A stretch of DNA of 64,000 bases from Prevotella sp. (GTDB lineage Bacteria; Bacteroidota; Bacteroidia; Bacteroidales; Bacteroidaceae): positions 1 to 64,000 of the forward strand of contig JAFZIL010000059.1 in assembly GCA_017554385.1 (NCBI GenBank), in the 5' to 3' direction. The notes under the pieces were generated by a model. That model had not been told where the DNA came from. It saw nothing but the letters and a program-made list of their open reading frames with translations, and made no database searches. The position numbers were made by a program, and so were the translations under genes. Shown one piece after another: positions 1 through 64,000 of the stretch (the first letter of the stretch is position 1; every line of letters starts with the position of its first letter).

Positions 1-124
1 ATTATAATATATATAATATTAAAGTTAGAGTCCCTACTTTGTAAAAGATTGAATGATTGAAAGATTGATTTTTGCACTTTGCGCAGTTTTACGCGGGTTG
101 GACAATGAAGGCTCTGATGGTGTG

Positions 125-233
125 CAACGGAGACTTCGTTGTCTACGAACGGAGCGTGCCACTTAGAATTAATGGAACGGTTCGTTCAGAGCAAACGGCG
201 TATGCCGTTGGAAATCAATGGAGTATGCCATTG
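125..233. repeat. cluster of four small palindromes
   Basis: Four short inverted repeats lie close together: CAACG/CGTTG (125-141), GAACG/CGTTC (175-187), AACGGC/GCCGTT (194-209) and CAATGG/CCATTG (216-233). No convincing gene covers them. The open frame at 72-407 has a low-complexity tail made of the heptad repeat and is not believed. Function unknown. Confidence 0.5.
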
Positions 234-285
234 AAATGGGTGAGTATTAAAAACGTTTCAGTAGTGTCAAAATCTGTAAAAACAG

Positions 286-317
286 TTGCCTGCCTACCCG
301 TTTTTTTAGTACCTTTG
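286..317 (+). promoter_or_regulatory. promoter of the first smalltalk gene
   Basis: A -7 box TACCTTTG lies at 310-317 with a TTG at 286-288 as a -33 element, 21 bases upstream. The transcript would start near 323, run through a 7-bp hairpin (TATCCGC 321-327 with GCGGATA 336-342) and then a heptad repeat before the ATG at 404. Confidence 0.6.
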
Positions 318-367
318 CGCTATCCGCAAGGCGCCGCGGATACTAACACAAACCGCCAACCACAAAC

Positions 368-402
368 CTCAAACCTCAAACCTCAAACCTCAAACCTCAA
401 AC
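368..402 (+). repeat. heptad repeat CTCAAAC x5 before a start codon
   Basis: Five perfect copies of CTCAAAC run up to one base before the ATG at 404. They fill the place where a ribosome binding site would be. The second smalltalk gene (57538-57651) also has a heptad array of the same family just upstream. Confidence 0.85.
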
Positions 403-403
403 C

Positions 404-517
404 ATGACTAAGCAACGTATTATCTCCATCGTCGTGAAGATGGTCATCGCCGCTCTCACGGCCTTCATCACCGCCCTGGGCACGACCTCGTGCATGAGCG
501 CTGTAGGAATGATCTGA
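404..517 (+). CDS. smalltalk micro-protein (37 aa)
   Basis: This short frame encodes a 37-residue peptide: a basic N-terminus (MTKQR), one hydrophobic helix, then a conserved TTSCMSA end. The layout matches the smalltalk peptides of Bacteroidales, whose function is unknown. It aligns without gaps to the second copy at 57538-57651; both end in TSCMSAxGMI and are equally long. A promoter (310-317) and a terminator hairpin (543-576) bracket it, which supports a real transcribed gene. The TTSC could be a lipobox or a membrane-exit motif, but that is inference. In related genomes such genes usually follow an HU-HIG gene, which here would lie left of the window. Confidence 0.8.
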   Translation: MTKQRIISIVVKMVIAALTAFITALGTTSCMSAVGMI

Positions 518-542
518 GAAAATTTAAAAATTAAAAATGAAG

Positions 543-576
543 AGGGGTTTCGGGTGATAAAACACGCGAAACCCCT
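543..576. terminator. bidirectional hairpin terminator
   Basis: A perfect 10-bp stem (AGGGGTTTCG 543-552 with CGAAACCCCT 567-576) and a 14-base loop. T-rich sequence lies on both sides, so it can end the smalltalk transcript rightwards and the long minus-strand operon leftwards. Confidence 0.8.
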
Positions 577-602
577 TTATCTGTGGGTAAAGCTCGAAAA
601 TC

Positions 603-626
603 AATCTTTCAATCTTTAAATCTTTT
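603..626. repeat. octamer repeat AATCTTTN x3
   Basis: Three consecutive 8-base units (AATCTTTC, AATCTTTA, AATCTTTT) lie between the terminator and the 3' end of the propeller lipoprotein gene. A similar imperfect array (GATTGAAT/GATTGAAA) lies near 47-70. Confidence 0.6.
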
Positions 627-671
627 ATGGTGGTCAGCTTGTATCAATTTCATCCGTTTTTGTTTTGACTG

Positions 672-2204
672 TTACTGCCTGTGGTCAGCAAAAGACAATC
701 TGTATCTCACGGGTTCGCCTTCGCCCTTGAGCACGTCGGCAAAGGTCTGGGGCTTGATGGTGACAGGGCCGTGCATGAATTCGGGAATGTTGTAGCAGCG
801 CATGAACTGACGGTGGTAGTCAGGGTCGGCAGAGGGCAGTTCGAAGGGCTTGGTGAAGCGGCCGTCAGCGCTGATATGGGCAAAGAAGGGACGGGTGTAG
901 GTGCCGTCGTCGCGTCGGCTGCTGAAGACGACCCACTTGCCGTTGCTCGACCATGAGTGATAGCTCTCTGTGTCTGACGAGTTGATCTCTTCTGCGGGGC
1001 GTGTCTCTCCGCTCTGAAGGTCCATGAGCCATAGGTCGGCATCGTGGTGCCAGATGTGGAACACGCCGTATGCGGCAAGGGTGAACATGAGATAGCGGCC
1101 GTCAGGCGAGATGCGGGGTAGGGTGGCACTCTTGTCGAGGCTGTCGGCAGCGAAGACGAGCTCGCGAGGTCCGAAGGTCATGGTCTCTGGGTCGAAGCTC
1201 TTACGGTAGATGTTGTATTTCAGCTCCTTAGAGCGTTTCACTACTTCTGCCGACTGCGACAGAGTGGTGTCTTTCTTCTCGAAGTGAGCGCTGCAGTAGT
1301 AGAGGGTATTGCCGTCGGGAGCCCAGGCGGGGAACACCTCGAACTCGGTGGTGTCGTTCTCAAGGTTGGTCACCTCTCCCTTCTCTACGTCGTAGGCAAT
1401 GAGGTCGCTCTGCGAGTCGAACACCTCAATCTTGTTGTGGTCGACGGTATGGAACTCCTGGGCGGTCTTGTTGGTGGAATAGACAATGAGGTTGAGCCAG
1501 GGATGCCAGGCGGGATAGACACCGGCAGAGAGGATGGAGTCGTTGCGCATGTTCACCTTCTTGATCTTGCCGTCGTAGGCAATGACGGTGCCTCCGTGGT
1601 TCTGACGGGCGTGGAACTGCATGCGCTCTGGGTTGTATTGCTGGTAGTGGTGGCAGTTGATGCACTGCCCCTCTTTCTCGAAGCTGCAGAGCACGTTGTC
1701 GTAGATGACGCTCTCGTCGTAGTTTTCAAGACAGCGCTGGTTGATGGTCAGTGACTCGTAGCTGACGAAGGAGGGGAAGATGAGACGGTAGCTCAGGTAG
1801 CTGTCGATGCTGTCGGACGACACGTAGATGCTGAAGGGCTTGTAGTGGGTCCACTGGTCTGAGCGTCGCGCATAGACGTCGACGGTGATATTCGAGTTCG
1901 GGGTCTGGAGGGCATTTGAGATGAGCTGCTGCCAATCGTCGACATCGGGCTGTGCCTTGCCTTCACAGATGATCTCCTCGTTGCCAGCGGCATAGCGGGC
2001 AATCATGTCGTCGGCCTCCTCGTCGAGCTCGAAGGTGAGCGGGGCCATGTTGACGGGGATGGTCACGTCGATATAGTCGGGATAGATTCTGGGCAGGTCC
2101 TTACTCTCTGTGCAGTTTTCCGGAAGGCTGGTACCGCAGGAGCAGAGAAGAAGGGTAAAAAGGTAAAAGGGTAAAAAATGTATGGCTCTTTTCATAATTC
2201 TCAT
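672..2204 (-). CDS. TolB-like beta-propeller lipoprotein with a CxxCH motif
   Basis: A 510-residue exported protein. The N-terminus is a lipoprotein signal (hydrophobic run ending LLLCSCG), so it should be anchored in the envelope. A second ATG at 2195 (MKRAIHF) gives a cleaner signal and may be the true start. Residues about 210-470 carry repeated propeller signatures (AWHPW, FPAWAPDGNTLYY, RISPDGRYLMF, SWSSNGKWVVFSSRRD), as in PD40/WD40-like TolB-type blades. C181-x2-C184-H185 is a textbook c-type haem attachment motif just before the propeller. It is the last gene of the minus-strand run; a heptad array separates it from the membrane protein gene upstream. Ligand and partner are unknown. 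Confidence 0.75.
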   Translation of the reverse strand: MRIMKRAIHFLPFYLFTLLLCSCGTSLPENCTESKDLPRIYPDYIDVTIPVNMAPLTFELDEEADDMIARYAAGNEEIICEGKAQPDVDDWQQLISNALQTPNSNITVDVYARRSDQWTHYKPFSIYVSSDSIDSYLSYRLIFPSFVSYESLTINQRCLENYDESVIYDNVLCSFEKEGQCINCHHYQQYNPERMQFHARQNHGGTVIAYDGKIKKVNMRNDSILSAGVYPAWHPWLNLIVYSTNKTAQEFHTVDHNKIEVFDSQSDLIAYDVEKGEVTNLENDTTEFEVFPAWAPDGNTLYYCSAHFEKKDTTLSQSAEVVKRSKELKYNIYRKSFDPETMTFGPRELVFAADSLDKSATLPRISPDGRYLMFTLAAYGVFHIWHHDADLWLMDLQSGETRPAEEINSSDTESYHSWSSNGKWVVFSSRRDDGTYTRPFFAHISADGRFTKPFELPSADPDYHRQFMRCYNIPEFMHGPVTIKPQTFADVLKGEGEPVRYRLSFADHRQ

Positions 2205-2213
2205 ATCTTAATT

Positions 2214-2246
2214 CTCAAACCTCAAATCTCAAATCTCAAATCTCAA
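2214..2246 (-). repeat. heptad repeat between two operon genes
   Basis: Read on the plus strand, CTCAAAC is followed by three CTCAAAT units (2214-2241) and a partial unit to 2246. The partial unit overlaps the stop codon of the upstream membrane protein gene (2243-2245). The array fills most of the short gap before the lipoprotein start. Confidence 0.85.
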
Positions 2247-4063
2247 TATTCTGGTAACAGACTCATCGTGTAGTAGTCGTAATAGTAGGTGTCGCCGTGG
2301 AAGATGTAGAGGTCTTTGCGGGCCTCGCTCGCTTCCTTGCCGTCATATTTCGTCATCGATGTGGCGAAACGTTCGTAGTTTTCCTTGACGCTGTCGTCGA
2401 AGGGCATCTGGTCTAAGTCCGTTCGGTCTTCTAACTTTCCGTAAAGATAGGCCGCTTCCTGATAGTAGCGCGGCATGTGGGCATTGGGGTGCAGCTTGAT
2501 GTATTCATAGAAATGATACCAGAACTGCTTAACGTTCCTGGTCCATAGAGTGGCCAGCAGGGTCTGCTCCTGGAAGACGGGGTCGTCGGGGTAGACGCTG
2601 TTTGCCAGCTGAGTCATAAGGAAACGCTCCGTGTAGCCCTGGTCGCCGCCGAGGTAGTTGTTGTAGTGGAGCATGTGGGTGATGGGCTCCATCTCGGGGT
2701 TCTTTGCGATGCGTTCAGGATGGCCCAAAAGCGCTTCGGCCTGCTCGGCCCAGTCACGATAGAACAGCGTCTGCTTCAGAATGTCGATATACTTGCGAGC
2801 CAGAGGCTTGTCGTCTTCGAGGATGGCACAGTCAACCAGCAGTTGATAGTCCTCTGTGCGGAAGCCGAACTCCACGCCCATCTCCATGCACAGGCGGTTG
2901 CTGTAGTTCAGCATGCCATACTGGTAGTAGATCATCGCTCCCGACAACAACATGAGTCGCATGCCGAAAGGCGAGGCATACTCCTTGGAGCCGTTCTTGT
3001 AGAGAAACTGATAGTCGCCCTGCCGGCCGATTCGCGAGAGGGCCAGGTTGCGCATCATCACGATGGCTCGCGTAGGCTCGTCGTTCTGGGTGGCAGCTTC
3101 CTCGAGCACACCCATCCAGTCGAGGTCGGCAATACGGTGCTGCATGGTCAGCTCGTGGTGGAAGTTCTCGTCCTTCATCCAGAAGCCGTAGACACTGCCT
3201 ACGAGCGCAATGGCCAGCACGGCCTGACAAAGCAGGAAGAAGGGCTTTTTCATGGGCTTGACGGCCAGACGCTCGGCACGGTAGGTCACAGCCAGCACCA
3301 CGAAGAACAGCGCCAGCAGGTAGTAGGGGATATAATAGGTGGGATGATTCTCTGTGACAAAGAAGAGAGGCAGCTCAGCCCAAAGGATATTGTCAAGGTT
3401 GACCTGATAGTAGACGTACCGGTAGCAGAGCAGGGGCACGGCAGCAACGCTCAGGATGGCCACCAAGCTACTCACGACAGCATCTGTGCGACCCACCAGC
3501 CGCCACGACCAGACGGCCATCAGCAGGGCGGCTGCCAACGCATAGATACCCATGAGCGGATAGCCTATGGCACAGGTGAGGAAGATGCAGACGGCGTGCA
3601 GATAATGCTTGTCTGGGAGGCATCGGAAACCCCACAACAGGGCAGCAACGGCTGTAGTTCCGATGGTCGTCACGAAGAAATGGCCCCTCAGCTTCAATAT
3701 ATAGACCCAATAACCCTGATCCACATTGTTAATGAGCAGGATGGCTACGGGTATGAGCATCAGGATGGCCCAACGGTCAGGAATGCGGAAAGTCCGTTTG
3801 ACGATGGCCATCATCAGCAGCCACCAGCCGCAGAGCAGCACTACGCCTAACCAGGGATAGTAGAAAAACTGCGTGAACCACGCTCCCACCCAGGTAAGCA
3901 GGCCGCCAGGCACCACCAGTTGCTCCTTCAGGAACAGTGTGGAGCAGAGGAAGAGGTTCTTCTGCTGCACCTTCCATAGCAGGTCGCTCTCAAACCAAAG
4001 CAAGGCTCCGGCTATCACTACCAGAGCCACCAGCCATATCGCTATAGGTAAATGTTTCTTCAT
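2243..4063 (-). CDS. polytopic membrane protein (DUF6057-like)
   Basis: I start this at 4063 (MKKHLPIAIW), giving 606 residues. The frame stays open upstream to 4426, but that part only shadows rmuC. The N-terminal two thirds hold many hydrophobic segments, the first being a signal-anchor (IAIWLVALVVIAGALLWF), consistent with about ten membrane passes. The C-terminal third is soluble and rich in helices and aromatic residues, resembling TPR-like repeats, and ends YYYDYYTMSLLPEY. The overall shape resembles the DUF6057 family of Bacteroidota, recognised from memory. It lies 17 bases after rmuC and is probably co-transcribed. Function unknown. Confidence 0.65.
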   Translation of the reverse strand: MKKHLPIAIWLVALVVIAGALLWFESDLLWKVQQKNLFLCSTLFLKEQLVVPGGLLTWVGAWFTQFFYYPWLGVVLLCGWWLLMMAIVKRTFRIPDRWAILMLIPVAILLINNVDQGYWVYILKLRGHFFVTTIGTTAVAALLWGFRCLPDKHYLHAVCIFLTCAIGYPLMGIYALAAALLMAVWSWRLVGRTDAVVSSLVAILSVAAVPLLCYRYVYYQVNLDNILWAELPLFFVTENHPTYYIPYYLLALFFVVLAVTYRAERLAVKPMKKPFFLLCQAVLAIALVGSVYGFWMKDENFHHELTMQHRIADLDWMGVLEEAATQNDEPTRAIVMMRNLALSRIGRQGDYQFLYKNGSKEYASPFGMRLMLLSGAMIYYQYGMLNYSNRLCMEMGVEFGFRTEDYQLLVDCAILEDDKPLARKYIDILKQTLFYRDWAEQAEALLGHPERIAKNPEMEPITHMLHYNNYLGGDQGYTERFLMTQLANSVYPDDPVFQEQTLLATLWTRNVKQFWYHFYEYIKLHPNAHMPRYYQEAAYLYGKLEDRTDLDQMPFDDSVKENYERFATSMTKYDGKEASEARKDLYIFHGDTYYYDYYTMSLLPEY

Positions 4064-4080
4064 AAAGATGTTTTTTTCGT

Positions 4081-5364
4081 TTATTCTTCCTCTGCCTTTG
4101 GCAGGCGCTGTCTTCGCTTGGGGTTCTCCTGCGCTCCGTACTTCAGCAGGCGGGTGGCAGCGGTGGTGATGCTCAGTCCGCTGGGAGCTGTGGAGCGTCG
4201 CAGTTCGTCGAAGGCTTCCTGGGTGCGGTGTAGCTGCTCTTCGGCCTTGAGGAAGCGCTCGTAGAACTGCTGAACGCGGTCGACTATCGTGTTGGCGAGG
4301 TTCATGATGTCCTGCTGGTTCTCCACCTGCCGCATCTGTTTCCAAGAGATCTCGAGCACGCGGAGCATGACGAAGAGGCTCTGGCTGCCGGCAATGATGA
4401 CACCCTGATCGTAGGCCTCGCGCCACAGCTTGGCATCAGCACCAAGGGCAAGCTGAAGGGCCGACTCGCTGAAGATGTACATCATCACGAAGTCAAGACG
4501 CTGGCGACCCTCACGGATATACTGGCTGTAGTTCTTACGCGAGAGTTCCTGAACGTGGCTCCTCACCGACATGACGTGACGGCGCAGGGCCGACTGCCGC
4601 TCTTCCTCCGTCTTGGCGCTGTAGTAGTCCTCAAAGGCCTTGAGCGACACCTTAGAGTCGATGACCACGTCGCGGTCGTCAGGAAAGTGGAGGATGACAT
4701 CGGGAATCATCTTGCGCCCTTCCTCATCGGTCAACAACTGGCCGTTGGCATCGCGCAGCATGGTCTGCTCCTCGTATTGAAGGCCACGCTCCAGTCCCAT
4801 CTGCTCCAGGAGCTGACGCAGGCGCAGCTCGCCGAAGTTACCCTGGGTCTTGTTGTCGGAGGTCAGGGCGCGTGCCAGCGTGTCGGCTCTTTCGCCTACC
4901 TGCTGGGCTTGGCGCAGGTTCTCCTTGATGGATGCATCAAGACGTTCCATCGTCGTGGTCTGGTCTCGGTCGCTCTTCTCTACGGCTTCGCGCATCTGGC
5001 GAATGTTCTCTTTCAGGGGCGTGAGTATCGAGGAGAGCTGCTGCTCGTTGGTCTTGGCTAGCTGTTCCTGTCGCTCACGAAGTATTTTCTCCGTCGCGCT
5101 GTTCATCTGTTCGCGTATCAGGGTCAGCTGCGAGGCCAGCTGCTGCTCATAGCGCTTTGCCTGTTCGGCTATGCGTGCCTCATGCTCCGTACGCTCCTCG
5201 TCGCGTTGGGCGGTCGTCATATTGAGCTGTGCCTGCAGGATATCCTGACTCGACTGCAGGCGTGACTGTTCCTGGATGAAGAGTGACTTCATCCGGTTAT
5301 GCTCAATAAGCCATCCCAAGACGATGCCGGCTGCAAGGGCGAGAAAGACGTATAGTACGGTCAT
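4081..5364 (-). CDS. rmuC: DNA recombination protein RmuC
   Basis: A 427-residue RmuC-family protein. It begins with a membrane anchor (VLYVFLALAAGIVLGWLIEH), continues with a long coiled coil (about residues 30-150) and ends in the nuclease-like RmuC domain, seen in NFGELRLRQLLEQMGLERGLQYEEQ and VVIDSKVSLKAFEDYYSA split over two blocks. RmuC is linked to limiting inversions and rearrangements at short inverted repeats; the biochemical activity is not settled. Length and order match the family. It sits 12 bases after the sugar kinase gene in the same operon. Confidence 0.92.
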   Translation of the reverse strand: MTVLYVFLALAAGIVLGWLIEHNRMKSLFIQEQSRLQSSQDILQAQLNMTTAQRDEERTEHEARIAEQAKRYEQQLASQLTLIREQMNSATEKILRERQEQLAKTNEQQLSSILTPLKENIRQMREAVEKSDRDQTTTMERLDASIKENLRQAQQVGERADTLARALTSDNKTQGNFGELRLRQLLEQMGLERGLQYEEQTMLRDANGQLLTDEEGRKMIPDVILHFPDDRDVVIDSKVSLKAFEDYYSAKTEEERQSALRRHVMSVRSHVQELSRKNYSQYIREGRQRLDFVMMYIFSESALQLALGADAKLWREAYDQGVIIAGSQSLFVMLRVLEISWKQMRQVENQQDIMNLANTIVDRVQQFYERFLKAEEQLHRTQEAFDELRRSTAPSGLSITTAATRLLKYGAQENPKRRQRLPKAEEE

Positions 5365-5376
5365 GTAGGGGGAGCG

Positions 5377-6435
5377 TCAGATGGTCACTTTATAAAGTGA
5401 GTGGATGTTGCGGGCCTGGTTGACCACGTCCATGATCTCGTCGTCGGTAGAGAGGTTGAAGTCGCCAGGCACGGTGTTCTTCAGGGCAGCAGCAGCCAGC
5501 GAGTAGTTCAACTGCATCTGCTTGTCGTCAGGATGAATCATCGATGCGTGGAGAAAACCGGCCATGAAGGCATCGCCCACACCAACGGGGTCGACCACGT
5601 CGGGAATGTTGATGATGGGGGCCTGGAGCAGGTCACCGTCAGTCCAAAGCAGGGCGGTAAGGGTGTGATGCTTCGACGACACCATGTTGCGCATGCCCAT
5701 GAGCCAGTTGCGGCAGCGGGGCCATTGGCGGTGGATGTCGTCGAACCACTCGCGGTACTCGTCCATCTGCATCTCGAAGTTGGAGTCAAGGGCGGTAAAG
5801 GGTGGCTGGGCACGCTGGCAAAGCCACTCGAACTCGATGGCATCGCCAAACATCATGTCGCAGCGCTGCAGCATCTTGCTGATGACCTCGCGAGGGTCGG
5901 CACCATACTTCCACAGGTTCTTGCGGTAGTTGATGTCGAAAGAAATCTTGACACCCATCTCGTCGGCAATGTCAAGTGCCTCGAAGGTGGCATCGGCAGC
6001 ATTCTGAGAGATGGCTGCGGTGATGCCTGATACGTGGAGCACACGTGCACCTTTCAGAATCTCGCGCCAGGGAATCATGCCGGGCTTCAGCTCGGAGTAG
6101 GCCGAGTTCTCGCGGTCGTAGACCACTTTTGCAGCACGCATGCCGGCAGAAGGCTCAAAATAGTAGGTACCTATGCGGCGACCGCCATAGAGCATGTGTC
6201 GGCAGCTGACACCCATCTCCTGAAGACGCAGTACACCTGCCCGCCCAACGGGAGTCTCAGGCAGTCGGGTGACATAGTCGACTTCGTCGCCCAGCGTTGC
6301 CAGGCTTACTGCCACGTTAGCCTCACTGCCACCGTAGATACTGGTGAAAACGTTGCTTTGCGTCAGACGCTGATGGTCGGATTTCGAGAATCGGAGCAGC
6401 AACTCTCCGAAGGTTACTATTCGCTTGTTGTCCAT
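5377..6435 (-). CDS. kdgK: PfkB-family 2-keto-3-deoxygluconate kinase
   Basis: A 352-residue ribokinase-family enzyme. Residues 1-40 hold the opening strand and the sugar-binding glycine motif (FGELLLRFS, YGGSEANVA). DPVGVGDAFMAG near residue 290 is the family's ATP/catalytic signature with the catalytic aspartate. Overall it resembles Bacteroidota KDG kinases, which phosphorylate 2-keto-3-deoxygluconate from uronate breakdown, but substrate choice in PfkB proteins is hard to read. No KDPG aldolase gene lies next to it. It is 13 bases downstream of the S41 protease gene. Confidence 0.75.
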   Translation of the reverse strand: MDNKRIVTFGELLLRFSKSDHQRLTQSNVFTSIYGGSEANVAVSLATLGDEVDYVTRLPETPVGRAGVLRLQEMGVSCRHMLYGGRRIGTYYFEPSAGMRAAKVVYDRENSAYSELKPGMIPWREILKGARVLHVSGITAAISQNAADATFEALDIADEMGVKISFDINYRKNLWKYGADPREVISKMLQRCDMMFGDAIEFEWLCQRAQPPFTALDSNFEMQMDEYREWFDDIHRQWPRCRNWLMGMRNMVSSKHHTLTALLWTDGDLLQAPIINIPDVVDPVGVGDAFMAGFLHASMIHPDDKQMQLNYSLAAAALKNTVPGDFNLSTDDEIMDVVNQARNIHSLYKVTI

Positions 6436-6448
6436 AATTTTTGTGTTG

Positions 6449-8071
6449 TCATTTCTTTACTGTGGGGAACGACTCGCCGGCATTCAGCACGCGGATGGCT
6501 TCGAGCACGGTGGGGTCGTCTTGATTGGTATATTCAATCCAGGCCTGCTCGCTGAGGGTGCTGTAGACGATGCGCGACAGCAGGTAGTTCTCAAGCAGCC
6601 GGTGTGATTTCTGGATGAGCAGGTTGCGGCGTTTCAGCCCGTGACCGTCGGCCCACTGGGCAAACTCCTCGACGAGCCGCTGCTTCTTCAGGTACTTCAC
6701 CAGCTCGGGCAGCTCTTCGTAGGAGGTGAGCTGCTTGCGGTTGCGATCTGTATATTCGTAGCCGAACTGTACCAACAGCCCCGTGATGGCTGCCTCTTTA
6801 TAATAAGAGGTGTAGTCGGTGGTGTCCTCGGCCACGAAGATGTCGGGTGTGATGCCACCACCACCGTATACCTCGCGTCCTAAGCGTGTCTTGTAGGCAG
6901 GGCCGGTATGGTGGATGCTGTCCTGTGAGAAGAACTCTCCGTTCTGGTAGCGCATCATCAGGTCTTCCTCGTAGTTCTTGTCCTGTCCGTTGGTGTAGGG
7001 CTTCTGGATGCAACGTCCAGAGGGTGAATAGTAGCGGGCAATGGTCAGGCGCATGAGCGAGCCGTCATTGAACTCGATGGGCTTCTGAACCAGTCCCTTG
7101 CCAAACGAGCGTCGGCCTATGATAGTGCCTCGGTCGTTGTCCTGAATGGCACCCGCAAGAATCTCGGAAGCTGATGCCGACCCCTCGTCGATGAGCACCA
7201 CAAGAGGCATCTGCTGATAACTGCCGCGCCCGTCGCTACGGAAGTCCTCGCGCGGAGCATGGCGCCCCTCGGTATAGACGATGAGGCGTCCCTTGGGTAG
7301 GAACTCGTTGGCAATCTGTACAGCCGAGCCCAGATAGCCGCCCGTATTGCCGCGCAGGTCGATAACCAGTTGCTGGAATCCGCTCTGTGCAAGCTGAGCC
7401 AGGGCAATGAGCAATTCGGGATAGGTGTTCTCTCCGAAGTTCTTGATTCGTACGTAGCCTGTCTCGTCGTCGAGCATGTAGGTAGCGTTGACGCTGTGCA
7501 TGGGTATCTCACCGCGGGTGACCGTAATCTCGCGCAGCTTGGTTTCGCCATAGCGCAGGATGCCCAACTTCACCTTCGTATCCTTAGGGCCTTTCAGACG
7601 GTGCATAGCCTCCTCGTTGGTCAGTTTGGGACCAGTAAACACCGAGTCATCAACGGTGATGATCTTGTCGCCTGCCAGAAGACCGGCACGCTCGGAAGGG
7701 CCGTTCTTAATGACATTCTGTACACGCAGGGTGTCCTGACGGATGGTGAACTCGATACCCACGCCAGAGAACGAGCCACGCAGGTCGTCTTCAGCCATCT
7801 GCTTGTCCTTGGCCGAGATGTAGACAGAGTGGGGGTCAAGCTCGGAGAGCAGCTGGGGCATAGCCTTCTCAACCAGGTCGGCCACGTTGACGGTGTCAAC
7901 ATACTGGTCGTCGATGATGTGTAGCAGGTTCTGGAGCTTGTTGGTGCCCGAGTTGATGATGTTCAGCCTTGTGCCGCCCCCAAAGTGGTTAGCGTAGAAC
8001 GTACCGATGAAAATGCCCACCACTGCACTTAGTGCAAGCCACATGGGCGAAAACCTATTCTTGTTGTTCAT
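6449..8071 (-). CDS. S41 family C-terminal processing peptidase
   Basis: A 540-residue tail-specific protease. An N-terminal signal-anchor (WLALSAVVGIFIGTFYA) puts it in the periplasm. A PDZ domain follows (about 95-185, GIEFTIRQDTLRVQNVIKNGP region), then the S41 domain with the catalytic serine in DEGSASASEILAGA and the catalytic lysine in RRSFGKGLVQ. Such CtpA-type enzymes trim or degrade periplasmic proteins from the C-terminus. Five bases separate it from the dCMP deaminase gene upstream. Confidence 0.92.
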   Translation of the reverse strand: MNNKNRFSPMWLALSAVVGIFIGTFYANHFGGGTRLNIINSGTNKLQNLLHIIDDQYVDTVNVADLVEKAMPQLLSELDPHSVYISAKDKQMAEDDLRGSFSGVGIEFTIRQDTLRVQNVIKNGPSERAGLLAGDKIITVDDSVFTGPKLTNEEAMHRLKGPKDTKVKLGILRYGETKLREITVTRGEIPMHSVNATYMLDDETGYVRIKNFGENTYPELLIALAQLAQSGFQQLVIDLRGNTGGYLGSAVQIANEFLPKGRLIVYTEGRHAPREDFRSDGRGSYQQMPLVVLIDEGSASASEILAGAIQDNDRGTIIGRRSFGKGLVQKPIEFNDGSLMRLTIARYYSPSGRCIQKPYTNGQDKNYEEDLMMRYQNGEFFSQDSIHHTGPAYKTRLGREVYGGGGITPDIFVAEDTTDYTSYYKEAAITGLLVQFGYEYTDRNRKQLTSYEELPELVKYLKKQRLVEEFAQWADGHGLKRRNLLIQKSHRLLENYLLSRIVYSTLSEQAWIEYTNQDDPTVLEAIRVLNAGESFPTVKK

Positions 8072-8076
8072 TGTCG

Positions 8077-8502
8077 TTATTCTCCTAAATAGACTACTTC
8101 AATTCCTGCTCTCTCTAACAGCTTGATACCGTCGTCGAGGCGATACTTCTCTCCGTAGACCACACGCTTGACGCCTGACTGGATAATCAGCTTGGCACAC
8201 TCGATGCAGGGCGATGCCGTGATATAGATGGTGGCACCGTCGCTGTTGTTGTTGGAGCGGGCAAGCTTGGTGATGGCGTTGGCCTCAGCGTGGAGCACAT
8301 AGGGCTTTGACACGTTGTTCTCATCCTCGCAGACGTTCTCAAAGCCTGTGGGGGTGCCGTTGTAGCCGTCGCTGATGATCATTTTGTCCTTTACCACCAA
8401 AGCACCCACCTGACGGCGCTGACAGTAGCTGTTCTCGGCCCAGATGCGAGCCATGCGCAGGTAGCGGTCGTCAAGTTTTCTTTGTTTGTCGTTTGATTCC
8501 AT
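8077..8502 (-). CDS. dCMP deaminase (ComEB type)
   Basis: A 141-residue zinc cytidine/deoxycytidylate deaminase. The zinc site is complete: HAEANAI supplies the histidine and the catalytic glutamate, and PCIEC supplies two cysteines. It converts dCMP to dUMP for thymidylate synthesis. The start overlaps the end of the oligopeptidase gene by 32 bases, which suggests translational coupling. The length is normal. Confidence 0.92.
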   Translation of the reverse strand: MESNDKQRKLDDRYLRMARIWAENSYCQRRQVGALVVKDKMIISDGYNGTPTGFENVCEDENNVSKPYVLHAEANAITKLARSNNNSDGATIYITASPCIECAKLIIQSGVKRVVYGEKYRLDDGIKLLERAGIEVVYLGE

Positions 8503-10561
8503 TTCTTTTGAGTATAGCGTCGATAGTTGGTTCTTGTCCGCGGAAGCGCTTATAGAGCGTCATAGGGTGCTCAGTACCGCCACGCGAGAGGATGTTGTCT
8601 CGGAAACGCTGGGCCGTTTCCTGATTGAAGATGCCCTTCTTCTTGAATACAGAGAAAGCATCGGCATCGAGCACTTCGGCCCATTTGTAGCTATAGTAAC
8701 CCGCAGCATAGCCTCCGGCCATGATGTGAGAGAACTGTACGGTCATGCACGTGTCAGGCAGCTGCTTTCCGAGGATGGCTTTCTTCCAGGCCTTCTTCTC
8801 GAAGGGGATGATGTCATCGGTAAACTCGTCTTTCTTCGTGTAGTAGGCCATATCGAGCAGGCCGAAGCTCACTTGGCGCAGGCATGCTGTGGCAGCCATG
8901 AAGTTCTGTGAGCGGCGGATGCGGCTAATGAGCACATCGGGCAGAGGCTCACCAGTTTCGTAGTGGAAGGCGAAGGTGCGCAGGAAGTCTTTCTCCACGA
9001 CATAGTTCTCCATGAACTGCGAGGGCAGCTCGACGAAGTCCCACCAGACGTTGGTGCCGCTGAGACTCTCGAAGCGGGTGTTGGCAAACATCCCGTGGAG
9101 CGAGTGTCCGAACTCATGCAGGAACGTCTCTACCTCGCCCAGCGTGAGCAGTGCAGGCTTATCTGGCGTAGGCTTCGTGAGGTTCATCACTACTGAAACG
9201 TGAGGACGGACATTCTCTCCCTTCTTATCGATACATTGTCCCTGATACTCGGTCATCCAAGCACCTCCCTGCTTGCCCTTGCGAGGATGGAAGTCGGCAT
9301 AGAACACGGCAAGATAGGAGCCGTCCTTGTCGAATACCTCATAGGCTTTTACGTCTGGATGGTAGACGGGAATTTCCTTGTTCTCCTTGAACGTGATGCC
9401 GTAGAGCTTGTTGGCCAGGCCGAACACTCCATCGATGACCTTGTCCAACTGGAAATAGGGGCGCAACATTTCGGCATCGATGTTGTATTTCTTCAGCTTC
9501 AGCTTATGCGAGTAGAAGGCGGCATCCCAAGGCTGCATGCTAAGTGAGGAATGAGAAGTGAGAAATGAGGAATTTGCTAACGCCTTCAGTTCTTTCAATT
9601 CTTCCTTTGCGGTGGGCTTATAGGCATCGATGAGGTCATTGAGAAGCTTATAGACGTTTCGGGTGTTCGAGGCCATGCGATGCTTGAGCACATAGTCGGC
9701 GTAGGTCTTGTAACCAAGCAGTTGAGCCAGTTCGCGGCGTAGGTTGATGAGACGCTTGCATATCTCAAGGTTGTTCTCCTCGTTATCGTGGGTGCAGATG
9801 GTGTTGCGGGCCATGTACATCTGTTTGCGCAGCTCGCTGTCCTTGCAATAGGTCATGAAGGGTGTGTAGTTGGGATAGTCGAGCGTGAACACCCATCCCT
9901 CCAGATCGCGCTGACGGGCTTCCTGGGCAGCTGCTTCGAGGGCTGACTGTGGCAGGCCGTCAAGCTGCTTCTCGTCGGTAATGTGCAGGGTAAAGGCTTT
10001 CTGCTCCTTCAGCAGGTTCTGCGAGAACTGAAGCGAGAGCATCGAGGCCTCTTCAGTAAGTTGGCGCAGGCGAGCCTTCCCTTCCTGATCGAGCAAAGCA
10101 CCACTACGAACGAAGCCCTGATAGGTGTTGTCCAAGAGCATTTTCTCCTCAGGCGTGAGTTTGCGGTGATGGCTGTGAACATATTTGATGCGCTCAAACA
10201 GCCGCTCGTTCAGCCTCACGTCGTTGGCATGCTGAGTGAGGATGGGTTGTATCTTCTGTGCCAGCGCATCCATCTCGTCGTTGGTCTCGGCCGAGAGAAG
10301 GTTGAAGAATACGGTCGATACACGGTCAAGCAGGTCGTAGTAGCCCTCTGTCTGGTCTTCCTTGTCGATAATCGTATTGTCGAAAGTGGGTTTGGCCGGG
10401 TTGTTGATGGTTTTCTCAATCTGCTCGTTGTCACGCCGGATGCCTTCCATGAAAGCGGGTTCAAAGTCCTCAAGCCTGATGCGGTCGAAAGGAACTGTGT
10501 CGTGCGGAGTTCCATAGGGAATGAAGAACGGATTCTGTCGTTGTGCTGTATTCTCGTCCAT
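8471..10561 (-). CDS. dcp: M3 family oligopeptidase / peptidyl-dipeptidase Dcp
   Basis: A 696-residue thimet-like zinc metallopeptidase with the HEFGHSLH zinc motif near residue 480, no signal peptide and the usual family length. It trims short peptides and probably acts in the cytoplasm. The oddity is at 9544-9571, where four heptads (GTGAGGA, ATGAGAA, GTGAGAA, ATGAGGA on the plus strand) sit inside the reading frame. They encode a serine-rich stretch (NSSFLTSHSSLS) before the conserved QPWD segment, where relatives have ordinary sequence. The frame stays open. It is the first gene of the long minus-strand run. Confidence 0.9.
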   Translation of the reverse strand: MDENTAQRQNPFFIPYGTPHDTVPFDRIRLEDFEPAFMEGIRRDNEQIEKTINNPAKPTFDNTIIDKEDQTEGYYDLLDRVSTVFFNLLSAETNDEMDALAQKIQPILTQHANDVRLNERLFERIKYVHSHHRKLTPEEKMLLDNTYQGFVRSGALLDQEGKARLRQLTEEASMLSLQFSQNLLKEQKAFTLHITDEKQLDGLPQSALEAAAQEARQRDLEGWVFTLDYPNYTPFMTYCKDSELRKQMYMARNTICTHDNEENNLEICKRLINLRRELAQLLGYKTYADYVLKHRMASNTRNVYKLLNDLIDAYKPTAKEELKELKALANSSFLTSHSSLSMQPWDAAFYSHKLKLKKYNIDAEMLRPYFQLDKVIDGVFGLANKLYGITFKENKEIPVYHPDVKAYEVFDKDGSYLAVFYADFHPRKGKQGGAWMTEYQGQCIDKKGENVRPHVSVVMNLTKPTPDKPALLTLGEVETFLHEFGHSLHGMFANTRFESLSGTNVWWDFVELPSQFMENYVVEKDFLRTFAFHYETGEPLPDVLISRIRRSQNFMAATACLRQVSFGLLDMAYYTKKDEFTDDIIPFEKKAWKKAILGKQLPDTCMTVQFSHIMAGGYAAGYYSYKWAEVLDADAFSVFKKKGIFNQETAQRFRDNILSRGGTEHPMTLYKRFRGQEPTIDAILKRNGIKRQTKKT
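9544..9571. repeat. heptad array inside dcp coding sequence
   Basis: Four 7-base units (GTGAGGA, ATGAGAA, GTGAGAA, ATGAGGA). The same kind of array is otherwise found only between genes in this window. Confidence 0.75.
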
Positions 10562-10589
10562 ATTTTCTGCTTTCTTCTGTTTTAACGTG

Positions 10590-10597
10590 CAAAATTA
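10590..10597 (-). promoter_or_regulatory. -7 box for the dcp operon
   Basis: TAATTTTG on the minus strand (TAnnTTTG), 28 bases before the dcp start. No clean TTTG is seen at the usual upstream distance. Confidence 0.5.
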
Positions 10598-10639
10598 CAA
10601 AAAATCCGCGAAAACTGCACCACTTTAAATATAATTTAG

Positions 10640-10647
10640 TATTTTTG
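10640..10647 (+). promoter_or_regulatory. -7 box for trmO, possibly leaderless
   Basis: TATTTTTG ends only five bases before the ATG at 10653, so the transcript would have almost no leader. The -33 element is weak. Confidence 0.5.
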
Positions 10648-10652
10648 CAGTT

Positions 10653-11324
10653 ATGAACATTCATCCAATAGCATTTTTCCGGTCGCCCTTGACCTCAAAA
10701 TTCGGTATTCCACGTCAGAGTGGGCTTGCCGCATCGTTGCCCGGACGTATTGAGTTTGAGCCTGCTTACAGGCATGAGGAAGCCATAAGAGGGTTGGAAG
10801 GCTTCTCGCATTTGTGGATTATATGGGAGTTTTCGGCCAACCGGCATGAGGCTGCAGGTCTCACTGTGAGACCACCACGCTTGGGAGGTAACGAGCGTCT
10901 CGGTGTCTTTGCCACCCGTTCCCCCTTCCGTCCTAACGGTCTTGGACTTTCATGTGTACGTCTGAAAAGGATTGAGTTGACTGCGCAGAAGGGACCCGTG
11001 ATTCATGTTGAGGGTGCCGATCTCATGGACGGTACGCCCATCTACGACGTGAAACCCTATGTAGCCTATACCGATGCCCATCCTGATGCACGTTGCGGTT
11101 TTGTCGACGATAGAGAATGGAGTCCATTGGAGGTGGAAATGCCACCGCAGCTGCTCTCGAAGTTTACAGCCGACGAGCTGAAAGGCCTTGTACAAGTACT
11201 TTCGCAAGACCCCCGTCCGCGCTACCACGATGACCCAACGCGTATCTACGGTATGCCCTTCGCTGGTCGTGATGTGCGCTTCAGGGTTGAAGGGCAGCGT
11301 CTCTTTGTGGTAGAGATTGTATAG
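10653..11324 (+). CDS. trmO: tRNA (N6-threonylcarbamoyladenosine37-N6)-methyltransferase TrmO
   Basis: A 223-residue TsaA/TrmO-family protein that uses S-adenosylmethionine to methylate t6A37 in tRNA-Thr. Family landmarks are present: the IAFFRSPL opening, FSHLWIIWEF, and GVFATRSPFRPNGLGLS, which forms the AdoMet-binding surface. The C-terminal half (DMxxxxPYDVKPYVAYTDA-like region and DDPTRIYGMPF) also fits. It stands alone on the plus strand, divergent from dcp and convergent with the RelA/SpoT gene. Confidence 0.92.
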   Translation: MNIHPIAFFRSPLTSKFGIPRQSGLAASLPGRIEFEPAYRHEEAIRGLEGFSHLWIIWEFSANRHEAAGLTVRPPRLGGNERLGVFATRSPFRPNGLGLSCVRLKRIELTAQKGPVIHVEGADLMDGTPIYDVKPYVAYTDAHPDARCGFVDDREWSPLEVEMPPQLLSKFTADELKGLVQVLSQDPRPRYHDDPTRIYGMPFAGRDVRFRVEGQRLFVVEIV

Positions 11325-11372
11325 GGCTTATGGGGCTTATTGGGCTAATTGGGCTAATTGGCCTAATTGGCC
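11324..11372. repeat. 9-bp tandem repeat between convergent genes
   Basis: Five 9-base units (GGGCTTATG, GGGCTTATT, GGGCTAATT twice, GGCCTAATT) followed by GGCCC fill the whole gap between trmO and the RelA/SpoT gene. The right part can fold into an imperfect GGGC/GCCC hairpin and may serve as a terminator. Confidence 0.75.
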
Positions 11373-13589
11373 CTATATTCTTTCTACCTGCTTTACGCCC
11401 TTAACCGTTCGCAGCTTCTTGATGAGCGACTCAAGGCGGGTGTTGTCGTTGATCATCACCACTAAGTTGCCCCTGAACAGACCGTCGAAGGAATCGATGT
11501 TAATGCTTCGTAGCACGAGCTTCTCGTCCTTGGAGATGATGGAGGTGAGGTTGTTTACGATGCCCAGGTCGTCGTTGCCGATGACGCGTAGGGTAATGCT
11601 GTATTGCGAAGAACCCTTTCCGCTCCATTTGGCGCGCACGATGCGATAGCCAAAGCGTCGACGCATCTCAGGTGCGTTAGGACAGTCCTGACGATGGATT
11701 TTGATGCCTCCTCCAGTAGTCACAAACCCGAACACATCGTCACCATAGATGGGGTTGCAACAATGGGCCAACTGGTAGTCAAGTCCGCGTAAGTCCTGAC
11801 CAATAATCAGCACGTCATCGTTTTGTGGAATGTTTGCGTTGGCGTTGTCCTCGAATACGAACTCCTCAGCCGAGCGAGCAATATTGTCACCCGTAATGGT
11901 ACGGTCGCCCTGTTGCAGTTCCACATACTTGTCGATGACGGTAGCCGAGTCTAGCACACCTTCGGCAATATCGCGGTAGAAGTCGCTTGCCTCCTTGTAG
12001 CCCAGCTTCTTGATGACACGCATCATCGTGCTCTCGTCCTGCTCTATCTTACGGTTCTTGAACTTCCGCTCAAGCATTTCCTTAACCAGCAAAGCCTCTT
12101 TCTGCTGTGTTTCCTTCAGCGCCAAGCGTATCTTCGATTTGGCGCGTGAAGTCTTCACAATGTTTAGCCACTCCTGACGGGGACGCTGGTTTGTTGCAGT
12201 CAGAATCTCAACCTGGTCGCCATTCTGCAGTTCTTGGCGGAAGCTGACAACCTTGCCGTTGATGCGGGCACCTGTACATTGGTTGCCCACCTTCGAATGG
12301 ATATGGTAGGCCATGTCAAGCACTGTGGCTCCCTTTGTAAACTTCAACAGGTCACCGCGAGGTGTGAACACGTAGACCTCTTGCGGCTCAAGATCCATCT
12401 TGAACTGGGCCATCGCGTCAAGGTTGTCGCTCGATGACTCAAGCATCTGCCTAATGCCGGTAAGCCATTCGTCCATTCCTCCCTCGCCACCGCTCACGCC
12501 TTTGTAGCGCCAATGGGCAGCAACACCACGTTCTGCCACCTCGTCCATGCGTTCAGTCCTGATCTGTACCTCCACCCATTTCTGTTCTGGGCCCAAGACG
12601 GTGATGTGCAGACTCTCGTATCCGTTTGACTTTGGTACTGACAACCAGTCGCGCATGCGCTTGGGGTTCGAGGTGTACATGTCTGTGATGATGGCAAATG
12701 TCTGCCAGCAGCTCTGTTTCTCTTTCTCCAATGGACAGTCGATGATGATGCGGATGGCAAAGAGGTCGTAGACACCCTCAAAGGCACATTTTTGCTTCTT
12801 CATCTTCTGCCAGATGCTGTGGATAGACTTTGTACGACCTTTCATGTGGAACTTCAGTCCGGCAGCCGTCAGCTTCTCCTCGATAGGCTTGATAAAACGC
12901 TCTATGTAGGCATCGCGGGTCTTTTTCGTTGCGTTCAGCTTGTCTTTGATATGGTAGTAGGCGTCGTGCTCTAAGTACTTCAGCGACAGGTCTTCCAGCT
13001 CCGACTTTAGCTTGTACAGGCCCAACTTGTGGGCAAGCGGAGCATAGAGATAGGCTGCCTCAATGCTTACGTCGTGACGGGCTGTCTCGTTATCGTTGTC
13101 ACGTATCTGGCGCATGAGGTTCACCCTGTCGGCAATCATAATCAGGATGACGCGCATGTCTTCGGCAAAACTGAGTAGCAGGTTGCGGAAGTTCTCACTC
13201 TCGATGATGGGGTTCTTCTTGTACAGTTCCTGAATACGCTGTAAACCGTTGAGGATACGGGCTACCGACAGCCCATATTGGCTGGCTGCTTCGTCGATGG
13301 TGATGCATCCCGCTTCAACGCATGGACGTAGCATCACAGCTATTACAGCATCGCGCTTCAGACCAATCTCCTCGACCACGAGCAATGCAGTCTGCAGACT
13401 GTTCACGATAGGGTTCAGACCAAAGGCATCGCGGTTGATTTCCCCCTGTTCGATGGCTTGCATCAGGGTGTGAAGCAATCGCGTGTTGTCTTCTTTTTCG
13501 AGCGAAGTGGCTATTTTGTCTTTCAGTTCTGTGTATAGAGCTTTTGCCTGCTCGCGTTCTGTGTTGGTGAAGTCCAGTTTCTCTGTCAT
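11373..13589 (-). CDS. RelA/SpoT-family (p)ppGpp synthetase with degenerate hydrolase domain
   Basis: A 738-residue long RSH protein: HD-like domain (about 40-190), synthetase (about 240-370), TGS (about 400-460, VYVFTPRGDLLKF), helical region and C-terminal ACT (about 660-735). The synthetase looks intact (GRTKSIHSIWQKM, VPKSNGYESLH, VEVQIRTERMDEVAE). The hydrolase site does not: where family members have the metal-binding HD of an LHD motif there is L87-R88-P89, and the upstream ligand histidine appears as N59. So I predict synthesis without hydrolysis. The charge motif before the synthetase loop reads RMRD, closer to the RxKD of bifunctional enzymes than to EFDD of RelA. It lies 21 bases after the LuxR-type gene. 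Confidence 0.88.
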   Translation of the reverse strand: MTEKLDFTNTEREQAKALYTELKDKIATSLEKEDNTRLLHTLMQAIEQGEINRDAFGLNPIVNSLQTALLVVEEIGLKRDAVIAVMLRPCVEAGCITIDEAASQYGLSVARILNGLQRIQELYKKNPIIESENFRNLLLSFAEDMRVILIMIADRVNLMRQIRDNDNETARHDVSIEAAYLYAPLAHKLGLYKLKSELEDLSLKYLEHDAYYHIKDKLNATKKTRDAYIERFIKPIEEKLTAAGLKFHMKGRTKSIHSIWQKMKKQKCAFEGVYDLFAIRIIIDCPLEKEKQSCWQTFAIITDMYTSNPKRMRDWLSVPKSNGYESLHITVLGPEQKWVEVQIRTERMDEVAERGVAAHWRYKGVSGGEGGMDEWLTGIRQMLESSSDNLDAMAQFKMDLEPQEVYVFTPRGDLLKFTKGATVLDMAYHIHSKVGNQCTGARINGKVVSFRQELQNGDQVEILTATNQRPRQEWLNIVKTSRAKSKIRLALKETQQKEALLVKEMLERKFKNRKIEQDESTMMRVIKKLGYKEASDFYRDIAEGVLDSATVIDKYVELQQGDRTITGDNIARSAEEFVFEDNANANIPQNDDVLIIGQDLRGLDYQLAHCCNPIYGDDVFGFVTTGGGIKIHRQDCPNAPEMRRRFGYRIVRAKWSGKGSSQYSITLRVIGNDDLGIVNNLTSIISKDEKLVLRSINIDSFDGLFRGNLVVMINDNTRLESLIKKLRTVKGVKQVERI

Positions 13590-13610
13590 ATTTTGTTTCT
13601 GTGGTTGACT

Positions 13611-14210
13611 TTATATCTTGTTAATGTCTACATAGCCGTGCATCACAGCATAGATGGTCAGTGCCGACACGCTCTTCATGCCCAATTTCTCCATGATGTT
13701 CTTACGGTGGGTGATAACCGTTGTCACACCGATGTTCAGACGGTCGGCAATCTCCTTGTTGATGAGTCCCTGAACGATGAGCGACATCACCTCAATCTCG
13801 CGGTCACTTAGTACCTTCTGTTGGAGCGAATGGGGTAAAGGAGGCAGATGCTGCCCATGGGGGTGGGCATGCTGTTGGAGCATTAGGATAGAACGAACCA
13901 GCTCCTGTTCGGGCATATTGATGCAGATGCTGTGAAACTCGTTCAGTCTGCTACTGCCATCCAACGAGAGCGTCAGCACAATGGTCTGCCGACGGTGCTC
14001 CGTGAAGAAAGAACGGTTCTCCAACACGATGTTCATCGCTACGAAGTAATGGTAGAACTGTTCAGGATGATTGGCCTGAAACTCACTCATCGAGCCGAAC
14101 GTATCCACCTCCATTATTGGCATCACGTTCTGTAGTATCTGCCTCAATCCAAGCACGGCAAGCGTGTTTGGGTCGATAATGGCTATCTTCGGACGTATTT
14201 GCATGCTCAT
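13611..14210 (-). CDS. LuxR-type transcriptional regulator with receiver-like N-terminus
   Basis: I place the start at 14210 (MSMQIRPKIA, 199 residues). A strong promoter (14219-14249) lies inside the longer frame that begins at 14300, ruling that start out. The N-terminal part begins like a response-regulator receiver (KIAIIDPNTLAVLGLRQIL) but has no clear phosphoacceptor aspartate in the usual place. The C-terminal 65 residues are a LuxR/FixJ helix-turn-helix (LSDREIEVMSLIVQGLINKEIADRLNIG, split by family core residues). Targets are unknown. It is probably co-transcribed with the RelA/SpoT gene. Confidence 0.82.
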   Translation of the reverse strand: MSMQIRPKIAIIDPNTLAVLGLRQILQNVMPIMEVDTFGSMSEFQANHPEQFYHYFVAMNIVLENRSFFTEHRRQTIVLTLSLDGSSRLNEFHSICINMPEQELVRSILMLQQHAHPHGQHLPPLPHSLQQKVLSDREIEVMSLIVQGLINKEIADRLNIGVTTVITHRKNIMEKLGMKSVSALTIYAVMHGYVDINKI

Positions 14211-14218
14211 ATTTTTTG

Positions 14219-14249
14219 CAAAGTTACGACAAATAAACTGAACCGCAAA
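14219..14249 (-). promoter_or_regulatory. promoter of the LuxR-type regulator
   Basis: A complete Bacteroidota promoter on the minus strand: TTTG (14246-14249), a 19-base spacer and TAACTTTG (14219-14226). The -7 box lies eight bases from the ATG, so the leader is very short. Confidence 0.8.
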
Positions 14250-14357
14250 GAAAATATCGGGAAAAAACATGAAAGTGAGTTTAATCTTTTTGCCAGTCAT
14301 TACGTCAAAAAATATAATTTTCCCCTATGGAATTAAAAACACAAATAAATAACAGAT

Positions 14358-15320
14358 ATGATGAAATCTTCTTTTAAGAAATTTTATTTGCTGATAGCTC
14401 TTATTGCTTTCGGAAATATGGTGAATGCACAGTTGCCCAATGAGAAATTTGGCAAACCATCGAGTATGGAGTGGGACTTCGTCGGCTGGGGTGATGCTAT
14501 TAATGCCGATGCCATCATCCTGTGCAAGACGATGAAAGTGACATATCAGCTCTCAGATCAGGTGTTCAATAGCAATAGGACTGACTATGAACTCGGTTCT
14601 GACAATATCGATGATTTTGGCAAGAACCAGATTGACTTAGAGAATGCCCTGGTGAAATATGAGTTTAAACTCCGCACCAAGATCCTGAAGCCCGAAGGTG
14701 TAAAGCACGCTAATATAGACATCACTTACTTTAATTTGAACGACGATGTGGCTATCAGTACTGACGCACTGACAGATTTGAAAATCAGGGTGTTCAGTAA
14801 GAATGATAAAGGAAAAGTAGAGAAAAGGAGCATCAACACTAATGGTTTTATCAAGGAGCGTGTTGACAATAACTACATGGTATTGCATGTAGAGGTACCC
14901 GATGTCGAGGCTGGTAGCATCATTGAATATCAATATAACATCACGAGCAACCGACCTGCATTCCTTTATGATTGGTCTTTTCAGGACGTCATCCCAACGG
15001 TGTGTTCTAAATGCGATATAGACATTCCGGCTTTCCTGCAGTTCAAGATGAACGTCCCCATCAACAAGCTCATCAAGTCGAGCGTGGAAGCTGGTCGGTT
15101 GGCTTACGATACCAACAGGACCGACCTGAAGAGGGACAAGAGTTGTGTTACTAACCACTACAAAATTGCTGGTGATTTTATTCTCCCTCTACAGGAAAAC
15201 CAGAATGGTGATGATGCCAAGAAGGAGATAATTGCCAACTTTACCAGTCAGATTAATACGCCGAATATACCCCTTCCTGCATATATGCCGGAGGGTGTCA
15301 CACATCTGAAGATCAAATAG
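14358..15320 (+). CDS. secreted DUF3857-like protein
   Basis: A 320-residue protein with a clear signal peptide (FYLLIALIAFGNMVNAQ). The middle part (VLHVEVPDVEAGSIIEYQYNI, cut here by family core; FLYDWSFQDVIP) resembles the DUF3857 domain that precedes transglutaminase-like domains in larger Bacteroidota proteins. This one ends soon after that domain, so it is a short or truncated form. The bases look more AT-rich than the neighbours. It stands alone, divergent from the LuxR-type gene, and shares a terminator with the decarboxylase operon. Function unknown. Confidence 0.6.
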   Translation: MMKSSFKKFYLLIALIAFGNMVNAQLPNEKFGKPSSMEWDFVGWGDAINADAIILCKTMKVTYQLSDQVFNSNRTDYELGSDNIDDFGKNQIDLENALVKYEFKLRTKILKPEGVKHANIDITYFNLNDDVAISTDALTDLKIRVFSKNDKGKVEKRSINTNGFIKERVDNNYMVLHVEVPDVEAGSIIEYQYNITSNRPAFLYDWSFQDVIPTVCSKCDIDIPAFLQFKMNVPINKLIKSSVEAGRLAYDTNRTDLKRDKSCVTNHYKIAGDFILPLQENQNGDDAKKEIIANFTSQINTPNIPLPAYMPEGVTHLKIK

Positions 15321-15379
15321 ATGTCGTGATGTCAGTCCCTGTTTGGTAGTCTAAAATGGACTGATGCCGTTTGATAAAG

Positions 15380-15417
15380 CAAGCGTCCCGTCTGCAAGGT
15401 AGCAGGCGGGACGCTTG
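15380..15417. terminator. bidirectional terminator between convergent genes
   Basis: A 16-bp stem with one G-T pair (CAAGCGTCCCGTCTGC with GCAGGCGGGACGCTTG) and a 6-base loop lies between the DUF3857-like gene and oadB. Confidence 0.85.
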
Positions 15418-15438
15418 TGATAGGGTGGGATGATGTTG

Positions 15439-16590
15439 TTACGATAAGAAGCCGAGGAGAGCACCTGCGGCTACGGCAGAACCGATGACACCTGCTACAT
15501 TCGGACCCATGGCATGCATGAGCAGGAAGTTGTGACGGTCGTACTCAAGTCCGAGGTTGTTGGAGATGCGGGCACTCATAGGCACAGCAGAGACACCAGC
15601 ATTGCCGATGAGGGGATTGAGTTTCTTGTCGGCAGGCAGGAAGAGGTTCATCAGCTTCACGAAGCACACACCGCTCATCGTGGCGATAGCGAAGGCTGCA
15701 GCACCGATAGCAAAAATGAACACGGTGTTCATTGTCAGAAACTCGCTGGCTTGTGTAGAGCAGCCGACGGTAAGACCCAGCAGCATCACCACGATGTCGT
15801 TGAGCGCAGCTCCAGCGGTCTTGGCCAGTCGTGTGGTCTTTCCACTCTCCTTCAGCAGGTTGCCGAAGAACAGCATGCCGAGCAGCGGAAGGCCGGAAGG
15901 CACGATGAACGTGGTGAGCAACAGGCCAATGATGGGGAAGAGGATGCGCTCGGTCTGTGATACTTCGCGGCCGGGCTTCATCTTGATGACGCGCTCTTTC
16001 TTTGTGGTGAGCAGTCGCATGAGGGGCGGCTGGATGAGCGGCACAAGGGCCATGTAGCTGTATGCACAGACGGCGATGGCACCCATGAGGTTAGGGGCGA
16101 GCTTCGACGAGAGGAAGATGGCCGTTGGACCGTCGGCACCACCGATAATGGCAATGCCTGCCGCCTGGTTAGGCTCGAAGCCGATAGCCAGGGCGAACAT
16201 ATATGCACCGAAAATGCCGAACTGTGCTGCGGCACCGATAAGCACCAGCTTTGGATTGGCCAAGAGGGCCGTGAAATCGGTCATAGCTCCGATGCCGAGG
16301 AAGATGAGAGGTGGATACCAGCCCTGACGAACGCCTTGATAGAAGATGTTCAGTACAGAGTTGTCTTCGTAGAGACCAATCTCCAAGCCTGCATCGGCGC
16401 GGAAGGGAATGTTGCCGAGGATGATGCCCAAACCGATGGGCACAAGCAACAGCGGCTCGAAGTCCTTCTTGATGGCCAAGTAGATAAAGATGGCTCCTAC
16501 CACAATCATGATGAGGTTGCCTGCCGTAGCGTTAGCAAAGCCAGTATAGGTCAGGAACTCATTGAAGTTTTCAGCGATGAATTGCCACAT
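15439..16590 (-). CDS. oadB: sodium-translocating decarboxylase beta subunit (OadB type)
   Basis: A 383-residue, very hydrophobic membrane protein of the oxaloacetate/methylmalonyl-CoA/glutaconyl-CoA decarboxylase beta family. It couples decarboxylation of carboxybiotin to Na+ export. Visible landmarks are the VPIGLGIILGNIPF segment and IAIIGGADGPTAIFLSSKLAPNL (cut by core GGADGPT), holding the conserved aspartate of the ion path. The biotin carrier and gamma-like subunits are just upstream. No carboxyltransferase alpha subunit is in the window, so the substrate cannot be read from sequence; methylmalonyl-CoA is a reasonable guess for a propionate-forming Prevotella. Confidence 0.92.
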   Translation of the reverse strand: MWQFIAENFNEFLTYTGFANATAGNLIMIVVGAIFIYLAIKKDFEPLLLVPIGLGIILGNIPFRADAGLEIGLYEDNSVLNIFYQGVRQGWYPPLIFLGIGAMTDFTALLANPKLVLIGAAAQFGIFGAYMFALAIGFEPNQAAGIAIIGGADGPTAIFLSSKLAPNLMGAIAVCAYSYMALVPLIQPPLMRLLTTKKERVIKMKPGREVSQTERILFPIIGLLLTTFIVPSGLPLLGMLFFGNLLKESGKTTRLAKTAGAALNDIVVMLLGLTVGCSTQASEFLTMNTVFIFAIGAAAFAIATMSGVCFVKLMNLFLPADKKLNPLIGNAGVSAVPMSARISNNLGLEYDRHNFLLMHAMGPNVAGVIGSAVAAGALLGFLS

Positions 16591-16621
16591 ATTTTTTTGC
16601 CTCTTAAGTTAGGGGGCTTTG

Positions 16622-17101
16622 TTAAGCGATGGTGAGCAGCACAGTACCCTCCATGACTGTGTCGCCTTTATTTACTAAAATGGAAGTCACTTGTCCGGTA
16701 GTCTCGGCCTCGATGTTGTTCTGCATCTTCATGGCTTCGAGAACGAGCAGGGGTTCACCCACGCTGACCTGCTGGCCGACAGCCACTTTTACCTCAGTGA
16801 TGGTACCAGGCAGAGGTGCCTTGATGGGAGAACCTGCACCAGCGGGGGCAGCAGGAGTTGCTTGGACTTTTGGAGCCGGGGATGGGGTGGCCGGTGCTGC
16901 TGTTGCCCCCTCGGGAGCATTAGGGGTAGCTACGGTCCTTCTGATAGCAGCCAGTTCGGGATGCTTGGCTGCATTAATTGGCTTCTGCATCTCAATCTCG
17001 AAGGGGATGCCGTTGACGTTTACTTTGGCAATCTTGCCTTCTACTTCGGTAATCTCTACTTCGTAGTCGACGCCTTGTACTTTATACTCGTATTTTTTCA
17101 T
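16622..17101 (-). CDS. biotin carboxyl carrier subunit
   Basis: A 159-residue biotin carrier. The C-terminal 75 residues form a biotinyl domain with the attachment lysine in LEAMKMQNNIEAE. The middle is an Ala/Pro-rich flexible linker (about 65-90, PATPSPAPKVQATPAAPAGA), as in decarboxylase swinging arms. The N-terminus (KYEYKVQGVDYEVEITEVEG) is typical of the separate carrier subunits. It lies between the gamma-like and beta subunit genes of the same pump. Confidence 0.92.
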   Translation of the reverse strand: MKKYEYKVQGVDYEVEITEVEGKIAKVNVNGIPFEIEMQKPINAAKHPELAAIRRTVATPNAPEGATAAPATPSPAPKVQATPAAPAGAGSPIKAPLPGTITEVKVAVGQQVSVGEPLLVLEAMKMQNNIEAETTGQVTSILVNKGDTVMEGTVLLTIA

Positions 17102-17148
17102 TTGTTTTCGCTATTACGTTATTATAATATTCGTTATTATGAGTCCCT

Positions 17149-18171
17149 CTATTGTAATTGTTGTGCAGTGGGAATTGTTGGCGCATTGTGATTGGTGGGG
17201 ATGAACGGATCATGCAGATGGGTCATCTGGCTGTACTCATCGTCCCAGCCGGTATCTTTCGGCTTGATGGTAATAACACCGCTTTCCACGTCGTGTATGT
17301 CGTCTTCGTACTGGCGTAAGGCCAAGCCGATGACAGCCATGTAGATCTCCATGTCGCGTCCTCGCTTGTCGAAGCCCTCCTTGAGCACGTTGCTGGTTGC
17401 ATGAGCAACTTCGACGGTCTTCTCCACGGTTTTCGTAATAGGTTTGATGGGTTGCTTGTTGGCAACTTTCTTGGCTGTCTCCATGTGACGCATGACCATG
17501 CCGAAGAGGGTGAAGAATATCCAGAGCGTTGCCAGGCAGGTGAAGACAATACCCATAGCCATGATAGCCATAGCGAAACCGTGCGGGTCTTCGCGTTTGA
17601 ACTTATCTATCTTTGTTTCCGATGCCTCAATGAAGTTTTCGATGCCAGGTGTAACGCTATCAGGGGCTTTCACGCTCCAGCGTCCGTTGATCAACGCGAA
17701 TGACTGATCGGCAGCGAGGGCAGGTACGCTGACCGAGTCAATGAGTTCTACACCGTTGCCGTTGTAAAGGGCAATCCATACGGGTTGCGAGATGGGGATC
17801 TCGACAGAGAGATGCAGCTTACCCTCGGCGGGGTTCGAGTTGCAGAAGAGCAGCAGATGCTTGCGGGCACCCATGGCTGTGCGGTCGTCACCCGAAGGGA
17901 TGATGCTCATCATTTTGATGCGTTCAGGAGCAGAGAGGTTCTCATCGAGTACACGACGGTCGGTGGCGATGAACATGCCGCGCACGTTGTAGGTCGTGAA
18001 TGACGTGTTCTCCAGCTCAATCCATGCCTCGCGGCATCCGAACTCATCCTGAATGCTGGCGGTGTTGTTGGTGAGCACCTCGTTGATGCGGATGTTCTTG
18101 GCACCCTGGGCGAAGAGCATCTGTGACGAGGCGAGCAGCAAGCCGCCAAGCAGGAGTCTTAAGTTGTTCAT
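17149..18171 (-). CDS. OadG-like gamma subunit with N-terminal extracytoplasmic domain
   Basis: A 340-residue protein. A signal peptide (MNNLRLLLGGLLLASSQMLF) leads a region of about 170 residues resembling a lamin-tail domain (IRINEVLTNN, CREAWIELEN, VRGMFIATDRRVL). A single membrane helix follows (FAMAIMAMGIVFTCLATLWIFF), typical of OadG, then a charged cytoplasmic tail. Gamma subunits normally just anchor the complex; the added outer domain would face the periplasm. It lies upstream of the biotin carrier gene in the pump operon. Confidence 0.8.
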   Translation of the reverse strand: MNNLRLLLGGLLLASSQMLFAQGAKNIRINEVLTNNTASIQDEFGCREAWIELENTSFTTYNVRGMFIATDRRVLDENLSAPERIKMMSIIPSGDDRTAMGARKHLLLFCNSNPAEGKLHLSVEIPISQPVWIALYNGNGVELIDSVSVPALAADQSFALINGRWSVKAPDSVTPGIENFIEASETKIDKFKREDPHGFAMAIMAMGIVFTCLATLWIFFTLFGMVMRHMETAKKVANKQPIKPITKTVEKTVEVAHATSNVLKEGFDKRGRDMEIYMAVIGLALRQYEDDIHDVESGVITIKPKDTGWDDEYSQMTHLHDPFIPTNHNAPTIPTAQQLQ

Positions 18172-18213
18172 TTGTTGTTATTGATTGTACGTGTATAATT
18201 TAATGGCAGGTCG

Positions 18214-19896
18214 TTATCCGCAGAAGAAGAGCACGACGATTTGTGCGGTGAAGATACGAAGGAACATCGATAGTGGATAGACCGTTGAATATCCCAGCGC
18301 GGGTGCTTCTTTCGAGCAGATGCTGTTGGCGTAGGCCAGTGCAGGCGGGTCGGTATAGGTGCCCGCAATCATACCTGCAATGGTAAAGTAGTTGAACTTG
18401 AACCTGACGCGGGCGATGGGGCCTATTATTAATATAGGTATAATGGTGATGAGGAAACCCGTGAGCACATAGAGTAAGCCGTCGCCCTCGACCACGGTTG
18501 AGAAGAACGAGGCTCCCGCCTTGATGCCCACCGAGGCGAGGAACAGTACGAGACCTATCTCGCGCAGCATCATGTTGGCTGAGGTTGTAGTGTAGGTCAC
18601 AAGGTGAATCTTGTAGCCATAGCGGCCAATGAGGATGGCGATGATCAGCGGTCCTCCAGCCAAGCCGAGCTTCACGGGAACGGGCATCCCTGGGATGGCG
18701 ATGGGCAGCGAACCGAAGATGAGACCGAGGAAGATGCCCACGAAGATGGTGGCGATGTTGGGCGCATCAAGGCGTTTAACGGAGTTGCCCATCTTATTGG
18801 CCACGCGGTCAACAGCATCTTCAGGACCTACAACCATGATCTTGTCGCCTACCTGCAGGGGAAGACCTGCTGATGCGAAGAGATCCATACCGTGGCGGGT
18901 CACACGAGTGACGTTCACACCATGTACGCTTGAGAAGTGCATGGAGGAGAGCGTCTTGCCGTTGATCTCGGGATTAGTAATGAGTATGCGCTTCGAAACA
19001 AGCGGCTGGTCTTGCTGCTCGAAGTCGATGTCGAGCTTGGGGCCGATGAAAGCCATGATGGCTTCTTGGTCGGCTTCGGCACATACTACCAGCATCTGGT
19101 CGCCCACATGGAACAAGGTGTTGCGGTTAGGGATGCAGAGTTCGCCTTCGTGCACAAGGCGAGATACCACGAAGTCGCGGTTCAGGAAATCATGTACCTG
19201 CAGTAATGTCTTACCTTCGAGGTATTTGTTTGTCACCTCAAGGTGCATCTTGTATGGTTTCTTGTTGGCTGCGGTCTCCTCCATTGCCTTCAGGCGTGCC
19301 TCTTCTTTTTCCAGTTTCACTTTGCACAGATAGCGCACGAGGATGGTAGCTCCGATGATGCCTAAGACACCCAGCGGGTAGGCACAGGCATAGGCGGAAG
19401 CAATCTGAGGTGCGCCATTGGGGAATACCGATGTAAGGGCCTCGTTGGCAGCACCAAGTCCGGGGGTGTTAGTTACAGCACCATAGAGAGTACCCACCAT
19501 CATTGGTAGCGCAGTAGCGTCGTTGGTGTCGAAGAAGATGAAGTAACAGGCGAACATTACGACGATGTTCAAGGCGATGGCCGAAGCAGCAAGTCCGTTG
19601 AGCTTGATACCTGCCGTGCCGAAGCTCTCGAAGAAGCCAGGGCCTACCTGCATACCAATCATAAAGACAAAAAGAATGAGGCCGAAGTCCTGGACGAACG
19701 TGAGGATGGGCGTGGGGGCTGTGAAGCCGATATGTCCGGCCACGATGCCGGCAAACAGTACGAAGGTGACACCCAGAGAGATGCCACCTACCTTGATTTT
19801 ACCCAGATAGACGCCGACGGCGATGACCACAGCGTAGAGCAACGCGATGTGGGCGACGCTGTCGGTGTCCTGGAAGAGATTAACGAGCCAATCCAT
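18214..19896 (-). CDS. AspT/YidE-type transporter with two TrkA-C domains
   Basis: A 560-residue membrane protein built as a membrane half (about 1-190), two tandem RCK_C/TrkA_C domains (about 205-370, with [20 protein letters not shown]-like and [19 protein letters not shown]-like turns) and a second membrane half (about 380-560). This is the aspartate:alanine exchanger/YidE-YbjL duplication layout. The substrate is probably a dicarboxylate or amino acid but cannot be read. Placed just upstream of the decarboxylase operon, it could supply or export its organic acid, which is inference. Confidence 0.8.
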
Positions 19897-19933
19897 TTTT
19901 TTATTTCGATATCTCGATGATTCGTTATTTCGA

Positions 19934-22648
19934 TTACTTGCTCAAGGCTGCAATCGACTCCTTCAGTGTCTGGATCTTCTCCTCGGCATCGGCCTGCTTC
20001 TTGCGCTCCATAGCCACGACAGCCTCAGGGGCGTTCTGTACGAAGCGCTCGTTGCTGAGCTTCTTCTTCACCGAATTGAGGAAACCTTCGAGGTGCTCAA
20101 TCTGGGCCTCCATCTTCTTGATCTCCTCATCGGCATTGATGAGCGAGCCAAGGGGTACGGCAAACTCGTCGGTACCCACCATGAAGGCCGAGGCAGTAGC
20201 ATCCTTCTGCTCCACCACATGGATGGCCGAGAGGTTGGCCATCTTCTCGATAACGGCATTGTAAGCCTCAAATTTATTGATAGTTACAGCCTGTAGCTCG
20301 AGTTTTTCCTTGGTAGCTATGTTCTTCGTTGAGCGTACGTTACGCACACCAGCCACAATCAGCTTCACCTGCTCCACGTCGGCGATGAGCTTCTCGCCCT
20401 CTGCAGTCAGACCTTCGAGCACAAGCGGTGAACGCATGATGCTCTCGCCAGACTTGCGGTCGTAGAGTGCCTGCCACAGCTCCTCGGTGATGAAGGGCAT
20501 GAAGGGGTGGAGCATCTTCAGCAGCAACTCGAAGAAGCGCAAGGTGGCGTCGTAGGTCTCGCGGTCGATGGGCTGCTGGTAGGCGGGCTTCACCATCTCA
20601 AGATACCATGAGGAGAACTCGTCCCAGAACAGCTTATAGACGGTCATCAGGGCGTCGCTGATGCGGTACTTCGAGAAATGGTCCTGCATCTCGGCGTTGG
20701 CCTGGCGTAGCTTGGCATCCATCCAGGCGATGGCGGTCTTGTTGGCGGCAGAACCGTCAACCACACTGTCGGCCACCTGCCAGCCCTTGACCAGGCGGAA
20801 GGCGTTCCATATCTTGTTGTTGAAGTTGCGGCCCTGCTCGCAGAGAGCCTCGTCGAAGAGAATGTCGTTGCCGGCAGGGGCAGAGAGCATCATGCCCATG
20901 CGTACGCCGTCGGCACCGAACTTCTCGATGAGCTCGATGGGGTCGGGGCTGTTGCCGAGCGACTTTGACATCTTGCGGCCCAGCTTGTCGCGCACGATAC
21001 CTGTGAAATAGACGTTCTTGAAGGGGAACTTGCCCATGTACTCCTCACCAGCCATAATCATGCGGGCTACCCAGAAGAAGATAATGTCTGGAGCCGTCAC
21101 CAGGTCTGAGGTGGGGTAGTAGTACTTGATCTCTTCGTTGCCGGGGTTGTTGATACCGTCGAACAGCGAGATGGGCCACAGCCAGCTGGAGAACCAAGTG
21201 TCGAGTGCGTCCTCATCCTGACGCAAGTCAGAGAGCTGGAGATTGGCGTTGCCGCTCTCCTTGCGGGCCAGTTCGAGGGCTTTCTCGGCTGTCTCGGCGA
21301 CGACGAATTTTTCCTCGGCGACAGAATCGCCGGGCACACTGGCGTAGTAGTAAGCGGGAATGCGGTGGCCCCACCACAGCTGACGGCTGATGCACCAGTC
21401 CTGGATGTTCTCTAACCAGTTCTTATAGGTGTTGACGTACTTCTGGGGGTAGAAGTGCATCTCGCCCTCCATGACGGGCTTGAGGGCTATTTCGGCAAAG
21501 TGCTGCATCTTCAGGAACCACTGCAGCGAAAGGCGTGGCTCGATGGCCGTGTCAGGGTTGCGCTCTGAGTAGCCCACCTTGTTGGTGTAGTCCTCAATTT
21601 TCTCCATCAGACCGGCGGCCTCGAGATCCTTAGCTATCTGCTTGCGGCAGTCCATGCGATCCATGCCGACGTAGATGGGCGACTGGTCGCTGATGGTGCC
21701 GTCGGCATTGAAAATGTCGATGGTCTCCAGGTTGTGGGTCTTGCCCAGCATGTAGTCGTTGGTGTCGTGGGCGGGCGTCACCTTCAAGCAACCAGTACCG
21801 AACTCGATATCGACGTAGCGGTCCTCGATGACGGGGATGACGCGGTTCACCAGCGGAACGATGACCTTCTTGCCCTTCAGCCACTGGTTCTTCGGGTCCT
21901 TGGGGTTGATACACATGGCCGTATCGCCCATGATGGTCTCGGGACGCGTGGTGGCCACCACGGCGTAGTAGCCGCGCTCGTCCTTGTGGACGACGTTGCC
22001 CTCTCCACTGACAGAATCAGTGGACACAAGACCGTCAACGTAGTACTTCAGATGGTAGAGGTGGCTCTTCTCCTCACGGTAGATGACCTCCTCGGTAGAG
22101 AGGGCGGTGAGGGCCTTGGGGTCCCAGTTCACCATGCGCAGGCCACGGTAGATGTAGCCCTTGTTATAGAGGTCCACGAAGACTTTGATGACGCTCTCCG
22201 AGCGCTTCTCGTCCATCGTGAATGCCGTGCGGTCCCAGTCGCACGAGGCACCAATACGGCGTAGTTGCTTCAGGATGATGCCACCGTGCTCGTCGGTCCA
22301 GTCCCATGCGTGCTTCAGAAACTCGTCGCGCGTCAGGTCGTGCTTCTTGATGCCCTGCTCGGCCAGCTTCTTCACCACCTTAGCCTCCGTAGCGATGGAG
22401 GCATGGTCGGTGCCAGGCACCCAGCAGGCGTTCTTTCCTTCCATGCGGGCGCGGCGCACCAGGATGTCCTGTATCGTGTTGTTAAGCATGTGGCCCATGT
22501 GGAGCACACCCGTCACGTTTGGGGGAGGAATGACGATGGTGTAGGGCTCGCGGCCGTCAGGCTTCGAGCTGAATAACTTGTTGTCTACCCAGTACTGATA
22601 CCATTTACCTTCGACCTCTTTAGGGTCGTACTTGCTTGCAATTTCCAT
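19934..22648 (-). CDS. valS: valyl-tRNA synthetase
   Basis: Class I aminoacyl-tRNA synthetase of 904 residues, starting at 22648 ([20 protein letters not shown]). The frame is open to 22693, but the promoter (22683-22713) lies there. The HIGH motif appears as GVLHMGHML near residue 45 and the KMSKS motif as [10 protein letters not shown]. Editing and anticodon-binding domains are in place, and a C-terminal coiled coil (about 830-904) ends the protein as in other ValS. Confidence 0.97.
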
Positions 22649-22682
22649 ACCTATTTTATAATATGCTTTCTCTTTTGGGGTG

Positions 22683-22713
22683 CAAAGGTACAAAGAAAAA
22701 TCGATTTCGCAAA
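22683..22713 (-). promoter_or_regulatory. promoter of valS
   Basis: TTTG (22710-22713), a 19-base spacer and TACCTTTG (22683-22690) on the minus strand, about 35 bases before the valS start. Confidence 0.85.
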
Positions 22714-22770
22714 AGATGAGTGTTGTAATATGAGTTAAACGCTGTTAAAACGAAAAAATACTCGCTGTCG

Positions 22771-22841
22771 ATGACAAATGACAGATGACAGTTTTTCTCA
22801 AATTCCAAAAACTGTCATCTGTCATAACTGTCATTTGTCAT
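22771..22841. repeat. inverted heptad array, long hairpin
   Basis: The left arm (22771-22796) is ATGACAA, ATGACAG, ATGACAG plus TTTTT. The right arm (22807-22841) is its complement with one extra 9-base unit. A 10-base loop separates them. It lies between the divergent valS and mazG promoters, so it ends neither known transcript. Confidence 0.75.
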
Positions 22842-22872
22842 AGGCGTTGGAATGACAGTTCTCACTTTCGCT

Positions 22873-22905
22873 AAGATTACGGCAGACTGGCAGTTTGAAC
22901 CGTTC
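22873..22905. repeat. dispersed repeat, copy 1
   Basis: AAGATTACGGCA (22873-22884) and AACCGTTC (22898-22905) recur on the opposite strand at 41392-41417 with the same 13-base spacing. The flanks (CTCAC before, CTGAAAG-like after) are also similar. Confidence 0.6.
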
Positions 22906-22939
22906 TCGCTGAAAGCGTGCCCAATAAAGTCGTGAAATT

Positions 22940-22971
22940 TTTGGTGATTCAAAAATATTATTGTACCTTTG
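22940..22971 (+). promoter_or_regulatory. promoter of mazG
   Basis: TTTG (22940-22943), a 20-base spacer and TACCTTTG (22964-22971); the -7 box ends 13 bases before the ATG at 22985. Confidence 0.75.
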
Positions 22972-22984
22972 CATAAAAATAGGA

Positions 22985-23881
22985 ATGACAATGCATACAC
23001 GCGAAGAACAAATGAAGGCTTTCGGACGGCTGCTCGATGTGCTCGATCAGTTGCGCGAGAAATGTCCGTGGGACAAGAAGCAGACGCCAGAGTCGCTCCG
23101 CCCCAACACGATAGAAGAGACCTATGAGCTGTGCGATGCTATCAGCCGGGCTGACACGCATGACATGATGAAGGAGCTTGGCGACGTGCTGATGCATGTT
23201 TGCTTTTACGCAAGGATTGGTGCCGAACAGGGGGAGTTCGATATTGCTGACGTGCTGAACACCGAGACAGACAAGCTTATCTTCCGTCATCCGCACATCT
23301 ACCATCCGAGTCAAGTGGGCGCAGAATACCCGAAGCCGCTTCCGTACGGAGAAACCACAGAACAACGTGAGTTCTCACAGGTTCGTACTGCCGATCAGGT
23401 GCTTCAGAACTGGGAGCAGATCAAACTGAAGGAGAAGGACGGCAACAAGACGGTGCTTTCGGGTGTGCCTGCCGCCCTGCCAAGCGTAATAAAAGCCTAC
23501 CGCATACAGGATAAGGCCCGTAACGTGGGGTTCGACTGGGAGAAGAAGGAGGACGTATGGGCAAAGGTGCGCGAGGAGATGGGCGAATTGGAAGCCGAGT
23601 TGGCAAAAACATTGCCCGACAATCCTTCCGATGAGGAGAAACAATCGCTGAGAAGCCTGCAGGAAAACGAGTTGGGTGACTTCTTGTTCTCCGTGATCAA
23701 TGCTGCACGGCTATACAAGCTGAATCCAGACAATGCTCTTGAGAAGACCAATGCCAAGTTCATCCGCCGCTTCAACTACATCGAGCAGCACAGCATTCGT
23801 GCCGGCAAACCACTCACCGAGATGACGCTCGAAGAGATGGATTCGCTATGGAATGAAGCAAAACAACAGGAAAACAAATGA
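22985..23881 (+). CDS. mazG: nucleoside triphosphate pyrophosphohydrolase MazG
   Basis: A 298-residue all-helical NTP pyrophosphatase. I start it at 22985 (MTMHTREEQ) because the promoter lies within the longer frame; an ATG at 22991 is also possible. Two MazG domains are visible. The first has CPWDKKQTPESLRPNTIEETYEL (core EETYE) and ELGDVLMHV; the second has EEMGELEAEL and ELGDFLFSVIN. The EExxE and ExxD groups bind Mg2+. It hydrolyses NTPs to NMP and pyrophosphate, cleaning the nucleotide pool. Its last four bases overlap the next gene. Confidence 0.93.
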   Translation: MTMHTREEQMKAFGRLLDVLDQLREKCPWDKKQTPESLRPNTIEETYELCDAISRADTHDMMKELGDVLMHVCFYARIGAEQGEFDIADVLNTETDKLIFRHPHIYHPSQVGAEYPKPLPYGETTEQREFSQVRTADQVLQNWEQIKLKEKDGNKTVLSGVPAALPSVIKAYRIQDKARNVGFDWEKKEDVWAKVREEMGELEAELAKTLPDNPSDEEKQSLRSLQENELGDFLFSVINAARLYKLNPDNALEKTNAKFIRRFNYIEQHSIRAGKPLTEMTLEEMDSLWNEAKQQENK

Positions 23882-24597
23882 AAACTATCATCACCATGAC
23901 TATGAATAAATCTTTCCTAACACTTTTCGTCATGATATTCCTGACCGCACTTGTGGCCAGCTGTGACTTTTTCAGGAAAGGCGATCCTGTAGGCTCAATA
24001 TCTGAGGTGGATGCCGATGCCCAGTACCGTGACTCAACTATCTATGGCGCTTGTGGAAAGGCCACGTCAATGAACAGTTTGCAACTTATTACCGATACTG
24101 GCGATACGCTCGTTCTGTCGTTGGTGAATGCCCAAGAAGCCGGTATGGTGCTTGGAGGCATCAAGGCGGGAGAACGCATGGCCGTCGTGGCTAATTCCGA
24201 CTCGACCGAGGCAGTTCAGGTAATCAACATTACGGCGTTGCTCGGCGACTGGGTGATGGAAGACCCAATTGACGGAAGCGGTGAGGTTGGTATCAGTATC
24301 AAAGACGGTGGTGTGGCTGAGAGTATCAACCACACCACTATTCAATACCAGTCGTGGCGATTGCTGAATGGCGAACTTGAGATTACCAACACGCGCGATG
24401 ATGGAGTAGATTTTGAAGAGACTTATCGCTATAAGCTGCTGTATTTAGGTCCGGATTCATTGGTTTTCCAGGAAACAGAGAAACCCGTGAACGAGACGCG
24501 GGCAGAGGTGTTCGAATATACACGTCAGAAACCGAAGGAGCATTTCGACCCGGGCTTCGAGTTAGAGGATTCGAAGTTTGAAGACTTTGTGTTTTAA
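23878..24597 (+). CDS. lipocalin-like lipoprotein
   Basis: A 239-residue lipoprotein. The signal ends with the lipobox VASC followed by DF. An internal ATG (MNKSFLTLFVM) could be the true start, but the ATGA overlap with mazG favours 23878. The second half (ALLGDWVMEDPIDG, SWRLLNGELEITNTRDDGVDFEETYRYKLL in two blocks) looks like the Bacteroidota lipocalin-like beta-barrel fold. Ligand unknown. It is probably translationally coupled to mazG. Confidence 0.65.
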   Translation: MKTIITMTMNKSFLTLFVMIFLTALVASCDFFRKGDPVGSISEVDADAQYRDSTIYGACGKATSMNSLQLITDTGDTLVLSLVNAQEAGMVLGGIKAGERMAVVANSDSTEAVQVINITALLGDWVMEDPIDGSGEVGISIKDGGVAESINHTTIQYQSWRLLNGELEITNTRDDGVDFEETYRYKLLYLGPDSLVFQETEKPVNETRAEVFEYTRQKPKEHFDPGFELEDSKFEDFVF

Positions 24598-24645
24598 CTG
24601 AAAACAATCCCATTACTCACCACAGATATCTCAGAAACTATCGCG

Positions 24646-25563
24646 ATGGAACCTTTCAGAGTACATATCTTGGGGTGCGGAAGCGCCCTTCCCACGTTAC
24701 GACACTTTCCTTCCATGCAGGTCGTTGAGTGCAGGGGAAAACTGTTTATGGTGGACTGTGGCGAGGGTGCACAGCTTCAGATGCGGCGTTCAGGGCTGTC
24801 GTTCAACAAGTTAGGCCACGTCTTCATCTCTCATATTCATGGTGACCACTGCTTCGGACTTATCGGTCTTATCAGCACTTTCGGACTCTTGGGACGAACG
24901 GCCACGCTTCATATCCATGCACCAAAGGAACTGGAATCCATGCTGAAGGCTCAGCTCGACATGTTCTTCAACTATGACATTGGTTACGAGGTCGAGTTTC
25001 ATCCCGTTGACACCACCGTTCAGGAGATTGTCTACGACGACCGTTCGCTTACTGTAGAAACCATTCCCCTTGAGCATCGCATGCCTTGCTGCGGCTATCT
25101 CTTTCGTGAGAAACCAGGCCTGCCCCATATCTGTCGCGACATGATCGACTGCTACGAGATCCCTGTCTCGCAAATTGGCAATATCAAGGCAGGCAAAGAC
25201 TATGAGTTGCCTGACGGCACCGTTGTGCCCAACCATCGGTTAGTCAAACCAGCCGACAAGCCCCGTTCCTATGCTTACTGCTCAGACACACGCTACATGC
25301 CCAAACTCCACAAGCTAATCAAAGGCGTTGATACCCTCTATCACGAGACTACCTATGCCGATGACAATGCGGTGATGGCTGAGAAATACTATCATAGCAC
25401 AGCGCGACAGGCAGCTATGGTCGCCCGTGATGCAGGAGCAGGCAAGTTGTTGTTGGGCCACTACAGTTCGCGGTATAATGATGAACAAATGTTGCTGAAT
25501 GAGGCTCGGGAAGTGTTCGCAGACAGCTTTCTGACCGATGAAATGCATGTTTTTGACGTGTGA
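24646..25563 (+). CDS. rnz: ribonuclease Z
   Basis: A 305-residue metallo-beta-lactamase-fold endonuclease that cuts the 3' trailer from tRNA precursors. The zinc-binding SHIHGDHCFGL motif lies near residue 63. Further ligands are in IPLEHRMPCCGY, SDTRYM and the C-terminal LLLGHYSSRY. Length and start (MEPFRVHILGCGSALPT) fit the family exactly. Confidence 0.95.
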   Translation: MEPFRVHILGCGSALPTLRHFPSMQVVECRGKLFMVDCGEGAQLQMRRSGLSFNKLGHVFISHIHGDHCFGLIGLISTFGLLGRTATLHIHAPKELESMLKAQLDMFFNYDIGYEVEFHPVDTTVQEIVYDDRSLTVETIPLEHRMPCCGYLFREKPGLPHICRDMIDCYEIPVSQIGNIKAGKDYELPDGTVVPNHRLVKPADKPRSYAYCSDTRYMPKLHKLIKGVDTLYHETTYADDNAVMAEKYYHSTARQAAMVARDAGAGKLLLGHYSSRYNDEQMLLNEAREVFADSFLTDEMHVFDV

Positions 25564-25585
25564 TGATATTTTTTTTGCATAAACA

Positions 25586-25617
25586 TTTGGCTGTCTCAGT
25601 TTTTTTTTCTAACTTTG
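25586..25617 (+). promoter_or_regulatory. promoter of the small secreted protein
   Basis: TTTG (25586-25589), a 20-base spacer and TAACTTTG (25610-25617), 21 bases before the ATG at 25639. Confidence 0.8.
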
Positions 25618-25638
25618 CCCCAAATAAATAATTAGCTT

Positions 25639-25953
25639 ATGCAAAGAAGACTACTGATTTTGACCTCGGCACTGATGCTTAGCATCGGAACCTTTGCCGC
25701 TGCACCGATGTTTTCGGAGATGGGCGTTGCCGAAATGGTAGAACCTGAGCGCACTATAACTCTCAATGTCGAGGGCAAGAGCGTAATGGTGTCGGGAGCC
25801 GCCGGAATGACCCTCGAAGTGGTTTCGGTCACGGGTAGGAATGTGGCTTCCATTAAGATTGATAGCCCTGCTCAGCGTGTCGAACTTAATCTGCCTAAAG
25901 GTTGTTACATTCTGAAAATAGGCAAGGTGGTGAGGAAGATCACCGTGCGATAG
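25639..25953 (+). CDS. small secreted protein resembling a T9SS sorting domain
   Basis: A 104-residue protein with a signal peptide (LLILTSALMLSIGTFAAA). The rest (LEVVSVTGRNVASI, RVELNLPKGCYILKIGKVVRK split) has the strand pattern and YxL-G-K-V ending of a type IX secretion C-terminal sorting domain, here without a passenger protein. Such orphan domains occur in Prevotella; their role is unknown. The end overlaps the next frame by about 50 bases. Confidence 0.6.
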   Translation: MQRRLLILTSALMLSIGTFAAAPMFSEMGVAEMVEPERTITLNVEGKSVMVSGAAGMTLEVVSVTGRNVASIKIDSPAQRVELNLPKGCYILKIGKVVRKITVR

Positions 25954-27476
25954 CTGTTTTCTCGCCTTTTCTCGTGCTCCTTCTCGCTGTGATGATAATC
26001 AGCGGGTGTGGCAACGGTCAAGATGCGAACTCCCTTTCAGAGCAAAGGGAACGTCAATATGCCCTGAACTCTCAGCTTGTGAGCGAGAGTTTGGGACATT
26101 TTGTTTCTAAAGACAAAGATTCGCTTTTGGCCGACCGTGATTTACGTAGCTATTATTCTGACTCCACCCATGTCCGTATTTGGACACCTGAACTGTTCCC
26201 TACCCAGCAAGCCGACTCGTTGCTGCGTGTTTTGGAACGTGCAATCATTCGTGCAGGATTTTCGACTAAATCATTCGGACTGAACAAGATACGCGAAGAC
26301 ATCGACAGTCTTAAGTCTGTCTGTATCGATTCCCTCCAGCCTTCTCATATCGAGCGTCTCGCACGCCTAGAATATCTGCTTTCGAAAGCCTATCTGCGTT
26401 ATACCCGTGGACAGCGCTTCGGTTTTGTGGATAATCCAGAGAAACGATTGAACAGGGCTCAGGAGGCTTGTGTGGCAAGTGACCAGCATATTCAGGTTCC
26501 GTCGGCAGACCTTGCTGCTCAGTCATTGCAGGAGGCAGCAAACGGCAATGCTGTGGACTGTCTCCTCAAGTGTGAACCCACCTCTGACCTTTATCGCCAG
26601 TTAGAGCAGAAACTTGCTGAAACTACTGAATCCACCGCTCGCCAACGCCTTATGGCCAACATGGAGCGCGAGCGTTGGCATCATACTAATCGTCCACGCT
26701 CAGAAGAGAAATACGTGCTTGTCAACGTGGCAGCACAGCAGTTGTGGGCCGTTAGCCCAGATACCGTGTTGAAGATGCGTGTGGTCTGTGGGGCACGCCG
26801 TACGAAGACCCCACTCATGCAGGGGAGGCTCAATCGCGTCGTTGTAAATCCCTATTGGTACATCCCTGCCAAGCTTGTTCGTGATGAGGTGAGTCCTCAT
26901 GGAGGCGACTCTGCTTACTTTGCCCGTCACCATTATTTCATCACCAATAGCAAAAACGACACCCTTAATCCTCGCCACGTTACGCGTGAGCAGCTGGCAG
27001 CCAACCTCTATCGTGTGACCCAGCATCGAGGTGCTGGCAACGCGTTAGGACGCCTTAAGTTCAATTTCGACAACCCCTATAGCGTCTATCTGCACGACAC
27101 GAACACCCCCAGCGCCTTCCAGCGTGCCGACAGGGCACTGTCCCACGGTTGCGTGCGCGTTCAGCGCCCTTACGACCTTGCCTGCTTTCTGCTCAATCTC
27201 GACGAAGAGGCCGACAAAGAAATGCTCGACAGGCTTCGCGTAGCCATCGGACAGCAGCCGAAGGGCGACAAGGAGAAAGAATGGCTCGAGGAGAACGGTG
27301 ACAACCCCCAAGCTGTGCTCAACCGCTTCCCCAACAAGGCTGTCAGTCCTTATGTTCCCGTGTACATTATATATTATACGGCATATCCCAACCCTGAGGA
27401 CAACAAGCTTCAGACCTGGGGCGACCCCTATGGCTACGACGCCCTGTTGCTGAAAGCCATGAAACCCTTCATGTAA
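25902..27476 (+). CDS. L,D-transpeptidase lipoprotein
   Basis: An exported L,D-transpeptidase. The YkuD catalytic motif HDTNTPSAF...ALSHGCVRVQ near residues 395-425 holds the nucleophile cysteine. It is preceded by a scaffold domain of about 250 residues, as in YcbB-type enzymes that make 3-3 cross-links in peptidoglycan. A hydrophobic run ends in the lipobox ISGC. The start is uncertain. The ATG at 25902 puts 17 polar residues before the signal and overlaps the upstream gene; GTG codons closer to the signal, or coupling at 25951, are alternatives. Confidence 0.82.
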   Translation: MLHSENRQGGEEDHRAIAVFSPFLVLLLAVMIISGCGNGQDANSLSEQRERQYALNSQLVSESLGHFVSKDKDSLLADRDLRSYYSDSTHVRIWTPELFPTQQADSLLRVLERAIIRAGFSTKSFGLNKIREDIDSLKSVCIDSLQPSHIERLARLEYLLSKAYLRYTRGQRFGFVDNPEKRLNRAQEACVASDQHIQVPSADLAAQSLQEAANGNAVDCLLKCEPTSDLYRQLEQKLAETTESTARQRLMANMERERWHHTNRPRSEEKYVLVNVAAQQLWAVSPDTVLKMRVVCGARRTKTPLMQGRLNRVVVNPYWYIPAKLVRDEVSPHGGDSAYFARHHYFITNSKNDTLNPRHVTREQLAANLYRVTQHRGAGNALGRLKFNFDNPYSVYLHDTNTPSAFQRADRALSHGCVRVQRPYDLACFLLNLDEEADKEMLDRLRVAIGQQPKGDKEKEWLEENGDNPQAVLNRFPNKAVSPYVPVYIIYYTAYPNPEDNKLQTWGDPYGYDALLLKAMKPFM

Positions 27477-27493
27477 AATACAGAGATATAGCT

Positions 27494-28045
27494 ATGACCA
27501 ATTATAACGACCAACAGCTGAAGGAAATGCTTGCCGACAAGAATCTGCGAAGAAAGGGATTCGAGGCAATGGTCGGCCAATATAGCGAACAGCTTTATTG
27601 GCAGGTGCGCCGTATCGTGCTCGTACATGAGGATGCCGACGACGTGCTTCAGAACGCTTTCCTCAAGGCATGGAATGCGCTCGACGGTTTTCACGGCGAC
27701 TCGAAAATTCACACCTGGCTCACGCGCATAGCCATCAACGAGGCCCTCGACTTTATGCGGAAGAAAAAGAACCGCATTATGCTCTCAGCTGACGACACCG
27801 ACCTTGGGCTGGCTAACCAGCTGATGGCCGACGACTATTTTAACGGCGACGAGACCCAGGCCCAGCTTCAGGAAGCCATTGCCCAGCTGCCCGACGTTCA
27901 ACGAACGGTGTTCCAGTTGCGTTACTTCGACGAGATGAAATACAGCGAGATCAGTAAGATTCTCGGCACCTCCGAGGGAGGCCTCAAGGCATCGTATCAT
28001 ATCGCGGTGAAGAAAATCAGCGATTTTTTCCATCAGCACGATTAA
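27494..28045 (+). CDS. ECF-type RNA polymerase sigma factor
   Basis: A 183-residue sigma-70 family ECF factor. Region 2 lies at about 20-90 (HEDADDVLQNAFLKAW, IHTWLTRIAINEALDF). Region 4 at about 125-175 carries a helix-turn-helix (RTVFQLRYFDEMKYSEISKIL split, GTSEGGLKASYHIAVKKI). It leads a four-gene unit with a single-helix protein next to it, the usual place for an anti-sigma factor. Confidence 0.93.
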   Translation: MTNYNDQQLKEMLADKNLRRKGFEAMVGQYSEQLYWQVRRIVLVHEDADDVLQNAFLKAWNALDGFHGDSKIHTWLTRIAINEALDFMRKKKNRIMLSADDTDLGLANQLMADDYFNGDETQAQLQEAIAQLPDVQRTVFQLRYFDEMKYSEISKILGTSEGGLKASYHIAVKKISDFFHQHD

Positions 28046-28103
28046 ACCTATACAGAAGACAATCGTCCAATGTAATGAATATAAAACGGATAAAGAACTA
28101 ATT

Positions 28104-28481
28104 ATGACAAATGAGGAATTATACATTCGTAACAAGCTGGGGCGTAACGACAACCCGTTCGCCGTTCCTGAAGGATATTTCAGCAAGTTCACGGAGCGCG
28201 TGATGCAGCAGATTCCCGACACTCCCGACAACGTTGTCGAAATGCTGGAGAAGAAGCCACGCACGGTGATAATGCGACAGCTCAGGCCTTGGTTCTATGC
28301 TGCCGCAAGTGTATGTCTCTTCGTGTTTGGTGCTGCCGTCTACACCCACCTCTCCGATGAGCAGCAGCCCATGCTTTCAGCAGCATCCGAGCAGACTGCC
28401 AGTGAAATCTACGTTGACGAGGCTGCCGACTATGCTATGATCGACAACCACGATATCTATCTCTGTCTGATGAACGAATAA
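28104..28481 (+). CDS. small single-helix membrane protein, putative anti-sigma factor
   Basis: A 125-residue protein. About 70 polar N-terminal residues (NPFAVPEGYFSKFTERVMQQI) come before one membrane helix (WFYAAASVCLFVFGAAVYTHL) and an acidic tail. NPFxVPxGYF is common in small proteins next to ECF sigma genes in Bacteroidota. I infer an anti-sigma role from position and topology; no zinc-binding HxxxCxxC motif is present. Confidence 0.6.
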   Translation: MTNEELYIRNKLGRNDNPFAVPEGYFSKFTERVMQQIPDTPDNVVEMLEKKPRTVIMRQLRPWFYAAASVCLFVFGAAVYTHLSDEQQPMLSAASEQTASEIYVDEAADYAMIDNHDIYLCLMNE

Positions 28482-28494
28482 AGACTACACAACT

Positions 28495-28926
28495 ATGAAG
28501 AAAATCCTTACCATCTTCCTTGTGCTCATGGTGAGCGTCGCTGTGAGTGCGCAGGAACAACCACGCTTCTCTCCTGAGAAGTTTGATGCCGAGCTTCAGC
28601 AGTTTATAGTGCAGGAAGCCCATCTCACGCCACAGGAGTCGGCCCGCTTCTTCCCTGTCTATAAAGAGATGCAGCGTAAGCAGCGTGCCATCTACGAACG
28701 CATGCGCCAGCTGGGTAAAATCAAGCCCCAGGATGAGGCTGGATGTCAGAAAGCCATTCAGGACCGCGACAATATTGACGTCGAGCTGAAGCGCATTCAG
28801 CAGACCTATCATAACAAGTTCCTCGACATACTTCCTGCATCGAAGGTGTATGATGTGATTCAAGCCGAAGACCGTTTCCATCGTCGCATGCTGAAGCGTT
28901 GGAGCAAACCCATGAATAGAAAATGA
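28495..28926 (+). CDS. periplasmic helical protein, Spy/CpxP-like in shape
   Basis: A 143-residue secreted protein with signal peptide (MKKILTIFLVLMVSVAVSAQ) followed by an all-helical body (LTPQESARFFPVYKEMQRKQ). Similar small proteins follow ECF sigma/anti-sigma pairs and are thought to sense envelope stress. It overlaps the next gene by four bases (ATGA). Confidence 0.6.
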   Translation: MKKILTIFLVLMVSVAVSAQEQPRFSPEKFDAELQQFIVQEAHLTPQESARFFPVYKEMQRKQRAIYERMRQLGKIKPQDEAGCQKAIQDRDNIDVELKRIQQTYHNKFLDILPASKVYDVIQAEDRFHRRMLKRWSKPMNRK

Positions 28927-29801
28927 TGACTATAATACTTTGTGGTCTCCTCTTGCTTGCCGTTGTGGCAATGGCTTTTATGTACACTCGCTATCGCAAG
29001 TCGCGAAGTGCCTATCTTCGCATGAGCATGATGTTGGAGAACCTCAACAGTTACGCTTTCCTCATAGACGACCAGTTTGAAGTCAAGGAAACAAATTATT
29101 ACGCACTTAACCCTGCTCAGCAGCCAGACGAAAACAGTCCGCGCCTGCTGGGCAATGTGCTTCATTGCAGTACAGCCTGCGAGTCAGGTACCTGCGGGAC
29201 AGGTCTTGCGTGTAAGCATTGTCCTGTGCGCTTCGTTATCTCGAAGTCGTTTGAACGGAAAGACGATTTCAGCGACCTCGAGGTAAGCATGGAGCTCTCT
29301 GACAGCAAGCAGAATGTGTCCGACATCGATGTCAACGTTGGAGGTCGTTACATCTCCGTTGAGGGCCAGCCCTATATGGTCATCAATGTGAAGGATATCA
29401 CTGAGTCTAAGCGCCTGCTACGCCGATACATCGATCAGAGTCTTGCTCAGGATAGCAATCCAGAGGTACCCAAACTGCTATTTGCCACGCAGAACGTAGG
29501 CCGCTTCAACCATCTGCGCGAGAAGCTCAAGGAAGCCTGTCGCGTGATCTATGCCGACTCGGTTGAACAGGTCGTAAGGCGTATTGGCAAAGGCAAGGAC
29601 TACGGCTATTCTGCCGCCCTTTTCGACGAAACTTTCCTCCATGCTCACGACGTCCTCGACCAGATTAATGAGCACATCGTCATCATCAAGCTTACTACAG
29701 ATGGTGAGACAGGCATTGAGGGTCGACTTCTGTCAATACCTACGGACATTTCAGACGAAGAGTTGAAGAAGCTTATTTCCCGCCATTTTCAGAAACAATA
29801 A
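28923..29801 (+). CDS. membrane PAS protein with five-cysteine cluster and receiver-like tail
   Basis: A 292-residue protein with one N-terminal membrane helix (about 3-22) and a PAS-type domain (about 40-140). A compact cluster C82, C86, C91, C97 and C100 interrupts the PAS fold (HCSTACESGTCGTG and CKHCPVRF). The C-terminal half (VPKLLFATQNVGRFNHL, AALFDETFLHAHDVLDQI) looks like a degenerate response-regulator receiver. There is no kinase or output domain. The cysteines could bind a metal or Fe-S cluster or form redox disulfides. It closes the ECF sigma unit, suggesting a redox or metal input, which is inference. Confidence 0.6.
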   Translation: MMTIILCGLLLLAVVAMAFMYTRYRKSRSAYLRMSMMLENLNSYAFLIDDQFEVKETNYYALNPAQQPDENSPRLLGNVLHCSTACESGTCGTGLACKHCPVRFVISKSFERKDDFSDLEVSMELSDSKQNVSDIDVNVGGRYISVEGQPYMVINVKDITESKRLLRRYIDQSLAQDSNPEVPKLLFATQNVGRFNHLREKLKEACRVIYADSVEQVVRRIGKGKDYGYSAALFDETFLHAHDVLDQINEHIVIIKLTTDGETGIEGRLLSIPTDISDEELKKLISRHFQKQ

Positions 29802-29926
29802 GAGCTTACTGCATTAAGCCAAAGAGCTTGCTGCATTAAGCCAAAGAGCTTGCTGCATTAAGCCATAAGAGCTTGTTGCATTAAGCCAAAGAGCTACTGC
29901 ATTAAGCCATAAGAGCTTGTTGCATT
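29800..29926. repeat. 22-bp tandem array copying the patatin gene end
   Basis: About six units of AAGAGCTTGCTGCATTAAGCCA (22-23 bases, small variations) run from the stop codon of the PAS gene into the last codons of the patatin gene. On the minus strand each unit reads as the end of the patatin frame (MQQALMA and stop). Confidence 0.9.
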
Positions 29927-30750
29927 TTCTGTCGACCTATGGCGATGAGTTTTTCCGATTTGTCATAGTCGAAGCCACCATAGCGGCTCATCTGTATGTC
30001 AACAAGCACGTCTGGCTTCATCAGCTGGGCCATGAGGATAGAGTTCTGACGAATCATCAGTGAGCTGACTCGCGAGAGCATCGAGTAGTAGTTGAATTCA
30101 AGGTTATCGGGTATCAGCTTGTTGAGTATCTGCTGTGACAGCGATTTGCTGTGCTTGCGCTTCTCCACCAACTCATGCTGTATCTCCCACTGCGTCTTAT
30201 AGTCATGTCCGCTCACATCGACCCCAACCAGAATGTCACCCTCATGACGCACCACACGGTTCATCGGTAAGGGGTTCGTCACGCCACCGTCTATGAGAAT
30301 CATTCCGTCACGATGCACAGGCTCATAGAACGACGGCAGAGAGATGGAGGCGCGGATGGCGTCGAAGAGACTTCCTTTTCTAAACACGACCTCATGTCCG
30401 GCTTTTAGGTCGGTAGCTACGGCGCAATAGGGTATCGGCAGGTCTTCAATCGGCATGTCTGGCACAAACTCCATAATGGCCTCGATGATGCGCGAACCCT
30501 TGACTATATGATTAAGGCTCAGCGAGAAGTCGGTCAGCTCAAGCATCTTCTTCCTGTCAACCGTCTTCATCCATTCGCGGAAATCCTCCAGTTTTCCTGC
30601 CGCATACACACCTCCGATGAGGGCACCCATAGAGCATCCTGCAATAGAGGTGATACGATAGCCTTGGTTTTCCAGTTCCTCAATAGCTCCGATATGGGCA
30701 AGTCCCCTTGCACCACCACTCGACAAAACTAATGCTACGTCTTTTGACAT
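29902..30750 (-). CDS. patatin-like phospholipase
   Basis: I start it at 30750 (MSKDVALVLS, 282 residues); the open frame upstream is out of register with the family. The Ser-Asp dyad is visible: the oxyanion loop SSGGARG, the nucleophile elbow GCSMGALIGG and the DGG motif in ILIDGGVTNPLP. Patatins hydrolyse acyl chains of membrane lipids. The last codons are part of a 22-bp tandem array. It is downstream of an envelope-protein cluster on the same strand. Confidence 0.92.
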   Translation of the reverse strand: MSKDVALVLSSGGARGLAHIGAIEELENQGYRITSIAGCSMGALIGGVYAAGKLEDFREWMKTVDRKKMLELTDFSLSLNHIVKGSRIIEAIMEFVPDMPIEDLPIPYCAVATDLKAGHEVVFRKGSLFDAIRASISLPSFYEPVHRDGMILIDGGVTNPLPMNRVVRHEGDILVGVDVSGHDYKTQWEIQHELVEKRKHSKSLSQQILNKLIPDNLEFNYYSMLSRVSSLMIRQNSILMAQLMKPDVLVDIQMSRYGGFDYDKSEKLIAIGRQKMQQALMA

Positions 30751-30784
30751 AAAACTAAATACGCAAAAGAAAGTAGGAGGAAAG

Positions 30785-31078
30785 CTACTTCCTCCTACTT
30801 GATTTTTTCTTTCCAAAGAAGTTGAAAAGGCCGGAATAGCTTTTCATCAGCTTCCTGATTAGTAGGAAGGCATCGATGGCCGTAACGGTGTTAGTAACGA
30901 GCGTTGCGACATATTCGCCCTTTGTGGCATTCTCCTTTGGGGTAAATAATGAACTCCACATGGAGCCGATTTTCTCGGTATCACGGTCGATTTCATCAGA
31001 CAAATCCTCCTTGCGCCGACGAATATCCTCAAGCGTGGTGTATGAAGACGGGGTAGGGTACTTCTCTTGCTGCATCAT
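30785..31078 (-). CDS. hypothetical protein next to holin-like and YtxH genes
   Basis: A 97-residue protein: charged N-terminal half (LEDIRRRKEDLSDEIDRDTE), a weakly hydrophobic segment (YVATLVTNTVTAIDAFLLI) and a basic tail (KKKSSRRK). Not recognised as a named family. Spacing to its neighbours indicates one operon with the holin-like and YtxH genes. Confidence 0.6.
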   Translation of the reverse strand: MMQQEKYPTPSSYTTLEDIRRRKEDLSDEIDRDTEKIGSMWSSLFTPKENATKGEYVATLVTNTVTAIDAFLLIRKLMKSYSGLFNFFGKKKSSRRK

Positions 31079-31094
31079 CTTCTTCTCGTTTTCA

Positions 31095-31442
31095 TTAACT
31101 CATGAGCAGGCTTGCGAGGAACCTGACGAGAGGTTTCTCGATCCAAGACTTGCGAAAAACAACGAACAATACCAGTATGAGCAGATGAAGCCCCGAGACG
31201 AGATAGAAGGCACCCGTAATCCCGATGGAATCGGCTATCCAGTAAGCTGTGCCCATCCAGAAGAACAGCAGTACGGCGATGACAATCAGGAATAGGAGAA
31301 TAGCCAGGGCCGTTGCCGTGAGTAGGCGAACGACCTTGTCTATCACGTCGAGTTTGATGTACTCCTTCTGAAGGCCCAGGTAGTGCTTCAGCAGTTCAAT
31401 CAGCTCGGCAATCGTCTCAACGTTCTTATCGCTTGATAACAT
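31095..31442 (-). CDS. phage-holin-like inner membrane protein
   Basis: A 115-residue protein with an amphipathic N-terminal helix and two membrane helices (ATALAILLFLIVIAVLLFFW; ITGAFYLVSGLHLLILVLFV). It resembles the holin superfamily III proteins widely annotated in Bacteroidota chromosomes, which are probably envelope-stress proteins and not lysis factors. The start overlaps the YtxH stop by one base. Confidence 0.7.
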   Translation of the reverse strand: MLSSDKNVETIAELIELLKHYLGLQKEYIKLDVIDKVVRLLTATALAILLFLIVIAVLLFFWMGTAYWIADSIGITGAFYLVSGLHLLILVLFVVFRKSWIEKPLVRFLASLLMS

Positions 31443-31654
31443 TACTCTTCTGATGCAGCATCCTGGATGTCGTCAACCAGGTCGCCTACTTCTTTACGGT
31501 TGAGCTTGATGTTGTGCTTGCGAAGGAATTCTTCAACTGTATCAGTAATTTTCACGCGGGTGTCACGCCCTTTTTCAGGAGCAACAAGCAGACCGATGGC
31601 TGCACCAGCAATGGCACCGCCAAGAAATGCGCCAATATAACCTAAACTTTTCAT
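31442..31654 (-). CDS. YtxH-domain stress protein
   Basis: A 70-residue protein with the YtxH signature: a glycine/alanine-rich membrane helix (IGAFLGGAIAGAAIGLLVAP) followed by EKGRDTRVKI and a charged helical tail. The family is linked to general stress. It is the first gene of the small operon that also holds the holin-like and 97-residue proteins. Confidence 0.85.
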   Translation of the reverse strand: MKSLGYIGAFLGGAIAGAAIGLLVAPEKGRDTRVKITDTVEEFLRKHNIKLNRKEVGDLVDDIQDAASEE

Positions 31655-31695
31655 ACTTTTGTTTTTTGTTAGTGAAACATATTGTCTTTACTCGG

Positions 31696-31703
31696 CAAAT
31701 ATA
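31696..31703 (-). promoter_or_regulatory. -7 box of the YtxH operon
   Basis: TATATTTG on the minus strand, about 40 bases before the YtxH start. No good TTTG is seen at 19-20 bases. Confidence 0.45.
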
Positions 31704-31880
31704 CTGATTTTATCGCATACGAAACAATATTTCATGTCATTTTTTGTTAAATTGCACATAAAATCTTGAATTAACAAAGATTTTGCGTCTTTTTTTCCGT
31801 TATTTCATCGATATTTTGTAATTTCGCGGGTGAAAAAGTTTGTCTAAATCATCAAATCAAATTAATAAAGTATTTAAGTT

Positions 31881-32384
31881 ATGAAGAAGTTCATGGTTTT
31901 ATGCGCAGGATTTTGCCTCGCATTATCTTTCACAAGTTGCAAGTCGAGTGACAGTGCCTACAAGCAGGCTTACGAGAAGGCCAAGTCTCAGGAGGCTGCT
32001 CAGCGTGTTGCTACTGAGAACACGGTTACTGAGACTCCAGTGGTTACTCCCGTGCAGACGGTTCCTGCCAATCAGACGACGGTTGTCGACAACTATGACA
32101 ACGTGGCTGTTCGTCAGGAGCAGGTTACGCTGGTCAGTGGTACTGGTTTGCGTGCCTACAGCGTTGTTGTCGGCTCGTTCTCTGTGATTGCTAATGCCGA
32201 AGGTCTTCAGCAGCGTTTGAAGAATGCTGGCTATCCTGCACAGATTGTCAAGAATGAGGATCGCAATATGTATCGTGTGGTTGCTACAACCTGCGACAAC
32301 AAGGGTGAGGCTGTTCGCAGCCGTGATGCCCTGCGTGGTACCGAACTCAATCCTCAGGGCGACGCTTGGCTGCTCTCTAAATAA
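31881..32384 (+). CDS. SPOR-domain lipoprotein
   Basis: A 167-residue lipoprotein: signal ending FTSC (cysteine near residue 20), a Val/Thr-rich linker and a C-terminal SPOR domain (about 90-165, AYSVVVGSFSVIANAEGLQQ, NMYRVVATTCDN). SPOR domains bind denuded glycan strands of peptidoglycan, often at division sites. It lies seven bases before ruvX. Confidence 0.85.
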   Translation: MKKFMVLCAGFCLALSFTSCKSSDSAYKQAYEKAKSQEAAQRVATENTVTETPVVTPVQTVPANQTTVVDNYDNVAVRQEQVTLVSGTGLRAYSVVVGSFSVIANAEGLQQRLKNAGYPAQIVKNEDRNMYRVVATTCDNKGEAVRSRDALRGTELNPQGDAWLLSK

Positions 32385-32391
32385 GTAACCA

Positions 32392-32811
32392 TTGGCCCGC
32401 ATTCTTTCCATTGACTACGGTCGAAAACGAACGGGAATAGCTGTCACTGACCCTCTGCAGATTATTGCAGGCGGGTTGGTGACGGTTGTTACTTCAGAAT
32501 TGTTCGACTGGTTGAAAGCCTATGTTTCGCGTGAGGAGGTAGAAAGGATTGTTATCGGCAAACCGATGCAAACCAATGGTATGCCGAGCGAGAACCTCCC
32601 CCGTGTGGAACAGTTTGTCAATCGCTGGCGAAGGGCAATGCCTTCCATTCCCATTGAGTATTATGACGAGCGCTTCACTTCGGTACTTGCCCACCAGACG
32701 ATGCTTGATGCAGGGTTGAAGAAAAAAGCCCGTCAGAATAAGGCTCTTGTCGACGAGATTAGCGCCACCATCATTCTCAAGGATTATTTGGAGGCTCGAC
32801 GAATGAAGTGA
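32392..32811 (+). CDS. ruvX: Holliday junction resolvase-like protein RuvX/YqgF
   Basis: A 139-residue RNase H-fold protein. The first strand with its catalytic aspartate (ILSIDYGRKRTGIAV), the VIGKPMQTNG segment with the active-site region, and YYDERFTSVLA are all present. The only start that keeps the first strand intact is TTG at 32392, giving MARILSIDYG. The family acts in 16S rRNA maturation. It is followed by def. Confidence 0.92.
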   Translation: MARILSIDYGRKRTGIAVTDPLQIIAGGLVTVVTSELFDWLKAYVSREEVERIVIGKPMQTNGMPSENLPRVEQFVNRWRRAMPSIPIEYYDERFTSVLAHQTMLDAGLKKKARQNKALVDEISATIILKDYLEARRMK

Positions 32812-32832
32812 TTCTTTTCAAACAAACGCATT

Positions 32833-33393
32833 ATGATCTTACCTATTTATATATATGGTCAGCCTGTGCTTCGCAAAGTTGCCGAAGACATCACGCCTGA
32901 CTATCCTGACCTGAAGCAACTGATTGCCAACATGTGGGAGACGCTGGCCGAGTCTGAAGGCATTGGCTTGGCTGCCCCACAGATAGGACAAGCCATCCGT
33001 CTGTCTGTCATCGACCTCGATGTGCTAAGTGAGGATATGCCTGAGTACAAGGGTTTCAAGCAGGTCTTCATTAATCCTCATATCATCGAATTCGATGATT
33101 CTAAGACCGATACTTCAGAAGAAGGATGCCTGTCGCTGCCTGCCATCCATGAGAAGGTCGTTCGTCCCACGCGCATACATGTGAAGTGGATGGATGAGAG
33201 TTTTACGCCTCACGACGAATGGGTCGAGGGCTATCTTGCTCGTGTGATGCAGCATGAGTTCGACCATCTTGACGGTCACATGTTCATTGACCATATCTCG
33301 CCCTTGCGTCGTCAGCTCATCAAGAACAAGCTGAAGGCGTTGACTCAGGGACGCTATCGCTGCGGCTACAGGACAAAGCCGGTGAAAAGGTGA
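32833..33393 (+). CDS. def: peptide deformylase
   Basis: A 186-residue metallo-enzyme that removes the formyl group from nascent proteins. All three motifs are seen: [18 protein letters not shown] (metal cysteine) and QHEFDHLDG (two histidines and the catalytic glutamate). Normal length. Confidence 0.97.
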
Positions 33394-33474
33394 AAAATTG
33401 AAAAGGTGAAAAGAAAACTGGTGAAAAGAAGAATGTGAAAGGGATAAAAGGTAAAGGGGTAAAAAGTTAAAAGA
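33388..33474. repeat. purine-rich imperfect repeat
   Basis: The gap between def and the TPR gene is nearly all purines, with repeats of GTGAAAAG/AAAAGGTG-like 8-base units. No promoter is seen. Confidence 0.6.
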
Positions 33475-35511
33475 ATGAATGACTGGGATTACATAAGGTG
33501 CCTTGGAGGTAAGAGGCCGACAGGTCTTTCGCCTTTTTACCTGTTTGCCTTTTTCCTATTCTACTTTTTACCTTCACATGCCCAGTTCAATACAGAGCGT
33601 TTGATGACCGTCGGTCGTTCGGCATTGTATTATGAGGACTATGTCCTCTCCATCCAGTATTTCAATCAGGCCATCTCTGCCAAACCCTATCTCTATGAAC
33701 CTTGGTTCTTCCGTGCTATAGCCAAGTATTACCTGGATGACTTCCCAGGTGCCGAGCGCGACTGTTCTGAGGCCATCCAGCGCAATCCCTACGTGGTGAA
33801 CCTCTACGAGCTTCGCGGCCTTTGTCGCATACAGCAGAAGATGTATGCCGAGGCGGCCAACGACTATAGCCGTGCCCTTCGCTATGATCCTGAGAACCGC
33901 AACTTGTGGCACAATCGCGTGCTTTGCCGACTGCGCAACGAGGATTTCGATACGGCGTTGAGCGAGCTGGACACCATTATAGGTCGATGGAGCAAACACG
34001 CTCCTGCATACGCTATGCAGGCCGATGCCCATATGCAGCTGAAAGACACTACAAAGGCCATCGGCTCATTGGAGAGGAGCCTTGAGATTGATCCCTATGA
34101 CGGTCATACCTGGGCGGCACGAAGCATTATCAGCCTTTCGCGCGAGGAATGGAGCGATGCCGAGGGCTTCCTGGACAAGGCCATCCACCTTCTGCCTAAG
34201 AACGGCAGCTGCTATATCAACAGGGCTCTGGCTCGCTATAACCAGAATAACCTTCGTGGTGCTATGGCCGACTATGATACGGCGCTTGACCTGGAACCCA
34301 ACAACTTCCTGGGGCATTACAACCGTGGATTGCTGCGCTCGCAGGTAGGCGACGACAACAGGGCCATTACCGACTTCGACTTTGTGCTGAACCTGGAACC
34401 AGACAACCTGCTTGCACTCTACAACCGCGCCGTGCTGCTCGACAAGACTGGTGACCTGAAGGGAGCCATCCGCGACTATTCGAAGGTTATTGGTGAGTAT
34501 CCCAACTTCTGGACGGGTCTTGAGGCGCGTGCTTCCTGCTATCGGCGGTTGGGCATGAACCGACAGGCAGAGGCCGACGAGAATACCGTTTATCGGGCTC
34601 GTCTGATGAAGCATTTCTATGGCACCCAGCCGAAGATGAACAATAAGCAGATGCGCAAACGCAGCGATGAGGATCTGGAGAAGTACAACCAGCTGGTCGT
34701 TGCCGACGAGCAGGAACTGGAGCACGAATACAAGAACGACTACCGTGGAAAGGTGCAGCACCATAAGGTCGAGATGGAACTGCAGCCGATGTTTGGCCTC
34801 TCGTTCGAGTCGCACCATAGCGATGTGAAGTCGTATATAGCCTTCGACCATGATGTCGATGCGTTAAACCAGCAGTTACGCGCGCGAACCATATTTATTA
34901 ATAATAACCACTCCACGCTTAGCGACCAGCAGTCATCGGCCTATTTCAACTATATCGACTCGCTGAGCAACGGCATTGCCCAGTCACGACAGACGTCAGA
35001 TGCCGTTCAGATGCTGTTGCTGCGCGCTGTTGCATATACCGCCATACAGAATTTTGAGAGTGCCATCGACGATCTGTCGACATATCTTCAGATTGACTCC
35101 GTGTCAGTTCCGGCCTTGTGGCAGCGTGCCTTCTGCCAGTCGAAGATCAACCAGTTCCTCTCGGCAACCAACGGTGATGGAGGCCAGCTTGCTGGCGAGA
35201 GTTCCAGCATCGACCTGAAGACGGCCAACGTGCTGGCAGACCTGAACCACGCATTGCAGCTTGCACCTCAGAATGCGTACCTTCTCTATGACCGCGCCAA
35301 TGTCTATGCGCAGCGTAAGGAATACAAGCGTGCCATCGACGACTATTCGGCAGCCATCGCCATCGATTCCCATCTGGCCGAGGCCTACTTCAACCGTGGG
35401 CTTTGCTATGTCTATGACAAGCAGGAGTCAGTGGGCATACTCGACCTGAGCAAGGCTGGTGAGTTGGGTCTTTATCAAGCATATAGCATCATTAAGAAAT
35501 ACAGGAAATAG
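33475..35511 (+). CDS. exported TPR protein
   Basis: A 678-residue protein. An unusual long N-terminus leads into a signal helix (FYLLFAF-type run, residues about 22-37, ending SHAQ). It is followed by two blocks of tetratricopeptide repeats, about residues 40-365 and 510-675, separated by a charged linker with many lysines and glutamates. TPRs mediate protein contacts; no catalytic domain is seen. It lies four bases before the next gene and is probably co-expressed with it. Confidence 0.8.
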   Translation: MNDWDYIRCLGGKRPTGLSPFYLFAFFLFYFLPSHAQFNTERLMTVGRSALYYEDYVLSIQYFNQAISAKPYLYEPWFFRAIAKYYLDDFPGAERDCSEAIQRNPYVVNLYELRGLCRIQQKMYAEAANDYSRALRYDPENRNLWHNRVLCRLRNEDFDTALSELDTIIGRWSKHAPAYAMQADAHMQLKDTTKAIGSLERSLEIDPYDGHTWAARSIISLSREEWSDAEGFLDKAIHLLPKNGSCYINRALARYNQNNLRGAMADYDTALDLEPNNFLGHYNRGLLRSQVGDDNRAITDFDFVLNLEPDNLLALYNRAVLLDKTGDLKGAIRDYSKVIGEYPNFWTGLEARASCYRRLGMNRQAEADENTVYRARLMKHFYGTQPKMNNKQMRKRSDEDLEKYNQLVVADEQELEHEYKNDYRGKVQHHKVEMELQPMFGLSFESHHSDVKSYIAFDHDVDALNQQLRARTIFINNNHSTLSDQQSSAYFNYIDSLSNGIAQSRQTSDAVQMLLLRAVAYTAIQNFESAIDDLSTYLQIDSVSVPALWQRAFCQSKINQFLSATNGDGGQLAGESSSIDLKTANVLADLNHALQLAPQNAYLLYDRANVYAQRKEYKRAIDDYSAAIAIDSHLAEAYFNRGLCYVYDKQESVGILDLSKAGELGLYQAYSIIKKYRK

Positions 35512-35514
35512 AAT

Positions 35515-36699
35515 ATGACGAACGAAAACTTATTGTGGAACAAGATACTGGCTGTCGTGCTGAAGATGCCAGGAGTGAAGGTCAACCGCGTGGCATTCCT
35601 TACGAATGCGCTACGACCCTATTGTACTGAACAGAAACTGGCAATGCTCGGCAGCGTGCGTCCCTACACGATAGCATCGGATGCCGACATCGACCGTGCT
35701 GCCAAGACCTGTATCAACCGCCATACCGCTTTGGCTACGACTGCCTCGACCATTGCCGGATTGCCTGGAGGATTGGCAATGGCTGCTACTATTCCTGGCG
35801 ATCTCTCGCAGTACTACTTCCATGTGTTCGTGCTTTCGCAGAAAATGGCCTATCTCTATGGCTTCCCAGATTTCTGCGACGAGAACGACGAGTTGAGCGA
35901 TTCTGCCAGCGACCTGCTTACTATATTCATGGGTTCGATGATGGGTGCAAGCGTGGCCGATCAGGGCATCAGCGAGCTGGCAAAAGGCGTTGCCAAGTCG
36001 GCTGTCGGTCGTCTGCCTCGCGTTGCCATCACTAAGGCCGCCGTTTTTCCTATAGCCTCGAAGGTTGCGCGGATGATTGGCTTGAAACTGTCGAAGGATA
36101 GCTTTGCACGCGGACTTGGTAAGTTTCTGCCCGTTGCCGGCGGCCTGTTCTCTGGCAGTATGACGCTCTTCACGTTCAGACCTGGTGCCCTTCGTCTTCA
36201 GAAAAGGCTAAAGGCTCAGAAGATGCATTTCGATGATGGTGACATCGATGCGCTGGAATACTCGAACATCAAGGCATCGTTTATCAAGGCAGAATTGTCT
36301 GAGAAAGACCCTGTTTCAAAGGAACTGGCTGTCTTGCAGGCAGTTGTCAATATGGCCAACATCAACGGCGCTGTCTCTGATGCGCGCTATAAGGTGGTGG
36401 AGGAAAAGGTGGCCAATGCCAATATCAAAGAAGAGCAGATGCTCGATTTGCTGAGCAATGTGGGTACTGCCAGTCATAGCAACTCCATTTTCAGCTACGA
36501 GCTCGACTACGAGCTGTTAGGTTGCGACCCTGACTATGCCGAGGATGCCCTTCGCAGCATGATTAAAGTCATGTGTGCCGATGGCCAGCAGCCCACTATG
36601 GCCGAACAAATGTATCTGACAATGACGGCTAAGACCATCGGCATCAGCAAGGAGCGTCTGAACGAGCTCCGTTCAGAAGTTGTAGCTGAAGCCCAGTGA
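35515..36699 (+). CDS. EcsC/TerB-like hypothetical protein
   Basis: A 394-residue protein. The N-terminal half holds glycine-rich amphipathic helices (TTASTIAGLPGGLAMAATIP, FVLSQKMAYLYGFPDF) resembling EcsC-type proteins. The C-terminal 130 residues resemble a TerB-like helical bundle (LQAVVNMANINGAVSDARYK, IKVMCADGQQPTMAEQMY). Both assignments come from pattern only. The 3' end overlaps the convergent DUF3078 gene by 27 bases. Confidence 0.5.
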   Translation: MTNENLLWNKILAVVLKMPGVKVNRVAFLTNALRPYCTEQKLAMLGSVRPYTIASDADIDRAAKTCINRHTALATTASTIAGLPGGLAMAATIPGDLSQYYFHVFVLSQKMAYLYGFPDFCDENDELSDSASDLLTIFMGSMMGASVADQGISELAKGVAKSAVGRLPRVAITKAAVFPIASKVARMIGLKLSKDSFARGLGKFLPVAGGLFSGSMTLFTFRPGALRLQKRLKAQKMHFDDGDIDALEYSNIKASFIKAELSEKDPVSKELAVLQAVVNMANINGAVSDARYKVVEEKVANANIKEEQMLDLLSNVGTASHSNSIFSYELDYELLGCDPDYAEDALRSMIKVMCADGQQPTMAEQMYLTMTAKTIGISKERLNELRSEVVAEAQ

Positions 36700-37857
36700 T
36701 GAGTACTCCTTGAACTGCCAGTACCCCAGCTTGTCGTCGCAGTTGTTCGAGTCGTCAAAGCGTGGGAACAGGAACAAGTTGGCTGAGATGTATTTCGACA
36801 CGCGCAGTGCGAACGTGTTTTCCCATTCAATCTCTGCGCGTTTGTAGCTAGTGAACGCATACAGGCGCGACTTCCAGGTAACCACGTCGTTCATCTTCCA
36901 CTCCACGTTGGCCGTGAGCTGCGAACCGAAGTCGGTCAGCGAGTGTTCGTGAGTGGGCACGTCGATGCCGAAGCTCTTGGCCAGGTCGCTGCGATCCACG
37001 TAACGGTAGTTTACGGCCAGGGGCGATATGTTGACCGAGCCCGTCAGCTTCTTTTTGAACCATTCTATCTTGTAATCCATACCAATACCTACGTTCAAGT
37101 TGAAGGGCGACATGAAGTCTGAGAACACGTTCTCTTTGTTGGCCTTCAAACCTTGGGTGAACTGCGTGTATGCTAGCAATTGTATGGTGTAGTACCATTT
37201 GTTGGCTGCCTGAAGTCCCACTTTGCTGGTAAGACGTATCAGGTCTTCGTTCGTCTTGAACTTATGGATGGTGTCTGAGGGCGATGTCTGGAATCCCAGC
37301 TTCATCTCCAGCTTGTTGTCCCACTTCCATTTCGACTTGTTGTCGTAGTTGGCTTCGAGCGTCAGGCTTCCTACTGCCGAGTAGTTGTCCTCGCCGCCCT
37401 TGTACCAGTTGCCCGACACATAGTTCTGCATGAACTGCAGGTAGCCGTCGCCCTTGTACTTCCAGAAGTTTGGCTTCTCAACGGTCACTTCTACTGGGTC
37501 GGCTTCTGGCTCAGCTTGCTGGGGTAGGGGAGCCGCCTCTTCGGTAAGCTTCTTTTCCTGTACGATGGGTTGTGCCATCACGTCCTGGCGCAGAGAGCCT
37601 GACTGTTGCTGTTCAGATTCCGTTACCTGAACAAGGTCTGGCCGATTCAGGTAGACGTGCATCAATGCCTGCTCTACCTCGCTGTTGACCGCATCGGCAT
37701 CTGTCTGATTGATAGTCAACTGGTTAGCTGCCACCGAATGGTAGAAGGTCAATGGCGTGAACAGGCGATATAAAACACCGTTGATTGAGTCGCTTGGCTG
37801 TGCGGCGTGTGTACTGAGTACTGGAAAAGCCGCTAAACAAATTAAAAATTTCTTCAT
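36673..37857 (-). CDS. DUF3078 outer-membrane beta-barrel protein
   Basis: A 394-residue protein with signal peptide (MKKFLICLAAFPVLSTHA), a Pro/Glu-rich linker (about 75-125) and a C-terminal barrel of alternating strands from FWKYKGDGYLQFMQNYVSGN to the closing aromatic YSSLGFSYNF. This matches DUF3078 proteins of Bacteroidota. A terminal phenylalanine is the usual outer-membrane insertion signal. Function unknown. Confidence 0.8.
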   Translation of the reverse strand: MKKFLICLAAFPVLSTHAAQPSDSINGVLYRLFTPLTFYHSVAANQLTINQTDADAVNSEVEQALMHVYLNRPDLVQVTESEQQQSGSLRQDVMAQPIVQEKKLTEEAAPLPQQAEPEADPVEVTVEKPNFWKYKGDGYLQFMQNYVSGNWYKGGEDNYSAVGSLTLEANYDNKSKWKWDNKLEMKLGFQTSPSDTIHKFKTNEDLIRLTSKVGLQAANKWYYTIQLLAYTQFTQGLKANKENVFSDFMSPFNLNVGIGMDYKIEWFKKKLTGSVNISPLAVNYRYVDRSDLAKSFGIDVPTHEHSLTDFGSQLTANVEWKMNDVVTWKSRLYAFTSYKRAEIEWENTFALRVSKYISANLFLFPRFDDSNNCDDKLGYWQFKEYSSLGFSYNF

Positions 37858-37865
37858 ATTGTGTG

Positions 37866-37873
37866 CAAAGATA
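37866..37873 (-). promoter_or_regulatory. -7 box of the DUF3078 gene
   Basis: TATCTTTG on the minus strand ends eight bases before the start codon, so the transcript has almost no leader. Confidence 0.5.
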
Positions 37874-37895
37874 GTAAAAAATAAAATTTTATTTG

Positions 37896-37903
37896 TAATT
37901 TTG
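37896..37903 (+). promoter_or_regulatory. -7 box of yidC
   Basis: TAATTTTG, 38 bases before the yidC ATG, back to back with the divergent DUF3078 promoter. Confidence 0.5.
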
Positions 37904-37941
37904 CACCTTGAATTTTAAGAATTAAGTAAAAAATAAGAATA

Positions 37942-39822
37942 ATGAACAGAGACACACTCATCGGATTTGTGCTTATTGGCCTCGTTCTCGTTGGTTTCGC
38001 GTGGTGGAATCAGCCGTCACAAGAGCAGTTGGATGCTTACCAGCGTCAGCAGGACAGCATTGCTGCCGTTCAGAAGGAGGCCGAAATGGCACGTATTGCC
38101 GAAGCCGAACAAAAGAAAGCCGCTGCCGAAGCTGCTGCCGAAGGCGACTCTACCGCCCTCTTTTTCTCGGCTCTTAACGGCACCAGCCAGCCTGTGGTGC
38201 TGAAGAACGACCAAGTGGAGCTGACTTTCGACACGAAAGGCGGCACCCTTACAAAGGCTGTTTTGAAGAATTTTACCGACCGTGAAGGCCATCAGGGCGT
38301 TACTCTCTTTGAAGGTGAAGACCAGCAGATGGGTTTCCTTCTTGCAGGCAAGCAGGATAATATTATCACGCGCGATCTTTATTTCATACCGTCGAATTTG
38401 TCCGATTCCACCGTTACTATGACCGCTCAGGCCAATGGTGGCGGCAGCATCGTTCTCGACTATCGCCTCGGCCCTGACCATCTGCTTCATTTCTCTCTCC
38501 AGGCAAACGGTATGTCAAATGTCTTTGCTCCCAACTACAAGTCGATGGATGTGGAGTGGAGCGACCATTGCCGTCAGCTGGAGAAGGGCTTCTCGTTCGA
38601 GAACCGCTATACGGCCATCTTCTACAAGGAGGCCAACGACGGTAGCACAGACAACCTGAGCGAGACCTCAGACAAGAACGAGAAGGTCGAGCAACCGCTC
38701 GACTGGGTGGCTTTCCGCAACCAGTTCTTCAGCGTCGCTCTCATTTCCAAGGACAACTTCGAACAGGATGCCGAGCTGTCGAGCACGCTCAATGAGAAAG
38801 GGTCGGGCTATCTGAAGCAGTTCGATGCCAAGCTGAAGACCGCCTTCGACCCTACGGGTGCGAAGCCTTCAGAGTTCGAGATGTATATCGGCCCCAACGA
38901 CATCCGTCTCATCCAGGATGTTGAGAAGCAAAGCCAGTTTGGCAAGAATCTCGACCTGGAGCAGCTCGTCAACCTGGGTTGGTGGCTCTTCCGCCTCATC
39001 AACCGCTGGTTCACGCTCTATGTCTTCGATTGGCTCTCGTCGTTGGGCTTCTCGATGGGTATTGTGCTCATTCTCATTACGTTGCTGCTGAAGGCTATCA
39101 CCTTCCCGATGGTGAAGAAGAGCTATATGTCGAGCGCCAAGATGCGCGTGCTGAAGCCGAAACTCGAGGAAGCTACCAAGCAATACGACAAGCCCGAAGA
39201 CCAGATGCAGAAACAACAGGCCATGATGCAGCTGTATTCGCAATATGGCGTGAGCCCGCTGAGCGGCTGCCTGCCTATGCTCATTCAGATGCCCATCTGG
39301 ATTGCCATGTTCTGGTTTGTTCCCAACGCCATCCAGCTGCGCGGACAGTCGTTCCTCTGGATGGAAGACCTTGCCACCTACGATCCTATCGTGGAGTGGG
39401 GAACCCACATCTGGGGCATTGGCGACCATCTCTCGCTCTCCTGTCTGCTGTTCTGCGGCTCCAACATCCTTTATTCTTGGTTCACCATGCGCCAGCAGCG
39501 CGACCAGATGGTTGGTCAGCAGGCCGAGCAGATGAAGATGATGCAGTGGATGATGTATCTCATGCCCGTGATGTTCTTCTTCATGTTCAACGACTACAGT
39601 TCAGGCCTGAACTTCTACTACTTCGTATCGCTGTTCTTCTCGTCGGTTATCATGTGGACGCTGCGCAAGACTACTAACGACGCAAAGCTGCTGGCCATCC
39701 TCGAAGCCCGCTACAAGGAGAACAAGGCTAACCCCAAGAAGCAGAGCGGACTGGCCGCACGCCTTGAAGCTATGCAGAAACAGGCCGAAGAGCTGCAGCG
39801 CCAGCGCCAGCAAAGGAAGTAA
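37942..39822 (+). CDS. yidC: membrane protein insertase YidC
   Basis: A 626-residue YidC/Oxa1 protein. It starts with a membrane helix (IGFVLIGLVLVGFAWW), then a large periplasmic beta domain (about 60-350), then the five-helix core (from about 360) with SPLSGCLPMLIQMPIWIAMF and the YFVSLFFSSVIMW helix, ending in a basic, Gln-rich tail. It inserts proteins into the inner membrane with or without SecYEG. Confidence 0.97.
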   Translation: MNRDTLIGFVLIGLVLVGFAWWNQPSQEQLDAYQRQQDSIAAVQKEAEMARIAEAEQKKAAAEAAAEGDSTALFFSALNGTSQPVVLKNDQVELTFDTKGGTLTKAVLKNFTDREGHQGVTLFEGEDQQMGFLLAGKQDNIITRDLYFIPSNLSDSTVTMTAQANGGGSIVLDYRLGPDHLLHFSLQANGMSNVFAPNYKSMDVEWSDHCRQLEKGFSFENRYTAIFYKEANDGSTDNLSETSDKNEKVEQPLDWVAFRNQFFSVALISKDNFEQDAELSSTLNEKGSGYLKQFDAKLKTAFDPTGAKPSEFEMYIGPNDIRLIQDVEKQSQFGKNLDLEQLVNLGWWLFRLINRWFTLYVFDWLSSLGFSMGIVLILITLLLKAITFPMVKKSYMSSAKMRVLKPKLEEATKQYDKPEDQMQKQQAMMQLYSQYGVSPLSGCLPMLIQMPIWIAMFWFVPNAIQLRGQSFLWMEDLATYDPIVEWGTHIWGIGDHLSLSCLLFCGSNILYSWFTMRQQRDQMVGQQAEQMKMMQWMMYLMPVMFFFMFNDYSSGLNFYYFVSLFFSSVIMWTLRKTTNDAKLLAILEARYKENKANPKKQSGLAARLEAMQKQAEELQRQRQQRK

Positions 39823-39897
39823 GGCCCTCTCGGATATGCGTCAAGCGGCATCGTAAACATCAAAAAATGATGTCTGTGAAAAAAAACTTAGACAAAA

Positions 39898-39929
39898 TTT
39901 GCAAGTAAGAAAAAAAATGACTAACTTTG
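39898..39929 (+). promoter_or_regulatory. promoter of the tRNA-Thr gene
   Basis: TTTG (39898-39901), a 20-base spacer and TAACTTTG (39922-39929), 23 bases before the tRNA. Confidence 0.8.
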
Positions 39930-39952
39930 CAGCCGCTTAACAAAAAACGCAA

Positions 39953-40025
<73 letters not shown>

Positions 40026-40032
40026 CAGAACG

Positions 40033-40063
40033 ATGAAAAGGGGTAGAAATACCCCCTTTTCAT
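40033..40063. terminator. hairpin after tRNA-Thr
   Basis: ATGAAAAGGGG-TA, loop GAAA, TA-CCCCC-TTTTCAT: a 13-bp stem with one bulged base and a T run in the descending arm. It may separate the two tRNA genes. Confidence 0.65.
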
Positions 40064-40096
40064 TTGCCCACTAAGGTACGAACACACGTTGATATT

Positions 40097-40169
40097 GCGG
40101 TAATAGCTCAGTTGGTAGAGCATTGGCTTCCCAAGCCGAGGGTCGCGGGTTCGAGTCCCGTTTACCGCT
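40097..40169 (+). tRNA. tRNA-Gly (anticodon CCC)
   Basis: A complete 73-base cloverleaf. Acceptor GCGGTAA/TTACCGC, anticodon loop TTCCCAA (CCC, codon GGG), T arm GGTTCGAGTCC. CCA is not encoded. No TAnnTTTG box lies directly upstream. Confidence 0.97.
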
Positions 40170-40224
40170 CAACGTCACATGTTCCCTCATCTTTCATCCC
40201 TTTTCCCTCATCCATCATCTTTCT

Positions 40225-41394
40225 ATGAAGATTCTTTTCCTCGTCTATCATGGATTCTCTGAAAGCAGCGGAATCACCAAGAAAATCCGTGCGCAGGTGA
40301 AGGGGCTTGAGCAGAACGGCCATGAGGTGCATCTGTGTTATTACGATTTCGATTCTTGCGGCCATAGGTGTCGTTTTGTTGACGGTAAGGTACTTCAGGA
40401 TTATGGCACTGGTCGATGGGCGGCTCTTCGCCAGCGTCTCAGCTATGGATGTGTGGTTGGTTATTGTCGACGCGAGAAGATAGAACTTGTCTATGCCCGC
40501 TGTTTCCAGAATGCCAGCCCCTGGCTCATTAGGTTGTTCAGCCGTTTGCGCCGCATGGGTGTGCGTGCAGTGACCGAGGTGCCTACCTATCCCTACGATC
40601 AGGAGTTTGTCGGTTCCAACTATCTTCCAGGGTTGGTGGCTTTGCATGTCGATAAGCTGTTCCGTTGCAGGCTCTATCGCAAGATGGATGCGATGGTCAC
40701 TTTTTCCGATGCTGAGGAGATCTTCGGTTGTCGTACTATCCGTATCAGCAATGGCGTAGATTTCGATGCAATTCCCCTCCATCGTCATGTTCCTGCACAA
40801 GATGCCGACGTGTTGCATCTGATTGCTGTGGCCGAGGTGCACTTCTGGCATGGATTCGACCGTCTGATAGCCGGCATGGGCGAATATGCCTTGCGCCATA
40901 GGAGCCTGAGCGACGAAAGGAGCGTCGTTCTGCATATAGTCGGTGGGGTGGCACCTTCTGAGATGCAGGGTTCTAAGAATGCTCCTGGCTTCCTTCCACT
41001 GATCGAGAAATATGGTTTGCAGCAATCGGTCGTCTTTCATGGCCAACTCTTTGGCAACCAGTTGGACGATGTGTTCAACCAATGTAGCTTTGCAGTGGGC
41101 TCGCTGGGGCGTCACCGTAGCCATATAACGAGCATCAAGACGTTGAAGAACAGGGAATATGCCACTCGCGGCCTGCCTTTCATGTATAGCGAACAGGATA
41201 GTGATTTCGACGCCCAACCCTACGTCTTCCACGTTCCTGCCGATGAGTCGCCCGTAGATCTCGACAGTTTACTCCATTTTATCGACTCCCGTCGTTTCCT
41301 TCCAGAGGACATTCGTCGTTCCGTAGCCCATCTTTCATGGCGCCAGCAGATGGGGGAAGTAGTTGCAATGCTTGCTACTGAAAGGAACGGTTGA
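40225..41394 (+). CDS. glycosyltransferase, family 1-like
   Basis: I start it at 40225 (MKILFLVYHG, 389 residues); the longer frame runs through the tRNA-Gly gene. The N-terminal half has the GT-B opening (SESSGITKKIRAQVKGLEQN, then GHEVHLC) and the C-terminal half a donor-binding region (VVFHGQLFGNQLDDVFNQCS, LKNREYATRGLPFM). It probably builds a surface polysaccharide; donor and acceptor are unknown. The last 8-10 codons overlap a 17-bp direct repeat and a dispersed repeat, so the C-terminus may have been remodelled by an insertion. Confidence 0.78.
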   Translation: MKILFLVYHGFSESSGITKKIRAQVKGLEQNGHEVHLCYYDFDSCGHRCRFVDGKVLQDYGTGRWAALRQRLSYGCVVGYCRREKIELVYARCFQNASPWLIRLFSRLRRMGVRAVTEVPTYPYDQEFVGSNYLPGLVALHVDKLFRCRLYRKMDAMVTFSDAEEIFGCRTIRISNGVDFDAIPLHRHVPAQDADVLHLIAVAEVHFWHGFDRLIAGMGEYALRHRSLSDERSVVLHIVGGVAPSEMQGSKNAPGFLPLIEKYGLQQSVVFHGQLFGNQLDDVFNQCSFAVGSLGRHRSHITSIKTLKNREYATRGLPFMYSEQDSDFDAQPYVFHVPADESPVDLDSLLHFIDSRRFLPEDIRRSVAHLSWRQQMGEVVAMLATERNG

Positions 41395-41804
41395 ATCCAG
41401 CTGTTTGCCGTAATCTTCGAGGCTGTGAGAACGGTTCGCGCACCGAAGCCCCCTTGTCGCTTCATATCTTGTTTCTGATGCAAAGGTACAAAAAAGAGAG
41501 ATGTTAAAAAAAGGTCTAAAAGGAGTCAACCTCCAGTAGGAAAAAACACCTCGCGAAGCGCCTGAGTACCTACGGAGCGCAAGAAAAGCGGCATAGCCGA
41601 GCGTCAAAAAAAATCTGGAATTCTATTTATATTATATATATAATATAAAAATAATCTTTAAGAAAATCTACAACTGTGCGTAATACCTAATGCAACTGTG
41701 TAACTGTGTAACTTCGTCACTGTGTCTGTGTCTTTTCCTGAATATGGTTGACTCCTTTTAGGCCTAGTTTATTAACAGTCTGTGGTCGCTTGCTACTGAA
41801 AGGA
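41370..41804. repeat. insertion-like segment between 17-bp direct repeats
   Basis: GCTTGCTACTGAAAGGA occurs at 41370-41386 and again at 41788-41804. Between them lie dispersed-repeat copy 2 (41392-41417, minus), a 19-bp inverted repeat with one mismatch (41513-41531 and 41746-41764, AAAAGGAGTCAACC core), an AT-rich stretch near 41630-41650, and four octamers (CAACTGTG, TAACTGTG, TAACTTCG, TCACTGTG; 41693-41724). No transposase is visible. Confidence 0.6.
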
Positions 41805-41838
41805 CGCAAGAAACCGTGTGTCTTGAAGGGTATAAAAG

Positions 41839-41937
41839 GAAAAAGCCCCGCTTCACAGCGAGACTTTTCAGGTTACTTAAAACTAAATTAATCAACCATA
41901 AACCTTAACCATTAAAAAATCACTTGTTATCTTTAGT
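41839..41937 (-). ncRNA. candidate small RNA, minus strand
   Basis: A -7 box TACCTTTG (41942-41949, minus) is followed after about 75 bases by a factor-independent terminator: AAAAGTCTCGCT, loop GTGA, AGCGGGGCTTTT (41841-41868), a 12-bp stem with two G-U pairs and then T's. No reading frame of note lies between. Predicted length is about 95-100 bases. Class unknown. Confidence 0.5.
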
Positions 41938-41941
41938 GATG

Positions 41942-41978
41942 CAAAGGTAATATCTTTTTTTGAAATCAAGGTCAAATC
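41942..41978 (-). promoter_or_regulatory. promoter of the candidate small RNA
   Basis: GATTTGAC, 21 bases, TACCTTTGCA. The same arrangement occurs divergently in front of the hybrid kinase gene (42078-42114). Confidence 0.55.
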
Positions 41979-42077
41979 TTCATTAAATGTGGTTTAAAAA
42001 TCGTGATTTAACTATTTTTCAACCAAAAATCACATTTTTTCGACCTAAAATGAAGGGCAAAGAGCAAAAAAACGAAA

Positions 42078-42114
42078 GATTTGACTTGAATTTGATAAAA
42101 AAGCAGTACCTTCG
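42078..42114 (+). promoter_or_regulatory. promoter of the hybrid kinase gene
   Basis: GATTTGAC (42078-42085), 21 bases, TACCTTCG (42107-42114). It supports the start at 42149 over the upstream ATGs. Confidence 0.55.
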
Positions 42115-42148
42115 CACAGAATTTAAACTATCCATTTTTGCAGAACCT

Positions 42149-43828
42149 ATGTTCATCATCGTCATTGTCCTGTCTGTCGTAGCTGTTCTCGCCCTGTTTT
42201 TCATAGGGCGATGGGCATATTTTCGCGCCTTGCGCATACGAAACCGACTGATGATGGAGCGCGTTTTCACGAATATCGGCCACGAACTGCTGACGCCTCT
42301 GACCGTCATCTCGGCATCCATCGAAAGGCTGCGCATGGAGCAACCAGGCCATTCGAAGGACTACACGCTGATGGAACTGAACATAGAGCGCATGGTGAGG
42401 CTGCTGCAGCAGATACTCGAGACGAGCAAGTCGCAGACGGGCGAACTGAGGCTGCGCGTTGCCCAAGGCGACGTGATGGAGTATATAGCCAAGACGGCCC
42501 TCTGCATCGAACCTTTCGTAGCCAAGCGGGGGTTGCAGCTGAGCGTCCATTGCAACCCACGGTCGATGATGGGATGGATTGACTCTGACAAGCTCGACAA
42601 GGTTATCTACAACCTGATGTCGAATGCTGCCAAGTATACCAACAGCCCTGGGCGCGTTGACCTGACCGCCACCACCAACAAGACCTATGACCACGTGATC
42701 ATCAAGGTGAGCGATACCGGCATAGGCATTCCGCCTGAGAAGATGAAGCGGCTGTTCCAGCGCTTCTATGACGGCGACTACCGCTCGATGAAGACTTTTG
42801 GTACGGGGCTCGGCCTCGCCCTGACCCGCGACCTCGTCTATCTGCATGGAGGAACCATCGACTGTGAGAGCGAAGAGGGCAAGGGCACCACGTTTACCGT
42901 TACCCTACCCATCAACAAGGAGGCGTTCTCTTCCGCCCAGATCGACGAGAGCCACCAGCTGGTGTTAAGCAGTTCGCCTACGACAATACTCGATGTCGAG
43001 GAGCTGTTCCCCGCTGCCGACGAAACGCCAAAGAAACAGTCGGCTACCGTCGACTCTACAGACGATGAGTCCTACAAGATTCTGGTTGTTGAGGACAATG
43101 TCGAACTGCTGATGCTCATGCGCACCCTGTTGTGCCAGAAGTACAACGTGTTTACGGCGCATAACGGCGTCGAGGCGCTGGAGGTCATTGCCCGTCAAGA
43201 CCTTGACCTGGTTATCTCTGACGTAATGATGCCTGAGATGGATGGTAACGAGCTTACAAGGAAGATCAAGTCAGACCCTGACATGAGCCACCTGCCCGTC
43301 ATCCTCCTTACCGCACGTACACAGGAGGAAGACCGCAGGGAATCGATGCTGGTAGGAGCCGACGACTATATCACTAAGCCGTTCAAGATTGGCGACCTTC
43401 AGCTGCGTATTAATAATATGGTGGAGAACAGGAAGCGCATTCGACGCGACTTCATGTCCCAGCCCTTGGATGCGCCGCCACCCGTCACCCAGGAAGAAGA
43501 GTTCCTCAAGCGTGCCACCGAATGTGTGCAGGCCCACCTTAGCGACAGCGAGTTCGATCGCGACAGCTTTGCCGTAGAGATGGGGGCGTCCTCTTCCACT
43601 TTATATAATAAGTTGCGCGCCATCACAGGTCTTGGCGTCTCGTCCTTCATTCGTGACATTCGCATGAAAGAAGCCTATCGCATGGCCAGTCAACAACCTG
43701 GGCTTAGGGTCAGCGACCTTGCCTATAAGGTAGGGTTCAAGGATCCGAAGTACTTTGCGACGTGTTTCAAGAAGGAGTTTGGCGTACAGCCAAGCGAGTT
43801 TATCGAACAGTTGCAGCAGGCCAATTAA
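42149..43828 (+). CDS. short hybrid histidine kinase-response regulator with AraC output
   Basis: I start it at 42149 (MFIIVIVLSV), after the promoter, giving 559 residues; the frame is open back to 41987. Order: one membrane helix (about 1-25); HisKA with the phospho-histidine in IGHELLTPLT; HATPase (NLMSNAAKYT, DTGIGIP, GTGLGLAL); receiver (VVEDNVELLM, ISDVMMPEMDG, ITKPF); AraC-type helix-turn-helix at the C-terminus (VSDLAYKVGFKDPKYFATCF). Classical Bacteroidota one-protein two-component systems have a large periplasmic propeller sensor, which is absent here. The signal must come from the membrane, from a partner or from the cytoplasm. Confidence 0.88.
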   Translation: MFIIVIVLSVVAVLALFFIGRWAYFRALRIRNRLMMERVFTNIGHELLTPLTVISASIERLRMEQPGHSKDYTLMELNIERMVRLLQQILETSKSQTGELRLRVAQGDVMEYIAKTALCIEPFVAKRGLQLSVHCNPRSMMGWIDSDKLDKVIYNLMSNAAKYTNSPGRVDLTATTNKTYDHVIIKVSDTGIGIPPEKMKRLFQRFYDGDYRSMKTFGTGLGLALTRDLVYLHGGTIDCESEEGKGTTFTVTLPINKEAFSSAQIDESHQLVLSSSPTTILDVEELFPAADETPKKQSATVDSTDDESYKILVVEDNVELLMLMRTLLCQKYNVFTAHNGVEALEVIARQDLDLVISDVMMPEMDGNELTRKIKSDPDMSHLPVILLTARTQEEDRRESMLVGADDYITKPFKIGDLQLRINNMVENRKRIRRDFMSQPLDAPPPVTQEEEFLKRATECVQAHLSDSEFDRDSFAVEMGASSSTLYNKLRAITGLGVSSFIRDIRMKEAYRMASQQPGLRVSDLAYKVGFKDPKYFATCFKKEFGVQPSEFIEQLQQAN

Positions 43829-43851
43829 TTAGTAACACACACTGTTGTCTT

Positions 43852-44772
43852 ATGTGTATGACAAGGAGAACCTCACTCTCAATCGTCTTTGCCGTATTTG
43901 CATCCCTCGTGACGGCTCAGTCAAAGTGGAATCAGCGCTATCAGCAATATATCGACCAGTACAAGGATATTGCGATTGAGCAGATGATGCGTTGGAAGAT
44001 ACCTGCCAGCATCACGCTGGCACAGGGCGTGCTGGAGTCAGGAGCAGGAAGCAGCGAACTGACGCGGAAGGGTAACAACCATTTCGGAATCAAGTGTCAC
44101 GGATGGCAGGGGCGAGCCGTCTACCACGACGACGATGCGCGGCAAGAGTGTTTCCGTGCCTACAACTCGGCCTTCGAGTCCTATGAGGACCATTCGCGCT
44201 TCCTGGCATCCGGACAGCGCTACAGGAGCCTTTTCAAGCTGAAGACAACTGACTATCGTGGATGGGCAAACGGGCTGAAGGCTGCTGGCTATGCCACCAA
44301 TCCGCGATATGCCCAGCAGCTCATAGACATCATCCAGCTCTACAAGCTCTATGAGTATGACAAGGCGAAGTCATACGACAAATTTGTTGTTGAGCACTCC
44401 AGGGCAGAGTCGTCCTATGCCCAGCCGCTGCATCCTATAAAAATCTATAACAAAAACTACTATATCATTGCTCGTCAGGGAGATACGTTCAGAAAGATAG
44501 GCGAAGAGATAAACATATCCTATCGTAAGATTGCCCGCTATAATGAGCGTGACAAGAACTCGCCCATCACTCCAGGAGAGATTATCTGGCTGAAGAAGAA
44601 ACAGAAAAAAGCACCCAAGGAGTACAAGGGTCGCCTTCATTTCGTACGCTCTGGCGAGTCGATGTATTCCATTGCCCAGAAATACGGAATCAGGCTCAAG
44701 TCGCTATACAAAATCAACCATCTGAAACCCGATTATGTGCTTTGTATAGGCGATGAGTTGAAATTGAGGTGA
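43852..44772 (+). CDS. glucosaminidase with LysM repeats
   Basis: A 306-residue secreted protein; start at 43852 or 43858 (MTRRTSLSIVFAVFASLVTA is the signal). The FlgJ-type glucosaminidase domain (about 25-165) shows SITLAQGVLESGAGSSELTR (cut at its ends) and NNHFGIKCHGW. Two LysM-like segments follow (YYIIARQGDTFRKIGEEI; LHFVRSGESMYSIAQKYGI), which bind peptidoglycan. It hydrolyses the glycan backbone. It lies 23 bases after the kinase gene. Confidence 0.88.
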   Translation: MCMTRRTSLSIVFAVFASLVTAQSKWNQRYQQYIDQYKDIAIEQMMRWKIPASITLAQGVLESGAGSSELTRKGNNHFGIKCHGWQGRAVYHDDDARQECFRAYNSAFESYEDHSRFLASGQRYRSLFKLKTTDYRGWANGLKAAGYATNPRYAQQLIDIIQLYKLYEYDKAKSYDKFVVEHSRAESSYAQPLHPIKIYNKNYYIIARQGDTFRKIGEEINISYRKIARYNERDKNSPITPGEIIWLKKKQKKAPKEYKGRLHFVRSGESMYSIAQKYGIRLKSLYKINHLKPDYVLCIGDELKLR

Positions 44773-44812
44773 AAAATCGTGGGCTTTTAGCGGTTTTTCC
44801 AAAAATAAATCG

Positions 44813-44820
44813 TATATTTG
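44813..44820 (+). promoter_or_regulatory. -7 box of lysS
   Basis: TATATTTG followed by CACC, 50 bases before the lysS ATG; the upstream element is weak. Confidence 0.55.
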
Positions 44821-44870
44821 CACCCAAATAGTGAAATTAACCAAAGTAAAGAAGAACTTTTTTGTCTTTT

Positions 44871-46658
44871 ATGAACGTACTTGAACTGAGTGAACAAGAG
44901 ATTCTTCGTCGGCAGTCGCTCGACGAACTGCGCCGCATGGGTATCAATCCCTATCCTGCAGCAGAGTATCCCGTAACAGCATGGAGCACAGATATCATCA
45001 ACGACTTTGTTGACCTGCCCGTCACAGGCAAAGACGAGGATGGCAACGATGTGCGTGAGACGGCCACTCCTGAAAACAGCCGCATGGTGAGCATAGCCGG
45101 TCGAATCATGAGCAAGAGCATCATGGGAAAGGCCGCCTTCGCCAAGTTGCAGGACTCCAAGGGGCGCATCCAGGTCTACGTGCAGCGCGACTCCATCTGT
45201 CCTGACGAGAATAAGGACCTTTATAATATCGTATTCAAGAAACTCCTTGATTTAGGCGATTTCATCGGCGTTAAGGGATATGTGTTCCGTACGAAGACGG
45301 GCGAAATCAGCGTTCACGTGATGGAAATGACTGTGCTGAGCAAGAGCCTGAAGCCCCTGCCCGTCGTGAAGACCGATGCCGATGGTAAGGTCTACGATGC
45401 CTTTGACGACCCAGAGCTGCGCTATCGCCAGCGCTATGTCGACCTTGTGGTGAATGCCGGCGTGAAGGACACATTCCTCAAGCGTGCCACCATCATCCGT
45501 ACCCTTCGCCGCATTCTCGACGAGGCTGGTTATACGGAGGTCGATACACCTATTTTGCAGAATATAGCCGGCGGTGCCTCGGCCCGTCCGTTCATCACCC
45601 ATTTCAATGCGCTGAATCAGGACATGTACATGCGCATCGCCACCGAGCTCTATCTGAAGCGCCTTATCGTGGGCGGTTTCGAGGGCGTTTACGAGATGGG
45701 CAAGAACTTCCGTAACGAGGGAATGGACAAGACCCATAATCCTGAGTTCACCTGCATGGAGCTCTACGTGAGCTATAAAGACCTGCTGTGGGGTATGACC
45801 TTTACGGAGAATATGCTGGAGCAAATCTGTACGGCTGTGAACGGCAAGCCTGAGGTGGAGATTGACGGAAAAGTCATTTCGTTCAAGGCTCCCTTCCGCC
45901 GCCTGCCCATTCTCGATGCCATCAAGGAGAAGACCGGATTCGACTGCGACGGCAAGACGGAAGACGAGATTCGCGCCTTCTGCAAGGAAAAGGGTATGGA
46001 GGTCGACGAGACAATGGGCAAGGGCAAGCTCATCGACGAGCTCTTCGGCGAGTTCTGTGAAGGAACCTTTATCCAGCCGACTTTCATCACCGACTATCCT
46101 GTAGAGATGTCGCCCCTCACAAAGATGCACCGCTCGAAGCCTGGCCTCACTGAGCGTTTCGAGCTGATGGTCAATGGTAAGGAGCTGGCGAACGCCTATT
46201 CTGAGCTCAACGACCCCATCGACCAGGAGGAGCGCTTCAAGGAGCAGATGCGACTGGCTGCTAAGGGCGACGACGAGGCTATGATTATCGATCAGGACTT
46301 CCTCCGCGCCCTGCAATATGGTATGCCTCCCACCTTTGGCATCGGCATCGGCATCGACCGACTGGTAATGGTGCTCACGGGTAAGTTCGCCATCGGCGAG
46401 GTGATGCTCTTCCCGCAGATGAAGCCGGAGAAGAAGGCACCACAGAGCAGCATACAGGAGTGGGCCACTATTGGCGTACAGGAGGATTGGGTTTACGTGC
46501 TGCGCAAGGCAGGCTTCTACCTTATCCAGGACATCCGCGATGAAAAGGCCCAGGGACTTCAGCAGAAAATCGGTGAAATCGTGAAAAAATTCAAGCTTGA
46601 CCTGCAGAAACCCAGCGTGGATGAGGTGCAGGGATGGATTGACAAAGCAACAGAGTAA
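44871..46658 (+). CDS. lysS: lysyl-tRNA synthetase, class II
   Basis: A 595-residue class II LysRS, starting at the ATG at 44871 (MNVLELSEQEILRR). The OB-fold anticodon domain (about 60-180) precedes the catalytic domain with motif 2 (FRNEGMDKTHNPEFTCMELY, split) and motif 3 (GIGIGIDRLVMVL). It is longer than E. coli LysS because of an extra C-terminal stretch of about 80 residues (EEWATIGVQEDWVYVLRKAG-like), usual in Bacteroidota. The stop overlaps gpsA by one base. Confidence 0.96.
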   Translation: MNVLELSEQEILRRQSLDELRRMGINPYPAAEYPVTAWSTDIINDFVDLPVTGKDEDGNDVRETATPENSRMVSIAGRIMSKSIMGKAAFAKLQDSKGRIQVYVQRDSICPDENKDLYNIVFKKLLDLGDFIGVKGYVFRTKTGEISVHVMEMTVLSKSLKPLPVVKTDADGKVYDAFDDPELRYRQRYVDLVVNAGVKDTFLKRATIIRTLRRILDEAGYTEVDTPILQNIAGGASARPFITHFNALNQDMYMRIATELYLKRLIVGGFEGVYEMGKNFRNEGMDKTHNPEFTCMELYVSYKDLLWGMTFTENMLEQICTAVNGKPEVEIDGKVISFKAPFRRLPILDAIKEKTGFDCDGKTEDEIRAFCKEKGMEVDETMGKGKLIDELFGEFCEGTFIQPTFITDYPVEMSPLTKMHRSKPGLTERFELMVNGKELANAYSELNDPIDQEERFKEQMRLAAKGDDEAMIIDQDFLRALQYGMPPTFGIGIGIDRLVMVLTGKFAIGEVMLFPQMKPEKKAPQSSIQEWATIGVQEDWVYVLRKAGFYLIQDIRDEKAQGLQQKIGEIVKKFKLDLQKPSVDEVQGWIDKATE

Positions 46659-47647
46659 TGTGCGGTAGAATTGCCATCATTGGTGGCGGATCATGGGCGA
46701 CAGCCATTGCCAAGATTGTGGTGCAGCATACGCATCACATGGGTTGGTATATGCGGCGCGACGACCAGATCGAGGAGTTCCGTCGGCTGGGGCATAATCC
46801 GACTTATCTGACAAGCGTCCATTTCAATCTCGACGAGATACATTTCGAGAGCGACCTCAACCGTATCGTGCAGCTTTACGATACGCTGGTGTTTGTCATC
46901 CCGTCGCCCTACCTGAAGAATCACCTGCGCAAACTAAAGACACGACTGAAAGAGAAATTCATCATCACTGCCATCAAGGGCATTGTTCCTGACGACAACC
47001 TCGTTTGTTCTGAGTATTTCCACGAAGTGTTCGATGTGCCCTATCACAACCTTGCGTGTCTTGGCGGCCCCTCGCATGCCGAGGAAGTGGCGCTGGAGCG
47101 CCTGAGCTATCTTACGGTAGGCTGCGCTGATCAGGAGAAGGCACAGGCCTTTGCTTCTGTGCTTACAAGCCAGTATATCAAGACCAAGACCTCGACCGAT
47201 GTCATTGGCATTGAGTTCTCCTCAGTGCTGAAGAATGTATATGCCATTGCTGCAGGCATCTGCAACGGATTGAAGTTTGGCGACAATTTCCAGGCTGTGC
47301 TCATGTCGAACGCCGTACAGGAGATGGAGCGTTTCCTGCAAACCATCCATCCCATTGAGCGAAACATCGGCGACTCTGTCTATCTGGGCGATCTGCTCGT
47401 TACGGGCTATTCCAATTTCTCACGCAACCGTGTCTTCGGCACGATGATAGGCAAGGGCTATTCGGTGAAATCGGCACAAATGGAGATGGAGATGATAGCC
47501 GAAGGCTATTTCGGCACGAAGTGCATGAAGGAAATCAATCGCCATTACCACGTGAACATGCCCATACTCGATGCAGTATATAATATTTTGTATGAGCGCA
47601 TCTCGCCGCAGGTAGAGATTAAGTTGCTCACCGACTCGTTCAGATGA
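46658..47647 (+). CDS. gpsA: glycerol-3-phosphate dehydrogenase [NAD(P)+]
   Basis: A 329-residue GpsA. The Rossmann motif IIGGGSWATAIAKI is at the start. ITAIKGIVPDDNLV, LGGPSHAEEVALERLSYLT (core GPSHAEE) and LKNVYAIAAGICNGLKFGDN (catalytic lysine in LKN) are all present. It makes glycerol-3-phosphate for phospholipids. It is coupled by one-base overlap to lysS and four-base overlap to panE. Confidence 0.93.
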   Translation: MCGRIAIIGGGSWATAIAKIVVQHTHHMGWYMRRDDQIEEFRRLGHNPTYLTSVHFNLDEIHFESDLNRIVQLYDTLVFVIPSPYLKNHLRKLKTRLKEKFIITAIKGIVPDDNLVCSEYFHEVFDVPYHNLACLGGPSHAEEVALERLSYLTVGCADQEKAQAFASVLTSQYIKTKTSTDVIGIEFSSVLKNVYAIAAGICNGLKFGDNFQAVLMSNAVQEMERFLQTIHPIERNIGDSVYLGDLLVTGYSNFSRNRVFGTMIGKGYSVKSAQMEMEMIAEGYFGTKCMKEINRHYHVNMPILDAVYNILYERISPQVEIKLLTDSFR

Positions 47648-48564
47648 AATACGCAGTTATAGGAACAGGAGCCATCGGAGGCTACTATGGTGCAAAGTTG
47701 GCACATAACGGACAAGAGGTGCACTTCTTGCTACATCGTGATTTTGATTATGTACGCGAACACGGTTTGCAGGTTGACTCCTGTAACGGTTCCTTCCATC
47801 TTGACCATCCCAACGTCTATAGGCAAACTGCTGAAATGCCTCCATCTGATGTGGTGCTTGTTTGCCTGAAGTCCATCAACAACCACTTGCTACGCGAGCT
47901 ACTTCCCCCGTTACTTCACGAAAACAGCATTGTCGTTCTTATCCAGAATGGTATTGGCGTTGAGCAGGATGTGCAGCAGTATTTTCCTGATGTTCAGCTT
48001 GTTGCAGGGTTGGCGTTCATCTGTTCCGCGAAAACAGAGCCAGGTGTTGTCAACCATCAATGTTATGGCCAGATAAACTTTGGCAACTACTCCTGTAGAA
48101 ACGAGGCTCAGCTTCGTCGACTAACTGAGGAGTTCAACGATGCTGGCGTGAAAGCAGGCTTAGTCGACTACCAGGAGGCCAGATGGAAGAAGGCTGTATG
48201 GAACATGCCTTTCAATGGTATGACCGTCGCCCTTCATACCCAGACGGATCATCTCCTGAATCATCCCTCCACCCGTCAGCTTATCCGTGAGCAGATGCTT
48301 GAGGTCATCACGACGGCACAGTTCCTGGGTGTGGAGAATATCGATGAGTCGTTTGCCGACAAGATGATTCAGATGACTGATGAAATGGTGCCTTATTCAC
48401 CCTCAATGCGTCTCGATTACGATTTCCGCCGCCCAATGGAAATCGATTATCTATATACCCGTCCCTTACAGATTGCCCGTGAGGCAGGACATCCTATGCC
48501 GAAGCTCGAAATGCTGGAAGCAGAGCTTCGATTCCTGGAAGCCGAACAACTAAAAACCAAATAG
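47644..48564 (+). CDS. panE: 2-dehydropantoate 2-reductase
   Basis: A 306-residue ketopantoate reductase-family protein: NADPH motif GTGAIGGYYGAKLAHNG, the catalytic lysine region WKKAVWNMPFNGMT, and the C-terminal YSPSMRLDYDFRRPMEIDYL (split) with the conserved substrate-binding serine and glutamate. It reduces ketopantoate to pantoate for coenzyme A. The start overlaps gpsA (ATGA). Confidence 0.88.
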   Translation: MKYAVIGTGAIGGYYGAKLAHNGQEVHFLLHRDFDYVREHGLQVDSCNGSFHLDHPNVYRQTAEMPPSDVVLVCLKSINNHLLRELLPPLLHENSIVVLIQNGIGVEQDVQQYFPDVQLVAGLAFICSAKTEPGVVNHQCYGQINFGNYSCRNEAQLRRLTEEFNDAGVKAGLVDYQEARWKKAVWNMPFNGMTVALHTQTDHLLNHPSTRQLIREQMLEVITTAQFLGVENIDESFADKMIQMTDEMVPYSPSMRLDYDFRRPMEIDYLYTRPLQIAREAGHPMPKLEMLEAELRFLEAEQLKTK

Positions 48565-48566
48565 TA

Positions 48567-50831
48567 ATGAGAAAAACCATCGTCTCTGCATTGTTGATGC
48601 TGTTGACTTCTGGCGCTTATGCCCAAGTCTATTTAGATCCGCAGGCTCCTATCGAGGAGAGAGTGAAGGATGCGCTGAGCCGCATGACCGTTCAGGAGAA
48701 GATAAAAATCCTGCATGCGCAGAGCAAGTTCACCTCGGCAGGCGTTCCCCGTCTGGGTATTCGCCAGCTGAACATGGATGATGGACCTCACGGCGTACGC
48801 GAGGAGCTCGAGTGGAACACGTGGAATCCTGCACGATGGACAAACGACTATTGTGTGGCTTTCCCGTCGCTCACCTGTCTTGCTGCCACGTGGAATCGTG
48901 ACCTTTCTGCTCTTTATGGAAACTCTATTAGCGAGGAGTTTGCCTTTCGTGGGAAGGACATCCTGCTTGGCCCTGGTGTCAACATCCAGCGCACTCCGCT
49001 CAATGGGCGTGCTTTCGAATATATGGGCGAAGACCCTTATCTGGCTGGCGAGATGGCTGTGCCCTATATCCAAGCTGTTCAGCGTAATGGAGTGGCCTGT
49101 TGCTTGAAGCATTTCGTACTCAACGACCAGGAAATCGACCGCTTCTCTGTGAATGTGAACGTGAGCGAGCGTGCCCTGCGCGAGATTTACCTCTATCCTT
49201 TCGAGCAAGCCGTGAAGCGGGCAAACGTCTGGACAATCATGGGTTCCTATAACCTTTGGAAGGGTGACCATTGCTGCCACAACGATGAGCTGCTCAACGG
49301 CATCCTGAAGAAAGAGTGGCAATGGGACGGTGCGCTTGTCAGCGACTGGGGTGGAACTACCAACACCATGCAGGCCGTCTATGGAGGTCTCGATATAGAG
49401 ATGGGAACGTTTACCGATGGCAAACTGAAGGAGAGTGAATTCACCTACGATGATTATTACCTTGCGCGTCCCTTTGAACAGCTCATTAACGAGGGGAAGG
49501 TTCCCATGTCGGTGCTCGACGAGAAGGCAGGGCGCGTGCTTCGCACCATCTTCCGCTCAGCCATGAATCCGAAGAAGGTCATCGGCTCTATGTGCAGCGA
49601 GGCCCATTACGATGCCTGCCGTCAGATTGCCGAGGAGGGCATTGTGTTGCTGCGCAATGAGAAATGCGGAATGAGCAATGCTCAATCAGCTGCCCCGCTG
49701 TTGCCTCTCGACCTTACGAAATACCAGCGAATCCTTGTCGTGGGCGAGAATGCTACGCGCTCGCTGACCCAGGGTGGTGGTTCCTCAGAGTTGAAAACCC
49801 TTCGCGACATATCGCCCCTCGACGGCTTGCGCAGCCAATTGTCAACAGGTAATTCCCAACCTTCTGTCGACTATGCTCAGGGCTACTACTCCGGCCGTGC
49901 TATGTACGACCACGTCGACAAGCTCGACCCAGCCCGTCAGGAGGCATTGAAGCAGGAAGCTTTGGAGAAAGCACGTGAGGCCGACCTCGTCATCTTCATA
50001 GGAGGAATGAACAAGAACACCCGTCAGGATTGTGAGAACAGCGACCGTGAGGGCTACGATCTCTCTTTCGGACAGAACGAGCTGATTGCTGCGCTTGCTG
50101 CCATCCAGCCACGTCTGGTTGTCGTCACCTTTGGTGGCAATCCCTATGCGATGCCTTGGTTGCAGCAGGTGCCTGCCGTTGTCCACTGCTGGTATCTCGG
50201 CAGCGAGTCGGGTAGGGCATTGGCTAATATTCTCACAGGTCAGGTATGTCCCAGCGGCAAGCTCCCCGTCACCTTTGCCAAGCGTTACGAAGACTATCCC
50301 TATGTGCGCTTTGGCGAAGAGGCATATCCAGGACTAAAGGGTGTAGATGCTCCCAAAAACAGTGCAGGAGAGGTGCCCCGTCGTCAGGTCTATTATAAGG
50401 AGGATGTGTTTGTGGGTTATCGCGGTTTCGACAAGAACAAGACCAAAGCCTTGTTCCCCTTCGGCTTCGGTCTTAGCTATACCACGTTCGGTTACGACAA
50501 GCTGAATGTTCAGGCAACTGATAACCGTCTCGAGGTTGAGGTGACAGTTCGTAATACTGGTAGCGTAGCCGGCAAGGAGACCGTTCAGCTCTACGTGTCG
50601 TCTCCGAAGAACAAGCAGATAGAGAAGCCTGTGAAGGAGCTGAAGTCGTTTGCCAAGAGCCGACTGTTGCAGCCAGGTGAGAGCCAGACGCTGAAGATGG
50701 TGGTTCCTGTCGCCAGCCTTGCTTCTTGGAACGAGGCCGTCCATCAGTGGCAGAACGACTCGGGCACTTATCTCATTCAGGTTGGTGCCAGTAGTGCCGA
50801 TATCAAGCTGAAGCAGTCGGTCAAGTTATAG
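48567..50831 (+). CDS. secreted GH3 beta-glucosidase/beta-xylosidase
   Basis: A 754-residue glycoside hydrolase family 3 enzyme with a signal peptide (IVSALLMLLTSGAYAQ). The (beta/alpha)8 domain has MDDGPHGVRE, LGPGVNIQRTP and the nucleophile aspartate in ALVSDWGG near residue 258. The second alpha/beta domain (about 345-590, VVGENATRS) and a C-terminal fibronectin-III-like domain (about 655-740) follow. Glucoside or xyloside specificity cannot be decided. It follows panE by two bases, an odd partner. Confidence 0.9.
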   Translation: MRKTIVSALLMLLTSGAYAQVYLDPQAPIEERVKDALSRMTVQEKIKILHAQSKFTSAGVPRLGIRQLNMDDGPHGVREELEWNTWNPARWTNDYCVAFPSLTCLAATWNRDLSALYGNSISEEFAFRGKDILLGPGVNIQRTPLNGRAFEYMGEDPYLAGEMAVPYIQAVQRNGVACCLKHFVLNDQEIDRFSVNVNVSERALREIYLYPFEQAVKRANVWTIMGSYNLWKGDHCCHNDELLNGILKKEWQWDGALVSDWGGTTNTMQAVYGGLDIEMGTFTDGKLKESEFTYDDYYLARPFEQLINEGKVPMSVLDEKAGRVLRTIFRSAMNPKKVIGSMCSEAHYDACRQIAEEGIVLLRNEKCGMSNAQSAAPLLPLDLTKYQRILVVGENATRSLTQGGGSSELKTLRDISPLDGLRSQLSTGNSQPSVDYAQGYYSGRAMYDHVDKLDPARQEALKQEALEKAREADLVIFIGGMNKNTRQDCENSDREGYDLSFGQNELIAALAAIQPRLVVVTFGGNPYAMPWLQQVPAVVHCWYLGSESGRALANILTGQVCPSGKLPVTFAKRYEDYPYVRFGEEAYPGLKGVDAPKNSAGEVPRRQVYYKEDVFVGYRGFDKNKTKALFPFGFGLSYTTFGYDKLNVQATDNRLEVEVTVRNTGSVAGKETVQLYVSSPKNKQIEKPVKELKSFAKSRLLQPGESQTLKMVVPVASLASWNEAVHQWQNDSGTYLIQVGASSADIKLKQSVKL

Positions 50832-50981
50832 TGAGCCGCCTGCTTGCAGGTAGTAGTAGGCCAGAGCCAGCACGATGAGCATGATGATGAATATCACGCT
50901 TTTGATCAGGCAGCTGGCAATCTTCTTGACGACAATCACGCCAATGATAATGGCGGCGATGACTAACAGGTAGTATTCCAT
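50826..50981 (-). CDS. 51-residue two-helix membrane peptide
   Basis: A short frame: MEYYLLVIAAIIIGVIVVKK, then a cysteine and a second hydrophobic run (VIFIIMLIVLALAYYYL), ending AGGSL. Almost wholly hydrophobic with a lysine pair between the helices. It lies 16 bases downstream of the pseudouridine synthase gene on the same strand, and its stop overlaps the end of the GH3 gene by six bases. Function unknown. Confidence 0.6.
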   Translation of the reverse strand: MEYYLLVIAAIIIGVIVVKKIASCLIKSVIFIIMLIVLALAYYYLQAGGSL

Positions 50982-50997
50982 ATCTTCGTTGTATTCT

Positions 50998-51894
50998 TTA
51001 TTTGAACATCATCCTGAAGGCAGTAGGGAAGGGTGTCTCAAACTCCATGCGCTCTCCCGTCACAGGATGGGTGAAGCATAGCAGCCAGGCATGCAGGCAC
51101 AGCCGGTGAAGCGGGTCGTCGCCGTTGCCGTATTTCGTGTCACCGCAGACAGGATGCCCCATATCGGCTGCATGGACGCGTATCTGGTTCTTCCTTCCCG
51201 TTTCCAGTTGGAATTCCACTAACGAGTGTTCTGTCGTACGGTCTAGCACGTGGAAGTGGGTGATGGCCAGCTTTCCTCCGTTGTCTACGGGCGACGAGTA
51301 GGTGATGTAGGCCTTGTTGTCCTTCAGCCAGTTGCTGATGGTTCCTTCATCGGGTTCCATCTCTCCGCTGAGAACGGCCACGTATCGACGGTCGTAGACG
51401 ATCTGATGCCAGTTGTGCTCCAGAATCTGCTCCGTTTCCATGTCCTTGGCATAGACCATAATGCCGCTGGTGTCTCGGTCGAGACGATGAACCACGTGGG
51501 CTGTGCACTTCTGGCGGGTCTTGTGGAAATAGTCGTCAAGCACACTCTTCACGTTGAGCGAGGAGTGTCCTGCTGCCATCGAGAGGATGCCTGCCTGCTT
51601 CTCGACTACGATGAGCCAGCGGTCTTCGTAGACAATCTTCACGTATCTGCTCTTGAACGTCTGCTGGTTGCGCTTTGTCCTGCTCACCGCCACTTTCATT
51701 CCTGGCTTAAGCAGGAAGTCGAACTGTGTCACCGTCTTTCCGTCGACCTTCACGCCCCTTCCCTGAAGGGTGGCCTTGATTTTTGACCTACTCTGCTTCA
51801 CGTTCTCTAAGAGGAAGTTGAGCAGTTGGCATTCTGCCGTTGGCGCGAAATGGTCGTAGTCGCCTTCGCGTCCGTATCCTGTGTTCATTCTCAT
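50998..51894 (-). CDS. RluA-family pseudouridine synthase
   Basis: A 298-residue enzyme: N-terminal S4 RNA-binding domain (about 20-75) and the RluA catalytic domain with HRLDRDTSGIMV around residue 140, where the aspartate attacks uridine. FQLETGRKNQIRVHAADMGHP (core GRKNQIRVH) closes the active site. Whether it modifies 23S rRNA (RluC/D) or tRNA is not clear. The start overlaps the HD-protein stop by four bases. Confidence 0.9.
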   Translation of the reverse strand: MRMNTGYGREGDYDHFAPTAECQLLNFLLENVKQSRSKIKATLQGRGVKVDGKTVTQFDFLLKPGMKVAVSRTKRNQQTFKSRYVKIVYEDRWLIVVEKQAGILSMAAGHSSLNVKSVLDDYFHKTRQKCTAHVVHRLDRDTSGIMVYAKDMETEQILEHNWHQIVYDRRYVAVLSGEMEPDEGTISNWLKDNKAYITYSSPVDNGGKLAITHFHVLDRTTEHSLVEFQLETGRKNQIRVHAADMGHPVCGDTKYGNGDDPLHRLCLHAWLLCFTHPVTGERMEFETPFPTAFRMMFK

Positions 51895-52544
51895 AGCTTT
51901 TCTTCTTTTTGGTTCGTTTCCATCGTGTAGTAGCGCTCAAACTCTTTTCTGAGCTGTGCTGTATCTTCAATGATGTTGCGCAGCTGTCGGAGGCTTTGCT
52001 CGTTGGGCGACTTGGGCAGCCACAGTTTGATGTATCCTCGTTCCGAGTATTTTGCTTCCATGTGTTCCTTGAACCGCTCCCAGTGTTCCTCCTTGTCCTT
52101 CTCAGGGTAGTTGGCCAACCCGAACTGCACCGTTCGCCTGAACACCTGTTCTGGCGAGATGTCCCTGTCGGCCTCGGCCACGATTTTCCCGTAGATGCTT
52201 CTTGGTGCGTGTGATGCCGATGCTCTGTGGTCCTCAATGGCTTCGCGCATGGTGTTGATCTGTTCTGCCGAGAACCACCGGCGTAGCCTTGCATCCTGAG
52301 CCAGTATGCGTCCTCCGGTGATATGGTGAATGGCTCTTGGGCCAGACATGCCGAGGTCGTGATAGGCAGCAATGACGTATGCCATGTTGATGTCGGCACC
52401 CGTTGTCCGCACCATTTCCAGCGACCTTCTGATAACCCTCGTTACGTGCTCCAGGTTATGGGCTTTGTCAAACTCGGCATAACGCGGCAGAATCTGTGTC
52501 TCTACAAATTCCACTAAATCTAAGCTGGCTGTGTTCTTAATCAT
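51891..52544 (-). CDS. HD-domain phosphohydrolase
   Basis: A 217-residue protein with a complete HD motif: HNLEHVTRV, then AAYHDLGM (metal HD) and a later EDHRAS. Such proteins hydrolyse phosphate esters or nucleotides; the substrate is unknown. Coupled to the pseudouridine synthase gene by ATGA-type overlap. Confidence 0.82.
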   Translation of the reverse strand: MIKNTASLDLVEFVETQILPRYAEFDKAHNLEHVTRVIRRSLEMVRTTGADINMAYVIAAYHDLGMSGPRAIHHITGGRILAQDARLRRWFSAEQINTMREAIEDHRASASHAPRSIYGKIVAEADRDISPEQVFRRTVQFGLANYPEKDKEEHWERFKEHMEAKYSERGYIKLWLPKSPNEQSLRQLRNIIEDTAQLRKEFERYYTMETNQKEEKL

Positions 52545-52617
52545 ATTCTTGATGAAGGTGATGGGTTTAAAGGTGGAGGGTTATAGATGGAGAGAGGAAA
52601 AGTTGTAGGGTGAGCTA

Positions 52618-54009
52618 CTATCCGAAAAGAGCACGGAGGGCTTCTTCGACTTTCCTTACGGGATGCATTTCGATGGTGAATTTCTTGCGGTTGAAGCCCT
52701 GCATGTTGTATTGTGGCAGAATGATGTGGTTGAATCCCAGCTTCTCTGCTTCGGCAATGCGCTGTTCAATGCGGTTGACGGGTCTTACCTCTCCGCTCAG
52801 TCCTACCTCGCCCGCCATACACCATCCGTTTTCTATAGGCGTGTCGACATTGCTTGAGAGTACGGCTGCAATGACTGAGAGGTCCATAGCCATATCTGTG
52901 ACGCGCAATCCTCCGGCAATGTTCAGGAACACGTCTTTCTGCATGAGCTTGAAGCCCACGCGCTTCTCGAGTACGGCAAGCAGCATGTTCAGGCGTCGCT
53001 GGTCGAAGCCAGTTGCCTGTCGCTGAGGTGTGCCGTAGGCTGCTGTCGATACGAGCGCCTGCGTCTCTACGAGGAAGGGGCGTACGCCCTCAATGGCCGA
53101 GCTGATAGCTACACCCGACAGTCCCTGATGCTCGCCCGTGAGCAACAGTTCCGAGGGGTTCCCTACCTGTCGAAGACCGTCCTGACGCATTTCGTAAATT
53201 CCTAATTCAGAGGTACTTCCGAATCGGTTCTTCATGCTTCTCAGAATGCGGTACATATAGTGCTGGTCACCCTCAAACTGGATGACGGTATCGACGATAT
53301 GCTCTAAAATCTTTGGGCCTGCCAGCGTGCCTTCCTTCGTGATGTGACCTATCAGGATGACGGGCACGCCGCTGGTCTTGGCAAAGCGCAATAGCTGCGA
53401 TGCACACTCGCGCACCTGTGCTATGCTTCCCGCACTCGACTCGACCTCGTCCGTAGCGATGGTCTGTATCGAATCTATGACCACCAGTTCGGGCTTTTCC
53501 TCGCGTATATGCTCAAAGATCTGTTCCAGCGAGTTTTCGCAGAGTATCAGCAGATGGTCGCTGCCGGTTTCTTGCTGGTGTAGCAGTCGTTCGGCTCGCA
53601 TCTTCAGCTGATGGGCGCTCTCCTCACCACTTATATATAATATGCGGCGGTCTTTCAGGGCGAGCATCGTCTGCAGCGAAAGTGTCGACTTGCCTATACC
53701 CGGCTCACCGCCCAGCAGCACGATGCTGCCCGGCACCAGTCCACCGCCCAGTACGCGGTTCAGCTCCTGGTCGTGCATGTCTATGCGCGGGTCGTCGCGT
53801 CCTTCAATCTCCGAAAGGCGCATGGCCCTGTTCTGCCGCAGGGCGTGACCAACGCTGGCTGCCGTTGCTGCCGTCTTGCGTGTCGACTCGCTTGAGAGCC
53901 TTATCTCCTTGAAGGTGTTCCATTGGCCGCATGAGGGACATTTTCCCACCCATTTGGGCGACTCCTGACCGCAGTTGCTACAAACGTAGGCCGTCTTTTC
54001 CTTTGCCAT
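52618..54009 (-). CDS. radA: DNA repair protein RadA
   Basis: A 463-residue RadA. N-terminal zinc finger (CSNCGQESPKWVGKCPSCGQ), Walker A GEPGIGKSTL, the RadA-specific MKNRFGSTSELGIY motif, and a C-terminal Lon-like domain (about 280-460). It drives branch migration in recombination. It has its own promoter, divergent from the binding lipoprotein gene. Confidence 0.96.
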   Translation of the reverse strand: MAKEKTAYVCSNCGQESPKWVGKCPSCGQWNTFKEIRLSSESTRKTAATAASVGHALRQNRAMRLSEIEGRDDPRIDMHDQELNRVLGGGLVPGSIVLLGGEPGIGKSTLSLQTMLALKDRRILYISGEESAHQLKMRAERLLHQQETGSDHLLILCENSLEQIFEHIREEKPELVVIDSIQTIATDEVESSAGSIAQVRECASQLLRFAKTSGVPVILIGHITKEGTLAGPKILEHIVDTVIQFEGDQHYMYRILRSMKNRFGSTSELGIYEMRQDGLRQVGNPSELLLTGEHQGLSGVAISSAIEGVRPFLVETQALVSTAAYGTPQRQATGFDQRRLNMLLAVLEKRVGFKLMQKDVFLNIAGGLRVTDMAMDLSVIAAVLSSNVDTPIENGWCMAGEVGLSGEVRPVNRIEQRIAEAEKLGFNHIILPQYNMQGFNRKKFTIEMHPVRKVEEALRALFG

Positions 54010-54035
54010 GATATCTTTTTCTGATTATTCTGGCA

Positions 54036-54066
54036 CAAAATTACGAATATTTTTTTTGCTTACAAA
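54036..54066 (-). promoter_or_regulatory. promoter of radA
   Basis: TTTG (54063-54066), a 19-base spacer and TAATTTTG (54036-54043) on the minus strand. Confidence 0.8.
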
Positions 54067-54083
54067 ATTTTTTATTACTTTTG
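54055..54083 (+). promoter_or_regulatory. promoter of the binding-lipoprotein gene
   Basis: TTTG (54055-54058), 17 bases, TACTTTTG (54076-54083). It overlaps the radA promoter on the other strand and leaves a leader of about 100 bases. Confidence 0.5.
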
Positions 54084-54124
54084 CAACGTGAAAACGGCTA
54101 ATATCGCACATTAATTAATAGCAG

Positions 54125-54170
54125 AGGGGCGTCCACGGGCTTTTCGGAGCACTGGTTGCCCCTTCTTTTT
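54125..54170 (+). promoter_or_regulatory. structured leader, possible attenuator
   Basis: AGGGGC (54125-54130) pairs with GCCCCT (54158-54163), followed by TCTTTTT. This is a terminator-like structure inside the leader, 18 bases before the start codon. It does not match the TPP riboswitch consensus by eye. Confidence 0.4.
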
Positions 54171-54187
54171 CAGAAAGAACGACCATC

Positions 54188-55114
54188 ATGAGAAAACTGT
54201 TTCTCTTTATTGCAGTCATACTTCTCGCAGCTTGTTCAGGAAGTGGTTCGTCGGAAGACAAGACTACCGTCGCCGACTCTGCCCGCTGGCATATCGCTGT
54301 CTTGCCCACTATGGATTGTCTTCCGCTGATGCTTGCCCAGGATCGTGGTTTCTTCGACGATGAGGGTGTCAGCGTGGGCTTACAGCTGTTCCAGTCGCAG
54401 ATGGACGTCGACACCGCCCTGCTTGGAGGTAGTGCCCAGGCGGCAGCTACCGACTTGGCGCGCGTCATGCATCTCCGTCAGCAGGGGCTTCATCTCTGCT
54501 GTGTGTCGGCTACCGATGCAGCGTGGCAGCTTGTGTCCATGCGCCCTGCCCGTATCAGTAAGCTCGCCCAGCTCGATGACAAGATGCTGGCGATGACCCG
54601 CTATTCGGCTACCGACCTGCTTTCCGACCTTGTCGTCGATAGTGCCGGCTTGAAGCCCGAACGCGTGTTCCGCATCCAGATCAACGATCTGAACGTTCGT
54701 CTGGGCATGCTCCAGTCGGGCATCATGGACGCAATGTTCCTGCCCGAACCCCAATCGATGCTTGCCCGTGACCATCGGGCACAGCTGCTCTACGACACCC
54801 GCCGTGCCGACCTGTGGCTGGGCTGTCTTGCCTTTGTGGGCGACTCGGCCATGAAGCAGCAAAGCGATGTCAAGGCTATCCTCCGTGCCTACGACCGTGC
54901 TGTCGACAGTCTTAACCAGCGGGGCCTTGCTGCCTATGCCGACCTGCTTGCCAGCCAGCTCCGACTGTCGGCTGCAGCTGTCGACTCGCTCTCGTCGCAG
55001 CCCCCCTTCCGTCATTCCCATGAGCCCCGTCAGGTCGACGTGACGCGTGCTTCCTCTTGGTGGGAAAAACGAGTAGCATCAATGAAATATGTGGAAAAGC
55101 GATATATTCAGTAG
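54188..55114 (+). CDS. NitT/TauT-type periplasmic binding lipoprotein
   Basis: A 308-residue lipoprotein: signal with lipobox LAAC (cysteine near residue 16). The mature part resembles SsuA/THI5-like binding proteins: WHIAVLPTMDCLPLMLAQDR, GFFDDEGV, VDTALLGGSAQAAATDLA. No permease or ATPase gene is adjacent, so it may serve a transporter elsewhere or have another role. The end overlaps the next gene by 26 bases. Confidence 0.72.
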   Translation: MRKLFLFIAVILLAACSGSGSSEDKTTVADSARWHIAVLPTMDCLPLMLAQDRGFFDDEGVSVGLQLFQSQMDVDTALLGGSAQAAATDLARVMHLRQQGLHLCCVSATDAAWQLVSMRPARISKLAQLDDKMLAMTRYSATDLLSDLVVDSAGLKPERVFRIQINDLNVRLGMLQSGIMDAMFLPEPQSMLARDHRAQLLYDTRRADLWLGCLAFVGDSAMKQQSDVKAILRAYDRAVDSLNQRGLAAYADLLASQLRLSAAAVDSLSSQPPFRHSHEPRQVDVTRASSWWEKRVASMKYVEKRYIQ

Positions 55115-57290
55115 CGTGGTTGAGCCTTTGCTAAGCCGTCAGCTGGGAAAGGCCGTTAGCCAACTTGAGTTCTATTTCATAGGACGTCCTACGCATCCCT
55201 ATACCGAGGCCTTCCGCACGCTGGCCTCTGATTATCGGTTGCTCTCTGACTACTGGCTTTCGGGATGCGACGATGCCTCGCGCCAGCAGCTCTTCGACGG
55301 TCTGCTCCACCGGTTCTACCGGCTTGCGGCTCGCCTCAATCTCTGGGAGTGCAACCAGCGTTCTGCCTTCCGGCTTACGCTCAGCCGCCAGACGGCACAG
55401 CATGCCAGCGACTGGTCGGCCGACGCTGTGCGTACTGCCCTTGAGAACCACGTCAGCGATATGGCGCTTTTGTCGCTTGAACCCGAACCCCGCCGCTCGC
55501 AGAAGATGTCAGAACTTGGCGTGGCCCATCGTCAGTACATGTCCGACCTGTTCAATCATATCTGGACCTCGGAGATGTGGCAGACAGCCGATGCCGATGC
55601 CTACACCTCCATGCTTCTCTCGCCTACGGTCGATGCTGTAGACCAACAACTGCTCGTCAGCGCCATCACCCTCGCTGCCCTCAACCAGTTCGACATCCAT
55701 AAGTTCCGCACACTCGCACAGGTCTATCGCCAGACATCCGACGAGCACCTGCGCCAACGTGCCTTGGTGGGGTGGGTCATCGTGGCCGACGCCCCTATGG
55801 GCAATCTTTACGACGAGTTGGGACGCCTTGTCGACGAGCTCTGCGCCGACCCGCGTTGTAGCGAGGAGCTGGCCGAGATGCAGATGCAGCTGGTCTATTG
55901 TCTCGACGTCGATGCCGACAGCCGCCGCATCCGCAACGAGATTATGCCCGACCTGCTTAGCCACAGCAACCTGAAGTTCACCAGCACCGGCATTGAGGAA
56001 CAAGAGGAGGACACGCTCGAGGAGATTCTCCATCCCGATGCAGCCGAGCGCAACATGGAGAAGATGGAGGAGAGCATGAAGAAGATGGTGGACATGCAGC
56101 AGAAAGGCTCCGACATCTATTTCAGCGGTTTCTCCCAGATGAAGCGCTTCCCCTTCTTCAGCGACATTGCCAACTGGTTCGTCCCCTTCTATCCCGAACA
56201 TCCGGGCATCAGCCAGATATGGAACAAGAGCCGCAGCTCCAAGCTCCTTCATGTCATTACCGATATTGGAGCCTTCTGCGACAGCGACAAATACTCCTTC
56301 GTGCTTGCCTATGAGCAGGTCTTGGGACACCTGCCCAAGAGCATGATCGAACTCATCGAGAAGGGCGAGGCCGTACCCATGCCCGTAGGTGGCGAGATCA
56401 ACGCCGAGCAGCAGCGCCAGCCAGCCTTCATCCGTCGCATCTACCTGCAGAATCTCTACCGCTTCTTCAAACTCTTCCCCATGCGTAGTGAGTTCCGCAG
56501 CCCCTTTGGCGACGAGACCCGTTCCGACTATCTGTTCTTCGCCAATCCCCTGTTTGCAGCCACACCCTTGCAGCAGCACTATGTGCCTATGGCCTCCTTC
56601 CTCATGAAACGTAAGATGTACAAGGACGTGCTCACCGTGCTTCAGCGCTGCAACGATGAGTACCACGATTTCAAGTACTACATGCTCATGGGCACGCTCG
56701 CTCAGCGTAACCCGTCGGCCTTCGACCCTAACATCAGTCTTACCGACCTCTTTGCCAAAGCCTGTGAGCTTCAGCCCGATAACGAGCGCGCTCTCTCTGG
56801 TCTTGCCCGTGCCCTCTTTGCCGACAAGCGCTATGCCGATGCCCACGACCACTTCGTGCGTCTCACGCAGCTGCGCCCAGACAACATAGCCTACGAGCTG
56901 GGCAATGCCGTATCGCTGCTGAACATGGGCGAGAGCAGCGAGGCCCTACAGATACTCTATCGCCTCAACTACGACCATCCCGACCATCCGTCTGTGCGCA
57001 GCGCGCTGGCCTGGGCCCTTACCCTCAACGCGAAGTACGAGCAGGCCGTGAAGCTCTTCGAGCAGCTTGCCGCAACGCCCGACCCTCAGCCCGACGATCT
57101 CCTGAACTATGGCTATTGCCTCTGGCTACAGCACCGCAACCAGGAAGCCGTGGCCGTATTCCGTCGACTGAAGGAGCTCAGCACCGATTTCAACTTCGCC
57201 GACGAGTTTGCCCATGCTGGTGCCCAACTCCTCGCTGCCCACGACATCCCTCCCGTCGAGACGTGCCTTATGCTCGACCAGCTACAGTAA
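55089..57290 (+). CDS. large TPR-like hypothetical protein
   Basis: A 733-residue, probably cytoplasmic protein. The first 500 residues are helical and not recognised, with an acidic coiled-coil-like stretch (about 295-340, EEQEEDTLEEILHP). The C-terminal third has tetratricopeptide repeats (ELQPDNERALSGLARALFAD, QLRPDNIAYELGNAVSLLNM). It has no signal and overlaps the binding lipoprotein gene by 26 bases. Function unknown. Confidence 0.72.
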   Translation: MWKSDIFSSVVEPLLSRQLGKAVSQLEFYFIGRPTHPYTEAFRTLASDYRLLSDYWLSGCDDASRQQLFDGLLHRFYRLAARLNLWECNQRSAFRLTLSRQTAQHASDWSADAVRTALENHVSDMALLSLEPEPRRSQKMSELGVAHRQYMSDLFNHIWTSEMWQTADADAYTSMLLSPTVDAVDQQLLVSAITLAALNQFDIHKFRTLAQVYRQTSDEHLRQRALVGWVIVADAPMGNLYDELGRLVDELCADPRCSEELAEMQMQLVYCLDVDADSRRIRNEIMPDLLSHSNLKFTSTGIEEQEEDTLEEILHPDAAERNMEKMEESMKKMVDMQQKGSDIYFSGFSQMKRFPFFSDIANWFVPFYPEHPGISQIWNKSRSSKLLHVITDIGAFCDSDKYSFVLAYEQVLGHLPKSMIELIEKGEAVPMPVGGEINAEQQRQPAFIRRIYLQNLYRFFKLFPMRSEFRSPFGDETRSDYLFFANPLFAATPLQQHYVPMASFLMKRKMYKDVLTVLQRCNDEYHDFKYYMLMGTLAQRNPSAFDPNISLTDLFAKACELQPDNERALSGLARALFADKRYADAHDHFVRLTQLRPDNIAYELGNAVSLLNMGESSEALQILYRLNYDHPDHPSVRSALAWALTLNAKYEQAVKLFEQLAATPDPQPDDLLNYGYCLWLQHRNQEAVAVFRRLKELSTDFNFADEFAHAGAQLLAAHDIPPVETCLMLDQLQ

Positions 57291-57296
57291 ACGGTT

Positions 57297-57327
57297 AGCC
57301 TATCTGCCTCGAAGCAGCAGATAGGCT
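57297..57327. terminator. hairpin terminator after the TPR gene
   Basis: A perfect 11-bp stem (AGCCTATCTGC with GCAGATAGGCT) and a 9-base loop, seven bases after the stop codon. Confidence 0.75.
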
Positions 57328-57422
57328 CACGGCCTGGTAGAGAAGAACTGGAAACCAACAAAAACGCAGAAAAAAGCCGCCGACACCCTGCTTTTTTGCA
57401 GAGCCTCGGCGGTCATTCTGTC

Positions 57423-57500
57423 GCCCTTTCAGGGCTTCTTTACCCGGCGTCTTTAGCAGGGGCTTCACCCCTGCCTATGGTCTTAACGCCCCTTCGGGGC
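57423..57500. repeat. three REP-like GC hairpins
   Basis: GCCCT-TTC-AGGGC (57423-57435), GCAGGGG-CTTCA-CCCCTGC (57456-57474) and GCCCC-TTC-GGGGC (57488-57500) lie in a row with short linkers. I recognise this style of repeat from other Bacteroidota gaps. Confidence 0.75.
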
Positions 57501-57537
57501 TACGTTTGCAGCGTTTCATGAGGGCGGGAAACTTTAG

Positions 57538-57651
57538 TTAGATCATTCCGGTGGCACTCATGCAACTGGTGGTGGTGAGTGCGGTGAGGAAGGCGGTGAG
57601 GGCGGCTACTATCATCTTCACCACGAGCTCGATAATTTTGCGCTTTTTCAT
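57538..57651 (-). CDS. smalltalk micro-protein, second copy (37 aa)
   Basis: A 37-residue peptide: basic start (MKKRK), hydrophobic helix rich in Ala/Leu/Thr, then TTTSCMSATGMI. It aligns along its full length to the copy at 404-517. It is the last gene of the leftward cassette that contains the HU-HIG gene, the usual partner of smalltalk. Eight heptads directly precede it. Confidence 0.8.
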   Translation of the reverse strand: MKKRKIIELVVKMIVAALTAFLTALTTTSCMSATGMI

Positions 57652-57661
57652 AGGATTTTGG

Positions 57662-57717
57662 TTTGAGGTTTGAGATTTGAGATTTGAGGTTTGAGATTTG
57701 AGGTTTGAGATTTGAGG
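57662..57717 (-). repeat. heptad repeat TTTGAGR x8 before a start codon
   Basis: Eight uninterrupted 7-base units, TTTGAGG or TTTGAGA on the plus strand, ending 10 bases upstream of the smalltalk start codon. Same family as 368-402 and 2214-2246. Confidence 0.9.
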
Positions 57718-57743
57718 TTTTTTAGGAAGTCAGAAGGAGTTAG

Positions 57744-57848
57744 GTGTAGGGGCAGGCCCTGTGCCAGCCCGAACCGCCGTTAGGCGGTATGTGCGCGTGA
57801 AGAACGCCCTGTCGGGCGTGCGGGCTGGCACGGGGCCTGCCCCTACAC
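57744..57848. repeat. 105-bp cruciform-forming repeat
   Basis: A 28-bp inverted repeat with one G-T pair (57744-57771 and 57821-57848) encloses two smaller hairpins: ACCGCC-GTTA-GGCGGT (57773-57788) and ACGCCC-TGTC-GGGCGT (57804-57819). The outer arm resembles a GTAGGGGCAGGCCC repeat seen in many unrelated genomes. Confidence 0.8.
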
Positions 57849-57968
57849 TGGGCGATCTTCCCTTGACCTTTTGAAAAGAACCAGCAGAGTATTGTCCCCT
57901 GACTTCATGAGGCCGAAGGCCGATAACTTCCCCTGACTCCCCCTAACTTCCCCTGACTTCCTGGGCGA

Positions 57969-58421
57969 TTAATCGCCCTCCTGCTCCTCCGGCTCCTCGG
58001 GCTTGTCTCCGAGGCTGTCTACGCTGACGAACTTCGCCTTCTTGAGGAACTGGCGGCTGGAGATGTCCATCTCCTGCTCCTGCTCGGGCAGGAAGCGGAT
58101 GTGCAGGGCCTTGATGTTCTCGGCCACGTTGAACTTGTCGGGGTCGGTCTCGCCCTTGCCCTCGATGGTGGTGTAGAAGGTGCCGAGGCCGTCGATCTTC
58201 ACCTTCTTCGAGTTCAGGAGCTGCTCGATGAGGCAGGAGCGGAACTTCTCCAGCACGCCGAAGATGACATCGGGGGTGTAGATAGAGCCGTGCTCCGCGA
58301 TGTGCTCGGCCATGCCTCGCATGTCGAGGGTCTCCAGCGACTTCACGTAAGCGTAGTACTTGCCGAAGCCTGCACTGTGTTGGTTGTTGTTCTTACGCAA
58401 CAGATACAAAATCTTTGCCAT
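57969..58421 (-). CDS. HU-HIG family DNA-binding protein
   Basis: A 150-residue nucleoid protein, starting at 58421 (MAKILYLLRK). The HU-like domain has AEHIAEHGSIYTPDVIFGVL and KKVKIDGLGTFY (beta arm), and is followed by a linker and an acidic tail (PEEPEEQEGD). This is the HU-HIG type, which in Bacteroidales is commonly followed by a smalltalk gene, as here. A GGGCGATTAATCGCCC palindrome spans the stop codon. Confidence 0.88.
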   Translation of the reverse strand: MAKILYLLRKNNNQHSAGFGKYYAYVKSLETLDMRGMAEHIAEHGSIYTPDVIFGVLEKFRSCLIEQLLNSKKVKIDGLGTFYTTIEGKGETDPDKFNVAENIKALHIRFLPEQEQEMDISSRQFLKKAKFVSVDSLGDKPEEPEEQEGD

Positions 58422-58493
58422 AGTTGTGTGTGTTTTTGATGGTATTAGATTCACTTGCGGCGAACTTAACGGGTCGCCGACATCCCGCTCTTC

Positions 58494-58623
58494 GAATTGA
58501 GAATTAAGAATTAAGAATTGAAAATTATGATTACCTCTGCAGCGGTAGCCGCTCGGCGCTCTGCGACGCTTTCACAAAGCAATGCGACTGAAAGAAATTC
58601 TTCATTCTTCATTCTTCATTCTT
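58494..58623 (-). repeat. two heptad arrays in the HU leader
   Basis: Four GAATTRA units (58494-58521) and four ATTCTTC units (58597-58623, last one partial) lie in the transcribed leader of the HU-HIG gene. Confidence 0.75.
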
Positions 58624-58630
58624 TACTTTG

Positions 58631-58662
58631 CAAAGGTACAAAATATTTCCGAGATACGCAAA
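58631..58662 (-). promoter_or_regulatory. promoter of the HU-HIG gene
   Basis: TTTG (58659-58662), a 20-base spacer and TACCTTTG (58631-58638) on the minus strand. The leader is about 200 bases long. Confidence 0.8.
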
Positions 58663-58754
58663 TTATTTAGCTGTTATTTAGGCTAATATATGTTAAAGTT
58701 TAAAGTAACGGTTTATGGCCTGTCCATCAACGATTTGGCAAGAATCATCTGTGA

Positions 58755-58813
58755 CGAGAACTATTCTCACTGCCGACGAGAATACGGCTCGCAGGCAGTG
58801 AGGATAGTTCTCG
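58755..58813. terminator. large hairpin after the primase-like gene
   Basis: A 20-bp stem with one G-T pair (58755-58774 with 58794-58813) and a 19-base loop that can itself pair CGAG/CTCG. The stem can extend outward through AGAATC/GATTCT. It lies 38 bases after the primase-like stop and may be its terminator, but it has no clear T run. Confidence 0.55.
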
Positions 58814-58850
58814 CTATAACAGATTCTCGGGAAGGTGCCCGGCGGTTTAG

Positions 58851-59789
58851 CTATTGTTCACTGAGCAGCAGGTCACAAAGGTCGGTGTTAGCTGGGTAGG
58901 CTTCGAGTTGCCGCGATATGTTGTAGTCGATGCCTTTGGTGAGCTGCATCTGCCGGTTCCACTTTTCGTAGCAACCGCTATCGGGAAAGACCGTGACGCT
59001 ACGCCCTGCAAGGCAGCTGACACGCTCAGGCGAGAGTCCGCTGCTGCCGCAGGTGGCCAACCAGAGATGTTCGGGCTGACAGGCAGCCATGACGAGTGCC
59101 GTCTTCTCGCTCTCCACTATGCAAACATGGGCATCGGGCCGCTGTGGTAGCAGATGTTGGCCGAATAGGCATTGGTAGAGCTGCCAGTCGAGCGGCAACA
59201 CTCCTGCACGGATAAGCGGTATGTGTGTCCATCCCTGAAAGCCGTCGCGATGGCCGTCCTGACGGTATTGCATGATATGCCCCCCGTGGACCTGTCTCTG
59301 GTCGTCTATCTGCCAGAAGATGACGTCGCTGCGGCGGGTGGCACCGACAAGGTAGTCGTCGAAGACCTGCCGGAGTTGCTGCGCAGAGAGGTTCAGCCTT
59401 TGGGCAACGTCGGAAGCGAACCACTTCCAGAAGATGCTGCGTGGCGAATGGCTGCGGACGACATACTCCATGGGCAGGGGCTGGAACGGAGGCAGCGGTA
59501 CTGGCGTACAGTAGTTTGTCGTGCTTGTTGTAGGCTCCCGTGCCCACTGGTTGTCATGGTAATACTCCGAGGGTTTGTAGTGGTAGCCACAGGAGTGCTG
59601 GTGATCGCACTTGCCTACGATGTCGGCCACGTAGCGGAATCCGTTCTGTGTGTCGACATAGCGCACGAAGCACTTCTTCTTGCCGCAATGAGGACAGCTG
59701 AGCTTGCGTGGCTGATGTCCCGTCAGTTTCTTGCTCTCTAACTGGTAACGATAATCGGTATTCATAATCGTACGTTTTTGATGATTCAT
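58851..59789 (-). CDS. zinc-finger/Toprim-like primase (DUF6371-like)
   Basis: A 312-residue protein; MNTDYRYQLE at 59765 is an alternative start. The N-terminus has a CPHCGKKKC finger and later CDHQHSCGY, as in CHC2-type primase fingers. The C-terminal half has Toprim-like strands (AHVCIVESEKTALVMAA, LWLATCGSSG, SVTVFPDSGCYEKW) with acidic residues in ESE and PDSG. It resembles the DUF6371/PG0870-related proteins of Bacteroidota mobile DNA. With the ATPase upstream it may form a small replication or maintenance module. Confidence 0.75.
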   Translation of the reverse strand: MNHQKRTIMNTDYRYQLESKKLTGHQPRKLSCPHCGKKKCFVRYVDTQNGFRYVADIVGKCDHQHSCGYHYKPSEYYHDNQWAREPTTSTTNYCTPVPLPPFQPLPMEYVVRSHSPRSIFWKWFASDVAQRLNLSAQQLRQVFDDYLVGATRRSDVIFWQIDDQRQVHGGHIMQYRQDGHRDGFQGWTHIPLIRAGVLPLDWQLYQCLFGQHLLPQRPDAHVCIVESEKTALVMAACQPEHLWLATCGSSGLSPERVSCLAGRSVTVFPDSGCYEKWNRQMQLTKGIDYNISRQLEAYPANTDLCDLLLSEQ

Positions 59790-59816
59790 ATAAAAGTTGT
59801 TGGCGATTCTCGTTCG

Positions 59817-59856
59817 TTGTTGGAGCCGCTATATATATAGGCGGCTCCGACAACAA
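59817..59856. other. hairpin between the ATPase and primase genes
   Basis: GGAGCCGC (59822-59829) pairs with GCGGCTCC (59841-59848), extended by TTGTTG/CAACAA, and the loop is itself an alternating TA palindrome. It lies within the two-gene transcript and could set relative expression. Confidence 0.6.
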
Positions 59857-59874
59857 ACAAAAATCTTATCGCGG

Positions 59875-61044
59875 TCAGAAGGGTTGTGCGAGGTCGTTGG
59901 AGACCTGAATCATACCGTTGACCTCAACGAGGCTACCGTCATTCAGCCACTCTGTGATGTAGGTGGAGACAGTAGGACGCTTACGATTGAGCACCTTGAC
60001 AAGAATCTCCGTCAACTGCTTGCGGCTTACCACGCCACCCTTGTCGGTTAGGATGCGCAGGCACGTTTCAAGACGTTCCTTCTTCTCCTTGTCTATGGCT
60101 TCTTGGCGCTTCAGCTGCTGCTCGGCCCTGCGCTGTTCAAGCAACAGGCGGCGCTGCTCGTCAGCATCAATAATGTGGCCCTCCGAATCGAAGGTAATGC
60201 TCCATTCGGGCATTTCCTCATGACGAGCCTCGGAACACTTCACAGTAATGACGCTGCTGCCCTTCTCCTTGACGCACTCCAGTACCGTTGCGCTCTTCTG
60301 AGCCAACATGGTGCCGAGGTGGCCGCGCATGTTATGGTCCTCATCGGCCTTGTTGGTGTGGAGCACGCAGATGATGGCGCAGTTGTGCTGGTCGCTGAGT
60401 TTCAACAGCTCTTTGATCAGCTGTTTCGACTCTGTCTCGTCGTTGAACGAAGCCACGAACTCCACGATGCCGTCGAGCATCACCACCTGCGGCTTCTCGT
60501 CCTCGAGCACCACCTCGAGCAGCGGTAGCAGCTGTTCCTGGTCGATGCGGCGAAGCGAGTGAAGAGACAACTGTGAGTCGATGACTTCGGGTGGCAGTTC
60601 TGTCATCCGTGCAACATCCTCCAGGATGAGCTTCGTGTCGGTGCGGCTTTGCTCCGTATCGAAGAACACGATGCGAGGCTTTTCCAACAACGACTTCACG
60701 CGGAACATTGCTCCCAACAGCAGGGCGGCGATAAACACCTTCAGAGCTGTTGTCTTTCCTGCCTTTTGCTTGGCCTTGATGGCATGGATGTCGCGCAGGG
60801 CAAAGATGCCCTTTTCGTCAACCTCCAGCGCATACTCCTCGGGCGGAACCTCCGTGTCACTACGGATGCGCGTCGCACGGAGCATCTGACGGAGCTGCTC
60901 CTTTGTCTGTTCCTCAGCGGTTGGCTGAGCGACAGCCTCGCCCACGATGTCTTTCACCGTCATGGCGTGGTTGTCTATCTGTTCAGTCGGCTGTTCATGC
61001 TGCTGAACGTTTCCAGTCTCTAAGTGATCGAAAACCTTATCCAT
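59875..61044 (-). CDS. RecA-fold AAA ATPase of a mobile cassette
   Basis: A 389-residue protein. The P-loop reads KAKQKAGKTTALK, keeping GKT but lacking the first glycine of the usual GxxxxGKT. Walker B follows (QVVMLDGIVEFV), then CVLHTNKADE, in the style of RepA/AAA_25 helicase-like ATPases. The C-terminal part has a coiled coil (EQRRAEQQLKRQEAIDKEKK) and a winged-helix-like end. It is upstream of the primase-like gene. Confidence 0.78.
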   Translation of the reverse strand: MDKVFDHLETGNVQQHEQPTEQIDNHAMTVKDIVGEAVAQPTAEEQTKEQLRQMLRATRIRSDTEVPPEEYALEVDEKGIFALRDIHAIKAKQKAGKTTALKVFIAALLLGAMFRVKSLLEKPRIVFFDTEQSRTDTKLILEDVARMTELPPEVIDSQLSLHSLRRIDQEQLLPLLEVVLEDEKPQVVMLDGIVEFVASFNDETESKQLIKELLKLSDQHNCAIICVLHTNKADEDHNMRGHLGTMLAQKSATVLECVKEKGSSVITVKCSEARHEEMPEWSITFDSEGHIIDADEQRRLLLEQRRAEQQLKRQEAIDKEKKERLETCLRILTDKGGVVSRKQLTEILVKVLNRKRPTVSTYITEWLNDGSLVEVNGMIQVSNDLAQPF

Positions 61045-61237
61045 ACACTTTTCCTTTATTTAGTATGTTGAGGTTTACTCTCTTGCACCGGTCGGGCCTC
61101 GATATAGAGATTTTTCATCTTACCCACCGTTCCCCCTTGGCCCGTGCTCAGTTTTGAATGCCTTGGGGTACAGAATTCTGGCTCAAAGGTACTTGGTTTT
61201 CGCCAAATCACTAAGGCAGGAATGTAAAAAAGGAACA

Positions 61238-61270
61238 CAAAAAACCGTTCCTTTCGGCAAAAAGGAACGG
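61238..61270 (-). terminator. terminator of the ImmA/IrrE-type gene
   Basis: On the minus strand a perfect 10-bp stem (CCGTTCCTTT/AAAGGAACGG, loop 61255-61260) is followed by TTTTTTGTG, a standard factor-independent terminator. Confidence 0.85.
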
Positions 61271-61298
61271 AGCGCAGGAATGAAGTATCTTCCAATAG

Positions 61299-62891
61299 TC
61301 AACTTAGAGGAAAACAGCGGGGCAAAGGTGGCTGATTGTAGATAAGCCCTAACTTCTTCAATCGGATGGTAGCAGCCTCGACCGACATATTCATGGCTTT
61401 GGCAATAGGCGTTATAATGTTCAGCACAGTGCAGCCACTATTTGCCTGTAGAGGATAGTAGACGGTCCCCAGGTGTTTTATCATAAAATGGTCGAACAGC
61501 AAACGGACAACAGGTGCTGGCATCAACAGGCATGCGGCGAAATGATTAGCCTGCCGCTCCATCCAATCATTTTCATTTGGATGTATTATCTGCCTATATG
61601 CTTTGGCATGCGCCATCACGTCATAATGAAGAACATAGTGCCCCACCTCGTGGCCCGTGTCAAATCGGGCACTATGGTAAAAGAACTGCTTTTCGTTGCT
61701 AATAATCACTTTTCTGTCTTCGAAATCAATCAACGCGCTTTTATCACCCGTATAACCTCTCTCGATACGCAAGCCCATGGACTTAGCCAACTTATAGGGG
61801 TCTATGGCGCATGGAGGCAATTTGTCATTTGGCTCGCAACGTTGTAGTAAACTCACAAGCTCATCTACTTCCGATTTGATAAACCCTAAAGCTATCTCTT
61901 CAATGTCATCGTTAGACAATACTGGTGCTTTGATTTTCTGACTCCGATTGACTGAAACGTTGTTCTTAATCAGGAGGTCAGCCAGAGAAAAGTAAAGAAT
62001 AGTGCCTTCAAGAGCATTCTTATAGGGATCGCAGGCAATGATGGGGCGTGTCATGGGCCTTTCGCCAGAGATCATTTGCCTCCAGTAATAATAATCTGTT
62101 CTTTCCGGTGAACGCGGTAAGACAAAACAATTCTCGTCTACCTCATATTCCAGATTGACCATCACAAGTCCAATATTAACCTTGCCAGCCTGATCTTGAA
62201 TCTTTTTGGGATAGGAGCAAGTCGAAACAATATATAGTTTCTTACTGGGGAGGGATGACATAGAGGTAAACTGTCCTTGCAAAGAGTACACGATGTCTGC
62301 TGTCACTGCTTCCTCTACACATTGAAAGACAATGACATGTGAGTATCGCTCTTCGTCCCTGAACTTCTGGGAAACATACTTTTCCACCGATAGGCTCACC
62401 CGCTGGCCATCATACGTATGATTGACGCAAACCCTGTCATAACTGCCAGTGGCCATTGCGTTGCTAACATACTTCTGCATGCGCTGTTGCAAGGTAGGAA
62501 GAGTGGGGGCTACTGCCTTCTCGACATCTTTTGTCAGCAACTCCACTGCCTCGTCGATAAGCGCGCTTACATAGATGTTATGTTCTTTATCAAAATCGTT
62601 TAGCTCACGGTTGTACCTAAACTTTTCCATGCTGTGGAATAGCGTTTCCTTGGTCTCTTCGTCTCGAAATATATGGGGACACTCCTCTATCAATAGCTTT
62701 GCGAACTCAGGAATGGTTATTCTTTCATTAAGGATTTTCAGGTGCGTCTTACTAACCCAAAATACCAGCTTCCAGTAACTCTTATCATTCTTTTTCTTAA
62801 TCCACTCAGCAACACCATGCTCTATACGCCAAACCCACTTGTCGGCTTCCTGCGGTTGATTGAAATACTTCAGGTTATCTGTGTTATCCAT
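61299..62891 (-). CDS. ImmA/IrrE-type metallopeptidase with large N-terminal region
   Basis: A 530-residue protein. The zinc motif H414-E-V-G-H418 and downstream WMERQANHFAACLLMP (third ligand glutamate and family tail) identify the ImmA/IrrE peptidase fold in the last 170 residues. The first 350 residues are not recognised; they contain a helical region (about 1-150) and an alpha/beta region (SHVIVFQCVEEAVTADIVYS, KLYIVSTCSYPKKI). ImmA peptidases usually cleave a repressor; no XRE repressor is fused or adjacent inside the window. It is transcribed away from the methyltransferase gene and has an operator-like inverted repeat at its promoter. Confidence 0.78.
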   Translation of the reverse strand: MDNTDNLKYFNQPQEADKWVWRIEHGVAEWIKKKNDKSYWKLVFWVSKTHLKILNERITIPEFAKLLIEECPHIFRDEETKETLFHSMEKFRYNRELNDFDKEHNIYVSALIDEAVELLTKDVEKAVAPTLPTLQQRMQKYVSNAMATGSYDRVCVNHTYDGQRVSLSVEKYVSQKFRDEERYSHVIVFQCVEEAVTADIVYSLQGQFTSMSSLPSKKLYIVSTCSYPKKIQDQAGKVNIGLVMVNLEYEVDENCFVLPRSPERTDYYYWRQMISGERPMTRPIIACDPYKNALEGTILYFSLADLLIKNNVSVNRSQKIKAPVLSNDDIEEIALGFIKSEVDELVSLLQRCEPNDKLPPCAIDPYKLAKSMGLRIERGYTGDKSALIDFEDRKVIISNEKQFFYHSARFDTGHEVGHYVLHYDVMAHAKAYRQIIHPNENDWMERQANHFAACLLMPAPVVRLLFDHFMIKHLGTVYYPLQANSGCTVLNIITPIAKAMNMSVEAATIRLKKLGLIYNQPPLPRCFPLS

Positions 62892-62916
62892 TAGATAAAA
62901 TATTTAAGACAGACTG

Positions 62917-62974
62917 CAAAGTTACCCATTTTGGACAACATTACCAAGACTTTTTCAAAAAAAGTTGTCCAAAA
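62917..62974 (-). promoter_or_regulatory. promoter with 11-bp inverted repeat operator
   Basis: TTGG (62944-62947), a 19-base spacer and TAACTTTG (62917-62924) on the minus strand. TTTTGGACAAC (62929-62939) and GTTGTCCAAAA (62964-62974) form a perfect inverted repeat, 24 bases apart. The left half lies in the spacer and the right half upstream of the -33 element, a classic repressor layout. Confidence 0.75.
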
Positions 62975-63096
62975 AGTGCAACTTACCATCATTTACCCCA
63001 ATTCTCTCTTACCTTCCTCAGCAACCGTGAGAAGGACGCAAGCCACATTCCCTTGAAAAAAACTCACGTTTTGTTTCCTGAATCGAATTTATTTTG

Positions 63097-63104
63097 TATA
63101 TTTG
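63097..63104 (+). promoter_or_regulatory. -7 box of the methyltransferase gene
   Basis: TATATTTG, 19 bases before the ATG at 63124; a TTTG at 63070-63073 is 23 bases upstream of it. Confidence 0.6.
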
Positions 63105-63123
63105 CAACCAAATTACGATTGAT

Positions 63124-64000
63124 ATGTCAGTAGGCGAATCTCTAAATAAAGCATATAATGTTACTTCGGCCTTCGTGGAGTCGATACCCAAGAAGGAACG
63201 AAAGAAATATGGCCAGTTCTTTACGTCACAAAAGACGGCAGAATTCATGGCTTCACTATTCACAATTGATTTTTCCAAGCCAGAGTTAAGACTGTTGGAT
63301 GCTGGTGCCGGTACTGGTTTGTTAACAACAGCATTGGTGGAAAGACTCAGAAATAGTGGATACAAAGGAGAAATCTTTGCTGTTTGTTATGAGAATGACA
63401 TTAAGGTTCTACCTACATTGGCAGAAAATTTGGAGAATCTGAAGAATACATTAGGTATCAAATATGAAATAAGGATTGACAATTACCTTACTTCTCAGAA
63501 CTTCGTTAGTGCCGACTTCTTTAAGAAGGAAGCAGAGGAGTTTGACATGATTATCGGCAACCCTCCATATCTGAAGATTGCCAAAGATGCTCCTGAAGCT
63601 TTAGCTATGCCTGAAGTATGCTATGGTGCCCCCAATTTGTATTTCCTGTTTTGGGCAATGGGCATCAACAATCTGAAGGATGGTGAGGAAATGGTTTATA
63701 TTATTCCTCGCTCTTGGACTTCTGGAGCGTATTTCGAGCGTTTCCGTAAATTCTTGTTCCGTCATTGTGTTATCACTAACATCCATATTTTCGGTAGTAG
63801 AGATAAGGTGTTTGACGGCGAATCGGTTTTGCAGGAAACTATGATTATTAAAGTTAAAAAGACAAGGGAGAAACCACAATACGTGAAGATGTCATCAAGC
63901 GAGACTTCCGACTTTGCTGATATTAAATACTACGATGTTGATTATAACACCATCGTTGCACCTAACCAGTTTGTTTTCCTTGTTACGAGTCAGGAAGAGG
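63124..64000 (+). CDS. N6-adenine DNA methyltransferase (Eco57I-like), partial
   Basis: The frame starts at 63124 (MSVGESLNKA) and is still open at the window end, giving 292 residues so far. The AdoMet motif I reads LLDAGAGTGLLT near residue 60 and the catalytic motif IV reads IIGNPPYLK near residue 145. YGQFFTSQKTAEFM near residue 30 is typical of Eco57I/TaqI-type adenine methylases. The bases are more AT-rich than the left part of the window, as often in acquired defence genes. Whether it carries or is followed by a nuclease cannot be seen. Confidence 0.88.
   Translation, partial: MSVGESLNKAYNVTSAFVESIPKKERKKYGQFFTSQKTAEFMASLFTIDFSKPELRLLDAGAGTGLLTTALVERLRNSGYKGEIFAVCYENDIKVLPTLAENLENLKNTLGIKYEIRIDNYLTSQNFVSADFFKKEAEEFDMIIGNPPYLKIAKDAPEALAMPEVCYGAPNLYFLFWAMGINNLKDGEEMVYIIPRSWTSGAYFERFRKFLFRHCVITNIHIFGSRDKVFDGESVLQETMIIKVKKTREKPQYVKMSSSETSDFADIKYYDVDYNTIVAPNQFVFLVTSQEE

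Follow-up and report, generated by a model that had tools for sequence, protein, structure and literature searches.

What does an ImmA/IrrE-type peptidase do when its gene stands back to back with that of a DNA methylase, and to which of its neighbours does it belong? The question is raised by 64,000 nucleotides of DNA from Prevotella sp. (assembly GCA_017554385.1), hereafter the window, which make up the first 64000 bases of a contig of 97,768 bases. A preliminary description of this DNA had pointed to a 530-residue protein with an HEVGH motif and a glutamate ligand, its first 350 residues unplaced, facing an Eco57I-like methylase across a short region, and had suggested that the peptidase might sense damage, phage or loss of methylation and control or execute a restriction or abortive response.

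The window protein belongs to the same peptidase superfamily as the proteases of the CapP/CapH and PprI(IrrE)/DdrO pairs, and PprI and CapP, according to PMC10904395, cleave repressors when single-stranded DNA is present. XRE-peptidase fusions (RmrA/spr1629 type; PD-lambda-2B) also place an ImmA/IrrE-type peptidase in a defence-like setting, as here, and the RmrA and spr1629 models match the peptidase part of the window protein only; PD-lambda-2, a tested defence system, contains such an Xre-peptidase fusion (PMC9519451). CapK/CapS, according to PMC13373217, is a modular DNA-damage-responsive regulator found beside varied immune operons; it is a kinase-repressor pair made of unrelated proteins, and the tie of the window protein to immune operons is positional only.

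Results

The peptidase and its relatives

61299..62891, minus strand: long-form Mrr-like/ImmA-IrrE peptidase, 530 aa, an open ORF with an ATG start
61317..61874, minus strand: ImmA/IrrE peptidase domain, residues ~340-525, with HEVGH and a distal Glu (Pfam; CapP 7t5t profile)
62097..62495, minus strand: predicted degenerate Mrr-type nuclease domain, residues ~133-265, catalytic D and K lost (alignment and profile comparison)

The protein as first described is borne out, being an open reading frame that Peptidase_M78 (PF06114) matches at residues 389-510 of the 529-aa form without the Met (E 7.9e-10); the score of 39 bits against a family cut-off of 22 places it by sequence among the ImmA/IrrE peptidases. 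Both the HEVGH motif and a later glutamate (in WMERQAN) are conserved among relatives. The PADLOC capP model matches residues 356-467 (E 1.3e-18), profile comparison finds CapP 7t5t (E 2.3e-12) and IrrE 3dte (E 0.0013), and no HTH domain was found in the protein.

Relatives were sought with several queries. The window protein itself found them in 3 of 301 family genomes, in 1 of 395 genomes of a phylum sample, namely the window's own, and nowhere in genome_contigs. A three-row profile matched 14 of 399 family genomes, a count that takes in short and partial matches, and a long-form profile matched 12 of 249 genus genomes, two of these being short forms; matches in plasmids (3 records) and phages (1 record) were limited to the peptidase part. 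Seventeen long forms were studied, including L035 (genome_contigs, Prevotella sp.) and L134 (IMG/VR). The island at L035 is near-identical to one in a genome of the same genus (G861), and since L035 and L212 are near-copies (97.6%), they should be counted once. HExxH is intact in 16 of the 17 long forms, the exception being L120 with HDGGH, and in all 12 short forms.

The unplaced N-terminal residues were approached through a three-way alignment of the window protein, a full-length relative (L006, genome G194, 29% identity) and a 410-aa relative (L007, G229) that begins with an Mrr_cat domain (PF04471, E 3.3e-07). From about residue 133, the long forms resemble the short-form nuclease domain in profile comparison (probability 98.5, E 1.5e-15), and the short forms resemble a genuine Mrr protein (E 1.4e-7); the long forms compared directly with that Mrr give no significant match, and Pfam finds no Mrr match in the window protein itself. 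The catalytic D and K are absent from 17/17 long forms, the window protein included, with the K position falling within a two-residue gap, whereas D...ExK is kept in 12/12 short forms. These comparisons suggest that residues ~133-265 of the long form are a degenerate, apparently nuclease-dead Mrr-type domain. Part of the unplaced region has thereby found a likely home, and residues 1-130 matched nothing to which they were compared, namely the alternative slot protein described below and eight helicase/primase-side proteins. The order of nuclease then peptidase is common to both forms; the short forms keep D...ExK and have no N-terminal part, and the long forms are the opposite. Short forms occur in several phyla, and no name for them was found in the literature searched. 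One adjoins DpnI and Mrr genes (L116), another a SacI-type restriction-modification (RM) system (L119), and L007 appears from its ORF list to be surrounded by a type I RM system.

The facing restriction-modification operon

63124..64000, plus strand, running on to window-equivalent 64593: Eco57I-type adenine methylase, 489 aa from ATG (Pfam)
equivalent 64581-65525, outside the window (L002 7582-8526), following the methylase: BsuBI/PstI endonuclease, 314 aa (Pfam and profile)
62929..62974, no strand assigned: perfect 11-bp inverted repeat TTTTGGACAAC...GTTGTCCAAAA, 5' of the peptidase, a candidate operator

The right flank was read past base 64000, where the end of the window interrupts the methylase ORF, which has an alternative TTG start at 63094 giving 499 aa. 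The facing gene is Eco57I-type by Pfam, with its start codon ~200-230 bp from that of the peptidase, in agreement with the preliminary description, which had also proposed to look further right for a nuclease or an XRE repressor. A nuclease is there, matching PF06616 (7.5e-60) and PF17728 (2.1e-37), with SdaI (2ixs, 4e-48) as its closest solved relative; no HTH/XRE protein was found by Pfam in the six main island ORFs and the two small ORFs behind the endonuclease (ORFs of 80 aa or more), so that in these scanned ORFs the peptidase has no adjacent or fused HTH repressor of the kind seen in the CapP/CapH, PprI/DdrO and ImmA/ImmR pairs. Judged by their domains, methylase and endonuclease make up an ordinary complete type II RM system, a member of the BsuBI/PstI type (SdaI family) with nothing notable to set it apart.

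The preliminary description had counted a standard complete RM system on the right, with no repeated linkage to the peptidase, against its own proposal. The first half of this is what the flank holds; the second half fails, since a methylase lies within 5 kb of the peptidase in 9/17 long-form loci, divergent from it in 5 of the 9. The RM systems are of seven kinds, identified through Pfam or PADLOC or by resemblance to such genes:

Window: Eco57I-type methylase with BsuBI/PstI endonuclease
L006: fused C5-EcoO109I
L035 and its near-copy L212: C5 with a BsuBI-family enzyme
L115, L219: EcoRI-type methylase with a DUF262 endonuclease
L118: NotI with a D12 methylase
L134: DpnII with two methylases
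L217: MmeI-type IIG

The RM genes are co-directional with the peptidase in L035, L212 and L134 and lie beyond the primase in L118. At L215, an HSDR_N-domain gene and an ion-channel gene stand in place of RM, and L120, L121 and L218, read on both sides and with some of their neighbours put to a family search, yielded no RM gene; in L213, L214, L216 and L220 a contig end lies within about 3 kb of the peptidase start, and that side was partly read. From the HU gene to a point just above the peptidase, 5.0 kb in all, L215 and L217 share 81% identity. Two short conserved blocks enclose cargo that is unrelated between the two loci, and their left-end host genes differ as well. A fixed two-gene system of peptidase and methylase was considered and rejected, since near-identical peptidases face different cargo and the kind of RM varies.

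Among controls, methylase probes matched within 5 kb at 1/12 short forms and 3/77 other ImmA loci, a contrast that is biased because the probes were partly cut from long-form loci; an earlier probe set gave 4/76 other ImmA loci, and both ImmA counts exclude 8 loci where the profile found no ImmA ORF. Of the background cassettes of the BT4734 family, each read over 7.7-14 kb, 3/20 contained a methylase-like ORF, and as only 3/20 of them matched the peptidase-linked helicase-primase probes, they are a poor background match.

The TTGGACAA core occurs 5' of the peptidase in the window, L214, L215 and L217, where 6/7 occurrences lie within 350 bp upstream, and is absent upstream of the peptidase in the other 13/17 loci. 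It is a candidate operator for some repressor.

The helicase-primase pair

59875..61044, minus strand: AAA_25 ATPase, putative helicase, 389 aa (PF13481 1.8e-12)
58851..59789, minus strand: Zn-ribbon and DUF6371 protein, putative primase, 312 aa (PF19898 1.4e-40, PF21957 2.7e-20)
57969..58454, minus strand: HU-HIG DNA-binding protein, 161 aa (PF18291 2e-17)
61239..61270, minus strand: terminator-like hairpin CCGTTCC...GGAACGG followed by a T run, after the peptidase stop (by eye)

On the other side of the peptidase the company is steadier. A helicase-primase pair lies 3' of it, on the same strand, in 16/17 loci (13 by domain families or clear similarity and 3 by weak similarity), the gap from the peptidase stop to its first gene being 144 to about 560 bp, with a short ORF intervening in L035 and L212; at the seventeenth locus, L134, a group II intron protein takes the pair's position and the contig then ends. 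The pair is of one of four types:

Window, L006, L215, L217: AAA_25 with DUF6371, called a primase from its partner and PG0870-type annotation rather than from a primase model
L118, L120, L121: helicase-like protein, so labelled from mutual similarity and, in two of them, from DUF3987 matches too weak to reach the cut-off, with CHC2/Toprim primase
L115, L214, L216, L218, L219, L220: BT4734-like_N with PriCT_2/DUF3987
L035, L212, L213: unnamed pair without a Pfam match, the larger protein weakly resembling the second helicase (about 1e-10 to 1e-8)

BT4734 is described in PMC5862659 as an archaeo-eukaryotic primase family, and DUF3987 as a predicted helicase of mobile elements.

In a maximum-likelihood tree of the peptidases, the AAA_25-type loci fall in three places, and well-supported branches force three changes: the window protein has L220 as its partner, L006 falls among L134, L218 and L219, and L215/L217 belong with L115/L214. 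The type of helicase-primase has therefore been exchanged relative to the peptidase. Taken together, the peptidase is fixed just upstream of the helicase-primase pair while the type of pair and the RM cargo change, and the pair is a steadier partner of the peptidase than RM is.

GC content in the window is 39-45% for the peptidase and RM genes and mostly 51-57% for the helicase-primase genes and the near flanks, and the far right part of the stretch drops to 45-51% again; the peptidase is lower in GC than the helicase-primase in 16/16 loci. Before the leader and helicase genes stands what looks by eye like a Bacteroidetes promoter box. With such a box of their own, and with the peptidase ending in a terminator-like hairpin, also read by eye, the helicase genes need not share one transcript with the peptidase. 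The limits of the island were sought through a flanking phosphatase, matched in 55/70 genomes; among the eight surrounding stretches read, gene order was not conserved, which makes them uninformative, and no empty site was found among them. No integrase or relaxase was found among the scanned window-island ORFs, other loci being scanned in part.

The leader RNA and the exchangeable slot

61069..61169, minus strand: pseudoknotted leader RNA candidate (scoring 76.0 bits against model R1, whose training sequences include this leader)

Six loci (window, L006, L115, L218, L219, L220) share an element of ~100 nt in the interval from peptidase to helicase. The other 11/17 peptidase loci gave no good match to the leader model, two weak near-threshold ones lying elsewhere or below 16 bits, and Rfam had no match for the leaders of the window, L218-L220 and L246-L253. 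A covariance model of the six sequences matched 19/200 genus genomes at E<=0.01, in 22 places of which 3 are the training set, and surroundings were read at 14 of the 19 new places. At E<=2e-6 there are 11 of these, nine of them within about 700 bp 5' of a matched helicase/primase gene on the same strand; at L254 an unmatched gene adjoins the leader and is followed by a primase-like gene, and at L253 the leader is at the contig end. Some of the nine have a short ORF between leader and helicase/primase gene. The three weaker places precede helicase/primase genes in L257 and L259 and not in L258. The idea that the leader is confined to peptidase loci, which came from an exact-pattern search (1/80 genomes), was rejected on the covariance model's 19/200. 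Since the leader also stands before helicase-primase genes without the peptidase, it is a feature of helicase-primase operons and not of the peptidase alone.

Folded as a four-helix pseudoknotted structure, the 19 sequences have 85.3% paired cells; changes on both sides affect 14 pairs and 52 cells, against 17.5 (SD 3.8) in shuffles and 11-15 in slid controls. Helices 1 and 3 are part of the alignment model, so that their counts lean toward the structure; helix 4, the pseudoknot, is outside it and has 3 pairs changed on both sides, and helix 2 hardly varies and so proves nothing. Single-sequence folding of the six leaders was unremarkable (z-scores -1.98 to 0.20). The leader is thus a candidate structured RNA with covariation in its favour, whichever functional reading holds.

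At six loci that have the leader but not the peptidase (L246, L247, L248, L251, L252, L254), the same slot is taken by one family of 372-399 aa, whose members are related at pairwise E 1e-8 or better and are unrelated to the peptidase. An EcoRI-type RM system lies near L251, a methylase-like gene near L247 and L248, and at the contig-edge locus L253 there is an MmeI-like enzyme 67% identical to that of L217.

Discussion

We tentatively read the locus, at a probability of roughly 45%, as a modular helicase-primase island, with an RM system as cargo, in which the peptidase acts as a proteolytic switch triggered by DNA. In this mechanism, the dead nuclease domain, perhaps together with the N-terminal part, would bind a DNA signal (single-stranded, damaged or phage DNA), the signal would activate the peptidase, and the active peptidase would cut a repressor or partner; cleavage would then switch the helicase-primase module, and the neighbouring RM operon might be switched with it, while the RM system itself would protect or stabilise the island as cargo. 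A peptidase joined to a dead nuclease domain and placed between exchangeable RM and replication genes makes a DNA-sensing switch likelier than a part of a restriction enzyme. The argument draws on the loss of D and K in every long form and their retention in every short form, on the nearly invariant HExxH, on the order and strand kept in 16/17 loci despite exchange of the pair on the peptidase tree, on the cargo swap between L215 and L217, on the leader covariation and on the activation by ssDNA of the related PprI and CapP (PMC10904395). Several findings count against it: no HTH repressor, integrase or relaxase was found in the scanned window-island ORFs, nor an empty site in the eight stretches read; the promoter-like box of the helicase genes and the terminator-like hairpin of the peptidase leave room for separate transcripts; the leader is recognisable in just 6/17 peptidase loci and is present outside them too; and the long-form domain gives no significant match when compared directly with a true Mrr. 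Unlike the CapP and PprI pairs, moreover, the window protein has the extra N-terminal part and the dead Mrr-type domain and no HTH partner gene that we could find, and its neighbours are helicase-primase and RM genes where CapP/CapH has a CBASS operon.

A second reading, which we consider unlikely, makes the peptidase a defence executor, a back-up abortive module guarding the RM system or the helicase-primase, in which DNA that has escaped restriction, or an attack on replication, would be sensed by the dead nuclease domain, whereupon the peptidase would cleave a protein essential to host or phage. The repeated adjacency of RM systems, the intact-nuclease short relatives beside DpnI and Mrr genes or SacI-type RM, and the fusion in PD-lambda-2 (PMC9519451) would all suit such an executor; the constant helicase-primase company, however, would be superfluous for it, and six of the 12 short forms (genome_contigs, viral_contigs) have no methylase probe match within 5 kb. 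It is similarly doubtful that the whole amounts to an undescribed modular system of immunity or island control, in which the dead-nuclease peptidase, or its slot alternative, and the leader RNA would gate interchangeable helicase-primase operons with type II RM as the restriction arm; the literature searched, taken without supplements and most subscription papers, held no description of the arrangement or of the leader RNA.

The reading of the preliminary description, a dedicated controller that stands in for a C protein and acts on the facing RM operon by way of the promoter region between them, now looks improbable: divergence in 5/9 RM-bearing loci, the inverted repeat in the window's shared region and the repeat core in three further loci speak for it, but the type of RM varies or RM is missing while the helicase-primase stays, the RM genes are co-directional or past the primase in four loci, and the core was not found 5' of the peptidase in 13/17. 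We give equally little credence to hot-spot clustering, in which helicase-primase cassettes would be a landing site where defence genes gather, the peptidase being a further passenger without a working tie to either side, which the low-GC block of peptidase and RM beside higher-GC helicase-primase genes and the unrelated family in the same slot would fit, but which the order and strand, kept in 16/17 loci despite exchange of the pair, exceed.

If the proteolytic switch is true, RM systems in such bacteria would often be accompanied by a protein sensor and a replication-type module rather than move alone, and the locus would add a further example of modular regulators beside diverse immune operons. 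The helicase-primase/HU cassettes of Bacteroidales would then gain a testable job.

Leader RNA and its upstream slot

A pseudoknotted leader RNA precedes helicase-primase genes of several types, both with and without the peptidase, in the window and at L246-L257 and L259, which are matches of its covariance model in genomes of the genus. Where Rfam was searched, no family matched this RNA. At six of these loci a family of 372-399-aa proteins fills the position 5' of the leader that elsewhere belongs to the peptidase, adjoined at some loci by methylase genes.

Leader RNA in the window
61069-61169, minus strand

Slot proteins of 372-399 aa
L246, 3306-4424
L247, 7692-8852
L248, 5219-6349
L251, 7433-8566
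L252, 5431-6558
L254, 6054-7253

An ARAGORN prediction in the window, tRNA-Arg(tcg) at 42267-42357 on the minus strand, falls within a long ORF, was not confirmed by the Rfam search of the window, and is likely a false call.

Peptidase variants and their surroundings

At two long-form peptidase loci the cargo operons are unrelated, and each is directly preceded by a second conserved block (L215, 10843-10965; L217, 10894-11021), which may be a leader or an exchange site. Another long form (L120, 9001-10641) carries HDGGH where HExxH is expected and may be an inactive peptidase. On a contig filed as viral (L134, 6189-9923), a DpnII system and a long-form peptidase are followed, downstream of the peptidase, by a group II intron protein.

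Outside the window's family, short Mrr-ImmA/IrrE fusions retain an intact D...ExK in Rheinheimera (L036), Photobacterium (L037), Methylobacter (L040), Pseudomonas (L048), Akkermansia (L057) and a viral contig (L008), and probe matching placed a methylase within 5 kb of none of the six (0/6). Such fusions are possibly stand-alone nuclease-protease systems.
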